Below are positions 1-42,474 of a stretch of DNA of 42,474 bases, piece by piece (the first letter of the stretch is position 1; each line of letters begins with the position of its first letter). The position numbers and the translations under genes are program-made. Origin of the DNA: Rathayibacter tritici (GTDB lineage: Bacteria; Actinomycetota; Actinomycetes; Actinomycetales; Microbacteriaceae); the NCBI RefSeq assembly GCF_002932875.1, contig NZ_PSWS01000069.1, positions 1 through 42,474 on the forward strand, written 5' to 3'. The notes under the pieces are model-generated. The model worked only from the letters and a program-made list of their open reading frames with translations. It made no database searches and was not told where the DNA came from.

Positions 1-19
1 CTCCTGCCCCTCCGGCGCA

Positions 20-109
20 CACCCCACCACTGAGGGGACCCTGAACCGTGGAGGGAGCCCGGAACGGCGGGTTGCCTTGGCGGTTCAGGGTTCCCTCAGT
101 GGTGGGGTG
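20..109. repeat. Long inverted repeat downstream of pth (palindromic family A, copy 1)
   Basis: Bases 20-48 and 81-109 are reverse complements at 28 of 29 positions, and the one mismatch would be a G-U pair in RNA. They enclose a 32-base loop. The element starts about 12 bases beyond the pth stop codon, so it can act as its terminator. Bases 32-60 match bases 36913-36941 downstream of hrpA at 25 of 29 positions, and both copies end in the word GGGTTCCCTC. It is therefore a dispersed repeat and not only a local hairpin. Confidence 0.8.
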
Positions 110-121
110 GGCGCGGGTGGG

Positions 122-706
122 TCAGGAGAGGGTGTGGTATTTGAGCTGGGCGGCCGTGAGGCCGGAGGTGGCGATGAGTTCGACGGCGTCCGCGGCGTCG
201 GACACCAGGATCGGGAGAGCCTCGCGCTCGGGTGCGGCGAAGTCCCGAAGCACGAAGTCGGCGGCCTGCTGGCGGCCCGGCGGGCGGCCGATGCCGACCC
301 GCACGCGCAAGAACTCGGCTCCCCCGGTCGCGGCGAGGATGTCGCGGATACCGTTGTGCCCCCCGTGTCCGCCGCCCTGCTTCAGCCGCAGGGTGTCGAA
401 CGGGATGTCGAGCTCGTCGTGCACGACGATCAGGTTCGACGAGTCGATCGAGAAGAAGTCGAGCAGCTGCGCCGTCGGCCCGCCCGAAAGGTTCATGAAA
501 CTGTTGGGCTTACCGAGCACGAGCTTCGGTCCCCCGGGGCGGAGAAAGCCTTCGGCGACGACGGCATTCGCGCGGTTGTGCCGGCGGAACGACCCGCCGA
601 TCCGCGTCGCGAGCTCATCGAGCACCATCTGGCCGACATTGTGCCGGTTGCGTGCGTACTGCGCGCCCGGGTTGCCCAGTCCGACGACCAGCCAGGTGTC
701 ACCCAT
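122..706 (-). CDS. pth: Peptidyl-tRNA hydrolase
   Basis: A cytoplasmic enzyme that releases tRNA from peptidyl-tRNA that has dropped off the ribosome. The 194-residue product has normal Pth length. The conserved residues are all visible: Asn12 in GLGNPG, the catalytic His22 in NRHNVG, Asn68 and Asn72 in KPNSFMNLSG, Asp97 in HDELDIP and Asn118 in GGHNGIRD. The ATG at 706 has an AGAGG-type ribosome binding site six to seven bases upstream. It follows rplY in the same direction, 93 bases away and separated by a strong hairpin, which is the usual actinobacterial rplY-pth arrangement. An inverted repeat follows the stop codon. Confidence 0.97.
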   Translation of the reverse strand: MGDTWLVVGLGNPGAQYARNRHNVGQMVLDELATRIGGSFRRHNRANAVVAEGFLRPGGPKLVLGKPNSFMNLSGGPTAQLLDFFSIDSSNLIVVHDELDIPFDTLRLKQGGGHGGHNGIRDILAATGGAEFLRVRVGIGRPPGRQQAADFVLRDFAAPEREALPILVSDAADAVELIATSGLTAAQLKYHTLS

Positions 707-748
707 GTCGTTCCTCTTTCTCGGGCGGAGGCATCCCCCGCCGGACGC

Positions 749-785
749 GGAACGGGCCCGCCGCGGCTGCGAGCGGGCCCGTTCC
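749..785 (-). terminator. Hairpin between rplY and pth
   Basis: Perfect 12-base arms at 749-760 and 774-785 enclose a 13-base loop. The hairpin lies 15 to 51 bases past the rplY stop codon in its direction of transcription. No U-rich tract follows on the minus strand, so it may attenuate rplY-pth readthrough and not stop it fully. Confidence 0.6.
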
Positions 786-799
786 CGGGATAGTGCGGA

Positions 800-1408
800 C
801 TACTCCGCGTTCTCGGCGACGACGTCGCCCGAGGCCGGAGTCTCGTCGTCTTCACCCAGGTCCTGCTCGACCTCGGCGGTGACGTTGACGATGAGGATCT
901 CGGCATCGGTGACCAGCGTCGCGCCCTCGGGGAGCGTGACGTCGGCGGCGGTGATCTGCGTGCCGGCCTCGAGGCCCTCGACGGAGACGACGACGCTCTG
1001 CGGGATGCGCGTGGCGTCGACCTCGAGCGAGAGGGTGTTCGACTCGATCGAGACGAGGGTGCCGGGGGCGGCGTCGCCCTCGATGTGCACGGGGATGTCG
1101 ACCTCGACCTTCTCGCCCTTGTTGATGACGACGAGGTCGATGTGCTCGATGATCTGGCGCACCGGGTCGCGCTGGATGTCCTTCACCAGCGTGGTCTGCG
1201 CGGCGCCCTCGATGTCGAGTTCGAGGATCGCGTTCGCCTTGCGGGTGAGCAGGAGCACCTGGTGACCCGGGAGGGTGAGGTGCTGGGGCTCGGTGCCGTG
1301 GCCGTAGAGGACCGCGGGGATCTTGTCCTGCGCGCGGATCTTCCGGGCGGCGCCCTTGCCGAACGAGGTGCGGACCTCGACGACGACCTTGTTGGTCAGT
1401 TCAGCCAT
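800..1408 (-). CDS. rplY: Ribosomal protein bL25, long CTC form
   Basis: A 5S rRNA-binding protein of the large ribosomal subunit, in the long general-stress (CTC) form. The 202-residue protein has the N-terminal bL25 domain (roughly residues 1-95, beginning MAELTNKVVVEVR and containing the IPAVLYGHG loop). A second beta-rich domain follows, and the last 25 residues or so are very acidic. I chose the ATG at 1408 because AAGGAG lies six bases upstream; the longer reading frame to 1555 has no bL25 homology in its first 49 residues. It is divergent from the reductase gene at 1683, and the 274-base gap between them must hold both promoters. Confidence 0.95.
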   Translation of the reverse strand: MAELTNKVVVEVRTSFGKGAARKIRAQDKIPAVLYGHGTEPQHLTLPGHQVLLLTRKANAILELDIEGAAQTTLVKDIQRDPVRQIIEHIDLVVINKGEKVEVDIPVHIEGDAAPGTLVSIESNTLSLEVDATRIPQSVVVSVEGLEAGTQITAADVTLPEGATLVTDAEILIVNVTAEVEQDLGEDDETPASGDVVAENAE

Positions 1409-1670
1409 GATGTTCTCCTTGGGCGGCGCCCAGCGCCACCGGATCGGGTCGTGACCTGCGGCCACGGACGGTTTGTCGACTCGAACGCAGGTCAGCGTGA
1501 GGAGAAGTCCGTGGCGCCCCGTGGGGGCCTCGCCTGCTTCCACCGCGTCGATCACGGATGCGCGTGCATCCCTCGCCGAAGTTCAGCTGCCGATCCTACC
1601 CGGCACGGCGCCTGCCCGCCAGCACGGGGGCCCTCGCCGGGCTCGAGACCTGAAGTTCAGGCGGACTGGC

Positions 1671-1676
1671 TAGCGT
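1671..1676 (+). promoter_or_regulatory. Leaderless -10 hexamer of the quinone reductase gene
   Basis: TAGCGT ends six bases before the ATG at 1683, so transcription would begin at or next to the start codon. There is no Shine-Dalgarno sequence in the gap. Confidence 0.5.
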
Positions 1677-1682
1677 GCGGGT

Positions 1683-2699
1683 ATGACGAGCGACGACTTC
1701 GGCTCCTATGTCGAGAAGAACGGCTTCCACCGCGACACGAACTACATCCCGACCCGGATTACCGCCGACGGCCGTGACGGGTATCCGGTGGAGGCGGGGC
1801 GCTACCGCCTCGTCGTCTCCCGGGCCTGCCCGTGGGCGAACCGCGCCATGATCGTGCGCCGTCTGCTCGGACTCGAGGACGCTCTCTCGATGGGCATCTG
1901 CGGGCCGACGCACGACAAGCGCAGCTGGACCTTCGACCTCGATCCGGGTGGTGTGGACCCCGTGCTGGGCATCCCGCGGCTGCAGGACGCCTTCTTCGCC
2001 CGCTTCCCCGACTACCCGCGCGGGATCACCGTGCCGGCCCTCGTGGACATCCCGAGCGGCCAGGTCGTCACGAACGACTACCCGGTGATGACGCTCGATT
2101 TCTCGACCGAGTGGACGGCGTTCCACCGCGACGGCGCCCCCGATCTCTATCCGGCGGAGCACCGTGACGAGATCGATGAGGTCGCGGAGCTGGTTTTCCA
2201 CGACGTCAACAACGGCGTCTACAAGTGCGGCTTCGCGGGTTCGCAACGCTCCTACGAGCGGGCCTACGACCGCCTCTGGGCGCGCCTCGACTGGCTGGAG
2301 GAGCGGCTGAGCACCCGGCGCTACCTCGTCGGGGACACGATCACGGAGGCCGACGTCCGCCTTTTCACGACCCTCGCCCGCTTCGACGCCGTCTACTACA
2401 GCCACTTCAAGGCGAACCGGAACCTCCTCTCGGCGATGCCTGCGCTCTGGGGGTACGCCCGCGACCTGTTCGCGACTCCGGGCTTCGGCGACACGATCGA
2501 CTTCGTGCACATCAAATCGCACTACTACGAGGTGCAGCGCGACATCAATCCGACCGGCGTCGTGCCCAAGGGGCCTGACCTGTCCGGCTGGCTGGTCCCC
2601 TCCGGCCGCGAGGAGTTGGGCGGGCGTCCGTTCGGCGACGGCACTCCCCCGCCCCCGCCGATCCCGAGCGAGCGCGTGCCGAGGGGGCACGGAGCTTGA
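1683..2699 (+). CDS. Glutathionyl/mycothiolyl-hydroquinone reductase (Xi-class GST fold, ECM4-like)
   Basis: Predicted to reduce thiol-conjugated hydroquinones. The 338-residue protein has the family's N-terminal tyrosine-rich stretch, the thioredoxin-like domain with the redox motif SRACPWANRA (residues 43-52, catalytic Cys in CPW), and an all-helical GST C-terminal domain with the family signatures DVNNGVYKCGFA and EADVRLFTTLARFDAVY. The extreme C-terminus is a proline-rich tail. Actinobacteria generally use mycothiol and not glutathione, so the natural thiol is probably mycothiol; that part is inference. The gene is divergent from rplY, followed 165 bases later by gnd, and appears leaderless. 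Confidence 0.9.
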   Translation: MTSDDFGSYVEKNGFHRDTNYIPTRITADGRDGYPVEAGRYRLVVSRACPWANRAMIVRRLLGLEDALSMGICGPTHDKRSWTFDLDPGGVDPVLGIPRLQDAFFARFPDYPRGITVPALVDIPSGQVVTNDYPVMTLDFSTEWTAFHRDGAPDLYPAEHRDEIDEVAELVFHDVNNGVYKCGFAGSQRSYERAYDRLWARLDWLEERLSTRRYLVGDTITEADVRLFTTLARFDAVYYSHFKANRNLLSAMPALWGYARDLFATPGFGDTIDFVHIKSHYYEVQRDINPTGVVPKGPDLSGWLVPSGREELGGRPFGDGTPPPPPIPSERVPRGHGA

Positions 2700-2823
2700 C
2701 CGGTCCGAATCCTCGAACGCCGTCCCCGGAATCCCGCGGGCGCGCAAGAGCGTGCGCGCGCGTGACGACCGATGTGCAGACGAGGGACGGCTCCGACCCC
2801 GTTTCCCGGCGGGCCCCCGGAGC

Positions 2824-2829
2824 TAGCCT
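2824..2829 (+). promoter_or_regulatory. Candidate -10 hexamer of gnd
   Basis: TAGCCT lies 35 bases before the gnd start codon. It would give a short leader of about 29 bases holding a GAGGAG ribosome binding site, in contrast to the leaderless genes nearby. Confidence 0.4.
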
Positions 2830-2864
2830 GGGAACGACCCTGAACGCGAACGTCGAGGAGAACC

Positions 2865-4322
2865 GTGTCTGAGAAGCCCACCGCCACAGCCAACATCGGA
2901 GTCGTCGGTCTGGCGGTGATGGGCTCGAACCTCGCGCGCAACCTCGCCAGCCGCGAGGGCAACACCGTCGCGGTCTTCAACCGCTCCTACGGCCGCACCG
3001 AGACCCTCATCACCGAGCACCCGGAGGCGGGCTTCGTCGCCTCCGAGACCATCGAGGACTTCGCCGCCTCGCTCGCCACTCCGCGCACCGCGATCATCAT
3101 GGTGCAGGCCGGCCGCGGCACCGACGCCGTGATCGAGCAGCTGACCCGGGTCTTCGAGCCCGGCGACATCATCGTCGACGGCGGCAACGCGCTCTTCACG
3201 GACACCATCCGCCGCGAGAAGGCCGTGCGCGAGAGCGGCATCCACTTCGTCGGCACCGGCATCTCGGGCGGCGAGGAGGGCGCGCTGAAGGGCCCGTCGA
3301 TCATGCCCGGCGGCTCGGTGGAGTCGTACCGGACGCTCGGCCCGATCCTCTCCTCGATCGCCGCGGTCGCCGAGGGCGAGCCGTGCGTCACGCACATCGG
3401 CACGGACGGCGCCGGCCACTTCGTCAAGATGATCCACAACGGCATCGAGTACGCGGACATGCAGCTCATTGCCGAGGCGTACGACCTGCTGCGCACCGTC
3501 GGCGGTCACGAGCCCGCCGCCATCGCCGACGTCTTCGACGCCTGGAACAGGGGCGACCTCGAGTCGTACCTCATCGAGATCACCGCCGAGGTGCTTCGCC
3601 AGGTCGACGCCGACACCGGGAAGCCCTTCCTCGACATCGTCCTCGACCAGGCCGGCTCCAAGGGCACTGGCGTCTGGACCGTGCAGAACGCGCTCGACCT
3701 CGGCGTCCCCGTCGGCGGCATCGCCGAGGCCGTCTTCGCCCGCGCCGTCTCCTCGCACCCGGAGCAGCGCGAGGCCGTCCAGGCCCGCATCACGTCGCGC
3801 CCGACCCCGGTCGAGAAGTACGACGGCTTCGAGGACGACGTGCGTGCCGCGCTCTACGCCTCCAAGGTCGTGGCCTACTCGCAGGGCTTCGACGCGATCA
3901 TCGCGGGGGCCCAGAAGTACGGCTGGGACATCGATAAGGGCGCGGTCGCCAAGATCTGGCGCGCAGGCTGCATCATCCGCGCGCAGTTCCTCAACCGGAT
4001 CGTGGACGCCTACGACGAGAACGCCGGCATCACGACCCTCCTCGAGGATCCCTACTTCGCCGAGGCCGTCGCGAACGGCGAGGCCGCCTGGCGCCGGATC
4101 GTCTCGACCGCTGCCCTCTCGGGCGTGCCGATCCCCGGCTTCGGCGCCGCGCTGTCCTACTACGACTCGCTCGCCTCGAAGCGGCTCCCGGCCGCTCTCG
4201 TGCAGGGTCAGCGCGACTTCTTCGGCGCGCACACCTACCAGCGGGTCGACAAGGAGGGCACCTTCCACACGCTGTGGTCGGGCGATCGCACCGAGGTCGA
4301 GCAGGACCCCTCCACGCACTGA
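2865..4322 (+). CDS. gnd: 6-phosphogluconate dehydrogenase, decarboxylating
   Basis: Oxidative pentose phosphate pathway enzyme converting 6-phosphogluconate to ribulose 5-phosphate with release of CO2 and NAD(P)H. The 485-residue protein matches the long, homodimeric form of the family. Visible motifs are the Rossmann nucleotide loop GLAVMGSNLA (residues 16-25), the substrate-binding signature GISGGEEGALKGPSIMPGG, and the catalytic HFVKMIHNGIEYADMQLI segment with its Lys and Asn. The start is a GTG with GAGGAG five bases upstream. Its product pathway feeds ribose 5-phosphate to prs, which lies on the opposite strand 377 bases downstream. Confidence 0.97.
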   Translation: MSEKPTATANIGVVGLAVMGSNLARNLASREGNTVAVFNRSYGRTETLITEHPEAGFVASETIEDFAASLATPRTAIIMVQAGRGTDAVIEQLTRVFEPGDIIVDGGNALFTDTIRREKAVRESGIHFVGTGISGGEEGALKGPSIMPGGSVESYRTLGPILSSIAAVAEGEPCVTHIGTDGAGHFVKMIHNGIEYADMQLIAEAYDLLRTVGGHEPAAIADVFDAWNRGDLESYLIEITAEVLRQVDADTGKPFLDIVLDQAGSKGTGVWTVQNALDLGVPVGGIAEAVFARAVSSHPEQREAVQARITSRPTPVEKYDGFEDDVRAALYASKVVAYSQGFDAIIAGAQKYGWDIDKGAVAKIWRAGCIIRAQFLNRIVDAYDENAGITTLLEDPYFAEAVANGEAAWRRIVSTAALSGVPIPGFGAALSYYDSLASKRLPAALVQGQRDFFGAHTYQRVDKEGTFHTLWSGDRTEVEQDPSTH

Positions 4323-4337
4323 CCGCGCGGCGCACAG

Positions 4338-4391
4338 AGAAGGCGCCCCTGCCCGTCGGATCCACGGATCTTGCGTGCTGGGGCGCCTTCT
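4338..4391 (+). terminator. gnd terminator
   Basis: Perfect 12-base arms at 4338-4349 and 4380-4391 enclose a 30-base loop 15 bases after the gnd stop. The right arm ends in CTTCT, giving a weak pyrimidine tract. It may also block antisense readthrough. Confidence 0.65.
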
Positions 4392-4699
4392 TCCTACGGC
4401 GCCTCCTGTCCGGGCGGGCCGCCACGGGCAAACCCGTCCGACAGTCACGGACGGCGACGCGGGCGAGGTCTCTCCCGCCTCGCCCAGCCGCACCAGCGCG
4501 GAGGCGTCCTGCCAACCGAGCCCGAGCAGTGCGAGCAGGGCGGTGAGGGCTGTGGTGGCGATGCCCGAAAGCGCGCGCGAGGGTCGGCGGGAAGCGGAGG
4601 GGCACGGGCTCACCCGAGGGCGTGCGCCCGTCCGGGGATCGGCCAGCCGGAACGGTCCCCGGTGGTGTCACTCCGCGGCCACCCGACCGGCAGGAGGCG
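4392..4699. other. Intergenic stretch between the convergent gnd and prs genes
   Basis: About 300 bases past the gnd terminator and before the prs stop. I see no supported gene. A minus-strand frame starting at 4613 opens with a hydrophobic stretch, but it has no ribosome binding site that convinces and runs on without a stop across the terminator and through gnd, so I treat it as a high-GC shadow frame. Confidence 0.5.
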
Positions 4700-5677
4700 T
4701 CAGGCGTCGCCGTCGAACATCGACGTGACGGACCCGTCGTCGAAGACCTCGTGGATGGCGCGGGCGAGCAGCGGCGCGATCGGCAGGACCGTCAGACGGT
4801 CCCACTTCTTCTCCTCGGGCAGCGGCAGCGTGTCGGTGACGACGACCGAGTCGATGAACCCGGAGCTCAGCAGCTCGACCGCCGGGTCCGAGAAGACGGC
4901 GTGGGTCGCCGCGACGACGACGCCGATTGCGCCCGCCTTCTTCAGGGCCTCCGCCGCCTTCGCGATGGTGCGCCCGGTGTCGATGAGGTCGTCGACGAGC
5001 AGGCAGACGCGGCCCCGCACTTCTCCGACGATCTCGTGCACCGAGACCTGGTTGGCGACCTTCGGGTCACGGCGCTTATGGATGATCGCGAGCGGGACAC
5101 CGAGCTTGTCGCTCCAGATGTCGGCAACCCGGACGCGACCCATATCCGGCGAGACGATGGTGAGGGTCGAGGGGTCGAGCTTTTCGCGGAAGTGCTCGAG
5201 CAGCACGGGCATCGCGAAGAGGTGGTCGACCGGGCCATCGAAGAAGCCCTGGATCTGCGCGGCGTGCAGGTCGACCGACATGATCCGGTCGGCCCCCGCT
5301 GCCTTGAACAGGTCGGCGACGAGGCGGGCCGAGATCGGCTCGCGGCCGCGGCCCTTCTTGTCCTGGCGCGCGTAGGGGTAGAACGGGGCGACCACGGTGA
5401 TCCGCTTGGCGGAGGCACGCTTGAGAGCGTCGACCATGATCAGCTGCTCCATCAGCCACTCGTTGATCGGGGAGGTGTGCGACTGGAGGACGAACACGTC
5501 GCCTCCACGCACCGACTCGCCGTAGCGGACATAGAGCTCGCCGTTGGCAAAGGTGCGCCCCTCGGTCGTGACGAGCTCGGTCCCGAGTTCGGCGGCGACC
5601 GCCTCCGCCAGTGCCGGATGCGCCCTCCCCGAGACGAGGACCAGGCTTTTCTTGTTGCTGGCGGTGATGCCGCTCAC
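4700..5677 (-). CDS. prs: Ribose-phosphate pyrophosphokinase (PRPP synthetase)
   Basis: Makes PRPP from ribose 5-phosphate and ATP for nucleotide, histidine and tryptophan synthesis. The 325-residue protein is full length for class I PRS. It has the ATP-binding flexible-loop region (YPYARQDKKGRGREPISARL), the DLHAAQIQGFF signature, and the PRPP-binding loop VDDLIDTGRT near residue 225. The start is a GTG that overlaps the glmU stop by four bases (GTGA), so the two genes are translationally coupled. Confidence 0.97.
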   Translation of the reverse strand: MSGITASNKKSLVLVSGRAHPALAEAVAAELGTELVTTEGRTFANGELYVRYGESVRGGDVFVLQSHTSPINEWLMEQLIMVDALKRASAKRITVVAPFYPYARQDKKGRGREPISARLVADLFKAAGADRIMSVDLHAAQIQGFFDGPVDHLFAMPVLLEHFREKLDPSTLTIVSPDMGRVRVADIWSDKLGVPLAIIHKRRDPKVANQVSVHEIVGEVRGRVCLLVDDLIDTGRTIAKAAEALKKAGAIGVVVAATHAVFSDPAVELLSSGFIDSVVVTDTLPLPEEKKWDRLTVLPIAPLLARAIHEVFDDGSVTSMFDGDA

Positions 5678-7149
5678 TGTGCTCCGCTTCCTGGGGTGCT
5701 CGCCTGGTCGGATCCGAGGAGGTCCGACGCCAGGGCCGCCTCGGCGGCCTCAGCCGCTGCGGTTCCCGGACGGTGGGTCTGCACCCACCCGGGCATGTTG
5801 CGCTGCGGAGCGACGGTGATCCCGAGGGCTCCGGCGGGGATGTCCTTGCGGATGACCGTTCCGGCGCCCGTGTACGCTCCGTCACCGATTCTAACGGGGG
5901 CGACGAAGACGTTGTGCGACCCCGCCCGCACATGCGAACCGACCACCGAGGACGCCTTCGTCACCCCGTCGTAGTTCGCGAAGATCGAGCCGGCGCCGAT
6001 GTTCGACTCCTCTCCGATCACGGCGTCGCCGACGTAGGAGAGATGCGGGACCTTCGATCCCTCGCCGATCGTGGCGTTCTTGGTCTCGACGTAGGTGCCG
6101 ATCTTGCCGCGGGCGCCGAGCACGGTGCCGGGCCGCAGGAACGAGAACGGGCCGACCTGGGCCTGCGCGCCGATCACGGCGAGCGTCGCGTCGGAACGCT
6201 TGACGACCGCGTCCTCCCCCACTTCGCAGGAGTCGAGTGTCGTGTCCGGGCCGATGACCGCGCCGGTCGCAATCACCGTCGGGCCCTTGATCTGGGTGCC
6301 GGGAAGGATCTCGACGTCGGGAGCGAGCACCGCGTCCACGTCGATCCAGGTCGTCGCCGGGTCCTGGATCGTGACGCCCTCGAGCTGCCAGCGGCGCACG
6401 ATGCGCGCGTTCAGCTCTAGCGCCGCGTCCGCGAGCTGGGCTCGGTCGTTGATGCCCGCCACGAGCCAACGGTCCTGCACCGGGACGGTCTCGATCGAGC
6501 GGCCGGCGGCCTTGAGCGCGGCGGCGGCGTCGGTGAGGTACTTCTCGCCCTGCGCGTTCTCCGTACCGATCGCGCTGATCACCGAGCGGAGCGCGGCGGC
6601 CTCGAAGGCGTAGACGCCCGCGTTGATCTCGGTGAGGGCCAGCTCGTCGACGCTCGCGTCCTTCTGCTCCACAATCGAGGCGAAGGCTCCGTCGCCGCCG
6701 CGGACGATCCGACCGAAGCCGGTCGGGTCCTCGAGCACGCAGGAGAGCATCGTCAGCGCGTTCGCGGCGGCCAGGTGCTCGTCGACGAGGCGGCGCAGCG
6801 TCAACGCGTCGAGCAGCGGGACGTCGGCGCTGAGCACGACGACCGTGCCGGCGAAGGACTCCGGGAGCGCTGCGAGCCCCTGCTCGACCGCACGGCCGGT
6901 GCCGGGCGTCGCATCCTGATCCACCACCAGCGCGGCGGGCGTGTGCTCGAGGACTGCTTCGGCGACCCGGTCGCGCTCGTGGCGCACCACGGTCACCACA
7001 TGCGCCGCGTCGAGCGAGGCGGCGGTGTCGAGCACGTGCCCGAGCAGCGGCCGCCCGGCGAGTCGGTGCAAGACCTTCGGGGTGCGGGACTTCATGCGGG
7101 TGCCCTGGCCTGCCGCCAGGATCACGACGGCGAGCGTGCTGTCTGCCAT
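5674..7149 (-). CDS. glmU: Bifunctional GlmU: GlcNAc-1-P uridyltransferase / GlcN-1-P acetyltransferase
   Basis: Performs the last two steps to UDP-N-acetylglucosamine, the precursor of peptidoglycan. The N-terminal half has the nucleotidyltransferase loop LAAGQGTRMKSRTPKVLH (near residues 10-28) and the metal-binding SADVPLLD segment. The C-terminal half is a left-handed beta helix built from hexapeptide repeats, with KVPHLSYVGDA and GAGSIFANYDG, the acetyl-CoA and substrate site. The 491 residues include an alanine-rich C-terminal tail beyond the helix, common in actinobacterial GlmU. GGAGGAG stands eight bases before the ATG. It is the first gene of the coupled glmU-prs pair. Confidence 0.97.
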   Translation of the reverse strand: MADSTLAVVILAAGQGTRMKSRTPKVLHRLAGRPLLGHVLDTAASLDAAHVVTVVRHERDRVAEAVLEHTPAALVVDQDATPGTGRAVEQGLAALPESFAGTVVVLSADVPLLDALTLRRLVDEHLAAANALTMLSCVLEDPTGFGRIVRGGDGAFASIVEQKDASVDELALTEINAGVYAFEAAALRSVISAIGTENAQGEKYLTDAAAALKAAGRSIETVPVQDRWLVAGINDRAQLADAALELNARIVRRWQLEGVTIQDPATTWIDVDAVLAPDVEILPGTQIKGPTVIATGAVIGPDTTLDSCEVGEDAVVKRSDATLAVIGAQAQVGPFSFLRPGTVLGARGKIGTYVETKNATIGEGSKVPHLSYVGDAVIGEESNIGAGSIFANYDGVTKASSVVGSHVRAGSHNVFVAPVRIGDGAYTGAGTVIRKDIPAGALGITVAPQRNMPGWVQTHRPGTAAAEAAEAALASDLLGSDQASTPGSGAQ

Positions 7150-7462
7150 GATTCGTTCTCCTCCATAAGAGCTCCGGCTGACCGCTTAAGATCCTCCGCA
7201 ACCCTCAGAACTCTGTCGGCGATCGGATCGGCGACTCGTCTTAAACGGACAGCCGACAGGTTCCCGGACATGCCCCGGGGCCTCGGACTGGCTGCGCGCC
7301 GCCGATCACGCTACCGGAATCGACAGCGAGCCGTCCCGGTTGCGGCGCCTCGCCGGTCTGGCGACCCCCTCAGACCCGCCGCAGCCAAAGGGATCCCGGT
7401 CGTCTCGAAACCGTAGCTCAATCCCGACGACGCTTCCCCTTGGGAGCGTCCGACGAGTCGCC
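7150..7462. other. Intergenic stretch upstream of glmU
   Basis: This 313-base stretch holds the glmU ribosome binding site next to the gene and presumably its promoter. The middle part is an ordinary high-GC to mixed-composition sequence with no open frame I can support. It is the left boundary between chromosomal DNA and the lower-GC accessory pair. I searched by eye for a copy of the tRNA-Gln 3' end that would mark an attachment site and found none. Confidence 0.5.
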
Positions 7463-8023
7463 TCAACTCTCCAGCCAGGCAGTGAATTCGTCACGATCAA
7501 ATCCGGCTCGCCCCGGCGGAAGATGCCTGTTTTTGGAGCGAAGTACTGAGACGTAGGACCACAGCGTGTCGCCGTCTACAAAATGCGCGCGACATGCTGC
7601 CTGCAGCAGCCCCCAAGTAGTCGCGGTTTGAACCTGCATGCCGCTTGGCCCTCCTGCGAGGAGAGCAGCCGGGCCGGCGTCATCCGTGAAAAAGACGGCC
7701 TTTATATTCCGACTGTGGATGATGGCAAGAGTCTCAGCCTCGCCGAGATTCTTCGTAGGAGCGTCGCCGGGTCGCGACAGTTGCTTTCGGTAGACGGTCG
7801 TTAAGATGTGCTCCCCGGGGTTTTCGGGGAATAGCGGTTCGCCAAAGATATCTGGCGCGTCCTTCACATCCTCGAGATCCGGCTCGGATGAGGACAGCCG
7901 GCATTCGTGAGCGACGGTTGCACACCAGGCGGGATGGCCAAGCAGTCGACGAAGGAGGTCCATTCGATGAAGGTAGGCGAAGTTGATCAGAACCGTGTTG
8001 TCCGGGAAAAGCCAAACCGTCAC
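7463..8023 (-). CDS. PIN-domain protein, putative toxin ribonuclease
   Basis: A 186-residue protein with the layout of a PIN nuclease: an N-terminal acidic residue in the strand FPDNTVLINF (Asp8), a central acid (Glu95 in LGEAETLAI), and a C-terminal acidic pair in FFTDDAGPAALL (Asp114, Asp115). PIN proteins next to antitoxin-like regulators usually act as RNases. I start it at the GTG at 8023 because the longer frame reads only antisense-like sequence before it and this start comes 13 bases after the stop of the upstream gene, with GAGGGG about ten bases ahead. It forms an operon with the HTH/ImmA gene. Base composition is lower in GC than the surrounding housekeeping genes, which suggests transfer. 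The target is unknown. Confidence 0.75.
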   Translation of the reverse strand: MTVWLFPDNTVLINFAYLHRMDLLRRLLGHPAWCATVAHECRLSSSEPDLEDVKDAPDIFGEPLFPENPGEHILTTVYRKQLSRPGDAPTKNLGEAETLAIIHSRNIKAVFFTDDAGPAALLAGGPSGMQVQTATTWGLLQAACRAHFVDGDTLWSYVSVLRSKNRHLPPGRAGFDRDEFTAWLES

Positions 8024-8036
8024 GCGCAGGCGCCCC

Positions 8037-9125
8037 TCACGCGCCGAGACCGAGGAGGTCAGCGAGAGCGTCGGACGAGAGTTCGCCCCCATAGGTCGGC
8101 TCGTCGACCTCCAGATCGACCGGGTCCACCCCGAGCATCCAAGCGAGCGTGTCCTTTCGAACAGTCCCCTGCGCGATCTGCGCGATGTGAGCATGTTGAA
8201 GAGCAAGGGGGAATCTTCGCGTCGAAGCTGCATCCATTCGTGCCGTGATGTGGTCTCCAGGCTCGGAGGTCTTCCAGTGGCGCCGCAAGAGCCGCTGCGT
8301 GGGCTGGGGCGACCACGTCTCCAGATAGTCATTCATCGGGAGGCGCAAAGCAACGATTCGGTTCTTGAGAGCTTCGACGGAAACGCCTCGGTTCCAGACA
8401 TGCTCCGCTATGTCTGCCTCCGTCACCACTGTCCAATCGATGCTCTGAATCCATGTTGCGGGAAGAAGAATTTCGGCGGCGAATGCATTAGCCTCCGGCT
8501 CGCTGGAAACCACCTCTGCCGAACGACCTTGCCGGAAAGACTCCTCCTGGTGAACAAGATGCCCGAGCTCGTGAGCCAGCGACCAGTTCTCCCGAAACCA
8601 GTTCCCAGTCGCCTCGAGCGCGATGATTGCTCGACCGCCGAAGCGAAAAGAGTATGCGGAAGTCAGTTCACTCAGGCGCACGATGTCGATGCCCAGGGAA
8701 TCTAAACGGTCGGCAAAGGGACGGATGAAGTCGTCTCCGAGCGCGACTCGCGCCGACTCAAGCGTCTCGGGGACGTCGGACGCAGCGAGCCCGCCCTGAA
8801 CCTGTTCATAGGCGAGAAGGACCCTATCGAGGTGCGGGAGATCGACATCCTTGCCCGGTACGTGATGACGCCGCGTCTCTTGATCGAACGCGTGGCGCGC
8901 GGCCGCAACCACCCGATTCGGGTCGGGCGACCCGGTGATGATGAAGTGCAGGTCAGCGTCAAGGAGATCTGCAATCTTCGCGAGTTCGATTGCGGCAAAG
9001 CCGCGCTCGCCTCGGAGCGCACGCGAAAAGGCGTCGGGAGTCATTCCGACGTCCGCTGCGATGCTTCGCTGAGTACTACCGCTCGGGAGCAGGTCAGCAA
9101 CTCGCTGTCCGATCTGTTCAGTCAT
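8037..9125 (-). CDS. XRE-type HTH regulator fused to an ImmA/IrrE-family metallopeptidase
   Basis: A 362-residue protein with two clear parts. Residues about 1-65 form an XRE helix-turn-helix (STQRSIAADVGMTPDAFSRALRGERGFAAIELAKIADLL). Residues about 140-225 form a DUF955/ImmA-IrrE zinc peptidase core with HELGH at 185-189 and a downstream acidic ligand in SEPEANAFAAEILLP (around residues 209-211). The C-terminal third is a helical domain I do not recognise. In this family the peptidase often cleaves a repressor, or the protein serves as the antitoxin partner. I place the start at 9125 because the HTH begins there; TACCAT six bases upstream makes a leaderless promoter. The PIN gene follows after 13 bases. 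Confidence 0.85.
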   Translation of the reverse strand: MTEQIGQRVADLLPSGSTQRSIAADVGMTPDAFSRALRGERGFAAIELAKIADLLDADLHFIITGSPDPNRVVAAARHAFDQETRRHHVPGKDVDLPHLDRVLLAYEQVQGGLAASDVPETLESARVALGDDFIRPFADRLDSLGIDIVRLSELTSAYSFRFGGRAIIALEATGNWFRENWSLAHELGHLVHQEESFRQGRSAEVVSSEPEANAFAAEILLPATWIQSIDWTVVTEADIAEHVWNRGVSVEALKNRIVALRLPMNDYLETWSPQPTQRLLRRHWKTSEPGDHITARMDAASTRRFPLALQHAHIAQIAQGTVRKDTLAWMLGVDPVDLEVDEPTYGGELSSDALADLLGLGA

Positions 9126-9131
9126 GCGTGC

Positions 9132-9137
9132 ATGGTA
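9132..9137 (-). promoter_or_regulatory. Leaderless -10 hexamer of the HTH/ImmA-PIN operon
   Basis: TACCAT on the minus strand ends six bases before the ATG at 9125. No Shine-Dalgarno site lies between them. The HTH domain of the first gene could act here as an autoregulator, which is inference. Confidence 0.45.
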
Positions 9138-9233
9138 CGCGTCCGTTGTGAAAATCCCAACGACCACGTCAGCGCGCGCGACAGTCGTCGAGCCGTGGAT
9201 GACGACCAGCCGAACGAAGTCCTGCACACGCCG

Positions 9234-9305
9234 CTCCGCCACCAGGATTCGAACCTGGACCGGACAGCTCCAAAGGCTGCCGTGCTGCCGTTACACCATG
9301 GCGGA
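9234..9305 (-). tRNA. tRNA-Gln (anticodon TTG)
   Basis: The minus strand folds as a full cloverleaf. The acceptor stem pairs TCCGCCA with TGGCGGA, with a G discriminator and no encoded CCA. The anticodon arm has the loop CTTTGGA, giving anticodon TTG, and the T arm is CCAGG-TTCGAAT-CCTGG. Length is 72 nt. The accessory HTH/PIN pair starts about 110 bases beyond its 3' end, a common place for insertions. Confidence 0.95.
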
Positions 9306-9419
9306 CCGCGCTCACGCGCGCCGTCCATCCTGCCATCCCCGAGGCCCGGGCTCCGCCTCAGGGCGCCCGCCTCGCCCTCCCCGGCGTCCCCCGAGCAGCT
9401 CAACCACCAGAATGGACGC

Positions 9420-9911
9420 GTGAGTGCGAATGACGAGGTCGACGGGATCGTCGATGCGTGGGTGCGGGAGCGGCCCGACCTCGACTTCACGCCGCTCCAG
9501 GTCTTCTCGCGGATGCGCCGACTGGCCAAGCAGCTCGAGCGCGCGCGCGGCATCGCCTTCGGCCGCTCGGAGTTGGAGACGTGGGAGTTCGACGTGCTCT
9601 CGGCGCTGCGCCGTGCCGGCGCCCCCTACCGGATGAGCCCGAAGCAGCTCCTCCAGGCGACGATGGTCACCAGCGGCACCATGACCAACCGCATCGACCG
9701 GCTGGTCGAGCGTGACCTGGTCGAGCGCCTCGACGACCCGAACGACGGGCGGGGCGTGCTGGTGCAGATGACGCCGTCCGGGCTCGCCCGCGTCGATGCG
9801 GCGATCACCCGCCTGGTCGACGCGGAGCAGGAGCTGCTCGGCGCACTCACCCACGCACAGCAGGAGCGGCTGGCGCAGCTGCTCCGCAAGCTCTCGCTCG
9901 ACTTCGGCTGA
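9420..9911 (+). CDS. MarR-family transcriptional regulator
   Basis: A 163-residue winged-helix DNA-binding protein, probably a dimeric repressor. The wHTH core runs from about residue 55 to 125: a helix in WEFDVLSALRRAGAPYRMSPKQL, the recognition region TMVTSGTMTNRIDRLVERDLVERLDD, and the wing PNDGRGVLVQMTPSGL. The ends are helical, as expected for the dimer interface. The GTG start at 9420 follows CAGAAT by six bases, a weak leaderless-type promoter. It is convergent with the ABC-F gene and sits beside tRNA-Gln. No obvious target gene is divergent from it, so its ligand and regulon cannot be guessed. Confidence 0.9.
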   Translation: MSANDEVDGIVDAWVRERPDLDFTPLQVFSRMRRLAKQLERARGIAFGRSELETWEFDVLSALRRAGAPYRMSPKQLLQATMVTSGTMTNRIDRLVERDLVERLDDPNDGRGVLVQMTPSGLARVDAAITRLVDAEQELLGALTHAQQERLAQLLRKLSLDFG

Positions 9912-9923
9912 ACTCCCCCGCCA

Positions 9924-9962
9924 AGAACTCCGCGGTCATCCGCCGCGAGTACCGCGACTTCT
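9924..9962. terminator. Imperfect palindrome between convergent MarR and ABC-F genes
   Basis: Left arm 9924-9936 and right arm 9951-9962 pair with one bulge and one mismatch around a 14-base loop. It lies in the 80-base gap between two convergent genes and is likely a bidirectional terminator. Its outer-arm layout resembles the longer palindromic repeats elsewhere in the window, but I found no second copy. Confidence 0.4.
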
Positions 9963-9991
9963 GAGTCTTCGAGCGGACGGGCGGCCCGGGC

Positions 9992-11782
9992 TCAGCCCTC
10001 CAGCTGCTCCGAGAGCTCCAGCCAGCGCAGCTCGAGTTCGGCCGTCTCGTCCTCGTAGGCGCGGAGGGTCGCGTTCAATGCCAGGATGCCGTCGTAGTCG
10101 TCCTGGTCGTGAGTCGCCATCGTCTCGTGCACCGTCGCCGTCAGCTGGGTCAGCTTGTGCAGGCGCCGGTCGATGGCCGCCACCTCCTTCTCGGCGGTGC
10201 GGCGTTCGGCTCCCGCCAGGCCGCTCGGCGCGGGCGTGGCGGAGCCGGAGGAGCCGGAGGACGCGGGCGCCCCCTTCTGGAGCGCACGGCGCAGGTCGAG
10301 GTACTGCTCGACCCCGCCGGGCAGGTGCCGGAACGCGCCATCCATCACGGCGTACTGCTGATCGGTGACGCGCTCGAGCAGGTACCGGTCGTGCGAGACG
10401 ACGAGCAGCGTGCCCGGCCAGGAGTCGAGCAGGTCCTCGATGGCGGCGAGCATGTCGGTGTCGAGGTCGTTGGTCGGCTCGTCGAGGATCAGCACGTTCG
10501 GCTCGCTGAGCAGGATGAGCAGGAGTTGGAGCCGCCGCCGCTGCCCGCCCGAGAGGTCCTTCACCGGCGTCGAGAGTTGCGCGCTCGAGAAGCCGAGCCG
10601 CTCGAGCAGCTGGCCCGGCGTCATCTCCTTGCCGCCGATGGAGTAGCTGGTGCGCTGCTCCGCGATGATCTCGCGGACGGGCTGGTGCTGCACCTCCGTC
10701 AGCTCGCGCAGCTGCTGATCGAGGATCGCGACGCGCACGGTGGTGCCGCGCTTCACTCGGCCGCTCGTCGGCTCCACGCTGCCCGCAACGAGGCCCAGGA
10801 GGGTGGACTTCCCGGCTCCGTTGACGCCCAGGACGCCGGTGCGCTCGCCCGGCGCGATCCGCCACTCGATGCGGTTGAGGACGGTGCGCTCGCCGTAGCG
10901 GACCGTGACGTCGAGCAGGTCGACGACGTCTTTGCCCAGCCGCGAGACGGCGAGCTGCGAGAGCGAGACCGAGTCGCGCACGGGAGGCTCGTCCTCGATC
11001 AGCTGGTTCGCGGCGTCGATCCGGAACTTGGGCTTCGCGGTGCGCGCGGGAGCACCGCGGCGAAGCCAGGCCAGCTCCTTCTTCATCAGGTTCTGGCGCT
11101 TGGCCTCCATCGTCGAGGCCATCCGGTCGCGCTCGACGCGCTGCAGAATGTAGGCCGCGTAGCCGCCCTCGAAGGGCTCGACGATCCGATCGTGCACCTC
11201 CCAGGTGGCGGTGCAGATCTCGTCGAGGAACCACCGGTCGTGAGTGACGACCGCCAGCCCGCCCGACGACACCGCCCAGCGACGTTTGAGGTGCTCGGCG
11301 AGCCAGGCGATGCCCTCGACGTCGAGGTGGTTGGTGGGCTCATCGAGGAAGACGACATCCCACTCACCGACGAGCAGCTTCGCCAGGGCGACGCGGCGAC
11401 GCTGGCCACCCGAGAGGGAACCGACGACGCCGTCCCAGGGGACGTCGCGGAGCAGACCGGCGATCACGTCGCGGGTACGCGCGTCGCCCGCCCACTCGTG
11501 CTCCTGCAACCCACCGACGACGGCCTGGGCGACGGTGAGCTCCTCATCGACCGTGTCGGCCTGGTCGAGCATCCCGAGCGTGACGCCGCGGCGGTGCGTG
11601 ACGCGGCCGCGGTCCGGCTCGATGCGCTGCGCGAGCAGGCGCAGGAGAGTCGACTTGCCGTCGCCGTTGCGGCCGACGATCCCGATGCGGTCGCCCTCCT
11701 CGATCCCCAGGGAGACGTCGTCGAAGATCACGCGCGTGGGGTACTCGAGTCGCAGCGCCTCGGCGCCCAGCAGATGTGCCAT
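9992..11782 (-). CDS. ABC-F family ATPase (Uup-like)
   Basis: A soluble protein with two ABC domains and no membrane segments, acting on ribosomes or, for Uup, also linked to DNA structures. The 596 residues show domain 1 with Walker A GRNGDGKST, signature LSGGQRRRVALAK and Walker B VFLDEPTNHLD; a linker rich in basic residues; and domain 2 with Walker A GVNGAGKST, signature LSGGQRRRLQL and Walker B LILDEPTNDLD. A C-terminal coiled coil (about the last 75 residues) is the Uup-type C-terminal domain. The start at 11782 follows TAGGCT by eight bases, so it is probably leaderless. The longer upstream frame lacks homology. It follows the oxidoreductase gene in the same direction. Confidence 0.93.
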   Translation of the reverse strand: MAHLLGAEALRLEYPTRVIFDDVSLGIEEGDRIGIVGRNGDGKSTLLRLLAQRIEPDRGRVTHRRGVTLGMLDQADTVDEELTVAQAVVGGLQEHEWAGDARTRDVIAGLLRDVPWDGVVGSLSGGQRRRVALAKLLVGEWDVVFLDEPTNHLDVEGIAWLAEHLKRRWAVSSGGLAVVTHDRWFLDEICTATWEVHDRIVEPFEGGYAAYILQRVERDRMASTMEAKRQNLMKKELAWLRRGAPARTAKPKFRIDAANQLIEDEPPVRDSVSLSQLAVSRLGKDVVDLLDVTVRYGERTVLNRIEWRIAPGERTGVLGVNGAGKSTLLGLVAGSVEPTSGRVKRGTTVRVAILDQQLRELTEVQHQPVREIIAEQRTSYSIGGKEMTPGQLLERLGFSSAQLSTPVKDLSGGQRRRLQLLLILLSEPNVLILDEPTNDLDTDMLAAIEDLLDSWPGTLLVVSHDRYLLERVTDQQYAVMDGAFRHLPGGVEQYLDLRRALQKGAPASSGSSGSATPAPSGLAGAERRTAEKEVAAIDRRLHKLTQLTATVHETMATHDQDDYDGILALNATLRAYEDETAELELRWLELSEQLEG

Positions 11783-11790
11783 AGGGATCC

Positions 11791-11796
11791 AGCCTA
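11791..11796 (-). promoter_or_regulatory. Leaderless -10 hexamer of the ABC-F gene
   Basis: TAGGCT on the minus strand ends eight bases before the ATG at 11782, slightly further than in the other leaderless candidates here. Confidence 0.4.
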
Positions 11797-11868
11797 GGCG
11801 GTGCCACCCGTGCGGCCGGGCACAGTGGGCGCGCCGCAGAGGGGTGGCACCCGCGGAGGTGACGGGTC

Positions 11869-13434
11869 TCAGTCCGCGGGGTCGGGTTCGGGGGCCGGCT
11901 TCGACACCGCGACCGAGCGGCGGTGCAGGCCCGTCGCGCCGTCGGGCGCGGGCGGGCGCTCGACTGTAGTCTGCACCGTGCCGTCGGCATCGGTCGCGCG
12001 CACCGTGACGACGTGGTCGCCGGCCGTCGCGTCCCACTCCAGCACCCACTGAATCCATGTGTCGGCCGTCACTTGCTCGGCGAGCCGCGCCTCCTGCCAC
12101 GCGCCGCCATCGATCTGCACCTCGACCTTCGCGATCCCGGTGTGCGGTGCCCACGCGACTCCCGCTACGGCGACCATGCCCTCCTCGACCAGCTGTCCCT
12201 TCCGCGGAACATCGATCCGCGACTCGATTTTGATCGGGCCGCGCTCGGTCCAGCCGCGGGTCGACCAGTAGGCGAGGTCCTCCGCGAAGGTGGTCACCGT
12301 GAGCTCGACGACCCACTTCGTCGCCGATACGTACCCGTAGAGGCCGGGGACCACCATGCGCACAGGGAAGCCGTGCTCGACCGGCAGCGGTTCGCCGTTC
12401 ATCCCCACGGCCAGCAAGCTCGCGCGGTTCTCGTCCTGCAGCACGTCGAGCGGGCTGGAGGCGGTGAACCCGTCGATGCTGCGCGAGAGCACCATGTCGG
12501 CGCCGGCGGTCGGCCGCGCCCGGGCCAGGAGCTGCCGAATCGGGTAGCCCAGCCAGAGGGCGGTGCCGATCAGATCGCCGCCGACCTCGTTGGACACGCA
12601 GGACAGGGTGACCAGGTGCTCCTCGAGCGGCAGCGCGAGCAGCTCGTCCCAGGTGATCTCGATCTCCTCCTCGACCATGCCGGTGATCTTCAGCGACCAG
12701 TCGGCAGGCTCGACCGAGGGCACGGAGAGCGCGGTGTCGATCCGGTAGAACGAGGCGTTGGGAGTGACGTACGGGCTGATGCCTGTGATGTGGTCGAGCA
12801 CGGCACCGGCGGGGACGGCCGAAGCCGCGGAGGCGGGAGCGGGTAGCGACACGGCCTCGCGCACAGCGGTGACGGCGGCGGAAGCGGAAGTGAGGAAGCG
12901 CGCGCCGACGCCGGCCGCGACCGCCGTGACTCCGGCGATGCCGACCAGGCGCAGGAACGACCGCCGACCGGGAGCCCCGCTCCCCGACTCCTCCTGCCAG
13001 CCGCGGAGGCGGACGGAGGCGGAGCGGAGCACGCCGGCTCCGGCCACCATGCCGACGATGCTCGGCACGGCATCGATGCCGGACGAACCCTCCCGGCTCA
13101 CCGCAGCGAACGCACCGGCGCCGGCGACAACGGCCAGCAGCAGCAGCCCGAACGGCGGAAGTCGATACTCCAGCAGCCCCGCCCCGACCGCCAGGACTGC
13201 AATAGCGATGCCGATCGAGACCAGGAGCACGAGTTTGTCGCCGGTTCCGAAGAGGGCGATAACGGTGTCCTTCACGCCGGGCGGAACGATGTCGATGACG
13301 AAGCCGCCGACCGCGATCAGCGGACTGCCCCCCGCGCCGGTGAACACTGCGACGACCTCCGCGACCGCCAGGGAGACGACAGCGGCCACGATCCCGGAGA
13401 GGATAGCGAAGAGGGTGGTACGTCGGCGCGACAT
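11869..13434 (-). CDS. Membrane-anchored molybdopterin-dependent oxidoreductase (sulfite oxidase family)
   Basis: A 521-residue protein with an N-terminal membrane part of several hydrophobic helices (roughly residues 8-31, 68-86, 95-112, 122-138). A twin-arginine-like motif GRRSFLRLVG (156-165) with a further hydrophobic stretch follows, then the molybdopterin domain (about 225-400) and an Ig-like Mo-co dimerisation domain at the C-terminus (about 415-500). Cys279 in TLSCVSNEVGG is the expected molybdenum ligand. The catalytic part should face outside the membrane. The natural substrate is unknown. I start at the ATG at 13434; a GTG nine bases upstream is possible. The reading frame further upstream only translates tandem repeats. 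Confidence 0.88.
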   Translation of the reverse strand: MSRRRTTLFAILSGIVAAVVSLAVAEVVAVFTGAGGSPLIAVGGFVIDIVPPGVKDTVIALFGTGDKLVLLVSIGIAIAVLAVGAGLLEYRLPPFGLLLLAVVAGAGAFAAVSREGSSGIDAVPSIVGMVAGAGVLRSASVRLRGWQEESGSGAPGRRSFLRLVGIAGVTAVAAGVGARFLTSASAAVTAVREAVSLPAPASAASAVPAGAVLDHITGISPYVTPNASFYRIDTALSVPSVEPADWSLKITGMVEEEIEITWDELLALPLEEHLVTLSCVSNEVGGDLIGTALWLGYPIRQLLARARPTAGADMVLSRSIDGFTASSPLDVLQDENRASLLAVGMNGEPLPVEHGFPVRMVVPGLYGYVSATKWVVELTVTTFAEDLAYWSTRGWTERGPIKIESRIDVPRKGQLVEEGMVAVAGVAWAPHTGIAKVEVQIDGGAWQEARLAEQVTADTWIQWVLEWDATAGDHVVTVRATDADGTVQTTVERPPAPDGATGLHRRSVAVSKPAPEPDPAD

Positions 13435-13514
13435 GAGCGGCACTCTAAGCCACGCGGGCGGGACTTCTCTGCGGGCTGCCTGCGCGTCGGGTTCGGCGGC
13501 GCATGGCTGGGCGG

Positions 13515-13566
13515 GCGATTCGCAGGGGGAGGTGCGATTCGCAGGGGGAGGTGCGATTCGCAGGGG
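13515..13566 (+). repeat. 19-bp tandem repeat array, forward
   Basis: Two full identical units (13515-13533, 13534-13552) and a 14-base partial unit (13553-13566). Each carries the core CGATTCGCAGG. It has the same period and total length (52 bases) as the array at 13622-13673. Confidence 0.9.
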
Positions 13567-13621
13567 ATCTGTGCGCAGACGCCGATCCTGCCGCGGAACG
13601 GGCGCCGGAGGAGTCGGATCC

Positions 13622-13673
13622 CCTGCACATCGGACGGAGTCCTGCACATCCGACGGAGTCCTGCACATCGGAC
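13622..13673 (-). repeat. 19-bp tandem repeat array, inverted
   Basis: Two 19-base units (13622-13640, 13641-13659, one mismatch) and a 14-base partial unit. Read on the minus strand each unit carries CGATGTGCAGG (GGATGTGCAGG in the middle unit), so the shared core with the first array is CGATNNGCAGG in opposite orientation. Confidence 0.9.
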
Positions 13674-13696
13674 AGCGGAGCCGGGCCCTGGCGCGC

Positions 13697-14632
13697 CTAG
13701 GACGAGAGCACGCGCGCTCCGTGCACGGGCCCCGAGACCCGCACAGCGTTCAGGCGCGCGGAGCTCAGCTCCAGCTGCAGGTCGAGGGCGGCGTCGGCGT
13801 CCGACGCGAGGAACGCCACGGTCGGGCCCGAGCCTGAGACGAGGCCGCCGAGCGCGCCACGTCCCTCGCCGAGCTCGAGGATGCGGGCGAGCCCGGGCTG
13901 CAGGTGCAGCGCCGGCGCCTGAAGGTCGTTGTGCATCGCGTCGGCGAGCATTGCGGCGTCACCGGCACGGAGTGCTTGCAGCACGTTGGGATCGATGGTC
14001 GGAGTCACCGAGATGGGGCGGAAGTCGTGCAGATGGCGCTCGCGGTGCCGGTCGAGCTCGCTGTAGACCTCCGGGGTCGACAGGCCCTCGTCCGAGAGCA
14101 CCAGCACCCACTCGAAGCGGCCCTTGGCCAGCGCGGGGCTCAGCTCGTCTCCGCGTCCGACTCCGATCGCGGTACCGCCGGTGAAGGAGAAGGGGACGTC
14201 AGCGCCCAGGCTCGCCGCGATGCCGAGCAGCTGCTCCCGCGTGCAGGCCGTGCCCCAGAGCGCGTCGCATGCCAGGAGGGTTGCGGCGGCGTCGGCCGAC
14301 CCGCCCCCCATGCCGCCGGCGATCGGGACGTGCTTCTCGATCTCGAGGTGCACGCCACCGCGGTACCCGGTGGCCCTGGCCAACGCACGCGCCGCCTTGA
14401 TGGCGAGGTTGGAGCCGTCCACAGCGAGAGCGGAGGTGTCGATCGAGCCTGAGAAGGAGACCGAGAAGTCGGACGCGTCCGACGCGAAAACGTCCTCATA
14501 GAGCGAAAGCGACTGGTACGCGGTCGCCAGCTCGTGGTAGCCGTCGTCGCGCACAGCGCCGACCTTGAGGAACACGTTGATCTTGCCGGGGGCCCGCGCA
14601 TGGACCCGGTTCGACGTCACGCGATGGGCCAT
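13697..14632 (-). CDS. ispE: 4-diphosphocytidyl-2-C-methyl-D-erythritol kinase
   Basis: GHMP kinase of the non-mevalonate isoprenoid pathway. The 311-residue protein has the catalytic Lys in [11 protein letters not shown] (residues 14-24), the glycine-rich ATP loop [15 protein letters not shown] with its catalytic Asp, and the third GHMP motif [14 protein letters not shown] near the C-terminus. It starts at 14632, nine bases after the rsmA stop, but also has its own leaderless -10 hexamer overlapping that stop. The metG-tatD-rsmA-ispE order is standard in actinobacteria. Confidence 0.96.
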
Positions 14633-14638
14633 GCTCTC

Positions 14639-14644
14639 ACGCTA
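14639..14644 (-). promoter_or_regulatory. Leaderless -10 hexamer of ispE, overlapping the rsmA stop codon
   Basis: TAGCGT on the minus strand ends six bases before the ispE ATG. Its first three bases are the TAG stop codon of rsmA. Confidence 0.5.
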
Positions 14645-15640
14645 CAGGGTGGCGGAGGCGCCCTCGTCCGCGCCGGAGGAGGCCTCCCCGTCGCCATCCA
14701 CGCCGTCCCCGTCGGTCCCCGCCAGCGACCCGTCCGCCCGCGACGCGCCGCGCACCGGCACTCGCGTCGGATCGAGCTCCCGCCCCAGCCGGACGAAGGC
14801 GGCGACGTCCAACTCCTCGCCCCGCGCTGTCTGCGGGACACCGGCCGACTCGAGGGCGGTGATCGCGGCGGCGCTGTCGCCGAAGAGCGTCGCGAGGGAC
14901 TGGCGGAGCATCTTCCTCCGCTGGGCGAACGCGGCATCGACTACGGCGAAGACCGCGCGGCGAAGGGTCTCGTCGCCCGGCTCCTCCCCGCGCTCGAAGG
15001 CGACCAGCACGCTGTCGACGTTCGGCACCGGCCAGAAGATCTGGCGCGAAACCGTGCCGCCGGTCGACCAGGAGCCGAACCACGCGGCCTTCACACTCGG
15101 GCCGCCGTAGACCTTCGATCCCGGCCCGGCCGCGAGCCGGTGCCCGACCTCGGACTGGACCATCACGACTCCGGACCGGATGCTCGCGAAGTTCTCGAGG
15201 AAGTGCAGCAGCACGGGCACCGAGATGTTGTACGGGAGGTTGGCGACGAGGCGCGCGGGGTCGCCCGGCAGATCGAGCACCTTCATCGCATCGGCGTGCA
15301 CCACCGCGAGGTCGGCGCCCGGCATCATCAGCTCGACCGTGCGCGGCAGCTGCTCGGCGAGGCGACCGTCGATCTCGACGGCTGCGACCCGGGCGCCCGC
15401 CTCAAGCAGACCGAGCGTCAGCGAACCCAGACCCGGACCGATCTCGACGACGGTCTCCCCCGGCTGCACACCTGCCAGCTTGACGATGCGGCGGACGGTG
15501 TTCGCGTCGTGGACGAAGTTCTGGCCGAGCTTCTTGGTCGGCATGACATCGAGCAGGCCCGCGAGGTCGCGGATCTCGGCCGGGCCCAGCAGACGCGGGA
15601 TGCTCGCGGCCGTCGGCACCGCTGCGTGACGGCCGCTCAT
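14642..15640 (-). CDS. rsmA: 16S rRNA dimethyladenosine transferase (KsgA)
   Basis: Dimethylates the two adjacent adenosines in helix 45 of 16S rRNA late in small-subunit assembly. The 332-residue protein has LGQNFVHDANTVRRIV, the SAM-binding motif VVEIGPGLGSLTLGL, acidic motif II VAAVEIDGRL, and the catalytic motif NLPYNISVPVL. The last 45 or so residues form a low-complexity acidic tail (TDGDGVDGDGEASSGADEG), longer than in typical KsgA. The start at 15640 overlaps the tatD stop as ATGA, so translation is coupled; the longer frame to 15691 is ignored. An rpf gene often found between tatD and rsmA in actinobacteria is absent here. Confidence 0.95.
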   Translation of the reverse strand: MSGRHAAVPTAASIPRLLGPAEIRDLAGLLDVMPTKKLGQNFVHDANTVRRIVKLAGVQPGETVVEIGPGLGSLTLGLLEAGARVAAVEIDGRLAEQLPRTVELMMPGADLAVVHADAMKVLDLPGDPARLVANLPYNISVPVLLHFLENFASIRSGVVMVQSEVGHRLAAGPGSKVYGGPSVKAAWFGSWSTGGTVSRQIFWPVPNVDSVLVAFERGEEPGDETLRRAVFAVVDAAFAQRRKMLRQSLATLFGDSAAAITALESAGVPQTARGEELDVAAFVRLGRELDPTRVPVRGASRADGSLAGTDGDGVDGDGEASSGADEGASATL

Positions 15641-16560
15641 GCGAGGGGGCCGACCGGCTCCGTCGGCCCGGAGCCGACCTCGCCGCCCCACTCGCCGTAC
15701 ACGGCCTCAGTGTTCGAGGCGATCGTCGCGGCCAGGTGGCCGACGTCCGTCTCGAGGGTCGCGGCCATCGAGCGCAGGGTATGCGGAAGGAGGTAGGGCG
15801 CGTTCGGGCGGCCGCGGAAGGGCACGGGAGTGAGGTAGGGCGCGTCGGTCTCGACGAGGATCAAGTGCCGCGGAGTCACGACGAGCGCCTCGCGTAGCGG
15901 CGCGGCGTTCGAGAAGGTTACGGTCCCCGCGAAGGAGAGGTACCAGCCCTCGTCGGTGCACATTCTCGCCATGTCGGCGTCGCCGGAGAAGCAGTGGAAG
16001 ACGGTGCGCTCGGGGGCACCGACGCGGCGGAGGGTGTCGATGACCTCGCGATGCGCGTCGCGGTCGTGGATCTGCAACGCCAGGTCGTGCTCCTTGGCGA
16101 TCCGGATGTGCTCCTCGAAGGAGCGGAACTGGGCGGCGCGACCGCTCTCGCCTGTGCGGAAGAAATCGAGTCCGGTCTCGCCGATCGCGCGCACCCGCGG
16201 CTGCTCGGCCAGCTCGGCGATGACGGCGAGCGCGGCGTCGAGCTCACCGCGCTGCTCCAGCTCGGGGGCCTCGTTGGGGTGGATCGCGACGGCCGCCAGC
16301 ATGCGCGGCTCGCTCGCCGCCTGCTCCGCCGACCAGCGGCTGGTCTCGACGTCAGTGCCGACCTGGACGACGCCGCGGACGCCGACAGTGGACGCGCGAT
16401 CGAGCTGCTCGCGGTGGTCGAGCGGCTCGAGCCCGTCGGCGATCTCGAGGTGGGTGTGGTTGTCGTAGACGGGCACGACGAGAGCCTCGGGCAGCGGCGG
16501 ATACGTCAGGTCGCGGCCCGAGGAGGCCTCGCGGGAGCGGACGTGCTGGCTGTCGGTCAT
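15637..16560 (-). CDS. tatD: TatD-family metal-dependent hydrolase (DNase)
   Basis: A TIM-barrel hydrolase with a two-metal site, with 3'-5' exonuclease activity in characterised members. The 307-residue protein shows the ligand motif DNHTHLE (about residue 33), the bridging Glu in AIGETGLDFFR, the His in LQIHDRDAH, a His in VFHCFSGD, and the final Asp in LVETDAPYLTP. The N-terminal 30 residues extend beyond the domain. The ATG at 16560 follows TAGCCT by seven bases. The gene starts directly after the accessory ATPase/TOPRIM pair and is coupled to rsmA by a four-base overlap. Confidence 0.95.
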   Translation of the reverse strand: MTDSQHVRSREASSGRDLTYPPLPEALVVPVYDNHTHLEIADGLEPLDHREQLDRASTVGVRGVVQVGTDVETSRWSAEQAASEPRMLAAVAIHPNEAPELEQRGELDAALAVIAELAEQPRVRAIGETGLDFFRTGESGRAAQFRSFEEHIRIAKEHDLALQIHDRDAHREVIDTLRRVGAPERTVFHCFSGDADMARMCTDEGWYLSFAGTVTFSNAAPLREALVVTPRHLILVETDAPYLTPVPFRGRPNAPYLLPHTLRSMAATLETDVGHLAATIASNTEAVYGEWGGEVGSGPTEPVGPLA

Positions 16561-16567
16561 GCGCTCC

Positions 16568-16573
16568 AGGCTA
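16568..16573 (-). promoter_or_regulatory. Leaderless -10 hexamer of tatD
   Basis: TAGCCT on the minus strand ends seven bases before the tatD ATG. It gives tatD its own promoter, so the operon downstream survives insertion of the accessory pair between metG and tatD. Confidence 0.5.
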
Positions 16574-16597
16574 CCGGGAGGGCCGCGAGCGGCCGGA

Positions 16598-17212
16598 TCA
16601 CTCCATTATTCGTGCATTCAGCACCTCGAGCGCCCTCACCGCCCGATCGAGGCTGTCGGACCGCTCGCGCGCCGATTCAGGGTCCCAAACCTTGAGAACG
16701 AACGTTTCAAGGATCAAATTGTATTCAACCCCTTGTCGCAGCCGGTTTCGCTCGACCCTCGTGAATCGCTGCTTGAAGGAACGTCCGGCATGTGCAGCAG
16801 CGTTCAGCAACCACTCCTTCGGGTCCTGGATATCATCAGCCTGAGCTGGCACGACTAGATTTGGGCGGCCCAAGAGTGCCGCGATTCCAGCCGTATCGGC
16901 GATCATCCAGGCCTCAGCCTCCTGCGCAGCGACGCGGATTAAAAGGTTGGGCGCATCGAAAGATAGACCCTGGCGCCACTCTCCAACAAGCGACGGAGCA
17001 CACTCCTTCCTATCGAGGTCGGTGAAGACGATAACTGGCGCACGTTGCGAAACCTTCGCAAAGTTGCCGATTTTTGCTCTCAGAGCACCAGATCCGTTAG
17101 TGACGATCACATTCTGCAACGACAAGTTGGGGGCGTAGCTGTCAACGAGGCGCCGAAGAAGAGCTTCGCCCGCCTTGTCCTCCGCACCACCGATTGCCGA
17201 GATGGCCTCCAC
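16598..17212 (-). CDS. Small TOPRIM-like (DUF4276-like) protein, putative nuclease effector
   Basis: A 204-residue protein with the acidic pattern of a TOPRIM fold: Glu11 in an N-terminal GGAEDKAGEALLRRLV segment, the DxD pair Asp65/Asp67 in VIVFTDLDRKECAP, and Glu98/Glu100 in RVAAQEAEAWMIAD. The last of these resembles the EAW signature of DUF4276 proteins. The GTG start shares one base with the TAG stop of the ATPase gene (TAGTG), so the pair is translationally coupled. TOPRIM proteins paired with OLD-like ATPases are nuclease effectors in several anti-phage systems; that role here is inference. GC content is clearly below that of the flanking tatD and metG genes. Confidence 0.75.
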   Translation of the reverse strand: MEAISAIGGAEDKAGEALLRRLVDSYAPNLSLQNVIVTNGSGALRAKIGNFAKVSQRAPVIVFTDLDRKECAPSLVGEWRQGLSFDAPNLLIRVAAQEAEAWMIADTAGIAALLGRPNLVVPAQADDIQDPKEWLLNAAAHAGRSFKQRFTRVERNRLRQGVEYNLILETFVLKVWDPESARERSDSLDRAVRALEVLNARIME

Positions 17213-18372
17213 TAATCCTCCCAGAGGGGGACTACTCCCACTAGCGGTGCTTTCGCTTTCGGAAGAAGGACCTCGGCCGGGGAGAAGCCGGCATCAAGCT
17301 GCACCTGCTCGGCTTCATTCGCAAGCCGCGCTGTGGTCCCTTCGTTCTCAACTTCGAGGAGCACGACATGTCGAGAGTCAATGCCTTCATTTGCGAGGAG
17401 AGCTTCGCTGTGGGTCGTCACAAAGATTTGTCGCTGCTTGCGCTTCGTCGACCGCACCCGACTCAGGAGCACGGGGATCTCACGGACGATCGAGTCGTTG
17501 AGACTTAGTTCCGGCTCTTCCATAAGCAGAACGGAATCGCCGGCCTGCAACGACCAGAGCAGAGCAATGAGGCGAAGAGTCCCATCTGAGAACGAGTCCT
17601 CCCGTTGCCAGCCGGCGTTCGGTCGATAGTGGTCGTACCTCGCCTCGAGATGGGGCCTGCCCGTCACAGTGTCCTGACTGAATCTAAGGTCCGAGAATTG
17701 AGGAACCGCGATTTTCAGCGCACCCTCAATCCGCTTGAGTCGTGAATTGCGGGTTCGAGCAGTCTCGCGGGCGACCTTTTCTAGAAACCCTTGACCGAAC
17801 GGGTCGTCTTCGATCTTATTTCCACCGATTTGATCGGAGTACTTGAGTAGCTGTGGTACGAGATGAACGAAAGAAACGTCTGCGAGAAATTCGGCGAGCT
17901 CCCGAAATTCGCCGTTGGCTTGAATCTGCTCCAGGCTTGTTTGTGTCAAGCGAGCAGGGTCACGCCTGTCGTGATCATCAGGCCGGCGGAGGATCTCCGC
18001 CCCACCTTTCTTAACTACTTCAGACGAAACGAGGCTGCGATGAGCACCCTTACCCTCATTTTTAAGCCCTAGTATGTACACCCAGGTCGGCGCGTTCTGG
18101 TCAAGCTCGTCCGCCACCTCGATCTCGATCATCACCTCGGGATCTTTGCGAGCATGAAGGCATCTCACCCGCGAAACACCTCCGCGCGTGGATAGTGCGC
18201 GTTGGACACCGCCGCCGTCCGCTTTTGCCACATCTTTCAAGAAACGAATCGAATCTAAGAGATTTGACTTACCGGACGCGTTTGGTCCGATAATGTATGC
18301 CACCTCGCGCAGAGAGATGTCCACGGCGCGAAAATTACGCCAATTCTTAAGCCTTAGCCGAGTGATGTACAC
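17212..18372 (-). CDS. OLD/RecF-like AAA (ABC-type) ATPase of a putative defence pair
   Basis: A 386-residue SMC/ABC-type ATPase: Walker A GPNASGKSN near residues 29-37, a long middle insertion, signature SDGTLRLIAL near 262-271, Walker B VLLMEEPELSLN near 281-292, and the H-loop VTTHSEALL near 318-326. This is the AAA_15/AAA_21 layout seen in OLD, PARIS and AbiL-type ATPases, but without a fused C-terminal TOPRIM domain; that function is supplied by the next gene. I prefer the GTG at 18372, ten bases after GGGAG. A TTG at 18381 is possible but would sit one base from that site. One 60-base row (17821-17880) counts 28 G or C, 47%. Probably acquired. Confidence 0.8.
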   Translation of the reverse strand: MYITRLRLKNWRNFRAVDISLREVAYIIGPNASGKSNLLDSIRFLKDVAKADGGGVQRALSTRGGVSRVRCLHARKDPEVMIEIEVADELDQNAPTWVYILGLKNEGKGAHRSLVSSEVVKKGGAEILRRPDDHDRRDPARLTQTSLEQIQANGEFRELAEFLADVSFVHLVPQLLKYSDQIGGNKIEDDPFGQGFLEKVARETARTRNSRLKRIEGALKIAVPQFSDLRFSQDTVTGRPHLEARYDHYRPNAGWQREDSFSDGTLRLIALLWSLQAGDSVLLMEEPELSLNDSIVREIPVLLSRVRSTKRKQRQIFVTTHSEALLANEGIDSRHVVLLEVENEGTTARLANEAEQVQLDAGFSPAEVLLPKAKAPLVGVVPLWED

Positions 18373-18435
18373 GATCGACAATCTCCCTCATTGGTGGTGT
18401 CCCGTCCGTGTAGCGGGCGAATGTGCAAACGCCCG

Positions 18436-20013
18436 TCAGGACGCCGGCGCCTCGATGCGCGGGAAGAGCGCCGCAAGGGTGCCGACGGTGGTGCCGACCG
18501 GGAGGACGCCCCAGCGGCCCGCCTCACGGATCGGCTGAGCGGTCAGGGCGCCCAGCGACTCCGTCACGCCCAGCGCCTCCCAGAGCGCCGTCGTCGCGCG
18601 CGGCACGACCGGCGAGAGCAGCACGGCCAGGGCGCGCAGCCCCTCCGTCGCGGTGTAGAGCACTGTGCCGAGGCGCTCGCGCTCCTCGCGCTTGACCAGC
18701 GCCCACGGCTCCTGCTCGGTGATGTACCCGTTGAGCTCCTCGACGATGCTCCAGACGGCGGTGATCGCGTCGTGGATCGCGAGAGCGTCGATCGAGCGGT
18801 CCGCGGAGGAGGCGGCGTCGGCGACGGTGCGCTGGATGCGCTCCTCCGCCTTGGTGAACTCCCCGGGCTCGGGTAGGACGCCGTCGTAGTAGCGGTGCAG
18901 CATCGCGATGACCCGCGAGGCGAGGTTGCCGAAGCCGTTCGCGAGCTCGGACTGGTACCGCGCCGACAGGTCCTCCCAGGAGAACGAGCCGTCCTGACCG
19001 AAGGTGATGGCGCGCAGGAAGTAGTAGCGGAACGCGTCGGAGCCGAAGGTGTCGGTGATCTGCTCTGGCGCGATCCCGGTGAGTTTCGACTTCGACATTT
19101 TCTCGCCGCCGACGAGCAGCCAGCCGTGACCGAAGACCTGCTTCGGCACCTCGAGTCCGGCGGCCATGAGCATGGCGGGCCAGATCACCGCGTGGAAGCG
19201 CAGGATGTCCTTGCCGACGATGTGGGTCGCCGGCCACCGGCGCTGGAACTCTGCCTCGTCCTGGCCGTAGCCGACCGCGGTGATGTAGTTGAGTAGCGCG
19301 TCGAACCACACGTAGACGACGTGGGAGTCGTCCCACGGGACCTTGACGCCCCAGTCGAAGCTGGAGCGCGAGATCGACAGGTCGGCCAGGCCCTGGCGGA
19401 CGAAGCTCACGACCTCGTTGCGCGCCGACTCGGGCTGCACGAAGTCGGGCCGCTCCTCGTAGAGCGCGAGCAGCTTCTCGGTGTACTCGCTCATCGAGAA
19501 GAAGTAGTTCTTCTCCTTCAACAGCTCGACCGGCTTCGAGTGGATCTTGCAGACGTACTGCCCGGTGTACTCGCCGGTGCCCTCCTCGAGGTCGGACAGC
19601 TGCTTGTACTCTTCGCAGCCGACGCAGTAGTAGCCCTCGTACTCGCCGGTGTAGATCGCGCCCGCGTCGTAGAGCTTCTGCAAGAACTTCTGAACGTTGA
19701 CCTCGTGCCGCGCCTCCGTGGTGCGGATGAAGTCGTCATTCGCGATGTCGATGGTCTCGAGCAGCGGCTGCCACGCGGACTTGACGAGTCGGTCGGCCCA
19801 CTCCTGGGGAGTGGTCCCGTTGGCGGTGGCCGTCCGGAGGATCTTCTGGCCGTGCTCGTCGGTGCCGGTCAGCAGCCAGGTGTCATCTCCCGCCTGGCGG
19901 TGCCAGCGGGTGAGCACGTCGGCAGCGACCTCGGTGTACGCGTGCCCGATGTGCGGGACGTCGTTCACGTAGAAGATCGGGGTCGTGAGATAGAAGGAGG
20001 CGCCGTCGGACAT
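18436..20013 (-). CDS. metG: Methionyl-tRNA synthetase
   Basis: Charges tRNA-Met, class Ia. The 525-residue protein has the HIGH motif PHIGHAYTEVAAD (residues 20-32), a zinc-knuckle remnant in GYYCVGCEEYKQL, and the KMSKS loop GEKMSKSKLTG near residue 305, followed by the helical anticodon-binding domain (SELANGFGNLASRV onward). It lacks the C-terminal tRNA-binding EMAP-like extension. The ATG at 20013 follows TAGGAT by seven bases, which makes it leaderless and is preferred over the in-frame ATG codons upstream. It normally leads into tatD, but here the accessory ATPase pair intervenes. Confidence 0.97.
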   Translation of the reverse strand: MSDGASFYLTTPIFYVNDVPHIGHAYTEVAADVLTRWHRQAGDDTWLLTGTDEHGQKILRTATANGTTPQEWADRLVKSAWQPLLETIDIANDDFIRTTEARHEVNVQKFLQKLYDAGAIYTGEYEGYYCVGCEEYKQLSDLEEGTGEYTGQYVCKIHSKPVELLKEKNYFFSMSEYTEKLLALYEERPDFVQPESARNEVVSFVRQGLADLSISRSSFDWGVKVPWDDSHVVYVWFDALLNYITAVGYGQDEAEFQRRWPATHIVGKDILRFHAVIWPAMLMAAGLEVPKQVFGHGWLLVGGEKMSKSKLTGIAPEQITDTFGSDAFRYYFLRAITFGQDGSFSWEDLSARYQSELANGFGNLASRVIAMLHRYYDGVLPEPGEFTKAEERIQRTVADAASSADRSIDALAIHDAITAVWSIVEELNGYITEQEPWALVKREERERLGTVLYTATEGLRALAVLLSPVVPRATTALWEALGVTESLGALTAQPIREAGRWGVLPVGTTVGTLAALFPRIEAPAS

Positions 20014-20020
20014 GGCGACC

Positions 20021-20026
20021 ATCCTA
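20021..20026 (-). promoter_or_regulatory. Leaderless -10 hexamer of metG
   Basis: TAGGAT on the minus strand ends seven bases before the metG ATG. The AGGA inside it could be misread as a weak Shine-Dalgarno site. Confidence 0.5.
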
Positions 20027-20106
20027 TTCACCGCGCGGGGCGGCTCCTCCCGTGTGACGGAGCCAGTGGACAACGGGCTACCAGCGCCCCTGTGGAGGAG
20101 CTCACC

Positions 20107-20928
20107 TCAGGCGCGGCGAGAGGCGAGCGCCGCCTCGTAGAGGGCGCGGCGGGAGAGTCCGGTGATCTCGGCCACCTCGGCCGACGCCTCCTTGAGGCGC
20201 GATCCGGCCGCGACGCGGGCCAGCACGTCGGCCAGCGCGTCCTGGAGGGACGCCTCGCGGACGGGAGCGCCCTCGACCACCAGGCAGATCTCGCCGCGCA
20301 GCCCGCCGGCCGCCCACTCGGCGAGCTCGGCCGCCGTGCCGCGCCGGACCTCCTCGAACATCTTGGTGAGCTCGCGGCAGACGACCACGCGCCGATCCGA
20401 GCCCATCACCTCGACTAGGTCGGCGAGCGCGTCACCGATACGGTGCGGCGACTCGAAGAAGACCATCGTGCGCCGCTCGTCGACGAGCGCGCGGAAGGTC
20501 GAAACCCGCTCGCCGTGCCGGCGCGGGAGGAAGCCCTCGAAGCTGAAGCGGTCGGTCGGGAGTCCGGAGACAGCGAGCGCCATCAGCACCGCGGAGGGTC
20601 CGGGCAGGGCGGTCACCGCGACTCCCGCCGCCGCGGCCGCCTCGACCAGGTGGTAGCCCGGGTCCGACACCGTGGGCATGCCCGCGTCGCTGAGCACGAG
20701 AAGATCCTCCGCGCGAGCGAGCTCGACCAGCTCGGCCGCGCGCTCGCGCTCGTTGTGGTCGTGCAACGCGTAGAGGGCGGGCCGGTTCTCGACTCCGAGC
20801 GCCCGGAGCAGCTGGATCGTCACGCGGGTGTCCTCGGCGGCGATGTGACGGGCGGAGGACAGCGCTTCCACGAGACGCCGCGAGGCATCGCCGAGGTTTC
20901 CGATGGGAGTGCCGGCGAGGATGATCAT
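20107..20928 (-). CDS. rsmI: 16S rRNA 2'-O-ribose C1402 methyltransferase
   Basis: SAM-dependent tetrapyrrole-methylase-fold enzyme modifying C1402 of 16S rRNA. The 273-residue protein begins MIILAGTPIGNLGDASRR and continues with AEDTRVTIQLL, the central LLVLSDAGMPTVSDPGYHLVEAA signature, and ALPGPSAVLMALAVSGLPTDRFSFEGFLPR. The C-terminal helical tail is conserved in length. It is divergent from the PMT gene with 86 bases between starts, the standard actinobacterial arrangement, and lies 93 bases upstream of metG in the same direction. Confidence 0.96.
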   Translation of the reverse strand: MIILAGTPIGNLGDASRRLVEALSSARHIAAEDTRVTIQLLRALGVENRPALYALHDHNERERAAELVELARAEDLLVLSDAGMPTVSDPGYHLVEAAAAAGVAVTALPGPSAVLMALAVSGLPTDRFSFEGFLPRRHGERVSTFRALVDERRTMVFFESPHRIGDALADLVEVMGSDRRVVVCRELTKMFEEVRRGTAAELAEWAAGGLRGEICLVVEGAPVREASLQDALADVLARVAAGSRLKEASAEVAEITGLSRRALYEAALASRRA

Positions 20929-21002
20929 CCGGCCAGTCTCCCAGGTCGCCTGTTCGTCTCCGCTTGTCGCACTGTGCCACCACCCGTGCGGGGGTCCCCG
21001 AC

Positions 21003-21008
21003 TAGCAT
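21003..21008 (+). promoter_or_regulatory. Leaderless -10 hexamer of the PMT gene
   Basis: TAGCAT ends six bases before the GTG at 21015. Confidence 0.5.
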
Positions 21009-21014
21009 GGCCGG

Positions 21015-22685
21015 GTGACGGACCGACCGCAGCGCGACTTCGACGACCTGCTTCTGGACGCGGCGGGACCGACGAAGACGGTGCCGGTCGAGCCCGCCGA
21101 GCCCCGCGACCGCACCCCGCTCCCGGGGGTGGCCCGCGGCTCCTGGTTCGACGATCTGCACGGACGCCTGGTTGCCTCCCCCGGGCGGCGCCGGCTCTAC
21201 GAGTTCGGCCTGCCGCTGCTCGTCATCACGCTGGCCGCCGTCCTGCGGCTGTGGAACCTGGGTCGTCCGCGCTCGCTGGTGTTCGATGAGACGTTCTACG
21301 TGAAGGACGCCTGGACCCTCTGGAACCTCGGCTTCGAGGGCGCCTGGCCCGCGAACGCCGATCCCGGCTTCGCCGCGGGCGACGTCGACGCCTTCACAGG
21401 GGCACCGTCCTTCGTCGTGCACCCGCCGCTAGGTAAATGGATCATCGGGCTGGGCATGGGCGCGTTCGGCGCCGACGACAGCGTCGGTTGGCGTATCTCG
21501 ACCGCCGTCGCCGGGATCCTCGCCGTGGCGCTGGTGATCCTGATCGGCCGCCTTCTCTTCCGCTCCACGTTCCTCTCCTCCTTCGCGGGGCTGATGCTCG
21601 CGCTCGACGGCCACGCGATCGTGATGTCGCGGGTCTCGCTGCTGGACGGGATCCTGATGTTCGTCGCGCTCTGCGGGGTCGGGGCTGTGCTGCTCGACCG
21701 GCGCTGGGCGGAGCTACAGCTCGCGCGCAAGGTGGCTGCGGGAGCACTGTCGAGCTGGGGGCCGGTGCTGTGGTGGCGGCCGTGGCTTCTGAGCGCCGGC
21801 GTGCTCTTCGGGCTGGCCGCGGGAGTGAAGTGGACGGGCGCCTACTTCCTTGCGGCGTACGGCGTCTATGCGGTAGTCGCTGATGCTCTGCTCCGGCGCC
21901 GGGCGGGGGTGCTGTTCTGGGGCAGCGGCGCGCTCCTCACACAGGGGCCGGTCACCTTCCTCCTGGTCGTGCCGATCGCCCTCGTCGCCTACGTCGGCAC
22001 GTGGACCGGGTGGCTCCGCACCTCCGGCGGCTGGGGGCGGCAGTGGGCGACGGAGTCGCCCGGCAACGCGTGGACCGGCGCGCTCGCCTGGGTGCCGGAC
22101 TGGGCGCAGAGCCTCTGGCACTACCACGCGCAGATGTACAACTACTCAATCAATCTGCGCGCCGCACACCCCTACGAGGCGGACCCGCTGACGTGGCTCC
22201 TGATGCTGCGGCCGACCAGCATGTATTTCGCCGATCAGGCCACCGGGGTCGACGGCTGCACCGCCGTGCGGTGCGCCGAGGCGATCACCTCGGTCGCTAA
22301 TCCGCTCATCTGGTACGTCGGCGTGCTGGCGCTGCTCTACCTCGTCTACCGCCTGGCCCGGTACCGGGAGTGGCGCGCCGGCTTCGTGCTGATGGGGATC
22401 GTCGCGGGGTACCTGCCGTGGCTGCTCTACCTCGACCGCACGGTGTTCCAGTTTTACTGCGTCGTCTTCGAGCCCTACATGATGCTGGCACTGGCCCTGA
22501 CGGCGGGGATCGTGATCGGGTCGCCGGGCGATGAGCGGACGAGGCGCACTCGCGGGATCCTGGTGGTGCTGGTCTTCGGGGTGGCCGCGGCCGCCGTGAC
22601 GGGCTACTTCCTCCCGCTCTGGACCGGCGCGCAGACGTCCTTCATCTTCTGGCAGGCTCATATGTGGCTGCACTCGTGGGTCTGA
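21015..22685 (+). CDS. Dolichyl/polyprenyl-phosphate-mannose protein mannosyltransferase
   Basis: Integral membrane GT39 enzyme that O-mannosylates exported proteins from polyprenyl-phosphate mannose. The 556-residue protein has a cytoplasmic N-terminal segment, then the first membrane helix (about residues 65-80) followed by the catalytic Asp-Glu pair in LVFDETFYVKDAW. Many membrane helices follow, with the extracellular loop HPPLGKWIIGLG and the C-terminal four-helix PMT domain (LYLDRTVFQFYCVVFEPYMMLALAL). Length and order match bacterial Pmt. The M28 peptidase and peptidoglycan enzymes in this window are exported proteins that could be substrates, which is inference. The next gene overlaps its end by 22 bases. 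Confidence 0.95.
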   Translation: MTDRPQRDFDDLLLDAAGPTKTVPVEPAEPRDRTPLPGVARGSWFDDLHGRLVASPGRRRLYEFGLPLLVITLAAVLRLWNLGRPRSLVFDETFYVKDAWTLWNLGFEGAWPANADPGFAAGDVDAFTGAPSFVVHPPLGKWIIGLGMGAFGADDSVGWRISTAVAGILAVALVILIGRLLFRSTFLSSFAGLMLALDGHAIVMSRVSLLDGILMFVALCGVGAVLLDRRWAELQLARKVAAGALSSWGPVLWWRPWLLSAGVLFGLAAGVKWTGAYFLAAYGVYAVVADALLRRRAGVLFWGSGALLTQGPVTFLLVVPIALVAYVGTWTGWLRTSGGWGRQWATESPGNAWTGALAWVPDWAQSLWHYHAQMYNYSINLRAAHPYEADPLTWLLMLRPTSMYFADQATGVDGCTAVRCAEAITSVANPLIWYVGVLALLYLVYRLARYREWRAGFVLMGIVAGYLPWLLYLDRTVFQFYCVVFEPYMMLALALTAGIVIGSPGDERTRRTRGILVVLVFGVAAAAVTGYFLPLWTGAQTSFIFWQAHMWLHSWV

Positions 22686-23665
22686 TCCGGCGGCGGGGTC
22701 CCGGAGTAGCAGCCTGCGCGGTCGCGGCCGTGCTCGCGGCGCTGCTGCACGCGGCCGTTCCCGCGGTGCCGATGCTGACCGCGGCGGTCGCGCTCGGGAT
22801 CCTCGTCGCTCAGCTGCCATCGGCGCGGCGGATGCTGGGCGGAGCCTTGGCGCCGGGCCTGGCGTTTTCGTCGCGCTCGCTGATGCGCACCGGGATCGTG
22901 CTGCTGGGGCTGAAGCTCTCGCTGATCGACATTGCGGCGCTGGGCTGGGGCGCAATCCTGGTCGTCGTCGGGATCGTCCTCGCCACCTTCGGCCTGACCT
23001 GGGCGCTGGGGCGGGCGCTGCGGCTGCCCGGGCAGGAGCCGCTGCTCCTCGCTGCGGGGTTCTCGATCTGCGGCGCTTCGGCGATCGGGGCGATGGCCGG
23101 GGCGACTCGGGCGAAGCAGCAGGAGCAGGCGACACCGGTCGCGCTGGTCACGCTCTGCGGCACGCTCGCGATCGCGGTGCTCCCCGCCCTGGCGCAGCCG
23201 CTGGGGCTCTCGGACGTGCAGTTCGGGCACTGGGTCGGCGCGTCGGTGCACGACGTCGGCCAGGTGGTGGCGACCGCTCAGGTGGCGGGAGCGTCGGCGC
23301 TGGCCGTGGCGGTGGTGGTCAAGCTGACGCGCGTGCTGATGCTCGCTCCGATGGTCGCCGTGGCGGCGGCGGTCACCCGGCGCGGCAACGAGCCGGGCGG
23401 GACCCGACCTGCAATTTTGCCGCTGTTCGTGATCGGGTTCCTCGCGGCGGTGCTGCTGAGGACTCTCCTGCCGCTGCCGGAGGAGGTGCTCGCCACCGCG
23501 GACACGACGCAGACCTGGCTCCTCGCCGCCGCGCTCTTCGCCCTGGGCAGTGCGGTGCGGGTGCGCGCGCTCGTGACGACAGGGTGGCGCGCGCTGGTCG
23601 TGGCGCTCGTGTCCTGGGCCGCGATCGCGGCGATGGGGCTGGCAGCGGTGCAGCTGGCGCTCTGA
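22664..23665 (+). CDS. YeiH/UPF0324 family membrane transporter (putative sulfate exporter family)
   Basis: A 333-residue protein of about ten hydrophobic helices. The family signatures are present: GIVLLGLKLSLIDIAALG, AAGFSICGASAIGAMAG and GASVHDVGQVVATAQ, followed by KLTRVLMLAPMV. The transported substrate is not established; sulfate or a sulfur compound has been proposed for relatives, and here metY follows 69 bases later. The GTG start at 22664 lies within the end of the PMT gene; a second GTG at 22676 would shorten the overlap. Confidence 0.88.
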   Translation: MAALVGLIRRRGPGVAACAVAAVLAALLHAAVPAVPMLTAAVALGILVAQLPSARRMLGGALAPGLAFSSRSLMRTGIVLLGLKLSLIDIAALGWGAILVVVGIVLATFGLTWALGRALRLPGQEPLLLAAGFSICGASAIGAMAGATRAKQQEQATPVALVTLCGTLAIAVLPALAQPLGLSDVQFGHWVGASVHDVGQVVATAQVAGASALAVAVVVKLTRVLMLAPMVAVAAAVTRRGNEPGGTRPAILPLFVIGFLAAVLLRTLLPLPEEVLATADTTQTWLLAAALFALGSAVRVRALVTTGWRALVVALVSWAAIAAMGLAAVQLAL

Positions 23666-23720
23666 TCGGCTGTATTACGCGATGCGTCGCGCACGAGCGC
23701 GGGATGTCGGCGCCTCCCGC

Positions 23721-23726
23721 TAGCGT
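23721..23726 (+). promoter_or_regulatory. Leaderless -10 hexamer of metY
   Basis: TAGCGT ends seven bases before the ATG at 23734. Confidence 0.5.
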
Positions 23727-23733
23727 CGATCGC

Positions 23734-25098
23734 ATGGCAGATCGCGAATACGGCTTCAAGACGCGTGCGATCCACGCGGGCAACATCCCCGACGCGGTGA
23801 CGGGCGCCCGCGCCCTGCCGATCTACCAGACGAGCGCGTTCGTCTTCGACGACACCGCCGACGCGGCCGCACGCTTCGCGCTGCAGAAGTACGGCAATGT
23901 CTACTCGCGCCTGTCGAACCCCACCGTCGCCTCCTTCGAGGAGCGGGTCGCGAGCCTCGAGGGCGGCCTTGGCGCCGTCGCGACCGCCTCCGGACTCTCG
24001 GCACAGTTCATCACCTTCGCGGCGCTGGTGGGCGCGGGCGACCACGTCGTCTCCTCCGCCAACCTCTACGGCGGCTCGATCACCCAGCTCGACGTGACGC
24101 TGCGGCGCTTCGGAGTGGACACGACCTTCGTGCGCTCCAGCGAGCCGGCCGACTACGCGGCGGCGATCACCGAGAAGACGAAGGTGCTCTATGCCGAGAC
24201 GATCGCCAACCCCTCCGGGGAGATCGCCGACATCGAGGGCCTCGCCGCGGTCGCGCACGCCGCCGGCATTCCGCTGATCATCGACTCGACGGTCGCCACG
24301 CCCTACCTCGTCCGACCGATCGAGTGGGGCGCCGACATCGTCATCCATTCGGCCACCAAGTTCCTCGGCGGACACGGCACCACGCTCGGCGGCGTCGTTG
24401 TCGAATCGGGGCGCTTCCACTACTCCCGGGAGAAGTTCCCGCTGCTGCACGATCCGGTCGCGTCCTACGGCGACCTGTCCTGGGACGGCAACTTCGGCGA
24501 GTACGGCTTCCTCACGCGCCTCCGGGCCGAGCAACTGCGTGACATCGGCCCGGTGCTCGCCCCGCACTCCGCGTTTCTGCTCGCACAGGGCGTCGAGACG
24601 CTGCCGTACCGGATCCAGGCGCACGTCGACAACACGCGCCGCGTCGCCGAGTGGCTCGACGCCGACCCGCGGATCGACGCCGTCTACTGGGCTGGCCTCC
24701 CCGCGCACCCGCATTACGGCCGTGCGCAGAAGTACCTGCCGAAGGGTCCGGGCTCGGTCTTCAGCTTCGTGGTGAAGGGCGGTCGCGCCGTCGGCCAGAC
24801 CTTCATCGAGTCGGTCGACCTCGCCAGCCACCTCGCGAACATCGGCGACGCGAAGACGCTGGTCATTCACCCCGCCTCGACGACGCACGCGCAGCTCACC
24901 GAGGAGCAGCTGCTGCACGCGGGCGTCCTCCCCGGCCTCGTCCGTCTCTCCGTGGGTATCGAGGACGCGGACGACATCGTCTACGACCTCGACCAGGCGC
25001 TGACCCGCGCCGTCGAGAAGCACGGCACCCCCGATGCTCCGACGGAGCTGCCGGAGGACACCACCACGACCCTGCACACCCCGGCCGTGGAGGTCTGA
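23734..25098 (+). CDS. metY: O-acetylhomoserine sulfhydrylase (aminocarboxypropyltransferase)
   Basis: PLP enzyme of the Cys/Met metabolism family that makes homocysteine from O-acetylhomoserine and sulfide. The 454-residue protein has the long MetY-type insertion that separates it from MetB/MetC. It shows the PLP phosphate-binding segment ATASGLSAQF, the stacking Tyr region SSANLYGGSITQL, the Asp in IPLIIDSTVATPYL, and the Schiff-base Lys in VIHSATKFLGGHGT. The C-terminus carries the family's LVRLSVGIEDADDIVYDL. The first 50 codons of the longer frame are unrelated. A CoA-binding protein gene follows two bases later, a recurrent pairing in actinobacteria. Confidence 0.96.
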   Translation: MADREYGFKTRAIHAGNIPDAVTGARALPIYQTSAFVFDDTADAAARFALQKYGNVYSRLSNPTVASFEERVASLEGGLGAVATASGLSAQFITFAALVGAGDHVVSSANLYGGSITQLDVTLRRFGVDTTFVRSSEPADYAAAITEKTKVLYAETIANPSGEIADIEGLAAVAHAAGIPLIIDSTVATPYLVRPIEWGADIVIHSATKFLGGHGTTLGGVVVESGRFHYSREKFPLLHDPVASYGDLSWDGNFGEYGFLTRLRAEQLRDIGPVLAPHSAFLLAQGVETLPYRIQAHVDNTRRVAEWLDADPRIDAVYWAGLPAHPHYGRAQKYLPKGPGSVFSFVVKGGRAVGQTFIESVDLASHLANIGDAKTLVIHPASTTHAQLTEEQLLHAGVLPGLVRLSVGIEDADDIVYDLDQALTRAVEKHGTPDAPTELPEDTTTTLHTPAVEV

Positions 25099-25100
25099 GC

Positions 25101-25670
25101 ATGAGCACCACCGACACCGTCGTCCAGCTGTCCAACGGGCTCAGCTGCTCCGTCCCACCCGATTCACCTCTCGCGACGATGCTGCATTCGCAGCGCACCT
25201 GGATCGGCCCCGACGCGCGCACCCGCCTCGACATCCTCCGCCGCGCGAAGACCGTGGCCATCGTGGGCGCCTCACCGAACCCGGCCCGCTCCTCCTTCTT
25301 CGTGGCGACCTACCTGCAGCAGTCGAGCGACTACGAGCTGTACTTCGTGAACCCGAACGCCACCGAGATCCTCGGGCAGCCGGTCTACCGCAGCCTGGCC
25401 GAGCTCCCGGTCGTCCCCGACATCGTCGACGTGTTCCGCAGGGCGAGCGACATCCCGGCGGTGATTGACGACGTACTGGCCGTCGGCGCTCCCACGGTCT
25501 GGGTACAGCTGGGCATCTGGAACCAGGAGGCGGCCGAGTACGGCGAGTCGAAGGGCCTGACCGTCGTGATGGACCGCTGCATCAAGGTCGAACACGCCCG
25601 CTTCCACGGCGGACTGCACCTGCTCGGCTTCGACACCGGGCAGATCTCGGCGCGCAAGACGCTGCGCTGA
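25101..25670 (+). CDS. CoA-binding domain protein (YccU-like)
   Basis: A 189-residue single-domain Rossmann protein. It has the nucleotide-binding strand-turn KTVAIVGASPNPARSSFFVATYL (about residues 48-70), the beta-strand FVNPNATEILGQPVYRSLAELP, the segment DIVDVFRRASDIPAVIDDVLAVG, and the conserved ending WVQLGIWNQEAA and MDRCIKVEHARF. Relatives bind CoA or an adenine nucleotide, and some may act in acylation control. It follows metY by two bases with GGAGG eight bases upstream, so a role in methionine or sulfur metabolism is likely but inferred. Confidence 0.9.
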   Translation: MSTTDTVVQLSNGLSCSVPPDSPLATMLHSQRTWIGPDARTRLDILRRAKTVAIVGASPNPARSSFFVATYLQQSSDYELYFVNPNATEILGQPVYRSLAELPVVPDIVDVFRRASDIPAVIDDVLAVGAPTVWVQLGIWNQEAAEYGESKGLTVVMDRCIKVEHARFHGGLHLLGFDTGQISARKTLR

Positions 25671-26184
25671 GCCGGTCCTGCGCGAGATGCCACTTACGCG
25701 CGCCTTTCGCGGCGTGTCGTCCGCACAAGTGGCATCTCGCGGCGGGGATGTTGCCCTCCACGGTGACGAGCTGGCGGAGGGTGTGGCGGATCTCCACGAG
25801 GCCGGCCGCTCGGGCATCACCCGGTCGATCGCTGCGGGCGGGTCGCGCGTCGCCTCCCCTGCAGAGGGGCCCGAGTGGCGAGGGCCCTGGAACGGTCGTC
25901 GTCCGGGTGCCCTCGGCTGGAGTTCCGCCAGCCAGCACGTCTGAGCGACGCGCCGACAACCCGGGCGTGTCGCCCTTGTGCGCAGTGTCGCTCGGTTCGG
26001 ACCCGGCCGCCTCCCCCGCGCGACGGATCCCCCTCCGCGTTCCGTGGAGGCTCTCTGGACACTGGATCCCAAGCGGGCCCGGCGGCGCCGGAGCAGGAGT
26101 AGGCCTGAAGGACACGGGAGACCCACTCCCCGATCGCGACAACGACGTCCGGCCGCTCGCGGCCATGAAGAGGTGCACGAAACG
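25671..26184. other. Intergenic region with a palindromic element, upstream of the peptidoglycan-binding pair
   Basis: These 514 bases hold the 61-bp palindromic element at 25681-25741 and presumably the promoter of the secreted pair. I looked for a c-di-AMP (ydaO) riboswitch, often found before actinobacterial wall hydrolases, and could not find its conserved blocks. No open frame is convincing. The sequence contains several short GC-rich hairpins but no tract I can assign. Confidence 0.5.
25681..25741. repeat. 61-bp palindromic element (family B), intergenic copy
   Basis: Perfect 15-base terminal inverted repeats at 25681-25695 (CGCGAGATGCCACTT) and 25727-25741 enclose a 31-base core. A copy of the same total length lies inside hrpA at 34294-34354, with identical terminal repeats and a core similar in the opposite orientation (shared GCGGCGTGTCG). 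It starts ten bases after the stop codon of the CoA-binding gene. Confidence 0.9.
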
Positions 26185-27216
26185 ATGAGACAGTTCACCA
26201 CCACCGCATCCACCACCGCACCCACCACCGCACCCGGCCCGCGATGGCCCCGGGGCCGCCTCCTGGTCGCCGGAGTCGCCTGTGGCGCTCTCGCCTTCGG
26301 GTCGCTGGCCACGGCGCCACTCGCCGTCGCAGCCCCCGCGCAGATCTCGGCGGTGTCCGTCACGGCCGCCGCCTGGCCCGTCGTCGCCCAGGGCGAGAAC
26401 AGCGCCAACGTCCGTACCCTCCAGCACCTGCTGAACGCCGCAGGCCAGTCGGTCGACGCGGACGGCGTGTTCGGCTCCGGTACCGCCGCCGCGGTCACCG
26501 CGTTCCAGAGTGCCCGGGGGCTCTCGGCCGATGGCATCGTCGGTCAGCAGACCTGGTCGGCGCTGATCACGACCGACTCCTCCGGCGACTCCGGCGAAAC
26601 CGTCACCGCTCTGCAGGTGCAGCTGAACAAGACCGGCGCTGGGCTCAGCGTCGACGGCGAGTTCGGAGCTGCGACGCTGGCCGCGGTGAAGGGCTTCCAA
26701 TCCGCGGCCGGCCTCACGGTCGACGGGGTCGTCGGCCCGCAGACATGGCAGTCGCTCGTCGGCTCCGGTTCCGGCTCGACGCCCGACCCGGGCCAGCCCG
26801 GCGAGACGTTCGCCACCCTGAGCGACGAGCAGCTCTCCAACGTGCGCACGATCATCGCCGAGGGCAAGACCGCTGGCGTCCCCGAATACGGCTGGGTCAT
26901 CGCGATCGCGACGGCGATGCAGGAGTCGCGCCTGCGCAACCTCTCCGGCGGCGATCGCGACTCCGTCGGACTGTTCCAGCAGCGTCCCTCCTCCGGCTGG
27001 GGCACCGCCGCCGAGCTGATCGACCCCGTCTCCGCGTCGCGCGCCTTCTACGGAGCCGCGAACAGCCCCACCAGCAACTCCGGCCTGCTCGACGTGCCCG
27101 GCTGGGAGTCGCTGTCGGTCACCGTTGCGGCGCAGGCCGTGCAGAAATCCGGCGTGCCGGACGCCTACGCGCAGTGGGAGACCCTGGCCCGCGAGGCCGT
27201 CGAGAGCGAGGGATGA
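26185..27216 (+). CDS. Secreted protein with two peptidoglycan-binding domains and a lysozyme-like domain
   Basis: A 343-residue exported protein. A signal peptide (Arg residues at 20-25, hydrophobic 27-50, AVAAPA cut region) is followed by two PG_binding_1 domains (about 70-130 and 138-192, each ending DGIVG/DGVVG...TW). A Ser/Pro/Gly linker and a C-terminal domain with IAIATAMQESRLRNL and DSVGLFQQRPSSGWGT follow; this resembles transglycosylase/lysozyme-like domains common in actinobacteria, with Glu247 the likely catalytic acid. Start ATG at 26185 after GAGG; earlier in-frame starts lack a signal-peptide rationale. The next gene overlaps or abuts it, so the two are probably made together and act on the wall. 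Confidence 0.85.
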   Translation: MRQFTTTASTTAPTTAPGPRWPRGRLLVAGVACGALAFGSLATAPLAVAAPAQISAVSVTAAAWPVVAQGENSANVRTLQHLLNAAGQSVDADGVFGSGTAAAVTAFQSARGLSADGIVGQQTWSALITTDSSGDSGETVTALQVQLNKTGAGLSVDGEFGAATLAAVKGFQSAAGLTVDGVVGPQTWQSLVGSGSGSTPDPGQPGETFATLSDEQLSNVRTIIAEGKTAGVPEYGWVIAIATAMQESRLRNLSGGDRDSVGLFQQRPSSGWGTAAELIDPVSASRAFYGAANSPTSNSGLLDVPGWESLSVTVAAQAVQKSGVPDAYAQWETLAREAVESEG

Positions 27217-27221
27217 GGATC

Positions 27222-28250
27222 ATGACCACCGACACCGAGACCACCACCATCGAGACCGAGGGCAGCGCCCGGCCGCAGACAGCCCGCTCCCGCATCCTCG
27301 CGGTCATCACCGCCGTCCTGCTCGCCGTCGGCGTCACCGTCGGCGGGGCCACCAGTGCCCAGGCAGCCGACTGGCCCGTGCTCTCCTCCGGATCCAGCGG
27401 TGAGGACGTGACCACGGCGCAGTACCTCCTCCGTGGCTCCGGCCAGTCGCTCGCCGTAGACGGGGCCTTCGGCTCCGGCACGGCGGGGGCCGTCACCGCC
27501 TTCCAGTCGGCCAAGGGCCTTGCCGCCGACGGTGTGATCGGCGAGGCGACCTGGGGTGCGCTCACCGTCACCGTCCGCAGCGGCTCCACCGGCGACGCGG
27601 TCAGCGCGGTGCAGACCCAGCTGAACGCGAACGGCGCCTCCCTCGCGGTCGACGGCGTCTTCGGCGCCGGGACCGACTCTGCGGTGACCGGCTTCCAGAG
27701 CGGAGCCGGTCTGACGGCGGACGGCATCGTCGGACCCGCCACCTGGAAGGCTCTGATCGCCGGGACCGGCGGCGGAGGGGGCACCACTCCCCCGCCCAGC
27801 GGCGACTCCGCAGCCACAGCGCAGGCCATCCTCGACAATCCGGGCATCGAGCTCTACGAGCTGGGCGCCGACTCCGGCGCAGACGCGGCCTCGACCTCGC
27901 TCGTCAACATCCGTGACACCGCCGAGGGGAAGCCGGCCAAGACCAGCTCCGGCGGTGATGCGGGAGTCACCGAGGTGGCTCTGGACCCGGCCATGCTGAA
28001 CGGGCTGCTCCGCCTGAACACGGAGTACGGCTTCGACCTCCGCGTCACCTCGATCGCGGGTGAGGATCACAGCAGCACCTCCCGCCACTACACCGGCCAC
28101 GCGGTCGACATCGACCGGATCAACGGCGTGACCGTGCTGAATGGCGCCGACCACCAGGCAGTGCAGGACGCCTGCGCCGCCCTGGGTGCGACACTTACGC
28201 TCGGCCCGGGCGACCCCGACCACGACAACCACGTGCACTGCGAGTGGTGA
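27222..28250 (+). CDS. Secreted protein with two peptidoglycan-binding domains and an M15-like peptidase domain
   Basis: A 342-residue exported protein with a signal peptide (hydrophobic residues 25-47, cut near SAQA-AD), two PG_binding_1 domains (about 56-112 and 117-175), a Gly-rich linker and a C-terminal zinc peptidase domain. The M15 pattern SxHxxGxAxD is present at 287-296 (His289 and Asp296 as ligands), with a second His site in HDNHVHCEW at the very end. This predicts a D,D- or L,D-carboxypeptidase-like enzyme acting on peptidoglycan stems. The ATG at 27222 has GAGGG nine bases upstream; the ATG at 27213 would overlap the previous stop as ATGA. The wall-binding halves resemble those of the preceding gene, implying duplication. 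Confidence 0.87.
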   Translation: MTTDTETTTIETEGSARPQTARSRILAVITAVLLAVGVTVGGATSAQAADWPVLSSGSSGEDVTTAQYLLRGSGQSLAVDGAFGSGTAGAVTAFQSAKGLAADGVIGEATWGALTVTVRSGSTGDAVSAVQTQLNANGASLAVDGVFGAGTDSAVTGFQSGAGLTADGIVGPATWKALIAGTGGGGGTTPPPSGDSAATAQAILDNPGIELYELGADSGADAASTSLVNIRDTAEGKPAKTSSGGDAGVTEVALDPAMLNGLLRLNTEYGFDLRVTSIAGEDHSSTSRHYTGHAVDIDRINGVTVLNGADHQAVQDACAALGATLTLGPGDPDHDNHVHCEW

Positions 28251-28270
28251 CCGCGGCGACACGCTGAGGA

Positions 28271-28299
28271 GGGCGGGCATCCGAGAGGGTGCCCGCCCG
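28271..28299 (+). terminator. Terminator hairpin after the peptidoglycan enzyme pair
   Basis: GGGCGGGCA and TGCCCGCCC arms with extra inner pairing around a short loop, about 20 bases past the stop codon. No clear U tract. Confidence 0.55.
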
Positions 28300-28320
28300 T
28301 CCGCCGTCCCGGGACGGGCG

Positions 28321-28326
28321 TACGCT
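28321..28326 (+). promoter_or_regulatory. Leaderless -10 hexamer of sdaA
   Basis: TACGCT ends six bases before the ATG at 28333. Confidence 0.45.
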
Positions 28327-28332
28327 CGGTGG

Positions 28333-29712
28333 ATGAGCGCCTACGTCTCCGTCCTCGACCTGTTCAGCGTGGGGATCGGCCCGTCCAGCTCGCACACCGT
28401 CGGGCCGATGCGCGCGGCCCTCGCCCTCGCTGAGCGGATCCGTGACGCCGGCCTCCTCGGCCGCGTGAGCCGCGTGGTCTGCACCCTCTACGGCTCCCTC
28501 GGTTCCACGGGGATCGGCCACGGCACTCCGGACGCCGTGGTCGCCGGGCTCGCCGGCTTGGACCCCGAGACGTGCGATCCGGCGCTGGTGCGCGGTGCCT
28601 GGCAGCGCCTCGACGCCGAAGGAGCGATCCTCCTGGCCGGCCAGCAGCGCCTCGCGATGACGCGGGACGACGTCGCCTTCGAGCCCCGCACTCGACTGCC
28701 GGAGCACCCGAACGCGCTGACGTTCAGCGTCTGGGTCGGCGAGGACGCCCTGCCGGTGTGGGAGCAGACCTACTACTCGATCGGCGGTGGCTTCATCCGC
28801 CGAGCGGGCGAGCACGCCGAGCTGGCGGCCCTGGCTCCGCACCCCTACCCCTTCGTCTCGGGGCTCGACCTGCTTGCGATCTGCGACCGGACCCGCTCGA
28901 GCATCGCCGAGATCGCCGCCGCGAACGAGCGCGCACTGCACCCCGGGGTCGACGTCGACGCCCGCCTCGACGCGATCTGGGACGCGATGGCCGCCTGCGT
29001 CGAGCACGGCCTGGCGACCGACGGCGTCCTGCCCGGTGGCCTCGGGGTGCGCCGCCGCGCATCGGTCCTCCGCGAGCGGCTCGAGGCCTTCGAGGAGGAC
29101 CCGCTCGACCGCGCCCGCGCGACCTCGGTGGAGTGGCTGCACGCCTTCGCGCTCGCGGTGAACGAGGAGAACGCCGCGGGCGGGCGCGTGGTGACGGCTC
29201 CGACGAACGGAGCCGCGGGGATCATCCCCGCCGTCGCCCACTACTACCTGCGGTTTGTGCCGGGCGCCGATCGCGCGGGCCTGCGCCGCTTCCTCCTCAC
29301 CGCCACCGCGATCGGCTCGCTCTGCAAGACGAACGCGTCGATCTCAGGTGCGGAGGCGGGCTGCCAGGGCGAGGTCGGCTCGGCCTGTGCGATGGCCGCC
29401 GGGGCACTCTGCGCGGTGCTCGGTGGCACTCCTGGGCAGGTCGAGAACGCGGCCGAGATCGCGATGGAGCATCACCTCGGCCTCACCTGCGATCCGGTCG
29501 GCGGACTCGTGCAGATCCCCTGCATCGAGCGGAACGCGATCGCCTCCTCCACCGCGGTGAGCGCCGCCCGCCTTGCGCTGCACGGCGACGGCGATCACCG
29601 CGTCTCCCTCGACGCCGTGATCGAGACAATGCGTCAGACCGGCATCGACATGTCCTCGAAATACAAGGAGACGAGCGAGGGCGGTCTGGCGGTGAACGTC
29701 ATCGAGTGCTGA
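28333..29712 (+). CDS. sdaA: L-serine ammonia-lyase, iron-sulfur dependent
   Basis: Deaminates L-serine to pyruvate using a 4Fe-4S cluster. This is the single-chain form: the 459-residue protein has the beta-domain signature [13 protein letters not shown] near the N-terminus and [13 protein letters not shown]. The alpha domain follows, with [18 protein letters not shown] and the cluster cysteines in [50 protein letters not shown]. The end ...GLAVNVIEC carries the conserved terminal Cys of the family. It appears leaderless and stands alone between the wall-enzyme terminator and the rhodanese gene. Confidence 0.96.
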
Positions 29713-29799
29713 GGCGCGCGGGCGGCGGTACCTCGACGCGAGACGGCGCGAACATGAACCCGCATGACGCGCAGGGGCACGCATGTCGGTGGTGCCGCC

Positions 29800-29805
29800 T
29801 AGCGT
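29800..29805 (+). promoter_or_regulatory. Leaderless -10 hexamer of the sulfurtransferase gene
   Basis: TAGCGT ends seven bases before the GTG at 29813. This supports the GTG over the in-frame upstream start at 29783. Confidence 0.5.
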
Positions 29806-29812
29806 GGACGGC

Positions 29813-30700
29813 GTGAGCACCTCCTCCGCCCCGTATCTCGCCCGGCCGATCGTTTCGACCCAGTGGCTCGCCGACCAGCTCGGCCGTGAGCACCTCGTCG
29901 TGGTCGATGCGAGCGTCCTGCTCGTGCCCGGCTTCGACGGCCGCCTCGGCTACCTCAGCGGCGATGAGCAGTACCTCCTCGAGGGGCACGTCCCCGGCGC
30001 CGTCTTCGGCGACGTGCTCGCGCAGCTGTCCGACTCCGAGGCATCCCTCCCCTTCACGCGCCTCGACCCCGAGCGGTTCGCGGCCGCCACCGCAGCCCTC
30101 GGCATCGACGACGACTCGGTGGTCGTCGTCTACGACTCCGCGGTGGGCCAGTGGGCCTCGCGCCTGTGGTGGCTGCTGCGCGCGGCCGGGCACGATGCGG
30201 TCGCGGTGCTCGACGGGGGCCTCTCGGCCTGGCGTCGCGAGGAGCGCCCGATCGAGACCGGGCATGTCGAGCCCGCAGCGAGCGGCGGGATCACGGTCCG
30301 TGAGGAGCGCCCGCTGTGGATCGATAAGGCCGGCGTCGAGCGCGTCGTCCGCGGCGAGGCACCGGGGGCCCTGGTCTGCGCACTGCCGCCGAAGGAGTTC
30401 ACCGGCGAGGAGGGGCGGCGCCCGCGCCTCGGGCACCTGCCGGGTTCGCGCAACGTCCCAGCCGGGCGCCTGGTCAATCGCGCGGACAACACTCTCCTGC
30501 CGCCGGAGCGGCTGCGGTCGCTCTTCGGCGAGAGCCTCCAGGCCGAGCGGATCGTTCTCTACTGCGCGGGCGGGATCGCGGCCACCGCCGACGCTCTCGC
30601 GCTCGCGGTGCTCGGGGTCGACACGGCGGTGGTCTACGACGGCTCGCTCAACGAGTGGGCGGCCGATCCCGAGGCGCCGCTCGTGGTCACGGCCGCGTGA
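29813..30700 (+). CDS. Sulfurtransferase with two rhodanese domains
   Basis: Thiosulfate or 3-mercaptopyruvate sulfurtransferase. The 295-residue protein has an inactive N-terminal rhodanese domain (about 8-150, [21 protein letters not shown] ... [21 protein letters not shown]) and an active C-terminal domain with [14 protein letters not shown] and the catalytic loop [13 protein letters not shown], with Cys251 as the persulfide carrier. The loop CAGGIAA fits neither the classical mercaptopyruvate (CGSGVTA) nor thiosulfate (CRKGVTA) consensus exactly, so the donor is open. It is convergent with the next gene, with a 14-base overlap of the two 3' ends. Confidence 0.9.
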
Positions 30701-32531
30701 TGAGCTCCTCCGGGAGCCGAGTGGTCGGCAGGGCGCAGACGAAGGCCTCGCAGGAGTAAGCGGTCGGCAGGTCCTCCCGGGAGGTCCTCCCCTCGAACAG
30801 TCCGAAGCCCGCGTGCGCCCACTCCCGCGCGCCCTCGTCCGAGACGCCGACGAGGACCCCGAAACCGGCCGACCGCGCCCCGCGTACCGCCTCCGCGGCT
30901 CCGGGACCGACGACCACCAGCTGCCGCACCGGACGCGCGAGCCGCGACGCCAGCGCGAGTACGGCACCGAAACCCATCGGTTGCCGGAGTGCACCGGGCG
31001 CGATCGCGGCGACCACCGCCTCCGCCGCCTCCCGGTAGCGCTGGAACCCGGTGAGAAGGTACAGCTCGTGCGCCGCGTCCGCGGTCGCCGAGAGCCCGGA
31101 GGGGTAAGCGCCCTCCGAGGGATCCGCCGCGAGCTGCAGACCGCGCGCAGTCAGCACCGGGTCGCCTCCGCCCGGGAGCGCAAACGGCAGCGGGCCCTCG
31201 GCCGCGTCGAGCGCGCCGTCGATCAGGGTGCGCGCGGCGACCGCGAAGCGCGGCCGACCCTCGGCGAGCGCGAGCTCGAGGAAACCGCCGGCGAGCATCC
31301 CCACGTCCTCCAGCGCTGGGCGGGCGGCCGAGACCGTGCCGTCGAGGGACGCGCGAGCCACGACGCGCCTGTCGGCCATGTGCCGCTGCACCACGGCGTG
31401 GGCGGCGCGGCGGGCCGCCTCGATCCACTCCTCGCGCCCCACCATCCGCCCGGCGCGGGCGAGCGCCCGGATCGCCAGGCCATTCCAGCCGGTAACGATC
31501 TTCTCGTCGAGAGCCGGAGGCGCGAGCCGCGAGCGCTCCTCGGCCAGGTAGTAGCCGCCCTCCGAGCGCTGCCCGTCGACGACGCTCTCCGAGTCCTGGG
31601 CCGACGCGAATCCGCCGCCCGGCCGCTCGAGGGTGCTCAGGAGGAAGGCGGCGATCCCTTCCGCGATCGTGGTCAGCTCGTCGACCCGGGCGTCGGATCG
31701 CCCGAGCAGAACCGCCGCGACGTCGAGCAGCTGCGCATTGTCGTAGAGCATCCGCTCGTAGTGCGGGTCGCTCCAGTCGGCCCGAGTCGCGTAGCGGAAG
31801 AAGCCGCCGTCGCGATCGCGGAGCGCCGACGCGGCGAGCGCGAGCAGCGTGCGTTCGGCGAGCGCCGCTCCCGAGGCTCGCGAGGCCAAAAAGGCGAGCA
31901 CCGGGGCGACCGGGAACTTCGGGGCGCCGCCGAAGCCGCCGTGCACGAGGTCCTCCTCCGCCGCGAGCGCATCCACTGCGGCGTCCAGCGCGGCGTCGTC
32001 TGGAAGGCCGGAGTCGCTCGGCAACGCCGCGGTCGCCTCGCGCAGTGCCGCGGCGAGTCCGCCAGCTGTCGCTTGCACCTCCTCGCGCCGCAGCCGCCAC
32101 GCCTCCGAGACCGCCTCGAGCACATCGGAGAAGGCGGGCACGCCGCCGACGGCCCGCGGAGGGAAGTAGGTCCCGGCGAAGAAGGTCTCGCCGGCGGGGG
32201 TCGCGAAAACGGTCAGCGGCCAGCCCAGCTGGCGGGTGAAGGCGCTCGCGGCAGTCAGGTAGGCGGTGTCGACGTCGGGATGCTCCTCCCGGTCGACCTT
32301 CACCGCGACGACGTCGGCGTTCAGGCGCGCGGCGAGCACCGGATCCGAGAACGACTCCCGCGCCATCACATGGCACCAGTGGCAGGTGGAGTAACCGATC
32401 GAGATCAGCACCGGGACGTCTCGGCGGACCGCCTCGGCGAACGCCTCCTCGCCCCAGGGGAACCAGTCGACCGGATTGTCCGCGTGCGAGCGGAGGTAGG
32501 GGCTGACACTGGAGCGCAGACGTTCGGCCAT
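30687..32531 (-). CDS. YyaL/SSP411-type protein: thioredoxin-fold domain plus six-hairpin glycosidase-like domain (DUF255)
   Basis: A 614-residue cytoplasmic protein of the DUF255 family. The N-terminal thioredoxin-like domain begins [27 protein letters not shown] and has a CxxC site, Cys50 and Cys53, in [14 protein letters not shown]. The rest is an alpha/alpha toroid like N-acylglucosamine 2-epimerases ([51 protein letters not shown]). The biochemical role is unresolved. The ATG at 32531 has TAGCGT seven bases upstream; the longer frame adds ten unrelated residues. It overlaps the convergent sulfurtransferase gene by 14 bases. Confidence 0.93.
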
Positions 32532-32538
32532 GCGTTCC

Positions 32539-32544
32539 ACGCTA
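32539..32544 (-). promoter_or_regulatory. Leaderless -10 hexamer of the DUF255 gene
   Basis: TAGCGT on the minus strand ends seven bases before the ATG at 32531. Confidence 0.5.
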
Positions 32545-32608
32545 GACGTGGGGTATGCCACAGGTCAGGGGCTTGCCGGGACCAACGGTCGCCGCGGGCT
32601 CTCGTCGC

Positions 32609-32860
32609 TCAGCGCTCGAAGAACCAGCCCGTCGGCCGCTCCGTGCCGCGGACGACGGTGCCGCCTCCGCCGCCTCCGCCGCTCCCGCCGCGACGGCCGA
32701 GGGCCAGGTAGGCGAGGCTTCCGACGAACGGGGCGATCACGATGAACGCCACCCAGGCGACCTTCGCGACCTTCGAGAGCCGCGGATTCGACACCACTCC
32801 CTGAATCGCGAACAGCAGCAGCACGATGTTCAGCACGACCAGCAGGGACTGCGGATTCAT
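32609..32860 (-). CDS. Small PLDc_N (phospholipase D nuclease N-terminal-like) membrane protein
   Basis: An 83-residue protein with two membrane segments (about residues 4-24 and 34-54), a NPRLSKVAKVAWVAFIVIAPFVGSLAYLALGR pattern typical of PLDc_N domains, then a glycine-rich tail and WFFER. The ATG at 32860 has GGAG six bases upstream; the longer frame to 33001 is unlikely because it would read through the hrpA promoter region. Family members are membrane-anchoring modules of unknown function when found alone. It is divergent from hrpA. Confidence 0.8.
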   Translation of the reverse strand: MNPQSLLVVLNIVLLLFAIQGVVSNPRLSKVAKVAWVAFIVIAPFVGSLAYLALGRRGGSGGGGGGGTVVRGTERPTGWFFER

Positions 32861-32966
32861 CGGGTGCTCCACGGGATTGTGCGCCGCGGTCGACCGGCGC
32901 CGAAGCGCCCGACCGGGCAGGACGTCCCACGACGTTTCGCGGGACAGGGCATTGTCGCACGCGGCG

Positions 32967-32972
32967 TAGGAT
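32967..32972 (+). promoter_or_regulatory. -10 hexamer of hrpA, near-leaderless
   Basis: TAGGAT ends nine bases before the ATG at 32982, and the gap contains GGAGGG. The gene could be leaderless or carry a very short leader that keeps the Shine-Dalgarno site. Confidence 0.4.
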
Positions 32973-32981
32973 GGAGGGCTC

Positions 32982-35900
32982 ATGTCAGACGTGCTCAGCA
33001 TCCGCTACCCGCCCGAACTGCCCGTGTCGGCGCGGCGCGAGGACATTGCCGCGGCAATCCGCGACCACCAGGTGGTCATCGTCGCCGGAGCCACCGGATC
33101 CGGCAAGACGACCCAGCTGCCCAAGATCTGCCTCGAGCTCGGGCGCGAGAGCATCGCGCACACCCAGCCGCGCCGCATCGCGGCCCGCACCATCGCCGAG
33201 CGTATCGCGGAGGAACTCGACGACGAGGTCGGCGGGCTGGTCGGCTATCAGGTCCGGTTCACCGATAAGGCGTCCGCGTCGACCCGGATCAAGCTGATGA
33301 CGGACGGCATCCTGCTCAATGAGATGAACCACGACCGGATGCTCAGCCGGTACGACACGATCATCATCGATGAGGCGCACGAGCGCAGCCTGAACATCGA
33401 CTTCCTCCTGGGCTACCTGCACCGCCTGCTGCCGCAACGACCCGACCTCAAGGTGATCATCACCTCCGCGACGATCGACCCGCAGAGCTTCGCGGCTCAC
33501 TTCGCCGACGCCGCGGGCGAGCCGGCTCCGATCATCGAGGTGTCCGGCCGCACCTACCCGGTCGAGGTCCGCTACCGGCCGCTGGTCGCCGAGGAGCCGG
33601 AGGAGGACGACGACACCGACGTCCCGGACGCGACGAGCGGCAGCCGCGACCTGATGACCGGCATCACTGACGCCCTGGCCGAACTGGCCCGCGAGGATCC
33701 GGGCGACGTGCTGGTGTTCCTCTCGGGCGAGAACGAGATCCGCGACGCCGAGGACGCGATCCGCGGGCGGAACCTGCCCGGCACGGAGGTGCTCCCCCTC
33801 TACGGCCGGCTCTCCGCCGCCGATCAGCACCGCGTCTTCGAGAAGGGGCGCACCCCTGGCGTCCGGCGCCGCGTCGTCCTCGCGACCAACGTGGCGGAGA
33901 CAAGCCTCACGGTCCCCGGGATCCGCTACGTGATCGACGGCGGCACGGCCCGTATCTCCCGTTACAGCGCGCGATCGAAGGTGCAGCGGCTACCGATCGA
34001 GGCCGTCTCGCAGGCGTCGGCGAATCAGCGCTCGGGCCGCTCGGGTCGCACCAGCGCGGGCATCGCGATCCGCCTCTACTCCGAGGAGGACTACCTCCGC
34101 CGCCCCGAGTACACCGACCCCGAGATCCTGCGCACGGGCCTGGCCGCCGTCATCCTGCAGATGATCTCGCTCGGCCTCGGCGACATCGCCTCGTTCCCCT
34201 TCCTCACGCCTCCCGACTCCCGCGGTATCAAGGACGGCCTCGACCTGCTCACGGAACTCGGCGCCCTCCGCACCCCCACCTCCCCCTCCCTTCCGCGAGA
34301 TGCCACTTCGGTACGCGACACGCCGCAGAAGGCGTACCCAAGTGGCATCTCGCGGAAGGGGGACGAGGCGGCGGCGCCGCAGCTCACGCGGATCGGGCGG
34401 GATCTCGCGCGGCTCCCGATCGATCCGCGCTTCGGGCGGATGGTCATCGAGTCGCGCCGGCACGGCGTCAGCCGCGAGGTGATGGCGATCGTCGCGGGTC
34501 TCACGATCCAGGACGTCCGCGAGCGCCCGCTCGAGCGCCGAGCGCAGGCCGACCAGCAGCACGCGCGCTTCGTCGATCCGACCAGCGACTTCCTCACCCT
34601 CCTGAACCTCTGGAACTACCTTGAGGAGAAGCAGGACGAGCTCTCCTCCAGCGCCTTCCGCCGCCTGTGCAAGGCCGAGTACCTCAACTACCTGCGCGTG
34701 CGCGAGTGGCAGGACGTGTTCCGTCAGCTGCGCCAGCTCGCGCGTCCGCTCAAGCTCGAGCTCGGTGAGCCGAAGGTCGACCCCGACGGGATCCACCGGA
34801 GCCTGTTGGCCGGCCTGCTCTCGCACCTGGGCATCAAGGACACCACTTCGCAGCAGGCGCAGCGTGCGGCGAAGAACCGCGAGCGCCAGAACGTGCAGTA
34901 CCTCGGCGCCCGCAACGCGAAGTTCTCGATCTTCCCCGGGAGCGCCCTGGCCAAGAAGCTGCCCGACGCGGTGATGAGCGCCGAGCTGGTCGAGACGAGC
35001 CGCCTCTTCGCGCGCTCGAACGCGGCGATCGACCCGGCCTGGGCTGAGGCGATCGCCGGTGACCTGGTGAAGCGGCAGTTCAGCGAGCCGCACTGGGAGA
35101 AGTCGCAGGGCGCGGCCGTCGCCTACGAGAAGGTCACGCTCTACGGAGTGCCGATCATCGCGCGCCGCCGCGTCCAGTTCTCGCGAATCGACGCCTCCTA
35201 CGCCCGGGAGCTGTTCATCCGACACGCCCTCGTCGACGGCGAATGGGAGTCACGGCACGCGTTCGACAAGAAGAACCGGGCCCTGCGCGCCGAACTCGAG
35301 CGCCTCGAGGAGCGCACCCGCCGCCGCGACCTGCTCGTCGACGACGAGGCGGTCTTCGACTTCTACGACCGCCGCCTCCCGCGCGACATCACCTCCGTGC
35401 GCTCCTTCGACTCCTGGTGGCGCACTACTCAGCACGACGAGCCCGACCTGCTGACGATGACGCAGGAGACTCTGCTGCCCGAGGACGCGGAGCAGGTCGA
35501 TGAGACCGCGTTCCCGACCCAGTGGCGCCAGGCCGACCAGCGCCTACGGCTCTCGTACCGGTTCGAGCCGGGGACGGAGGAGGACGGAGTGACGGTGCAC
35601 GTGCCGCTCGCGCTGCTGCCGCGCGTCACTCCGCTCGGCTTCGACTGGCTGGTGCCGGGGCTCCGCGCCGAGCTGGTGACCGCGATGATCAAGGCGCTGC
35701 CCAAGCACCTGCGCCGGAATGTTGTGCCCGCGAACGACTGGGCGCGGAAGCTCACCGCCGCCCTCCCGCACGACGTGCCGAATCCGCCGACGGAGTCGTT
35801 CGCCGCGACCCTCGCCGGAGCGATCCGCCGCGAGGCCGGAGTGGTAGTGCAGCCCGAGGACTTCGACCTCGAGCGGATCCCCTCGCACCTGCGCGTCACC

Positions 35901-36896
35901 TTCGCGGTCGCCGACGAGCGGGGGCGCACGATCGCCGCCGGCAAGGAGCTCGCCCCGCTGGCCGAACGGCTGCGCGGCCGGGTGCGCGACGAGGTCGCGC
36001 GCGTCGTCGAGGCCCGCGTGCCCGACGCGCTCGAGCGCCGGGGACTGAAGACGTGGGACATGCCGGAGCTGCCCCGCGTCACCGACACCCGGCAGGGCGG
36101 AAACACGATCCGCGCCTACCCGGCCCTGATCGACGACGGCGACTCGGTGTCCATCCGCCTGCTCGCCACCGCCGAGGACCAGGCGCGCGAGCACCCTCGA
36201 GGCGTCCGCCGCCTCCTCCTGCTCGCGACGCCGAGCCCCGTCGCCTACGTGCAGCAGCACCTCACCTCGAACGAGAAGCTCGTGCTCGCGCAGAGCCCGT
36301 ACCAGAACACCACAGCGCTCTTCAGCGACTGCTTGCTCGCCTGCGTCGACGCGGTGCTCTGGCGGATGAAGCCCGACGGCATGCTCTTCCTGCGCGCCGA
36401 GTTCGATGCCGTGCGCGACCGCGTCTCGGCGAGCGTGATGGATGCGATGTTCGAGACCGTGAAGACCGTCACTACGATCCTGACCACCGCCCGCGGCGTC
36501 GAGAAGGCGCTCAAGGCCTCGACGAGCATGGCGCTCCTGCCTGCGCTCACCGACGCGCGCGAGCAGCTCTCGGGCCTGGTCTACCCCGGCTTCGTCTCGG
36601 CGACCGGAGTGGAGCGGCTGCGGCACCTCCCGCGCTACCTCGCGGCGATCACCGAGCGCTTCGGCAAGATCGCCGAGAACGTGGGCCGCGACCGCATCTG
36701 GCTGAACGAGGTGCAGGCCGCGCAGGAGCTCTACCGCTCCGCCGGCGGCGGCGTACCGCTGCCCGCGCACGCCCCTGAGCGGATCGAGCGCGCCCGCTGG
36801 CTCCTGGAGGAGCTGCGGGTGAGTTTCTTCGCGCAGTCGCTCGGCACCGCCGAGAGCGCCTCTCTCCAACGCATCCGCAAAGTCCTGACCCCCTGA
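32982..36896 (+). CDS. hrpA: ATP-dependent RNA helicase HrpA, with a palindromic element inserted in frame
   Basis: A 1304-residue DEAH helicase, full length for the family. It has Walker A GATGSGKTTQLPK (about residues 36-48), DEAH in TIIIDEAHERSLN (about 126-138), motif III TSATIDPQ, and the C-terminal helicase motifs ATNVAETSLTVPGI and QRSGRSGRTSAGI. Winged-helix/ratchet and OB-fold regions follow (LTRIGRDLARLPIDPR; NVQYLGARNAKFSIFPGS), then the long DUF3418 C-terminus. HrpA acts on structured mRNA and stalled ribosomes. Between LTELGAL and QLTRIGRDL the frame contains about 30 extra residues encoded by a 61-bp palindromic repeat (residues about 438-458) with a copy elsewhere in the window. 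The frame remains open through it. Confidence 0.95.
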   Translation: MSDVLSIRYPPELPVSARREDIAAAIRDHQVVIVAGATGSGKTTQLPKICLELGRESIAHTQPRRIAARTIAERIAEELDDEVGGLVGYQVRFTDKASASTRIKLMTDGILLNEMNHDRMLSRYDTIIIDEAHERSLNIDFLLGYLHRLLPQRPDLKVIITSATIDPQSFAAHFADAAGEPAPIIEVSGRTYPVEVRYRPLVAEEPEEDDDTDVPDATSGSRDLMTGITDALAELAREDPGDVLVFLSGENEIRDAEDAIRGRNLPGTEVLPLYGRLSAADQHRVFEKGRTPGVRRRVVLATNVAETSLTVPGIRYVIDGGTARISRYSARSKVQRLPIEAVSQASANQRSGRSGRTSAGIAIRLYSEEDYLRRPEYTDPEILRTGLAAVILQMISLGLGDIASFPFLTPPDSRGIKDGLDLLTELGALRTPTSPSLPRDATSVRDTPQKAYPSGISRKGDEAAAPQLTRIGRDLARLPIDPRFGRMVIESRRHGVSREVMAIVAGLTIQDVRERPLERRAQADQQHARFVDPTSDFLTLLNLWNYLEEKQDELSSSAFRRLCKAEYLNYLRVREWQDVFRQLRQLARPLKLELGEPKVDPDGIHRSLLAGLLSHLGIKDTTSQQAQRAAKNRERQNVQYLGARNAKFSIFPGSALAKKLPDAVMSAELVETSRLFARSNAAIDPAWAEAIAGDLVKRQFSEPHWEKSQGAAVAYEKVTLYGVPIIARRRVQFSRIDASYARELFIRHALVDGEWESRHAFDKKNRALRAELERLEERTRRRDLLVDDEAVFDFYDRRLPRDITSVRSFDSWWRTTQHDEPDLLTMTQETLLPEDAEQVDETAFPTQWRQADQRLRLSYRFEPGTEEDGVTVHVPLALLPRVTPLGFDWLVPGLRAELVTAMIKALPKHLRRNVVPANDWARKLTAALPHDVPNPPTESFAATLAGAIRREAGVVVQPEDFDLERIPSHLRVTFAVADERGRTIAAGKELAPLAERLRGRVRDEVARVVEARVPDALERRGLKTWDMPELPRVTDTRQGGNTIRAYPALIDDGDSVSIRLLATAEDQAREHPRGVRRLLLLATPSPVAYVQQHLTSNEKLVLAQSPYQNTTALFSDCLLACVDAVLWRMKPDGMLFLRAEFDAVRDRVSASVMDAMFETVKTVTTILTTARGVEKALKASTSMALLPALTDAREQLSGLVYPGFVSATGVERLRHLPRYLAAITERFGKIAENVGRDRIWLNEVQAAQELYRSAGGGVPLPAHAPERIERARWLLEELRVSFFAQSLGTAESASLQRIRKVLTP
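34294..34354. repeat. 61-bp palindromic element (family B) inside hrpA
   Basis: The terminal inverted repeats 34294-34308 and 34340-34354 are identical to those of the copy at 25681-25741. In this copy the arms extend to 21 bases (34288-34308 and 34340-34360), and the core has an inner 7-base stem (34310-34316, 34332-34338). Total length is the same 61 bases. The core matches the other copy in the opposite orientation (CGACACGCCGC here, GCGGCGTGTCG there). It is translated as part of HrpA. Confidence 0.92.
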
Positions 36897-36911
36897 CCCC
36901 CTCTCCTCCGC

Positions 36912-36979
36912 CGAGGGAACCCCGACCCGTCGAGGGAGCCCCCTGAAGCAGGCTCCCTCGACCGCCCGGGGTTCCCTCG
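36912..36979. repeat. Nested inverted repeat after hrpA (palindromic family A, copy 2)
   Basis: Outer 13-base perfect arms (36912-36924, 36967-36979) surround inner 12-base perfect arms (36929-36940, 36951-36962) with a 10-base loop. It starts 15 bases after the hrpA stop and ends 20 bases before the MFS start, so it can terminate hrpA transcription. It is related to the element at 20-109. Confidence 0.85.
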
Positions 36980-36987
36980 AGGGGCGC

Positions 36988-36993
36988 TAGGGT
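36988..36993 (+). promoter_or_regulatory. Leaderless -10 hexamer of the MFS gene
   Basis: TAGGGT ends six bases before the GTG at 37000. It lies immediately beyond the right arm of the palindromic element. Confidence 0.5.
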
Positions 36994-36999
36994 CGTCCG

Positions 37000-38205
37000 G
37001 TGGGCAGCTACACCGATCTTGTGAAGACCCCCGGGGTGGGGCGCATCATCCTCGCGCAGCTGACCGCGCGCTTCCCGTTCGGGATGCTCTCGCTCGCGTT
37101 CCTCCTGCACGTGGAGCGGGTGCACCACTCGTATGCGGCCGCCGGCCTGGTGCTCGGCTCGATGTCGATCGGGCAGGCGATCGCGGGGCCGCTGACCAGC
37201 CGCCTGATGGGTCGGCTCGGGATGCGCCGCGTGCTCACGATCACCCTCGTGGTCTGCGCGAGCGCGATCATCGCGATGGCCGTGCTGCCGCTCGAGGTGT
37301 GGCAGTTCGTGGTGATCGGCTTCATCGCGGGCCTCAGCATGCCACCCGTGCAGCCGGCCGTGCGGACCATCTACCCCAAGATGGTGACCAGCTCGCAGCT
37401 CACTCCGCTCTTCTCGCTCGACGCCTCCGCCCAGGAGATCATCTGGGTGCTCGGCCCGGTGTTGGCCACCGTCATCTCGATCCAGGTGTCGACGGTCGCG
37501 GGCATCCTGACCGCCGCCGCGTTCCTGATCGGCGGCGGCATCTGGTTCATCGCCTCGCCCGAGGTGGGTCGCGTGCGCATTCCGCGCTCCAAGCGCCGCC
37601 TCGGAGTGGTGCTGACCAAGCCCCCGGTGCTGCTGGCGACGATCGTCGGCTTCCTCCTGATCGGCGCCTGCTCGGCTGTGGAGGCGGGCGTCGTCGCGGT
37701 CTTCGGCGAGGGCGGAGTCGAATCCGGCGTCGTGCTCGCGGTGTTCGCGGCGGGCTCCCTGGCCGGCGGACTCGCCCTCGGCCACATTCCGATCAGCCGG
37801 TGGGCGACGGCGCGGCGGATGCTGATCGTCACGGTCGGCATGGGCCTGGCGGCCGTCTCGACCGACTTCTGGTGGCTCTGCGTCACCCTCTTCCTCGCCG
37901 GCATCGGCATCGCCCCCGCTCTCGCGGCCCTGTTCGCGATCACCGCCTCCAGCGTGCGCTTCTCGGACACCGCGGAGGCCTACGGCTGGGTCGGCACGGG
38001 TCAGCTGATCGGGGCCGCGCTCGGCTCCGCCATCGCCGGGGTGCAGATCGACCAGGCCGGTCCAACCGCCGCGATCCTCGTCGCCGCCGCGTTCGCGCTG
38101 GTCGGCTTCCTGGTGCCGCTGCTCGGCCGCCGCTACCACCCGGACCTGCGCGGACGTGACGCCAGCCCCCTTCCCGACACGGAACCCGTCACCCTCCCCT
38201 CGTAG
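37000..38205 (+). CDS. Major facilitator superfamily transporter
   Basis: A 401-residue membrane protein with about twelve hydrophobic helices in two halves. The loop 2-3 motif of the superfamily appears as GPLTSRLMGRLGMRRVL (about residues 66-82). The halves are joined by a basic loop (VGRVRIPRSKRRLGVVLTKP). The N-terminus SYTDLVKTPGVGRIILAQLTARFPFGM resembles drug-type MFS carriers of actinobacteria, but the substrate cannot be read from the sequence. A GTG start with a leaderless promoter. The gene is followed by a small unknown gene. Confidence 0.88.
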   Translation: MGSYTDLVKTPGVGRIILAQLTARFPFGMLSLAFLLHVERVHHSYAAAGLVLGSMSIGQAIAGPLTSRLMGRLGMRRVLTITLVVCASAIIAMAVLPLEVWQFVVIGFIAGLSMPPVQPAVRTIYPKMVTSSQLTPLFSLDASAQEIIWVLGPVLATVISIQVSTVAGILTAAAFLIGGGIWFIASPEVGRVRIPRSKRRLGVVLTKPPVLLATIVGFLLIGACSAVEAGVVAVFGEGGVESGVVLAVFAAGSLAGGLALGHIPISRWATARRMLIVTVGMGLAAVSTDFWWLCVTLFLAGIGIAPALAALFAITASSVRFSDTAEAYGWVGTGQLIGAALGSAIAGVQIDQAGPTAAILVAAAFALVGFLVPLLGRRYHPDLRGRDASPLPDTEPVTLPS

Positions 38206-38275
38206 GGCGACATCCCGTTGTCCGCCATCCGTGGGCCCCCTAGTGTGGGGCCCCACGGCTCGGGAGGACGATGGC

Positions 38276-38818
38276 ATGGGGCTGCGGGAGGACGCGGAAG
38301 AACTGGTGCGCGAGCACCGTCGCTCCGCTGCCCGCACCGACCTGCTCGACCCGTGGTCAGACCCCGAGAGCCCTGAGTGGTGCACCGAGCTCGCCGCCGC
38401 TCTCTGGCAGGGCTCGTTCCGGCCCAGTCCCGTCTATTTCCGCCGTGAGCAGTCCGCGCACGCCTTCCGCGGCCCGCACTCGATGCGTCTGCACCACCTC
38501 GGCTATGGCTGGCAACTCACCGCGCACCGGGAGCAGCACGGTGTGCTCGCCTCCGAGACAGCCGTCGTCCTCGAGACCGGCTCCCTCTGGCGCGGTCTCG
38601 GCGTCGGGCACCGCCCGGTGCGCGCACGTCGCGGCCGAGCCGGGGTCGAGGGTCTGCAGGCGGGTCACGACGTGCACTTCGCCGTGCGCGGCATCATCGA
38701 GCGGAGCGACGTGGCGCGTGCCGAGCGGCGCCTCCTCTTCGGGGTGGCCGGTCTCGCGGCGCTGATCGAGGACGGTGTGCGCGTCGGAGCGCACGGCGAG
38801 CTCGCCTGGAACGTGTGA
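38276..38818 (+). CDS. Hypothetical protein, no family recognised
   Basis: A 180-residue soluble protein without signal or membrane segments. The first third is acidic and Trp-containing (DPWSDPESPEWCTELAAALW). The rest is beta-like with a conserved-looking core (RLHHLGYGWQLTAHREQHGVLASETAVVLETGSLWRGLGVG) and a basic patch (RPVRARRGRAG). ATG at 38276 with GGGAGGA seven bases upstream, and TAGTGT at 38241-38246 as a possible -10 hexamer, giving a leader of about 23 bases. Codon use looks normal for the window, so it is probably a real, lineage-specific gene. It is followed by the aldo/keto reductase gene 22 bases later. Confidence 0.65.
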   Translation: MGLREDAEELVREHRRSAARTDLLDPWSDPESPEWCTELAAALWQGSFRPSPVYFRREQSAHAFRGPHSMRLHHLGYGWQLTAHREQHGVLASETAVVLETGSLWRGLGVGHRPVRARRGRAGVEGLQAGHDVHFAVRGIIERSDVARAERRLLFGVAGLAALIEDGVRVGAHGELAWNV

Positions 38819-38840
38819 GCCCACGTGTCAGCATGGGGGC

Positions 38841-39659
38841 ATGAGCGTCCCCCTGATCCCCCTCAACGACGGCCGCGCGATCCCTCAGCTCGGGCTCGGC
38901 GTCTACAAGATCGGCGACGAGGAGGCGGCCCGCACGGTCGCCCTCGCCCTGGAGGCCGGCTACCGCCACGTCGATACCGCGACGCTCTACGGCAACGAGC
39001 GCGGCGTCGGCGCGGGTATCCGGGCGAGCGGCCTCCCCCGCGAGCAGGTCTTCGTCACCACGAAGGTCTGGAACGATGACCACGGGTTCGACGAGACTCT
39101 CGCCGCCTTCGACCGCAGCCTCGAGCTGCTGGGTACCGACTACGTCGACCTCTACCTCGTGCACTGGCCGATCCCCTCTCGAGACCGCTACGTCGACACC
39201 TACCGCGCGCTCGAGCGCCTGCAGAGCGAGGGGCGGGCCCGCTCGATCGGCGTGTCGAACTTCGCCGAGGAGCACGTGCAGCGCCTGCTCGAGGAGACCG
39301 GCGTCGTGCCCGCGATCAATCAGGTGGAGTTGCACCCGAGGCTGCCGCAGGAGGAGCTGCGCGCCTTCGACACCGCCCACGGCATCGTCACCGAATCCTG
39401 GTCCCCTCTGGCCCGGGGGCGGCTGCTCGGCGAGCCCGCGCTCGCGCGCGTGGCGGCGAAGCACGGCGTCTCGCCGGCGCAGGCGGTCCTGCGCTGGCAC
39501 GTGCAGCTCGGCGTCGTGGTGATCCCGAAGTCGGTGACTCCGGAGCGGATTCGCGAGAACCTCGACGTCTTCGACTTCACTCTCGACGAGGAGGATCTCG
39601 CGGTGATCGCGGGACTCGCGACCGGCGAGCGCACCGGCCGCGACCCTCGGTTCGATTGA
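38841..39659 (+). CDS. Aldo/keto reductase (2,5-diketo-D-gluconate reductase-like)
   Basis: NADPH-dependent TIM-barrel reductase, 272 residues. The catalytic tetrad is visible: Asp in RHVDTATLYGNE (about residue 45), Tyr in the same segment, Lys in VTTKVWNDD (about 75), and His in LYLVHWP (about 108). The NADPH-binding C-terminal segment VVIPKSVTPERIRENLDVFDF is typical of family AKR5. CAGCAT lies six bases before the ATG, a weak leaderless-type hexamer. Physiological substrate unknown. The wrecked hydrolase gene follows. Confidence 0.93.
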   Translation: MSVPLIPLNDGRAIPQLGLGVYKIGDEEAARTVALALEAGYRHVDTATLYGNERGVGAGIRASGLPREQVFVTTKVWNDDHGFDETLAAFDRSLELLGTDYVDLYLVHWPIPSRDRYVDTYRALERLQSEGRARSIGVSNFAEEHVQRLLEETGVVPAINQVELHPRLPQEELRAFDTAHGIVTESWSPLARGRLLGEPALARVAAKHGVSPAQAVLRWHVQLGVVVIPKSVTPERIRENLDVFDFTLDEEDLAVIAGLATGERTGRDPRFD

Positions 39660-39691
39660 GGCTCTAGAGACGATGCCGGCGGGCAGCGCCG

Positions 39692-39899
39692 CGGCACGGC
39701 TCCTACCGACGTGACGCCTACGCCGACGACGCCCTCGTGCGAGGGCCGTTCGACCTCGTCGTCGGCCACTCGCTCGGCGGAGCGGTCGCGGTGCGTGCCG
39801 CTGCCCGCGACCGCGGCTGGGCGCGGCGCCTGGCGCGACAACCCCACTGCGACCCTCGCGATGCTCCGCGAGTGGGCCGAGAGCCCGGCGACGGTGTGA
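39692..39899 (+). pseudogene. Alpha/beta hydrolase remnant, truncated and frameshifted
   Basis: One frame reads RHGSYRRDAYADDAL followed by FDLVVGHSLGGAVAVRAAA, which includes the GHSLGG nucleophile elbow of alpha/beta hydrolases. After GWARRL, homology-like sequence continues in a different frame as WRDNPTATLAMLREWAESPATV and stops at 39899. The N-terminal half, including the oxyanion region and any start codon, is missing, and the C-terminal His part of the triad is absent. A gene in decay is the simplest reading. Upstream of 39692 only a short spacer remains after the aldo/keto reductase. Confidence 0.7.
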
Positions 39900-40064
39900 G
39901 CGCAGACGCCGTGTTTCGAGCGGATGAAATCTGGCAGGGAGGGACTGGGCGGATCTCCTTCCTGTGAATACCCTCGCAGAAGACGCGATTTTCTCCCAGT
40001 CTTCAGGGAGGAACCCGTCCGGACCGCCGACGCGGCGGCCCGTTCTCGAGGAGAGGGAGCCCCA

Positions 40065-41816
40065 GTGGCGCGAACCACCACGAACACCCCGAGCGGCCGT
40101 CGACGCCGCTCACTGATCGGCTCGAGCGCGATGATCGGTGCGGGCGCCCTCGTCGCCGGTCTCGCCTTCGCCCCGGCGGCGAACGCCGTCGAGCCGGTCG
40201 CCTTCGCCGACACCGTGACGGTCGACGGCATCATGACCCACCTGGAGGCGCTCCAGGCCATCGCGGACGCCAACGGCGGCACCCGGGCGATCGGCACTCC
40301 GGGCTACGAGCTGAGCGGGGAGTACGTCGAAGCGGTCCTCGCATCCGCCGGTTACACCACGACCCGCCAGGACTTCACCACCTCGACCCAGACGATCGAT
40401 GCCTTCACGCTGACCACCGGCACCGGCGCCGTCGGCACCCCGATGGAGTTTACTCCGTCGACACCCGAGGGCGGCGTGACCGGCGAACTGATCGCACCCG
40501 TCGATCCGCTGGGCTGCAGCGCCGATGCCTGGACCGGACTCGACGCCACCGGCAAGGTCGCGCTTGTCAGTCGCGGCTCCTGCAGCTTCCTCGAGAAGTC
40601 GATCGCCGCCGGTGCCGCGGGCGCCTCGGCGATCCTGATCTACGACAACGCCCCGAGCGATGCCCTCAACGGCACCTTCGGCGCACAGGACGAGGCCGCG
40701 GTCCCCGGCGTCGGACTCACCCAGGCCGAGGGCCAGGCGCTCCTGGCCGCCCTGCCCGCCAGCGTCTCGGTGCTGATCGAGCAGACCACCACCGAGGTGG
40801 CGACCTTCAACATCGTCACCGAGACCCCGGGTGGCGACCACGACAACGTGGTCATGCTCGGCGCGCACCTCGACAGCGTGCCCGCCGGCCCCGGCATCAA
40901 CGACAACGGCTCCGGATCCGCGACGCTGCTCGAGACGGCCGTGCAGCTGGCCGCCGCGGGCGAGACCACCAACGCGGTCCGCTTCGCCTGGTGGGGCGCC
41001 GAGGAGGTGGGCCTGGTCGGCTCGTACACCTACGTCGACTCCCTGTCGGAGGAGGACGCCTCGACGATCGCGACCTACATGAACTTCGACATGGTCGCCT
41101 CGCCGAACTACGTGATTTCCGTGTACGACGCGAATGAGTCCACCTACGAGGCTCCCGTGGAGGTGCCGGCCGGCTCGATCGCGACCGAGAAGGCATTCAC
41201 CGACTACTTCGACTCGATCGACCAGCCCTGGATCGACACCGCCTTCGACGGTCGTAGCGACTACGACGGCTTCATCTCGGTGGGCATCCCGTCCTCGGGA
41301 GTCTTCACCGGCGCCGACGACGTCAAGACGGAGGAGGAGGTCGCGCTGTTCGGCGGTACCGCCGGCATCACGCACGACCCGAACTACCACTCCGCCGCCG
41401 ATGACATCGACAACATCAATCAGGAGGCGCTGGGCATCACGTCCAAGGCCATCGCGTTCGTGACCGCCTCGTTCGCCGCGGACACCTCCGCGATCGACGC
41501 CGAGAAGAACCCGACCACGCCGACTCCGGAGCCCAGCGCGACTCCGACCGCCGGGCCGCCCGTCCCCCCGATCGCGGAGCCGACCGTCCCCCCGACGACC
41601 GCTCCCACCACCGCGCCGACGAACGCTCCGACGAACGCTCCAACCCCGGGCAGCACGCCGGCGCCGGTCGCCCCGCACCCCGGCGGACGCCCGCCCCTGG
41701 CCTCGACCGGAGCCGACATCGGGCTGCCGCTGGGCCTCGGCGCCCTGCTGGTCGCCGGCGGCATCGGCGGGCTCCTGCTCGCCGCGCTGCGCCGCCAGCG
41801 CGCCGAGCGCGGCTAG
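40065..41816 (+). CDS. Secreted M28-family aminopeptidase with PA domain and LAxTG sortase anchor
   Basis: A 583-residue exported zinc aminopeptidase. A signal peptide (RRRRSLIGSSAMIGAGALVAGLAF, ending ANAVEP) is followed by a PA insert domain (about 130-250, GKVALVSRGSCSFLEKSIAAG). The M28 core carries the metal ligands His/Asp in MLGAHLDSVPAGPGINDNGSGS, the Glu pair in WWGAEEVGLVGS, Asp in MNFDMVASPN and His in YHSAADDIDNI. A Thr/Pro/Ala-rich stalk then leads to LASTG (about 545-549), a membrane helix and RRQRAERG. LAxTG is the class E sortase pattern of high-GC actinobacteria. GTG start with GGAG five bases upstream. Confidence 0.92.
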   Translation: MARTTTNTPSGRRRRSLIGSSAMIGAGALVAGLAFAPAANAVEPVAFADTVTVDGIMTHLEALQAIADANGGTRAIGTPGYELSGEYVEAVLASAGYTTTRQDFTTSTQTIDAFTLTTGTGAVGTPMEFTPSTPEGGVTGELIAPVDPLGCSADAWTGLDATGKVALVSRGSCSFLEKSIAAGAAGASAILIYDNAPSDALNGTFGAQDEAAVPGVGLTQAEGQALLAALPASVSVLIEQTTTEVATFNIVTETPGGDHDNVVMLGAHLDSVPAGPGINDNGSGSATLLETAVQLAAAGETTNAVRFAWWGAEEVGLVGSYTYVDSLSEEDASTIATYMNFDMVASPNYVISVYDANESTYEAPVEVPAGSIATEKAFTDYFDSIDQPWIDTAFDGRSDYDGFISVGIPSSGVFTGADDVKTEEEVALFGGTAGITHDPNYHSAADDIDNINQEALGITSKAIAFVTASFAADTSAIDAEKNPTTPTPEPSATPTAGPPVPPIAEPTVPPTTAPTTAPTNAPTNAPTPGSTPAPVAPHPGGRPPLASTGADIGLPLGLGALLVAGGIGGLLLAALRRQRAERG

Positions 41817-41825
41817 CCGCCACCC

Positions 41826-41870
41826 CGGAGCCGTCCGGCCGTCGCCCTGCGCGACGTCCGGGCGGCTCCG
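41826..41870 (+). terminator. Terminator hairpin after the M28 peptidase gene
   Basis: 13-base arms at 41826-41838 and 41858-41870 with one mismatch (a G-U pair in RNA) and a 19-base loop, starting ten bases after the stop codon. TCGTT follows. Confidence 0.55.
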
Positions 41871-41922
41871 TCGTTCCCGCCGCCTCTGCTTCCCAGACGC
41901 TCACGAACGGAAGGACTCCCTC

Positions 41923-42474
41923 ATCGTTCCCGATCTCATCGTCCTCAATGGCGGCTCCAGCTCGGGCAAGACCACGATCGCCCGCTGCCTGCAGACGCTC
42001 CTCCCCGACCCCTGGCTCCGCTTCTCCATCGACGATCTGATCGACGCGCTTCCGCCGAACCTCGACGGTCGGGACGATGCCGGAGTGTCCTACGCAGAGG
42101 ACGGAGAGGTCGAGCTCGGCGAGGACTTCCGTCAGCTCGAGGCCGCGTGGCTTGCCGGTCTCGTCGCCGTGGTCCGCTCCGGAACCCAGATCGTGCTTGA
42201 CGACGTCTTCCTGGATTCGAGCGTCTCGCAAGCACGGCTGCGCAGCCATCTGGAGGGACTGACCGTGTTCTGGGTCGGCGTGCGCTGCCGCGCCGACGTA
42301 GCGACCGCCCGAGAGGCGACCCGCCGCGACCGAACCCCCGGCATGGCCGCCCACCAGGCCGAGCGGGTCCACCTCGGCGTCCACTACAACCTCCAGGTCC
42401 ACTCCGACGACCACTCCCCCCTCACCTGCGCCCGCCGCATAGCGGCGGGCGCAGGTGAGGGGGGAGTGGTCGTC
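41923..42474 (+). CDS. Chloramphenicol phosphotransferase-like P-loop kinase, partial, non-canonical start
   Basis: The frame encodes VPDLIVLNGGSSSGKTTIAR with a Walker A loop, then FSIDDLIDALPP (the position of the catalytic Asp of CPT), LDDVFLDSS, and VGVRCRADVATAREATRRDRT and HYNLQVHSDDHSP. This is the layout of the CPT family, which includes a chloramphenicol-resistance kinase and many proteins of unknown substrate. There is no ATG, GTG or TTG before the P-loop. GGAAGGA at 41909-41915 stands seven bases before an ATC at 41923, so ATC is either a rare start codon or a mutated ATG. The frame is still open at the window end, where the last 69 bases are an inverted repeat. Confidence 0.75.
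   Translation, partial: MVPDLIVLNGGSSSGKTTIARCLQTLLPDPWLRFSIDDLIDALPPNLDGRDDAGVSYAEDGEVELGEDFRQLEAAWLAGLVAVVRSGTQIVLDDVFLDSSVSQARLRSHLEGLTVFWVGVRCRADVATAREATRRDRTPGMAAHQAERVHLGVHYNLQVHSDDHSPLTCARRIAAGAGEGGVVV
42406..42474. repeat. Perfect 33-bp inverted repeat ending exactly at the window edge
   Basis: Arms 42406-42438 and 42442-42474 are perfect reverse complements separated by the three bases ATA. The left arm encodes what looks like genuine CPT protein (SDDHSPLTCARR), so the right arm is a copy of coding sequence turned round. It may be a natural palindrome or a fold-back artefact at a contig end. Confidence 0.9.

What the first reader, a model, noticed from the sequence alone, without database searches (positions are those of the whole stretch)
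34288..34360. Mobile-looking 61-bp palindrome translated inside HrpA
The hrpA frame contains a palindromic element with 15-base terminal inverted repeats identical to those of an intergenic element at 25681-25741. Both copies are exactly 61 bases and share an 11-base asymmetric core word in opposite orientation, so they are a repeat family and not chance. In hrpA it sits between the ELGAL and LTRIGRDL segments, at a surface-loop-like position between helicase modules, and keeps the frame open. This parallels the Rickettsia palindromic elements inserted in protein genes, which I know of only for other phyla. The insert is 61 bases, not a multiple of three, so flanking bases or a target duplication must complete the frame.
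Basis: partly seen in the sequence, partly recalled or inferred. Interest (0 to 1): 0.8.

Follow-up and report, generated by a model that had tools for sequence, protein, structure and literature searches.

The report
Repeat hairpin living inside HrpA gene
A short hairpin-shaped DNA repeat that normally sits just after genes in Rathayibacter bacteria landed long ago inside the gene for the RNA helicase HrpA, leaves its reading frame open there, and has been kept in most of the Rathayibacter species examined.

Summary
Window 34288-34360 is a palindrome inside the open hrpA frame; it shares 15-bp ends and an 11-bp core with the intergenic copy at 25681-25741. Both belong to a dispersed family: up to 85 exact-ended copies per Rathayibacter genome, 0 in five of 15. 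Copies mostly lie just after stop codons (median 20 bp); hrpA is the only clear internal gene insertion among 118 copies placed.

Eleven of 15 Rathayibacter hrpA genes carry the element at one site and frame. A 17-gene tree nests two non-carriers among carriers, so an old gain with later loss is simplest. The insert lies in a length-variable linker modelled as disordered. Within hrpA, box and core change no faster at third than at first or second codon positions, and third positions change less than elsewhere in the gene: constraint or conversion at DNA level, not on the peptide.

It works like a REP or Rickettsia palindromic element, but no RAYT transposase was found (0 of 15 genomes); the mobilising enzyme is unknown. 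New member of a known kind.

The parts
32982..36896 (+). hrpA, ATP-dependent RNA helicase, 1304 aa, hosts the element
   Evidence: open frame; PDB sequence matches and fold match of a 700-residue model to E. coli HrpA
34288..34360 (+). full palindrome in hrpA (73 bp); RNA of 34283-34365 folds at -61.8 kcal/mol
34293..34355 (+). 63-bp family unit = hrpA codons 438-458 (PRDATSVRDTPQKAYPSGISR)
   Evidence: nhmmer score 62.5; codon table
34294..34308 (+). left 15-bp arm (box)
34316..34326 (+). 11-bp asymmetric core CGACACGCCGC
   Evidence: GACACGCCG shared by the family
34340..34354 (+). right 15-bp arm (box)
25681..25741 (-). intergenic family copy, 10 bp after the stop codon of the gene 25101-25670 (+)
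   Evidence: orthologous copies in G011, G015, G013, G001, G002
25709..25719 (-). core word CGACACGCCGC of the intergenic copy, opposite orientation
25101..25670 (+). gene whose 3' end carries the intergenic copy
   Evidence: home-made gene call

Best explanation
The palindrome is one copy of a dispersed, REP/MITE-like hairpin element of Rathayibacter. The element is a ~63-bp unit (13-15 bp inverted box, variable but mostly complementary inner arms, asymmetric GACACGCCG core) plus pyrimidine/purine outer arms. It carries no gene and must be copied in trans by an enzyme not yet found. Copies survive almost only just behind stop codons, where the hairpin probably serves as, or is tolerated as, a 3'-end or terminator-like structure. 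Before the main Rathayibacter clade diversified, one copy entered hrpA in a linker next to the winged-helix region, where HrpA tolerates length changes. It is 21 codons long and open in that frame, so the gene stayed intact. It has since been inherited, lost in G004 and G014, and partly rewritten. Its box and core are held at DNA level (by recognition in trans or by conversion from dispersed copies), while the encoded arm residues drift freely. Shown: family, positions, same-site presence in 11 of 15 hrpA genes, open frame, codon-position pattern. Inferred: transposition, 3'-end function, single gain with loss, DNA-level conversion or recognition, translation.
For: Family: 140 palindromes in 119 loci plus the window; exact-ended copies per genome from 0 to 85 in 15 Rathayibacter genomes; 13 of 398 Microbacteriaceae genomes have any. 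Boxes occur in pairs: 244 pairs against 10 singles at up to 1 mismatch, overlapping loci counted more than once. hrpA: 11 of 15 genes carry it at one site and frame; the 17-gene tree nests the non-carriers G004 and G014 with carrier G003 (support 100) inside carriers. Gain elsewhere: at window ~38825 four sister genomes have the element where the others have a short spacer. Context: 118 copies: convergent 49, tandem 48, divergent 8, in called genes 8 (5 of these are hrpA), edge 5; 131 of 146 distances to a stop codon are 44 bp or less, median 20. Codon test in all 11 carriers: box and core third-position changes 4 in 11 codons against 1.21 per codon in the rest (degeneracy-matched resampling p 0.004); first 4 and second 6 in the same 11 codons; arms 2.25 third and 4.38 first plus second per codon. 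The G011 hrpA left arm ATGACG is found in 6 of 37 dispersed G011 copies and in 0 of 102 fetched from G001, G002 and G003. Loop: linkers; residues 434-462 pLDDT below 50.
Against: No transposase: Y1/RAYT family 0 of 15 Rathayibacter and 0 of 7 other box-bearing genomes; no longer element ending in the box in the DNA held, which is a part of each genome. Many sites are shared between species (a set biased to element-bearing loci), so recent movement is not seen. No target duplication seen. The hrpA box is not preserved in every carrier: G015 has one change, and G005, G010, G012 and G017 have more. The synonymous-site test limited to 7 genomes is circular, because they were chosen for a (nearly) intact box; on 11 carriers that version gives p 0.17 (all degenerate codons) and 0.12 (4-fold), though 0.004 for invariant A/T-ending codons (one codon). 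Absence in both G004 and G014 needs two losses on the 17-gene tree, or a loss plus exchange; two gains are not excluded.
Confidence: 0.82

Rival explanations
1. The dispersed hairpins are not mobile. They are the genus's transcription terminators or 3'-end signals that share a sequence because one protein or nuclease recognises them, and the hrpA copy is a by-product.
For: Tight placement behind stop codons; the site at 25681 holds unrelated palindromes in several other species, as if some hairpin is favoured there; outer arms continue the stem in many copies.
Against: Sequence identity across copies and lineage-specific copy numbers, gain of a whole unit into a short tandem spacer at ~38825 and the unit inside hrpA are easiest to explain by copying of DNA. 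No T-tract terminator was called at either copy in 25000-36000.
Confidence: 0.12
2. The family is a classical REP family mobilised by a RAYT (Y1) transposase.
For: Hairpin shape, 3' intergenic bias and occasional intragenic copies match REPs described in PMC3733652.
Against: PF01797 0 of 15 Rathayibacter genomes, with 5 of 14 control genomes ringing, and 0 of 7 others. GTAG or CGTC tags were not searched for systematically; none stands out in the listing.
Confidence: 0.03
3. The insert is kept because its peptide is useful to HrpA.
For: Retained in 11 of 15 genes, always in frame; RDAT- and SGI-like residues are shared by most carriers.
Against: Arm residues change at first and second positions about as fast as at third positions; two nested species lack it; the region is modelled as disordered; linker length varies widely in the class.
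Confidence: 0.08
4. Chance: an ordinary GC-rich linker that happens to resemble an intergenic palindrome.
For: The linker is variable across HrpA proteins.
Against: nhmmer E 2e-17 for the window's hrpA copy against a model of 111 copies from the fetched loci (window not included, hrpA orthologue copies included).
Confidence: 0.01

Closest known systems
~75-nt palindromic repeat of Rathayibacter (Davis et al. 2018, PMC6113626; passages and section 7 read)
   Same: Same genus, palindrome of similar length, 15 to 99 copies per genome; very likely this family
   Different: The passages and section I read give no sequence, placement or gene insertion; identity is therefore not proven, and the genus has other palindrome families
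Rickettsia palindromic elements (RPE; seen through passages of the review PMC10969869 and section 15 of PMC3733652)
   Same: Short palindromic repeat inserted in frame in a protein gene
   Different: RPEs enter many genes; here one clear internal gene among 118 placed copies; ~63 bp plus outer arms instead of ~150 bp for the first RPEs; Actinomycetota instead of Alphaproteobacteria; sequences not compared
REP elements, GTAG and CGTC types (PMC3733652, passages and section 15)
   Same: Small hairpins next to the 3' ends of convergent or tandem genes; some inside DNA/RNA-processing genes, RNA helicases of O. terrae among them; the CGTC type also lacks a known transposase
   Different: No RAYT gene in 15 genomes; longer unit with box, arms and core
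Enterobacterial repeat units RU-1/RU-2/RU-3 (PMC2759123, abstract and outline; that they include the ERIC and YPAL repeats is recalled)
   Same: MITE-like repeats, mostly intergenic, some translated inside genes
   Different: 103-168 bp, other hosts; sequences not compared

Membership tests
Dispersed Rathayibacter palindrome family defined here | Paired CGAGATGNCACTT boxes 31 bp apart with GACACGCCG core | tested here: met
   for both window copies
RAYT-mobilised REP | Y1 (RAYT) transposase in the genome | tested here: not met
   PF01797 0 of 15
RAYT-mobilised REP | Hairpins next to 3' ends, convergent or tandem genes | tested here: met
Rickettsia palindromic element | In-frame insertion in a protein gene, reading frame kept | tested here: met
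Rickettsia palindromic element | Frequent insertion in many unrelated protein genes | tested here: not met
   8 of 118 copies in called genes, 5 of them hrpA; 2 of the other 3 only form C-terminal tails, the third (L062) is uncertain
Rickettsia palindromic element | Sequence homology to an RPE family | not tested
   no RPE sequence was compared
MITE | Terminal inverted repeats matching an autonomous element in the genome | tested here: inconclusive
MITE | Target-site duplication | tested here: inconclusive
   none visible by eye at the ~38825 filled/empty site
Davis 2018 ~75-nt Rathayibacter repeat | Same sequence | not testable with these tools

The most novel reading that the evidence does not exclude
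The hairpin in the hrpA message is not just tolerated: it is a built-in roadblock by which HrpA, a helicase solved on an E. coli disome (PDB 9gft title), senses and limits its own synthesis. That would explain why the box stem (hrpA hairpins of -40 to -62 kcal/mol in the five genomes folded) changes little at silent codon positions while the encoded arms drift.
Probability: 0.07. Interest if true: 0.82.

Novelty: new member of a known kind. Interest (0 to 1): 0.5.

Why it matters
Palindromic repeats translated inside protein genes are described in what I read mainly for Rickettsia, several Proteobacteria and O. terrae. This is a clear case in an actinobacterium, with an insertion placed on a tree, absence in two nested species, a codon-position signature suggesting that the DNA motif rather than the peptide is held, and a hint that dispersed copies rewrite the protein by conversion. 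It gives a tractable system to ask how hairpins without a RAYT move and why they gather behind stop codons.

Tried and rejected
RNA-strand bias in the arms: G-U 37 against A-C 46 of 888 arm pairs (704 Watson-Crick, 101 other), so no sign of selection on one RNA strand (copies were pre-filtered for the core word and 57-bp length). Orientation of the core: tandem 18 sense, 30 antisense; convergent 24 against 25: no clear polarity. Rfam at gathering scores: only one tRNA in the window. Plasmid and phage collections: no match to the family consensus; viral contigs: none. First structure model, 12 close homologues, was useless (mean pLDDT 38.9); the second, with 23, was usable (74.4). The idea that the box decayed in G010, G012 and G017 because the family is dead there was dropped: the 5 dispersed copies read from each mostly form another dialect (CACTCCGGTACGC). 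A core remnant in the G004 linker was considered but not tested. The hrpA-only tree gave weak and different branching, so I used the 17-gene tree. One search had a coordinate bug and was redone. One search match numbers are not copy counts, since one place can be listed on both strands and several lists stand at 80. The 118-copy placement used my own codon-usage gene caller, not curated annotation, and only exact-ended copies with the Rathayibacter core word from L001-L119, the window and three orthologous regions; copies of the other genera were dropped there and placed apart.

Literature: in searches no listed title or abstract concerns a palindrome in Rathayibacter hrpA (several lists show only the top of many hits). 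PMC2267715 was seen as passages; other papers not named in Closest known systems only as listings. The RPE paper PMC186582 was not held.

Full report
What is there. The window holds two copies of one palindrome. The copy in hrpA has identical 15-bp ends at 34294-34354, inside a 73-bp palindrome at 34288-34360. The intergenic copy spans 25681-25741, ten bases after a stop codon. Both share an 11-base asymmetric word, on opposite strands. The hrpA frame (32982-36896, 1304 aa) runs through the element without a stop. The RNA of the hrpA copy folds at -61.8 kcal/mol, below all 200 shuffles.

It is a family. With the window they hold 140 exact-ended palindromes, 132 of them 57 bp long from box to box. 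Most are from Rathayibacter with core GACACGCCG. Naasia, Arthrobacter and relatives, Actinotalea and Cryobacterium carry the same 13-bp boxes, some with another central base pair, and other inner arms. Exact-ended copies in 15 genomes of the genus: 85, 83, 81, 61, 38, 10, 5, 3, 2, 1 and five zeros. A looser DNA search finds relatives in all 15 (its numbers count some places twice). In the family sample 13 of 398 genomes have any exact-ended copy. Plasmids, phages and viral contigs gave none.

Where copies sit. I placed 118 distinct Rathayibacter-type copies with a home-made gene caller. 49 lie between convergent genes, 48 between tandem genes, 8 between divergent genes, 8 in called genes and 5 at edges. 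The distance to the neighbouring stop codon has a median of 20 bp, and 131 of 146 distances are 44 bp or less. Spacers are pyrimidine-rich and often pair with purines on the far side. Five of the eight in-gene copies are hrpA of five genomes, the only clear internal insertion. Two others form C-terminal tails, and one (L062) is uncertain. Naasia and Arthrobacter copies show the same 3' placement.

hrpA through the genus. Of 15 Rathayibacter hrpA genes (window plus 14 genomes; one further genome had no hit), 11 carry the element at the same site and in the same frame. G004, G014, G008 and G016 do not. On a tree of 17 neighbouring genes G008 and G016 are outside, G010 and G017 branch first inside, and G004 and G014 are nested with carrier G003 at full support (G012 was not in this tree). 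The simplest history is one gain at the base of the inner clade and absence in G004 and G014 by two losses or by one loss with exchange; two gains are not excluded. The intergenic copy at 25681 is narrower: in the orthologous regions examined it is found in G011, G015, G013, G001 and G002, and not in G003, G004, G005, G010, G014, G017, G008 or G016. A third site near 38825 is filled only in G015, G013, G001 and G002; the other genomes have short spacers.

DNA or protein. Over all 11 carriers I counted changes per codon position by parsimony on a tree written by hand (codon 442 dropped because of a gap). Box and core codons show 4 third-position changes, 4 first and 6 second in 11 codons. The rest of the gene shows 1.21 third-position changes and 0.26 first-plus-second changes per codon. 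Degeneracy-matched resampling gives p 0.004 for so few third-position changes. The arm codons change at all positions (2.25 third, 4.38 first plus second per codon). A coding sequence under protein selection shows the opposite pattern. A second test on 7 genomes gave stronger numbers (12 of 12 degenerate codons identical against 574 of 1096 outside the element; 4 of only 7 invariant A/T-ending codons in the gene lie in the element). It is biased, because those 7 were chosen for a nearly intact box; on all 11 carriers the identity versions gave p 0.17 and 0.12, and the A/T-ending version, resting on one codon, 0.004. Two processes can make this pattern: a factor that recognises the box, or conversion from dispersed copies. 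For conversion, the G011 hrpA copy carries the left arm ATGACG, which occurs in 6 of 37 dispersed G011 copies and 0 of 102 from three other genomes (the 102 are the copies fetched, about half of those in G001 and G002).

Place in the protein. The two halves of HrpA align to E. coli HrpA with the insert between query residues 433 and 461. In 18 class-wide HrpA proteins whose linker could be read (of 29 loci tried, 11 not found by my motif) this linker runs from a few residues to more than 50. A 700-residue model (mean pLDDT 74.4) gives 434-462 below 50, between helices 413-425 and 470-476. The model's best PDB match is E. coli HrpA with RNA, 6zww. That this is the wing of the winged-helix domain is my reading of the fold, recalled and not measured.

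Mechanism. Most likely a non-autonomous hairpin element copied in trans, with survivors concentrated behind stop codons where a hairpin does no harm or helps end transcripts. The enzyme is unknown: the RAYT family was not found in 15 Rathayibacter and 7 other genomes. In the DNA held, boxes hardly ever occur unpaired, so no longer element with these ends was seen. At site 25681 several other species carry unrelated palindromes, so hairpins may replace each other at terminator-like positions.

Against known things. A ~75-nt Rathayibacter palindrome with 15 to 99 copies was mentioned by Davis et al. 2018 (PMC6113626) and is very likely this family, though no sequence was seen. In-frame palindromes are known as RPEs and intragenic REPs, with RNA helicase genes of O. 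terrae among the hosts (PMC3733652 section 15; PMC10969869 passages). What is added here is the actinobacterial case, the history in hrpA and the codon-position evidence. I found no report of the hrpA insertion.

Noticed in passing
window 36912-36979: Another palindrome (CGAGGGAACCCCG...TCGAGGGAGCC) starts 15 bp after the hrpA stop; a copy follows hrpA in G011, and a relative lies in the G004 region.
   Followed up: partly
window 25681 orthologous site in L186-L189, L192-L199: The same gene end carries unrelated palindromes in several other Rathayibacter species (GGCTCGCAGGA..., GACGGGCCGGC..., AGGGTTGTCACTTTGTCGG...), as if terminator-like hairpins of different families replace each other.
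   Followed up: partly
window 1-128 and 42406-42474: Long palindromes begin exactly at the first and end exactly at the last base of the window; the latter has 33-bp arms and a 3-base loop. Possibly contig-end effects.
   Followed up: no
L270: Another actinomycete HrpA has a much longer charged repeat-like linker at the same place.
   Followed up: no
L008, L007, L102, L111 and related loci: The same 13-bp box, in some with a swapped central base pair, ends otherwise different palindromes in Naasia, Arthrobacter, Actinotalea and Cryobacterium, also mostly behind stop codons.
   Followed up: partly
G001, G002, G014 and G004 regions (L180-L185, L190-L193): Repeated GGGCGTATCGAGATCCAC / GGCTACTCGACCAGCATG units, another abundant palindromic repeat in the genus.
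   Followed up: no
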